A DNA stretch of 10,240 nt from Candidatus Rokuibacteriota bacterium (GTDB taxonomy: Bacteria; Methylomirabilota; Methylomirabilia; Rokubacteriales; JACPHL01). The notes beneath the pieces were generated by a model. The model saw only the letters and a list, made by a program, of their open reading frames with translations. It was not told the DNA's origin and did not search any database. The stretch covers positions 1-10,240 of the forward strand of contig JACPHL010000134.1 of the NCBI GenBank assembly GCA_016188625.1. The letters are read 5' to 3'. Shown piece after piece: positions 1-10,240 of this stretch (positions within the stretch are counted from its first letter, which is position 1; each line of letters begins with the position of its first letter). The translations under genes were made by a program, and so were the position numbers.

Positions 1-1
1 C

Positions 2-781
2 GGTCCCGGGTCAAGGCATTCGGCGGCGAACAACGCTCGCTACACTGTCAACCCGAAGTACCTCTCGTCAGAGCGATCCACGGTGGTCTGCGGAAGGTGC
101 CACGACCGTCGTCAGGGGGTCGGCGGACCGATCGTCGGGTACACCCAGCCGATCAACGCTGAGAGCAAGATGATGCCGCCAGGAGAGAGCCGCCACACCT
201 TGCTCACCCAGTACACGGATCCCAAGAAGAAGGGGCCGGCGGCGGGCGAGATCTGGCCCGACGACATCCACTCCAAGAGCCCCCACCAGCAGTATCCCGA
301 TTTCTACAAATCCAAGATGTATCGGAACCAGCGGCTCCTGGTGAGCTGTGCGGACTGTCACGACATGCACGGTGGAACGCCCTACCGCCGGTGGCTCATT
401 CACAATCCCGATGATCCCACCTCGCCCCTGTGTCAGAGGTGCCACGGTGTGGACTTGCTCAATCATATGGAAACGAAGCTCGGCGCCAGAATGAAGGGTC
501 AGGCCATCACCCACTGCGTAAATTGTCACATGCCGGCAACGATGATTGCTGGCGGAGACGCGGGTGCGTACGGGCGGTTCCTTAAGACGCCTCCGTACAA
601 GGATGCGGCCGAAGAGGAGAAGAGCGCGTACTGGGAAGGCCACATAAACGCGCATACCTTCAAGGTGCCTCTCAAGACCAACGTGGGAGTGAAGGGGGTG
701 AGCCCGGGTAAGACGATGCCGGTCCCGTACACGAACTCGTGCGGAACCTGCCACAATGTCGCGGAGCTGCCTTACAAATGA
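2..781 (+). CDS. multiheme c-type cytochrome, 3' part (5' end outside window)
   Basis: The reading frame is open from the left edge to the TGA at 779-781, giving about 259 visible residues, so the true start is upstream. A GTG at 83 is in frame but only internal, since coding-like sequence runs through it from base 2. Five CxxCH heme c attachment motifs are visible at 89-103 (CGRCH), 347-361 (CADCH), 431-445 (CQRCH), 515-529 (CVNCH) and 740-754 (CGTCH). Many other histidines (for example HSKSPH, HGG, NHME, HINAH) could be distal ligands. Such proteins mature in the periplasm or on the cell surface and carry electrons. The spacing resembles the cytochrome c554/DmsE-type multiheme group, but the exact family and redox partner cannot be named from this fragment. 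Third codon positions hold more A/T than in the genes after 3960. The next genes encode a cupredoxin and a metal-binding protein, suggesting a shared periplasmic redox role. Confidence 0.93.
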   Translation, partial: GPGSRHSAANNARYTVNPKYLSSERSTVVCGRCHDRRQGVGGPIVGYTQPINAESKMMPPGESRHTLLTQYTDPKKKGPAAGEIWPDDIHSKSPHQQYPDFYKSKMYRNQRLLVSCADCHDMHGGTPYRRWLIHNPDDPTSPLCQRCHGVDLLNHMETKLGARMKGQAITHCVNCHMPATMIAGGDAGAYGRFLKTPPYKDAAEEEKSAYWEGHINAHTFKVPLKTNVGVKGVSPGKTMPVPYTNSCGTCHNVAELPYK

Positions 782-905
782 AGATCTCCGCGATCTGCTG
801 CGAAGAGGGTCGGCCACCGCGACGGTCCGCTGCCTGGACTGCGGGAGCGAGACCGTGACGCCGCAGATGGCGGTCTTTACCCCGAAGACCTCGCGGAAGA
901 GCTGA
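756..905 (+). CDS. possible small ORF with one CxxC pair
   Basis: An ATG at 756 inside the end of the cytochrome gene opens a 49-codon frame ending with TGA at 903-905. The product contains NEDLRDLLRRGS and then VRCLDCGSETV, a CxxC pair like half a zinc ribbon. From about 816 to the stop almost every codon ends in G or C, as expected of a real gene in this genome, and the frame is not a shadow of another gene after 781. Against it, no Shine-Dalgarno sequence precedes the ATG and I recognise no family. It could be a small translationally coupled protein, the remnant of a broken gene, or chance. Confidence 0.25.
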   Translation: MSRSCLTNEDLRDLLRRGSATATVRCLDCGSETVTPQMAVFTPKTSRKS

Positions 906-936
906 GGCCCCCGCCGCGAAACCCTCGTTGCGCGCG

Positions 937-970
937 GGGAAGGGCCTTGCGCGCCCCTGGGGACCTTCCC
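937..970. repeat. inverted repeat upstream of the sigma54 promoter
   Basis: The 7-bp arms GGGAAGG (937-943) and CCTTCCC (964-970) are perfect complements around a 20-base centre that includes CCCCTGGGG. The centre lies about 110 bp upstream of the expected transcription start of the cupredoxin gene, a usual distance for an enhancer site of an NtrC-type activator. It could equally be the end-of-transcript hairpin of the cytochrome gene, although no T-run follows it. Confidence 0.3.
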
Positions 971-1037
971 GCTCCTCTTCGTCCGGCAGGCGCCTTTTGC
1001 GGCGCGTAGATAAGGGGCTCCCACTGGCTACGGCCAA

Positions 1038-1053
1038 TGGAACGGCTCTTGCT
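1038..1053 (+). promoter_or_regulatory. sigma54 (-24/-12) promoter of the cupredoxin gene
   Basis: TGGAACGGCTCTTGCT matches the sigma54 consensus TGGCACRNNNNTTGCW at every defined position except one (A for C at the fourth base). The essential GG (1039-1040) and GC (1051-1052) are exactly 10 bp apart. Transcription would start near 1064, leaving a leader of about 40 nt before the ATG at 1103. The gene two positions downstream encodes a sigma54 activator with an intact GAFTGA motif, which supports the call. Confidence 0.8.
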
Positions 1054-1090
1054 TTACGACAGCCGTAGAGCTAGGCGAAAACCGCAGAAA

Positions 1091-1095
1091 GGAGG
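1091..1095 (+). promoter_or_regulatory. Shine-Dalgarno site fixing the cupredoxin start
   Basis: GGAGG, within AAAGGAGGAAGGGAG, stands 7 nt before the ATG at 1103. It decides between that start and an in-frame ATG at 1037, which overlaps the sigma54 promoter and has no ribosome-binding site. Confidence 0.85.
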
Positions 1096-1102
1096 AAGGG
1101 AG

Positions 1103-1639
1103 ATGAGAAGGGTCTTATCGCTGGCCGGATGGCTGGGAGGCGCGACGCTGTTGGGGCTGAGCCTCTGGACGGGCGAGGGCCTGGCCCAGATGGACGGCCT
1201 GGCCCAGATGGACGCGCCCACCACCCACACGGTCTTCATCACCGGGATGGAGGTCAAGGGCGCGACGACGCTGGACAAGCTGGCGCCGCCCTCGGTCGAT
1301 CCCAAAGACCTCTCCAAGGGGTACGGCTTCAAGGGCCCCGGGGAGGCCGACAAGCAGAACCCCAAGCGGTGGGAGGTTGCCAGCTACATCTTCACCCCCG
1401 GCGCCGTGACCGCGCGCCAGGGGGACACGGTGAAGCTGACGGTCTTCATGGTCAACGGTGACCGGCACGAGGTCTCGATCGTAGACCCCGACGGGCGCGA
1501 GGTCGTCTCCAAGCGGATCTGGAACCGCGGCCGCGAGTACGAGGTCTCGTTCGTCGCGGAGAAGGCCGGGACCTACAAGCTGGTGTGCTCGGACCACGCC
1601 CCCAGCATGATCGCGACATTCCTGATCCTGCCCAGGTAG
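1103..1639 (+). CDS. exported cupredoxin-like copper protein
   Basis: The product has 178 residues. An N-terminal signal peptide (MRRVLSLAGW..., hydrophobic to about residue 21) ends in a GLA-Q cleavage region, so the protein is periplasmic. Residues about 90-178 form a small beta-sandwich-like domain with putative type 1 copper ligands: His122 (in GDRHEVSIV), Cys162, His165 and Met169 in VCSDHAPSM. The spacing C-x2-H-x3-M is one residue shorter before Met than in plastocyanin or pseudoazurin, so the copper site may differ from classical blue copper. The signal cleavage region contains the six residues GLAQMD twice in tandem. The start at 1103 is set by a strong GGAGG 7 nt upstream, and transcription likely starts from the sigma54 promoter at 1038-1053. 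The role is probably electron transfer or copper handling; the partner is unknown, with the upstream multiheme cytochrome a candidate. Confidence 0.85.
   Translation: MRRVLSLAGWLGGATLLGLSLWTGEGLAQMDGLAQMDAPTTHTVFITGMEVKGATTLDKLAPPSVDPKDLSKGYGFKGPGEADKQNPKRWEVASYIFTPGAVTARQGDTVKLTVFMVNGDRHEVSIVDPDGREVVSKRIWNRGREYEVSFVAEKAGTYKLVCSDHAPSMIATFLILPR
1178..1213 (+). repeat. perfect 18-bp tandem duplication
   Basis: GGCCTGGCCCAGATGGAC occurs twice head to tail (1178-1195 and 1196-1213). It is in frame and encodes GLAQMD twice, so two equivalent signal peptidase I sites (GLA-Q) are present in the cupredoxin precursor. Both copies are identical, which suggests a recent slippage event. Confidence 0.95.
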
Positions 1640-1684
1640 TCACCGCCGGATCCCGGGGTCGCGGACGTTTCGGGTGGTCCGGAT

Positions 1685-1719
1685 GGGGTGGCCGTGTCCC
1701 ACTGGGGCACGGCTGCCCC
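1685..1719. terminator. strong hairpin between cupredoxin and regulator genes
   Basis: Arms GGGGTGGCCGTGTCCC (1685-1700) and GGGGCACGGCTGCCCC (1704-1719) pair over 16 bp with three G-U pairs and a 3-base ACT loop. It begins 45 bp after the cupredoxin stop, so it may end that transcript, but only CAAAGCCTTTCT follows, not a clear T-run. The inner 10-bp dyad is also centred about 120 bp upstream of the predicted start site of the regulator gene, where an NtrC-type enhancer would sit. Either role, or both, is possible. Confidence 0.55.
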
Positions 1720-1796
1720 CAAAGCCTTTCTCCCGGGTTCCCGTGTTGGCCCTGTCACTCCCGCTATCCGGTGGTCTTTTTGCTTTGCCTTTCCGC

Positions 1797-1812
1797 TGGC
1801 ATCCGGGTTGCA
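1797..1812 (+). promoter_or_regulatory. sigma54 (-24/-12) promoter of the response regulator gene
   Basis: TGGCATCCGGGTTGCA fits the consensus TGGCACRNNNNTTGCW with mismatches only at positions 6 and 7. GG (1798-1799) and GC (1810-1811) are 10 bp apart and the TTGCA of the -12 element is perfect. Transcription would start near 1823, about 70 nt before the ATG at 1892. A sigma54 promoter before a gene for a sigma54 activator points to positive autoregulation. Confidence 0.8.
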
Positions 1813-1891
1813 CCATAAGGACGAGTAGCGGACGTGATGGGCGCGCTGGAGGTGTCACCCGCAGTGAGTGGCAGGAGGGGATGAGGAGCCC

Positions 1892-3277
1892 ATGAGCAAG
1901 AAAGACGAGTGCGTCCTCGTCGTCGATGACGAGGAGAACATGGTCCACTTCCTCACCAAGCTCCTCGCGCACGAGGGGTACGACGTGGAAGGGGTCCGCT
2001 CCGGCGCGGAGGCCATGGAGCGCGCTAGGGCGACCGCCTACGACCTGCTGCTCTGTGACCTCAAGCTCCCGGGCGCGGACGGGATCGAGGTGCTGAAGGC
2101 GGTCCGCCAGGCCCTGCCCGAGGCCGCCGTCGTGATGATCACCGCCTACGGCACCATCCCTTCGGCCATCGAGGCCATGCGCGCCGGCGCCTACGACTAC
2201 GTGACGAAGCCGTTCCGGGCCCACGAGATCCTGGAGGTGGTCGAGAAGGCCCTGGAGCGGATCAGGCTCAGACGGGAGGTCGAGCACCTGCGGAGGATGG
2301 TGGAGGAGCGGTTCGGCCTCGGCGGCCTCGTGGGGAAGAGCAAACCCCTGCAGGGGGTCTACACACAGATCGAGAAGGTCGCCCCCGGGCGCGGAACGGT
2401 GCTGATCCAGGGGGAGAGCGGGACCGGGAAGGAGCTGGTGGCAAAGGCCATCCACTGCGCGAGCCCGCGGAAGTCCGCGCCCTTCGTGGTCATCGACTGC
2501 GCGGCGATTCCGGAGTCCCTCCAGGAGAGCGAGCTGTTCGGCCACGTCAAGGGGGCCTTCACGGGCGCCATCGCCACCAGGCGGGGCCTCTTCGAGGAGG
2601 CCCACGGCGGCACGCTCTTTCTTGACGAGGTGGCCGAACTGGCCCCCGGGCTGCAAGCGAAGCTCCTCCGCGCCCTCCAGGACGGGGGGATCCGCCGCGT
2701 GGGCGATACGAAGACCCTCCACGTGGACGTCCGGGTCATCGCGGCCACCAACCGCGACCTGGCCGAGGAGGTGCGGGAGGGGGCGTTCCGAGAGGACCTC
2801 TTCTACCGCGTGAACGTCTTTCCGATTCACCTCCCGCCGCTCCGCGAGCGGCGGGAAGACATCCCTTTGCTCGTTGACCACTTCCTTCATCGCCTGACTC
2901 AGGAAGGCAAGGCGGCGCGCAAGAGACTCTTGCCCGAGGCGCTCCGGGTGGTGATGGCCTACCCGTGGTCCGGGAACGGCCGGGAGCTGGAGCATGCCAT
3001 GGAGCGGGCCGCGCTGTTGAGCGATGGGGAGGAGATCGGCTCCCACGACCTCCCCCCGGAGATTCTGGCGCCCAAGGACGAGTTGACCATGATCCTGCCG
3101 GACCCCGGGGACTTTAAGGGGACCGTGGCGCGCGTCATCCGCGAGGCGGAGGTGAGCCTCATCCGCCGCGCGCTCGCCCGGACGGGGAACAACCGGACCG
3201 AGGCGGCGCGGCTCCTCGGGATCAGCCGGCGGGCCCTCGTCTACAAGCTGAAGGCCTACGGCCTTCGGGGGGCCTGA
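1892..3277 (+). CDS. NtrC-family sigma54-dependent response regulator
   Basis: The product is a 461-residue transcription activator. The receiver domain (about 6-120) has acidic pocket D12/D13, phospho-acceptor D56 (LLLCDLKLPG), T84 and K107. The AAA+ domain (about 146-380) has Walker A GESGTGKE (174-181), the sigma54-contact loop GAFTGA (221-226), Walker B LFLDE (243-247) and the segment RVNVFPIHLPPLRER. A C-terminal Fis-type helix-turn-helix (about 433-456) contains EAARLLGISRRALVYKLK. It should therefore bind DNA, contact sigma54-RNA polymerase and hydrolyse ATP to open promoters. The usual GNVREL of sensor II reads GNGREL here. ATG 1892 is preferred to the in-frame GTG at 1868 because the receiver domain starts immediately after it and GAGGAG lies just before. 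No sensor kinase gene is adjacent in the window, so the kinase must be elsewhere. Likely targets are the sigma54 promoters at 1038 and 1797. Confidence 0.96.
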   Translation: MSKKDECVLVVDDEENMVHFLTKLLAHEGYDVEGVRSGAEAMERARATAYDLLLCDLKLPGADGIEVLKAVRQALPEAAVVMITAYGTIPSAIEAMRAGAYDYVTKPFRAHEILEVVEKALERIRLRREVEHLRRMVEERFGLGGLVGKSKPLQGVYTQIEKVAPGRGTVLIQGESGTGKELVAKAIHCASPRKSAPFVVIDCAAIPESLQESELFGHVKGAFTGAIATRRGLFEEAHGGTLFLDEVAELAPGLQAKLLRALQDGGIRRVGDTKTLHVDVRVIAATNRDLAEEVREGAFREDLFYRVNVFPIHLPPLRERREDIPLLVDHFLHRLTQEGKAARKRLLPEALRVVMAYPWSGNGRELEHAMERAALLSDGEEIGSHDLPPEILAPKDELTMILPDPGDFKGTVARVIREAEVSLIRRALARTGNNRTEAARLLGISRRALVYKLKAYGLRGA

Positions 3278-3390
3278 GGGAAGCGTTTGCCTCATGAAAA
3301 TGAAGAGCTCGCCCGATGCGAATATGTCCGATTTGATGTAAAGGCGTTGGTGAGGGACGAGCCCATACGGCTCAACAAGGAGGGCGGGCG

Positions 3391-3894
3391 ATGAGGACGA
3401 AGGGATGGGTGAGCGTGGTTCTGATCGGACTGGTCATGGTGGCGGCCTGGCCCGTACACGCGGGTCTTGATGACCTCGTGGGGGTCCGTGTCGTCCACGA
3501 CATGGAGATCCAGTTCCTGATGGAGAAGCCGAAGGAGATGGTCATGCCGGCGGGGGCGATGGCCGGCCACGGGGCGATGACGAAGATGCTGCCGGCCGCC
3601 CAGGCGACCCATCACCTGGAGGTCAAGGCCTTCGATATCCTCTCCAAGGCCCCGATCCCCTACATGACCATCAAGGCGACGATCGTCAAGCTCGACGGCG
3701 GTCAGGTCATGACCGTCGAGGTCCCGCCGATGATCGGGAGCGCCTTCCACTACGGCGACAACGTGGCGCTGCCCGGGAAGGGGAAGTACCGGATCGACCT
3801 GGAGATCCAACCGCCCCAGCTCATGCGCTACGCGAACGCCAAGGAGCGGTGGACGGCGGCCCCGAAGCTCAGCTTCGAGTACGAGTACAAGTAA
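3391..3894 (+). CDS. periplasmic P19/FetP-like metal-binding protein
   Basis: The product has 167 residues with a signal peptide (hydrophobic residues about 7-20, cleavage likely after VHA at 22-24). The mature part resembles the iron-transport-associated P19 family (Pfam Iron_transport; Campylobacter P19, E. coli FetP), whose members bind copper and iron at a periplasmic site. Shared features as I recall them are HHLEVKAF (74-81), corresponding to the family's HxExD/H strand, PPMIGSAFHYGDNV (112-125), matching the family's PM...HYG segment, and a C-terminal WxxxPxLSFEYEYK. Candidate ligands are His74/His75, Glu77, Met114 and His120. I see no counterpart of the last family histidine. An extra Met/His-rich stretch (about 50-66, MVMPAGAMAGHGAMTKM) may bind metal. 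ATG 3391 follows AAGGAGGG at 3377-3384. No FTR1-type permease is next to it in the window. The family call is by motif memory, without a search. Confidence 0.75.
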   Translation: MRTKGWVSVVLIGLVMVAAWPVHAGLDDLVGVRVVHDMEIQFLMEKPKEMVMPAGAMAGHGAMTKMLPAAQATHHLEVKAFDILSKAPIPYMTIKATIVKLDGGQVMTVEVPPMIGSAFHYGDNVALPGKGKYRIDLEIQPPQLMRYANAKERWTAAPKLSFEYEYK

Positions 3895-3959
3895 CCGGCA
3901 CCGCCAGGCCCCGGGCTGACCCCCGAGCTCAAGGCACCCCCGCGTCCCCGGGAGGCAGG

Positions 3960-5927
3960 ATGGCCCACGAGTTCCGCTACCTCTTCACCCCGATCCGGGT
4001 CGGCCGACTCACCCTGAAGAACCGGATCTACTCCAGCGGCCACGCCGAGGCGATGGCCGAGGGGGGGAGGCCGACGGAGCGGCTCCTCCGCTACCACGAG
4101 GCCAAGGCGCGGGGCGGGGCCGCCCTGACCATCGTCGGGGGCTCCACGAGCGTCCATCCCTCCTCGCCCGCCTCCGCGTGGAACCTCCTCGCCAACCACG
4201 ACGACTCGATCATCCCGGGCTACCGGGAGCTGGCCGCGGCGATCCACCGCCACGACTGCCTGGCCTTCACCCAGCTCACCCACCTCGGGCGCCGGGCCCG
4301 GTCCGACACCGAGGCCTGGCACGTGCTGCTGGCCCCCTCCCCGATCCCCGAGCAGGTCCACCGCGAGGTCCCCCACGAGCTCGAGCCCGAGCAGATCGCC
4401 GGGCTGGTTCGCGCCTTCGGGGCTGCGGCCCGCCGCTGCCGGGAGGGGGGCCTGGACGGGATCGAGGTCTCCATGGCCCACAACCACCTCATCGACCAGT
4501 TCTGGTCGCCGCTGTTCAACCACCGGACCGACGAGTACGGCGGGCCTCTCGAGAACCGGATGCGCTTCGCCTTCGAGGTCCTCGCCGAGATCCGGCGACA
4601 GGTGGGGCTCGACTTCGCGGTGGGGGCGCGGATCTCCGGGGACGAGCTCACCGACGGCGGCCTCACGGCCGACGACATGGCGGAGATCGCCCGGCGCCTG
4701 GCCGCCTCGGGGCTGGTGGACTTCCTCTCGGTCATCGGCGGGGGGGCCCACACCTATTCCCTCCAGGCCGCGGTGGTCCCGAACATGAGCTTCCCCAACG
4801 CCGTCTACGTCCCCTTCGCCGCGGCGATCAAGCAGGCGGTGCCGGAGTTGCCGATCTTCCACGCGGCCCGGATCGTGGACACGGTCCACGCCGACCTGCT
4901 CCTGGCCGAGGGGTACATCGACGTCGTGGGGATGACCCGGGCGCTCATCGCTGACCCGGAGCTGCCCCGGAAGGCCCGTCAGGGGCGGTTCGAGGAGATC
5001 CGCCAGTGCGTGGGGGCCAACGAGGGATGCATCGACCGGATCTACCAGGGGAAGCCGGTCACCTGCCTCCAGAACCCGGTGACGGGCCGGGAGACCGAGC
5101 TGGGTGAGCTCCGCCCCGCGGCGGTCAGGAAGAAGGTCGTGATCGTGGGGGGTGGCGTCGCAGGGCTCGAGGCCGCTCGGGTAGCAGCCCTCCGCGGCCA
5201 CCGGGTGGTCCTCTTCGAGAAGGAGGCGGAGCTGGGGGGGCAGGTCCTCCTCGCCGCCCGCGCCCCGGCCCGCGCCGACTACGCCGGGATCGTCCGCTTC
5301 CTCTGGGCCCAGGTCGCCAAGCTCGGGGTGGAGGTCCGTCTCAGGGTGGAGGCGACCGCCGAGCTGGTCCTGGCGGAGGCCCCCGAGGCGGTGATCATCG
5401 CCACGGGCTCCCACCCCTACCTCCCCCCGCTCCCCGGCGCGGACGGCAAGCACGTGGTGACGGACCGGGACGTCCTCCTCGGGCAGGCGCGGGTGGGGGA
5501 CCGGGTCGTCCTTGTGGACGACGTCCATACCCAGCAGGCCCTCTCCACCGCCGAGTTCCTGCTCGACCGGGGGAAGCGCGTGGAGGTGGTCTCGCGCCTC
5601 TTCTACCCCGGCCAGGAGAGCGGCATCACGTCCATCGTCCCCCTCTACACCAGGCTGTTCGCCAAGGGCGTGGTCCTCACCCCCCACGCCGAGCTCCGCG
5701 CCATCGAGGGCTCGACGGTGGTCGTCGCCAACGTCTACTCCGGCGCCGAGCGCCGGATCGAGGGGGTGGACACCGTGGTCCTGGCCATGGGGAGCCGCGC
5801 CACGGACCACCTCTACCGGACCCTCAAGGGACGGGTCGCTGATCTCCACGCCGTGGGCGACTGCGTGGCGCCGCGGGGGGTCCACCACGCGCTGCTCGAA
5901 GGGACCCGGGCGGCCCGGGCGATCTAG
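3960..5927 (+). CDS. TMADH/DgcA-type FMN-, Fe-S- and FAD/ADP-binding oxidoreductase
   Basis: The product has 655 residues, the usual size of the trimethylamine dehydrogenase/2,4-dienoyl-CoA reductase/dimethylglycine demethylase (DgcA) family. Residues about 5-340 form an Old Yellow Enzyme TIM barrel for FMN, with QLTHLGRR, MAHNHLIDQFWSP (His174) and the hallmark RTDEYGGPLENRMRF. A cysteine segment follows: C350-x2-A353-x3-C357-x11-C369, where FadH and TMADH have four cysteines; the second is alanine here. Residues about 393-425 are a Rossmann fold (GGGVAG 397-402), and a second nucleotide domain begins near VVLVDDVH. The residue three before His174 is Ser171 where TMADH has the substrate-oxidising Tyr169, so it is probably not a TMA dehydrogenase. 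Neighbouring ETF and Fe-S genes suggest an N-methyl amine or amino acid dehydrogenase passing electrons to ETF; the substrate is unproven. The start has GGGAGGCAGG just upstream. The etfA start lies 3 nt after the stop. Confidence 0.88.
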   Translation: MAHEFRYLFTPIRVGRLTLKNRIYSSGHAEAMAEGGRPTERLLRYHEAKARGGAALTIVGGSTSVHPSSPASAWNLLANHDDSIIPGYRELAAAIHRHDCLAFTQLTHLGRRARSDTEAWHVLLAPSPIPEQVHREVPHELEPEQIAGLVRAFGAAARRCREGGLDGIEVSMAHNHLIDQFWSPLFNHRTDEYGGPLENRMRFAFEVLAEIRRQVGLDFAVGARISGDELTDGGLTADDMAEIARRLAASGLVDFLSVIGGGAHTYSLQAAVVPNMSFPNAVYVPFAAAIKQAVPELPIFHAARIVDTVHADLLLAEGYIDVVGMTRALIADPELPRKARQGRFEEIRQCVGANEGCIDRIYQGKPVTCLQNPVTGRETELGELRPAAVRKKVVIVGGGVAGLEAARVAALRGHRVVLFEKEAELGGQVLLAARAPARADYAGIVRFLWAQVAKLGVEVRLRVEATAELVLAEAPEAVIIATGSHPYLPPLPGADGKHVVTDRDVLLGQARVGDRVVLVDDVHTQQALSTAEFLLDRGKRVEVVSRLFYPGQESGITSIVPLYTRLFAKGVVLTPHAELRAIEGSTVVVANVYSGAERRIEGVDTVVLAMGSRATDHLYRTLKGRVADLHAVGDCVAPRGVHHALLEGTRAARAI

Positions 5928-5930
5928 CGC

Positions 5931-6873
5931 GTGGGGTTCTGGGTCGTCGCCGAGACCTCGGGGGAGGGAGTCCACGAGGCCTCGCTGGAGGCCCTGGAGG
6001 CGGCGCGGGCCCTCGGCGACGGGCCGGGGCCGGCCGCGGTCGTCCTCGGCGGGCCGGTCCCCGAAGGGGTGCCGGGGCTCCTGGCCGCCCACGGCGCGGG
6101 TCGGGTCCTCTGCCTCGAGCACGAGGCCCTCGCCGAGTGGGGCCCCGGGCTCCACGCCGCGGCGCTGACCGCCGCCCTCGCCGCCGAGCGCCCCCGCGCC
6201 GTGCTCCTCGCCGGGGTGCGCCACCGACTGCCTCTCGGTCCGCTCACGTTCCGACGGGAGCCTGGAGGCCGTCCGGCCGGCCTTCGGAGGGTGTCTCCAG
6301 GCGACGATCGTCGTTCCCCGGGAGGTCCCCGCGGTCATCACCCTCCGCCCCGGGGCCATCGGTCTCGGTTCCCGGGAGGCCGACCGCCAGGCGGCCGTGG
6401 AGCGTCGTCCGGCCCGGATCGACGCTCTCGCGCCGGGTCTCCGCCGCCGCCTGATTCCCCCCGACCCGCGGCGGGTGGACCTCCGGGAGGCGGAGCGGAT
6501 CGTCGCGGGCGGCCGGGGAATCGCCGGTCCTGAGGGGATCGCGCTCCTCCAGGAGCTGGCCGACCTCCTCGGCGCCGCGCTGGGGGCGAGCCGCGTGGCC
6601 GTGGACCTCGGCTGGCTCCCCTGGGAGCGCCAGATCGGCCAGAGCGGCCGGAGCGTCGCCCCCCGGCTCTACCTCGCATGCGGGATCTCCGGTGCCTCCC
6701 AGCACCTGGCGGGGATCCGCGGGGCGGGGACGATCATCGCCGTCAACACCGATCGGAGCGCCCCGATCTTCTCCGTCGCCCACCTCGGGGTCGTGGGCGA
6801 CTGGCGGGAGGTGGTCACGGCGCTCCTGGAGCGCCTCGCCGCCCGCGGGGAGGCCAGGGGCCTGTCCCGGTAA
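5931..6873 (+). pseudogene. etfA: electron transfer flavoprotein alpha subunit, frameshifted with internal deletion
   Basis: A GTG at 5931, 3 nt after the preceding stop, starts the EtfA N-terminal domain (VGFWVVAETSGEGVHEASLEAL ... AERPRAVLLAG) in one frame up to about 6215. From about 6217 the family sequence continues in the next frame: CATDCLSVRS, AVRPAFGGCLQATIVVP, then the FAD domain with AERIVAGGRGI, GASRVAVDLGWLPWERQIGQ, YLACGISGASQHL and INTD-like VNTDRSAPIF, to TAA at 6871. Between the two parts the conserved family block TxxGRDLAPRxAARLG (about 17 residues) is absent. The frame change fits a loss of 3n+2 bases, near 50. The FAD-binding C-terminal domain is intact. As written the gene cannot make a normal ETF alpha. 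Because the partner etfB and both flanking genes are intact, an assembly or sequencing error is a serious alternative to a true pseudogene. Confidence 0.88.
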
Positions 6874-7065
6874 CGCCGATGCTGCTCGCACGCCCTGGAA
6901 CCTCGGCTCGCGGATGGGTGGGGGCGGCGCACCCGTCTCGGGCTCGCCGGGCGGGGCCCCTCCTCCTTCGTTCTGAGCCCATTATCCGGCTTCCCCACCC
7001 GGCTCGCTCACGACGGGGACCCGCGCCGCTCCGCTTAACGTTCCGCTCGGGGCCAACGCCTCCCA

Positions 7066-7114
7066 CTCGGGGGCTCGGAAGATCGGCAGAATGGGGCGTC
7101 AGCCCCCCTCCGAG
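7066..7114. repeat. imperfect hairpin before the Fe-S protein gene
   Basis: CTCGGGGGCT (7066-7075) can pair with AGCCCCCCTCCGAG (7101-7114) with a 4-base bulge and a 25-base loop, ending 7 nt before the ATG at 7122. It sits in the 248-bp gap 6874-7121, the only sizeable gap in the cluster, where I see no convincing gene, promoter or T-run. It could limit translation of the next gene, which has no Shine-Dalgarno sequence, or reduce read-through. Confidence 0.3.
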
Positions 7115-7121
7115 CGACTAG

Positions 7122-9050
7122 ATGGAGATCACCCGCGAGGTCTGGTGGAACGTCCCCGGCTGGCTCGCCCTGGCCCTCTACCTCGGCTCCGCCCTGACCG
7201 TCGGCTTCGCCGTCCGGGTCGCCCTCGGCCACGTCCGCCGATGGCTTCGGGGAAGGCCGCTGACGGCCGCCCGTCCCCTGGCGCCCGGTCGCGCGCTCCG
7301 GCGGGTGGCGGTCGAGGTCTTCGCGCACCGCCGGATCTTCGAGGATCCCGCGGCCGGCTGGGCGCACCTCCTGATCTTCTACGGCTTCCTCGCCCTCTTC
7401 ACCGGCACCCTCATGGTCTTCGTCCACGACCGGCTCGTCCCGTTCCTCTTCGGCCCCACCTACCTCGTCTTCTCCCTCACCCTCGACCTCGCCGGCCTGG
7501 CCTTCCTCGTTGGGGTCGGCTGGGCGCTGGTCCGGCGCTTCGCGGGAGGGCCCGGGCGCCTCCCGCGCAGCGCCGAGGCGCTCTGGGTGCTCCTCCTTCT
7601 GGGGGCGATCGGCGCCAGCGGCTTTCTGCTCGAGGGGGCCCGGATCGCCGCCACCCGGCCGCCCTTCGAGGTCTGGTCGGTCGTCGGGTGGACCATCGCC
7701 CGGGGGGTGATCGCCCTCGACCTCCCGGCCGCGCCGCTCCACCGTTTCCTCTGGGGGCTCCACGCCGCGCTCTCCTGCGCCTTCTTCGCGCTCCTGATGG
7801 TCACCTTCCTCCGCCACATGGCGACCGCGCCGCTCCAGCTCCTGCTGCGCGAGCTGCGCCGGGTCGGCGCCCTCGCCCCGGCGCCGCCGGACGGGGGAGC
7901 ACGGCCGCTTGCGCCTGAGTCCCTCTCCCGCGTCCAGCTCCTCGAGGCCTCGGCGTGCGTCCGCTGCGGCCGCTGCAGCGCGGTCTGCCCCGCGACCGCG
8001 GCGGGGAAGGCGCTCGACCCGCGGGGGGTGATCCGGAAGACCCTCCGGGCGATGCTGGAGGCCCGGCCGCTCGACACCCTCGTCACCCCCGAGGAGGCCT
8101 GGGCGTGCACCACGTGCGCGGCGTGCGTCCGCGCCTGCCCATTCGAGATCGAGGTGCTCGACAAGCTGGTGGACCTCCGGCGGCGCTGGGTCGAGCAGGG
8201 CGCCATCGACCCGGGCGCGGCGCGGGCGCTGGAGGCGATCCTCGAGCGCGGGAACCCCTGGGGCGCGCCGCCGGGCGAGCGGATGGCCTGGGCGGAGGGG
8301 CTTCCGGTCCGGGTCCTGGCGCCGGGCGACGAGGTCGAGGTCCTCTACTGGGTCGGGTGCGCGGGGGCCTTCGACCCCTCGGGGCGGCGGGTGACCCGGA
8401 GCGTGGCCCAACTGCTCCAGCGGGGCGGGGTGGAGTTCGGGGTGCTGGGGCTCGCCGAGTCGTGCACCGGCGACCCCGCCCGGCGGATGGGGGAGGAGGG
8501 GCTCTTCCAGGAGGCGGCCGCGCGCGTCGTGGCGGCCCTCGGCCGGGTCCGCTTCCGGCGGCTGCTCACCCACTGCGCCCACTGCTTCCACGCCTTCCGG
8601 AACGAGTACCCGGCCCTGGGCGCCCGCTGCGAGACGGTCCACCACACCCAGCTGCTGGCCGAGCTGGTGCGCGCCGGCCGGCTTCAGCCGGGCCCCGCCC
8701 TCGGGGCGACCGTGACCCTCCACGACCCCTGCTACCTCGCCCGCCACAACGGGGAGTCCCGGGCGGCGCGGACGCTCCTGGCGGGGCAGCCCGGTCTCGA
8801 GCTCGTCGAGATGCCGCGGAGCCGCGAGCGGACCTTCTGCTGCGGGGCCGGGGGCGGGGGGAACTGGATCGAGCTCCGCCAGGGGGAGCGGATCGCCACC
8901 CTCCGGATGGCCGAGGCGCGCGCCACCGGGGCCTCCGTCGTCGCCACGGCCTGCCCGTTCTGCACGATCATGCTGGAGGGGGAGACGGCCGGGCAGGGGA
9001 TGGTCGTCCGCGACGTGGCGGAGCTGCTCCTCGAGGGTCAGCCGGCGTGA
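7122..9050 (+). CDS. membrane-bound HdrD-like Fe-S protein, probable ETF:quinone oxidoreductase (EMO/DgcB type)
   Basis: The product has 642 residues. The N-terminal domain (1 to about 235) holds about five membrane segments (near 13-36, 81-101, 112-137, 153-172, 208-231) and resembles the heme b protein NarI. Candidate heme ligands include His69, His82, His214 and His232, and the 18-residue spacing of the last two equals that of NarI His187/His205. Two [4Fe-4S] ferredoxin motifs follow: C279-x2-C282-x2-C285-x3-C289P and C329-x2-C332-x2-C335-x3-C339P. Two CCG domains (HdrB/HdrD type) complete it: C413...S447-C448...C485-x2-C488, and C537...C573-C574...C611-x2-C614. This layout matches fused ETF:(methyl)menaquinone oxidoreductases and DgcB. 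Lying between etfA and etfB, it very likely takes electrons from ETF and reduces quinone. The ATG has no clear ribosome-binding site, but MEITREVWWNVPGW looks like a natural N-terminus. The stop overlaps the etfB start (GTGA). Confidence 0.9.
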   Translation: MEITREVWWNVPGWLALALYLGSALTVGFAVRVALGHVRRWLRGRPLTAARPLAPGRALRRVAVEVFAHRRIFEDPAAGWAHLLIFYGFLALFTGTLMVFVHDRLVPFLFGPTYLVFSLTLDLAGLAFLVGVGWALVRRFAGGPGRLPRSAEALWVLLLLGAIGASGFLLEGARIAATRPPFEVWSVVGWTIARGVIALDLPAAPLHRFLWGLHAALSCAFFALLMVTFLRHMATAPLQLLLRELRRVGALAPAPPDGGARPLAPESLSRVQLLEASACVRCGRCSAVCPATAAGKALDPRGVIRKTLRAMLEARPLDTLVTPEEAWACTTCAACVRACPFEIEVLDKLVDLRRRWVEQGAIDPGAARALEAILERGNPWGAPPGERMAWAEGLPVRVLAPGDEVEVLYWVGCAGAFDPSGRRVTRSVAQLLQRGGVEFGVLGLAESCTGDPARRMGEEGLFQEAAARVVAALGRVRFRRLLTHCAHCFHAFRNEYPALGARCETVHHTQLLAELVRAGRLQPGPALGATVTLHDPCYLARHNGESRAARTLLAGQPGLELVEMPRSRERTFCCGAGGGGNWIELRQGERIATLRMAEARATGASVVATACPFCTIMLEGETAGQGMVVRDVAELLLEGQPA

Positions 9051-9913
9051 AGGCCCTCGTCCTCCTCCGCGAGGTCCTCGACGCCACCCTCCCCCTCGAG
9101 CCCGGTGACGGCCAGGGGCCTCGGGTGAAGGGCCAGGAGGCGATCCGGGTCCTGAACCCAGCCGACCGCGCCGCGCTGGAGTGGGCCTGTCGTCTCCGCC
9201 AGGGCGAGATCACCGCGCTCACCGTCGGCCCGCCCGAGGTCGAGGGGATCCTTCGCCTCGCCCTGGCCCGCGGGGCCAGCCGGGCGATCCGCGCGTGGGT
9301 CGGAGGGATGGAGGGATCGGACGCCCCGGCCCTGGCCAGGCTCCTCGCTCTCGCCGTCGATCGGCTCGGCCCCGACCTGGTCCTCACCGGCGACCGGAGC
9401 CTGGAAGGCGGGACCGGGCTGGTCCCGGGACTGCTGGCGGCGCGCCTGGGATGGCCGCACCTCGACGGGGCGACCCACCTTGGGCGCGACGGCGGGCGCA
9501 TCGTGGTCCGGCGGCGCCTCGAGCGCGGGTGGCGGGAGGAGGTGGAGGCGACGCCCCCGGTGGTGGTCGCGGTGGAGGCCGGCTCGATCGAGCCGCGCTA
9601 CGTGTCGGTCCGGGTCCGGCGCGAGGCCCTCGCGCGCCCTCTGGAGGTGTGGGGAGCGGCTCACCTCGGGGTGGACGTCGCGGCCGTGAAGGGGTGGGTC
9701 CGCTCGGAGGTTGCGTCCCTGGACTGGCCGCGGCCGCGACCGAGGAGGGTCACCCTGCCGGACGCCCGGCTCACCGCCGGGGAGCGGATGCGCCGGCTCA
9801 TGACCGCAGGACCGACCCCGCTCCGGACCGGCGAGGGGAGGCTCCTCGAGGGAGGCCCCCGGGAGATCGCCGAGCGGCTCGTCCGCTTCCTCGAGGAGCG
9901 CGGCCTCCTCTGA
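9047..9913 (+). CDS. etfB: electron transfer flavoprotein beta subunit
   Basis: The product has 288 residues and starts at GTG 9047, which overlaps the preceding TGA as GTGA, a sign of translational coupling. EtfB-family features are the N-terminal strand MKALVLLREV, the segment RVLNPADRAALEWACRLRQGEITALTVGPP, the ALARGASRAI motif, DLVLTGDRSLEGGTGLVPGLLAARLGWP (the region that binds AMP in classical ETFs), PPVVVAVEAG with EPRY, and a C-terminal tail ending in ERLVRFLEERGLL. The AMP loop GDRSLEGGTG differs from the usual GKQAIDDDxxQTG, so nucleotide binding may be altered. With ETF alpha it would form the soluble FAD carrier between the dehydrogenase at 3960 and the membrane Fe-S protein at 7122. 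The order etfA, Fe-S gene, etfB is unlike the usual adjacent etfBA pair. Confidence 0.88.
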   Translation: MKALVLLREVLDATLPLEPGDGQGPRVKGQEAIRVLNPADRAALEWACRLRQGEITALTVGPPEVEGILRLALARGASRAIRAWVGGMEGSDAPALARLLALAVDRLGPDLVLTGDRSLEGGTGLVPGLLAARLGWPHLDGATHLGRDGGRIVVRRRLERGWREEVEATPPVVVAVEAGSIEPRYVSVRVRREALARPLEVWGAAHLGVDVAAVKGWVRSEVASLDWPRPRPRRVTLPDARLTAGERMRRLMTAGPTPLRTGEGRLLEGGPREIAERLVRFLEERGLL

Positions 9914-9969
9914 GCCGCGCCCCGCCGGGACCCCCGGTGGCCCGCACGCCCGGACCTCCCCGTCGATGG

Positions 9970-10060
9970 GCCGTTCGCACCACGGAAATGATGGATTTGA
10001 GATATGGACTTCAGGGCCGGTTCGGGGCGGAAATAGGTCTCAAGCAGAGGTGTGAACGGC
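9970..10060. repeat. inverted repeat in the region upstream of the formate-dehydrogenase-like gene
   Basis: GCCGTTCGCACC (9970-9981) and GGTGTGAACGGC (10049-10060) are inverted copies matching at 11 of 12 positions, and the single mismatch becomes a G-U pair in RNA. They flank 67 bases that include the most A/T-rich stretch nearby (GAAATGATGGATTTGAGATATGG). The right arm ends 20 nt before the ATG at 10081. The pair may be two binding sites of a regulator around the promoter, or the stem of a leader structure. I cannot place a confident -35/-10 or -24/-12 element between them. The rest of the 9914-10080 gap shows nothing else I can support. Confidence 0.5.
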
Positions 10061-10080
10061 GTCGAGAGGGAGGGACAGCC

Positions 10081-10240
10081 ATGGACCTCACGCGACGGGA
10101 CTTTCTCAAGGGGACCGGAACGGGGGCCGGGCTCGCGGCCGCTGGGGCGATCCCCATACCGGCGGAGGCCTACACCCCGCAGCTGAAGACCCAGGGGACC
10201 AGGGAGGTCCCGTCCATCTGCTACTACTGCGCGGTCGGCT
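10081..10240 (+). CDS. Tat-exported formate-dehydrogenase-like molybdopterin oxidoreductase, N-terminal part
   Basis: The gene begins at ATG 10081 after GGGAGGGACAGCC and runs off the right edge, with 53 complete codons visible. The N-terminus MDLTRRDFLKGTG is a twin-arginine signal (RRDFLK, residues 5-10) followed by a weakly hydrophobic stretch rich in Ala/Gly and a likely cleavage near AEA-Y. Right after it, VPSICYYCAVG begins the Cys-rich [4Fe-4S] motif (Cys47-x2-Cys50-x3-...), placed as in the large subunit of periplasmic formate dehydrogenases (FdnG/FdhA), where TRET...C-YC-VGCG is typical. Other Mo/W-bis-MGD enzymes (nitrate, arsenate, polysulfide) share this start, so the substrate is uncertain; the TRE-x-P/T-x-I-C-x-Y-C pattern favours formate dehydrogenase. 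Confidence 0.8.
   Translation, partial: MDLTRRDFLKGTGTGAGLAAAGAIPIPAEAYTPQLKTQGTREVPSICYYCAVG

Follow-up and report, generated by a model that had tools for sequence, protein, structure and literature searches.

The gene for the alpha subunit of ETF (etfA) in the window, which is the entire contig C258 (10,240 nt) of the draft genome G000 (2.6 Mb in 344 contigs, 84% complete), shows one out-of-frame loss, 53 bases long, at positions 6213-6216, and etfA as written would not give rise to a working EtfA. With a probability of roughly 55%, the loss is of technical origin, i.e. it arose in library preparation or assembly and the organism's own gene is intact. A technical error is somewhat favoured because other frame breaks are found in the same draft genome.

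Results

The gene cluster and its relatives

Upstream of etfA lies the gene for an Old Yellow Enzyme (OYE)-type oxidoreductase and downstream follow the genes for an FeS protein and EtfB (Table 1); a further gene, which bears a Tat signal, begins at the contig end. An earlier note on this DNA had claimed that the remaining genes of the cluster are intact, and this holds for the OYE-type enzyme, the FeS protein and EtfB; between etfA and the FeS gene, a dispersed repeat is present. The start codon of etfA is GTG (5931), only 3 nt downstream of the OYE-type gene, and EtfB, the partner expected for an EtfA, is recognised by PF01012 with 106 bits. The best NCBIfam models for etfA are mft_etfA (NF038209) and AcrA (NF042970), with the longer piece of the gene below the equivalog cut-offs. 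The scores are below the cut-offs of all mycofactocin OYE/ETF models considered: 677 of 793 bits for OYE 2, 152 of 240 for mft_etfA (longer piece only) and 103 of 200 for mft_etfB. The FeS protein combines a dicluster ferredoxin domain (PF13183/PF13187) with CCG domains (PF02754) and is encoded beside EtfAB, the domain composition of an EMO-type protein.

Table 1 Features of the cluster, further copies of the repeat, and frame breaks found in the survey
Feature	Position	Strand	Remarks
Old Yellow Enzyme-type FMN/FAD oxidoreductase, intact	3960..5927	+	best NCBIfam TIGR03997 (mycofactocin OYE 2), below cut-off
etfA 5' piece, 95 codons, frame A	5931..6215	+	PF01012 positions 2-96
etfA junction GGGG, site of 53 nt missing compared with every homologue	6213..6216	+	homologue alignment
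etfA 3' piece, frame B, stop 6871-6873	6217..6873	+	PF01012 positions 115-178, whole FAD-binding domain PF00766
Diverged copy of the 173-nt palindromic dispersed repeat, apart from the gene break	6897..7064	-	between etfA and FeS gene
FeS protein, dicluster ferredoxin and CCG domains, EMO/HdrD-like, putative ETF:quinone oxidoreductase, intact	7122..9050	+	
etfB, intact	9050..9913	+	best NCBIfam TIGR04503 (mft_etfB), below cut-off
Further copies of the repeat (examples)	G000, C264:54-226, C185:5340-5512, C22:4731-4903		
Thiolase-like gene, ~115 nt missing	G000, C96 ~6.44 kb (L249)		
Acyl-CoA dehydrogenase, ~25 nt missing	G000, C20 ~4.82 kb (L353)		
Aminotransferase, frame break without block loss	G000, C19 ~14.54 kb (L243)		in GC palindrome
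Control gene, ~64 residues lost and frame change	G001, L271 ~1708	-	same kind of lesion

The same four genes, OYE-EtfA-FeS-EtfB, are present in the same order and on the same strand in G039, another genome of the order (contig C363, locus L152), there with an intact etfA. Identities between the window and this locus are ~42-45% for etfA, 45% for the FeS protein, 38% for EtfB and 49% for the OYE-type enzyme. Looser relatives of the cluster were seen at Neobacillus and Chloroflexi loci (L040, L050, L057). OYE-type enzymes, EtfAB and EMO-like FeS proteins co-occur in distant genomes, with varying combination and order (L038, L040, L050, L057, L152). G000 is the sole genome of its genus in the comparison set, and a scan of public genomes gave only relatives with ~40-50% identity.

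The break in etfA

The 5' piece of etfA is read in frame A and ends with ...AALAAERPRAVLLAG (...AVLLAG); from 6214/6217 on, the coding sequence proceeds in frame B (GCATDCLSVRS...) up to the stop codon at 6873, and thus there is no continuous single reading frame for EtfA. The N-terminal ETF domain (PF01012) is incomplete and distributed over both pieces, in different frames (Table 1), and the C-terminal FAD-binding domain (PF00766) is complete in the second piece (1-81 of 81 positions, 117-119 bits, cut-off 27). GC3 is 0.97 before the junction and 0.92 behind it in the new frame, compared with 0.62 behind it in frame A. Since two adjacent pieces of one family follow each other in consecutive order, each with the GC3 of its own frame, chance is excluded. 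Translated as written, the 5' piece would continue into ~105 unrelated residues, with a stop at 6533.

For the alignment of the site, 120 EtfA-matching loci were gathered from relatives and public genomes, and 111 distinct sequences among them span it. Exactly 20 residues lie between the flanking conserved ends A(LLA) and A(ATDC) in every one of the 111 homologues, whereas the window has 7 nt (GGGGTGC, 6213-6219) between the same flanks. The loss therefore amounts to 60-7 = 53 nt, or 3x17+2, i.e. 17 codons plus 2 nt, at the GGGG of the junction. The earlier note had postulated an ETF alpha broken by a frame change together with the loss of a conserved block, had explained both by a deletion of 3n+2 bases, about 50, and had named an alignment with EtfA homologues as one check; frames, Pfam pieces and homologue alignment agree with this, and the size is now fixed.

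The lost block is strongly conserved (at its main positions T in 92, G in 86, R in 102 and R in 93 of the 111 homologues; the R present in 102 occupies the sixth position). Solved ETF structures, e.g. 6fah and 4kpu, include clear homologues of the intact relative L152, and the block is present in them too. Because of this conservation, neither piece nor any frameshift product can be regarded as a normal EtfA. A slip of one base at the GGGG run would join the two frames, but +1 ribosomal frameshifting at GGG_GTG is hardly credible as the source of a functional short EtfA: its product would still be without 17 residues that are present in 111/111 homologues, and a short-form relative was not found among these. 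Programmed frameshifting was rejected, as it does not restore the lost block.

Technical error or genuine deletion

The remaining etfA is without decay. There is no second lesion, the FAD-binding domain is complete, the coding GC3 is kept and the identity to G039 is at the level of the intact neighbours, which argues that the lesion is either recent or artefactual. The earlier note considered a collapsed or mis-assembled GC-rich stretch. Indeed, 60-nt windows centred at 6150-6200, just before the junction, are in the top 1-4% of the contig for GC, and other breaks in the draft genome speak somewhat for an error. However, the etfA site offers an assembler no repeat of ~50 nt to collapse: only a 21-nt, 81% repeat with a spacing of 30 nt was found there, which gives no support to a collapsed tandem or long direct repeat. 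An exceptional hairpin at the junction was likewise dismissed as the cause, since hairpin energies of this size are common in the contig.

In a survey of ~0.58 Mb, relatives' proteins were compared with parts of G000 and of a better assembled control genome, G001. Four frame breaks, including the one in etfA, were found in ~189 kb of homology-covered sequence of G000, compared with one in 169 kb of the control. The etfA break is therefore not unique: two of the other three breaks also involve the loss of a block (Table 1). The difference in rate between the two genomes is suggestive, not significant. Several survey candidates were dismissed: L334/L303 is a permease pair in which neighbouring genes are joined in the query, L346 is likely an overlap, and further ones are antisense shadow frames.

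Against a technical origin stands that a few pseudogenes per hundred genes are also natural and that the break rate is not significantly above that of the control. The alternative, to which we give somewhat short of even odds, is that the organism itself, or part of its population, has recently undergone a true deletion; etfA would then be a pseudogene and the cluster would be losing its function or be served by another EtfA. In favour of this, the contig reads cleanly throughout and shows no further lesion, and the loss could be tolerated, since the genome has two further EtfA genes with intact frames. One of these (contig C320) adjoins EtfB and the other (C150) EtfB and another FeS protein. 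Moreover, a palindromic repeat lies behind etfA where G039 has ~30 nt, so this operon has undergone at least one disturbance. On the other hand, the three neighbours (OYE-type enzyme, FeS protein, EtfB) are intact and their coding signal is normal, the remaining codons of etfA are undecayed, and the other breaks in G000 point to a common technical source.

A palindromic repeat behind etfA

The gap behind etfA is 248 nt long and holds one copy of a dispersed repeat, whereas the corresponding gap in G039 is without it. The repeat has a consensus of 173 nt with 16-nt inverted ends (GGGAGGCGTCGGCCCC/GGGGCCGACGCCTCCC) and at least 47 copies in the G000 draft; its 15-nt core, with at most one mismatch, was found at 63 sites, compared with 0 for the reversed control. 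The fold of 29 aligned copies is a single long hairpin of 53 pairs, and 9 of these are changed on both sides with pairing kept, e.g. U-A to C-G in 10 copies. According to rough gene predictions, 27 of 30 copies checked are located between genes, only one of them between divergent genes. Six further genomes of the order contain full-length, distant matches. An Rfam search of the window, repeat included, gave no family match, and a Y1 (REP-type) transposase that could move the repeat was not found in the G000 draft. The element has the look of a palindromic repeat or MITE-like family not yet named. Other short recurrent sequences, e.g. CTCGGCTCGCGGATGG and GGGGCCTGCCGGGGGGC, flank copies of it (e.g. 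at L164, L219, L211, L162, L214, L225), which suggests mosaics of several repeat families.

Discussion

The break in etfA is an ordinary finding, since similar breaks in G000 give an error of assembly or library preparation about the same likelihood as a genuine mutation. It matters mainly as annotation hygiene. Automatic annotation would log the cluster as one without EtfA or with two fragments, and the OYE/ETF/FeS chain might be mistaken for dead in a metabolic reconstruction. Because the draft holds several frame breaks with block loss, missing functions inferred from G000 need checking. Taken as written, the sequence would leave the presumed electron path from an OYE-type dehydrogenase via EtfAB to a membrane FeS/quinone oxidoreductase without its alpha subunit. 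On the favoured, technical reading, the loss would have arisen in library preparation or assembly of a fragmented metagenome genome.

ETF subunits are usually partner-specific, so that a shared subunit is no more than a possibility. That the break is real and, in addition, the OYE/EtfB/FeS chain is served by the EtfA of another cluster of this genome, which would amount to subunit sharing between ETF systems, is improbable in our view.

Compared with known EtfA proteins, which consist of PF01012 and PF00766, the gene in the window likewise has both domains recognised and is in an operon with EtfB; it differs in being without 53 nt in domain I and in being split over two frames. The cluster resembles that of EMO, the ETF:(methyl)menaquinone oxidoreductase of syntrophs (PMC8805022), in which an FeS/CCG protein is also found beside EtfAB and presumably delivers electrons to quinone. 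By analogy to EMO, an electron path from the OYE-type enzyme via EtfAB and the FeS protein to quinone is plausible. The likeness to EMO is one of domain composition, and the electron donor in the window would be an OYE-type enzyme instead of an acyl-CoA dehydrogenase.
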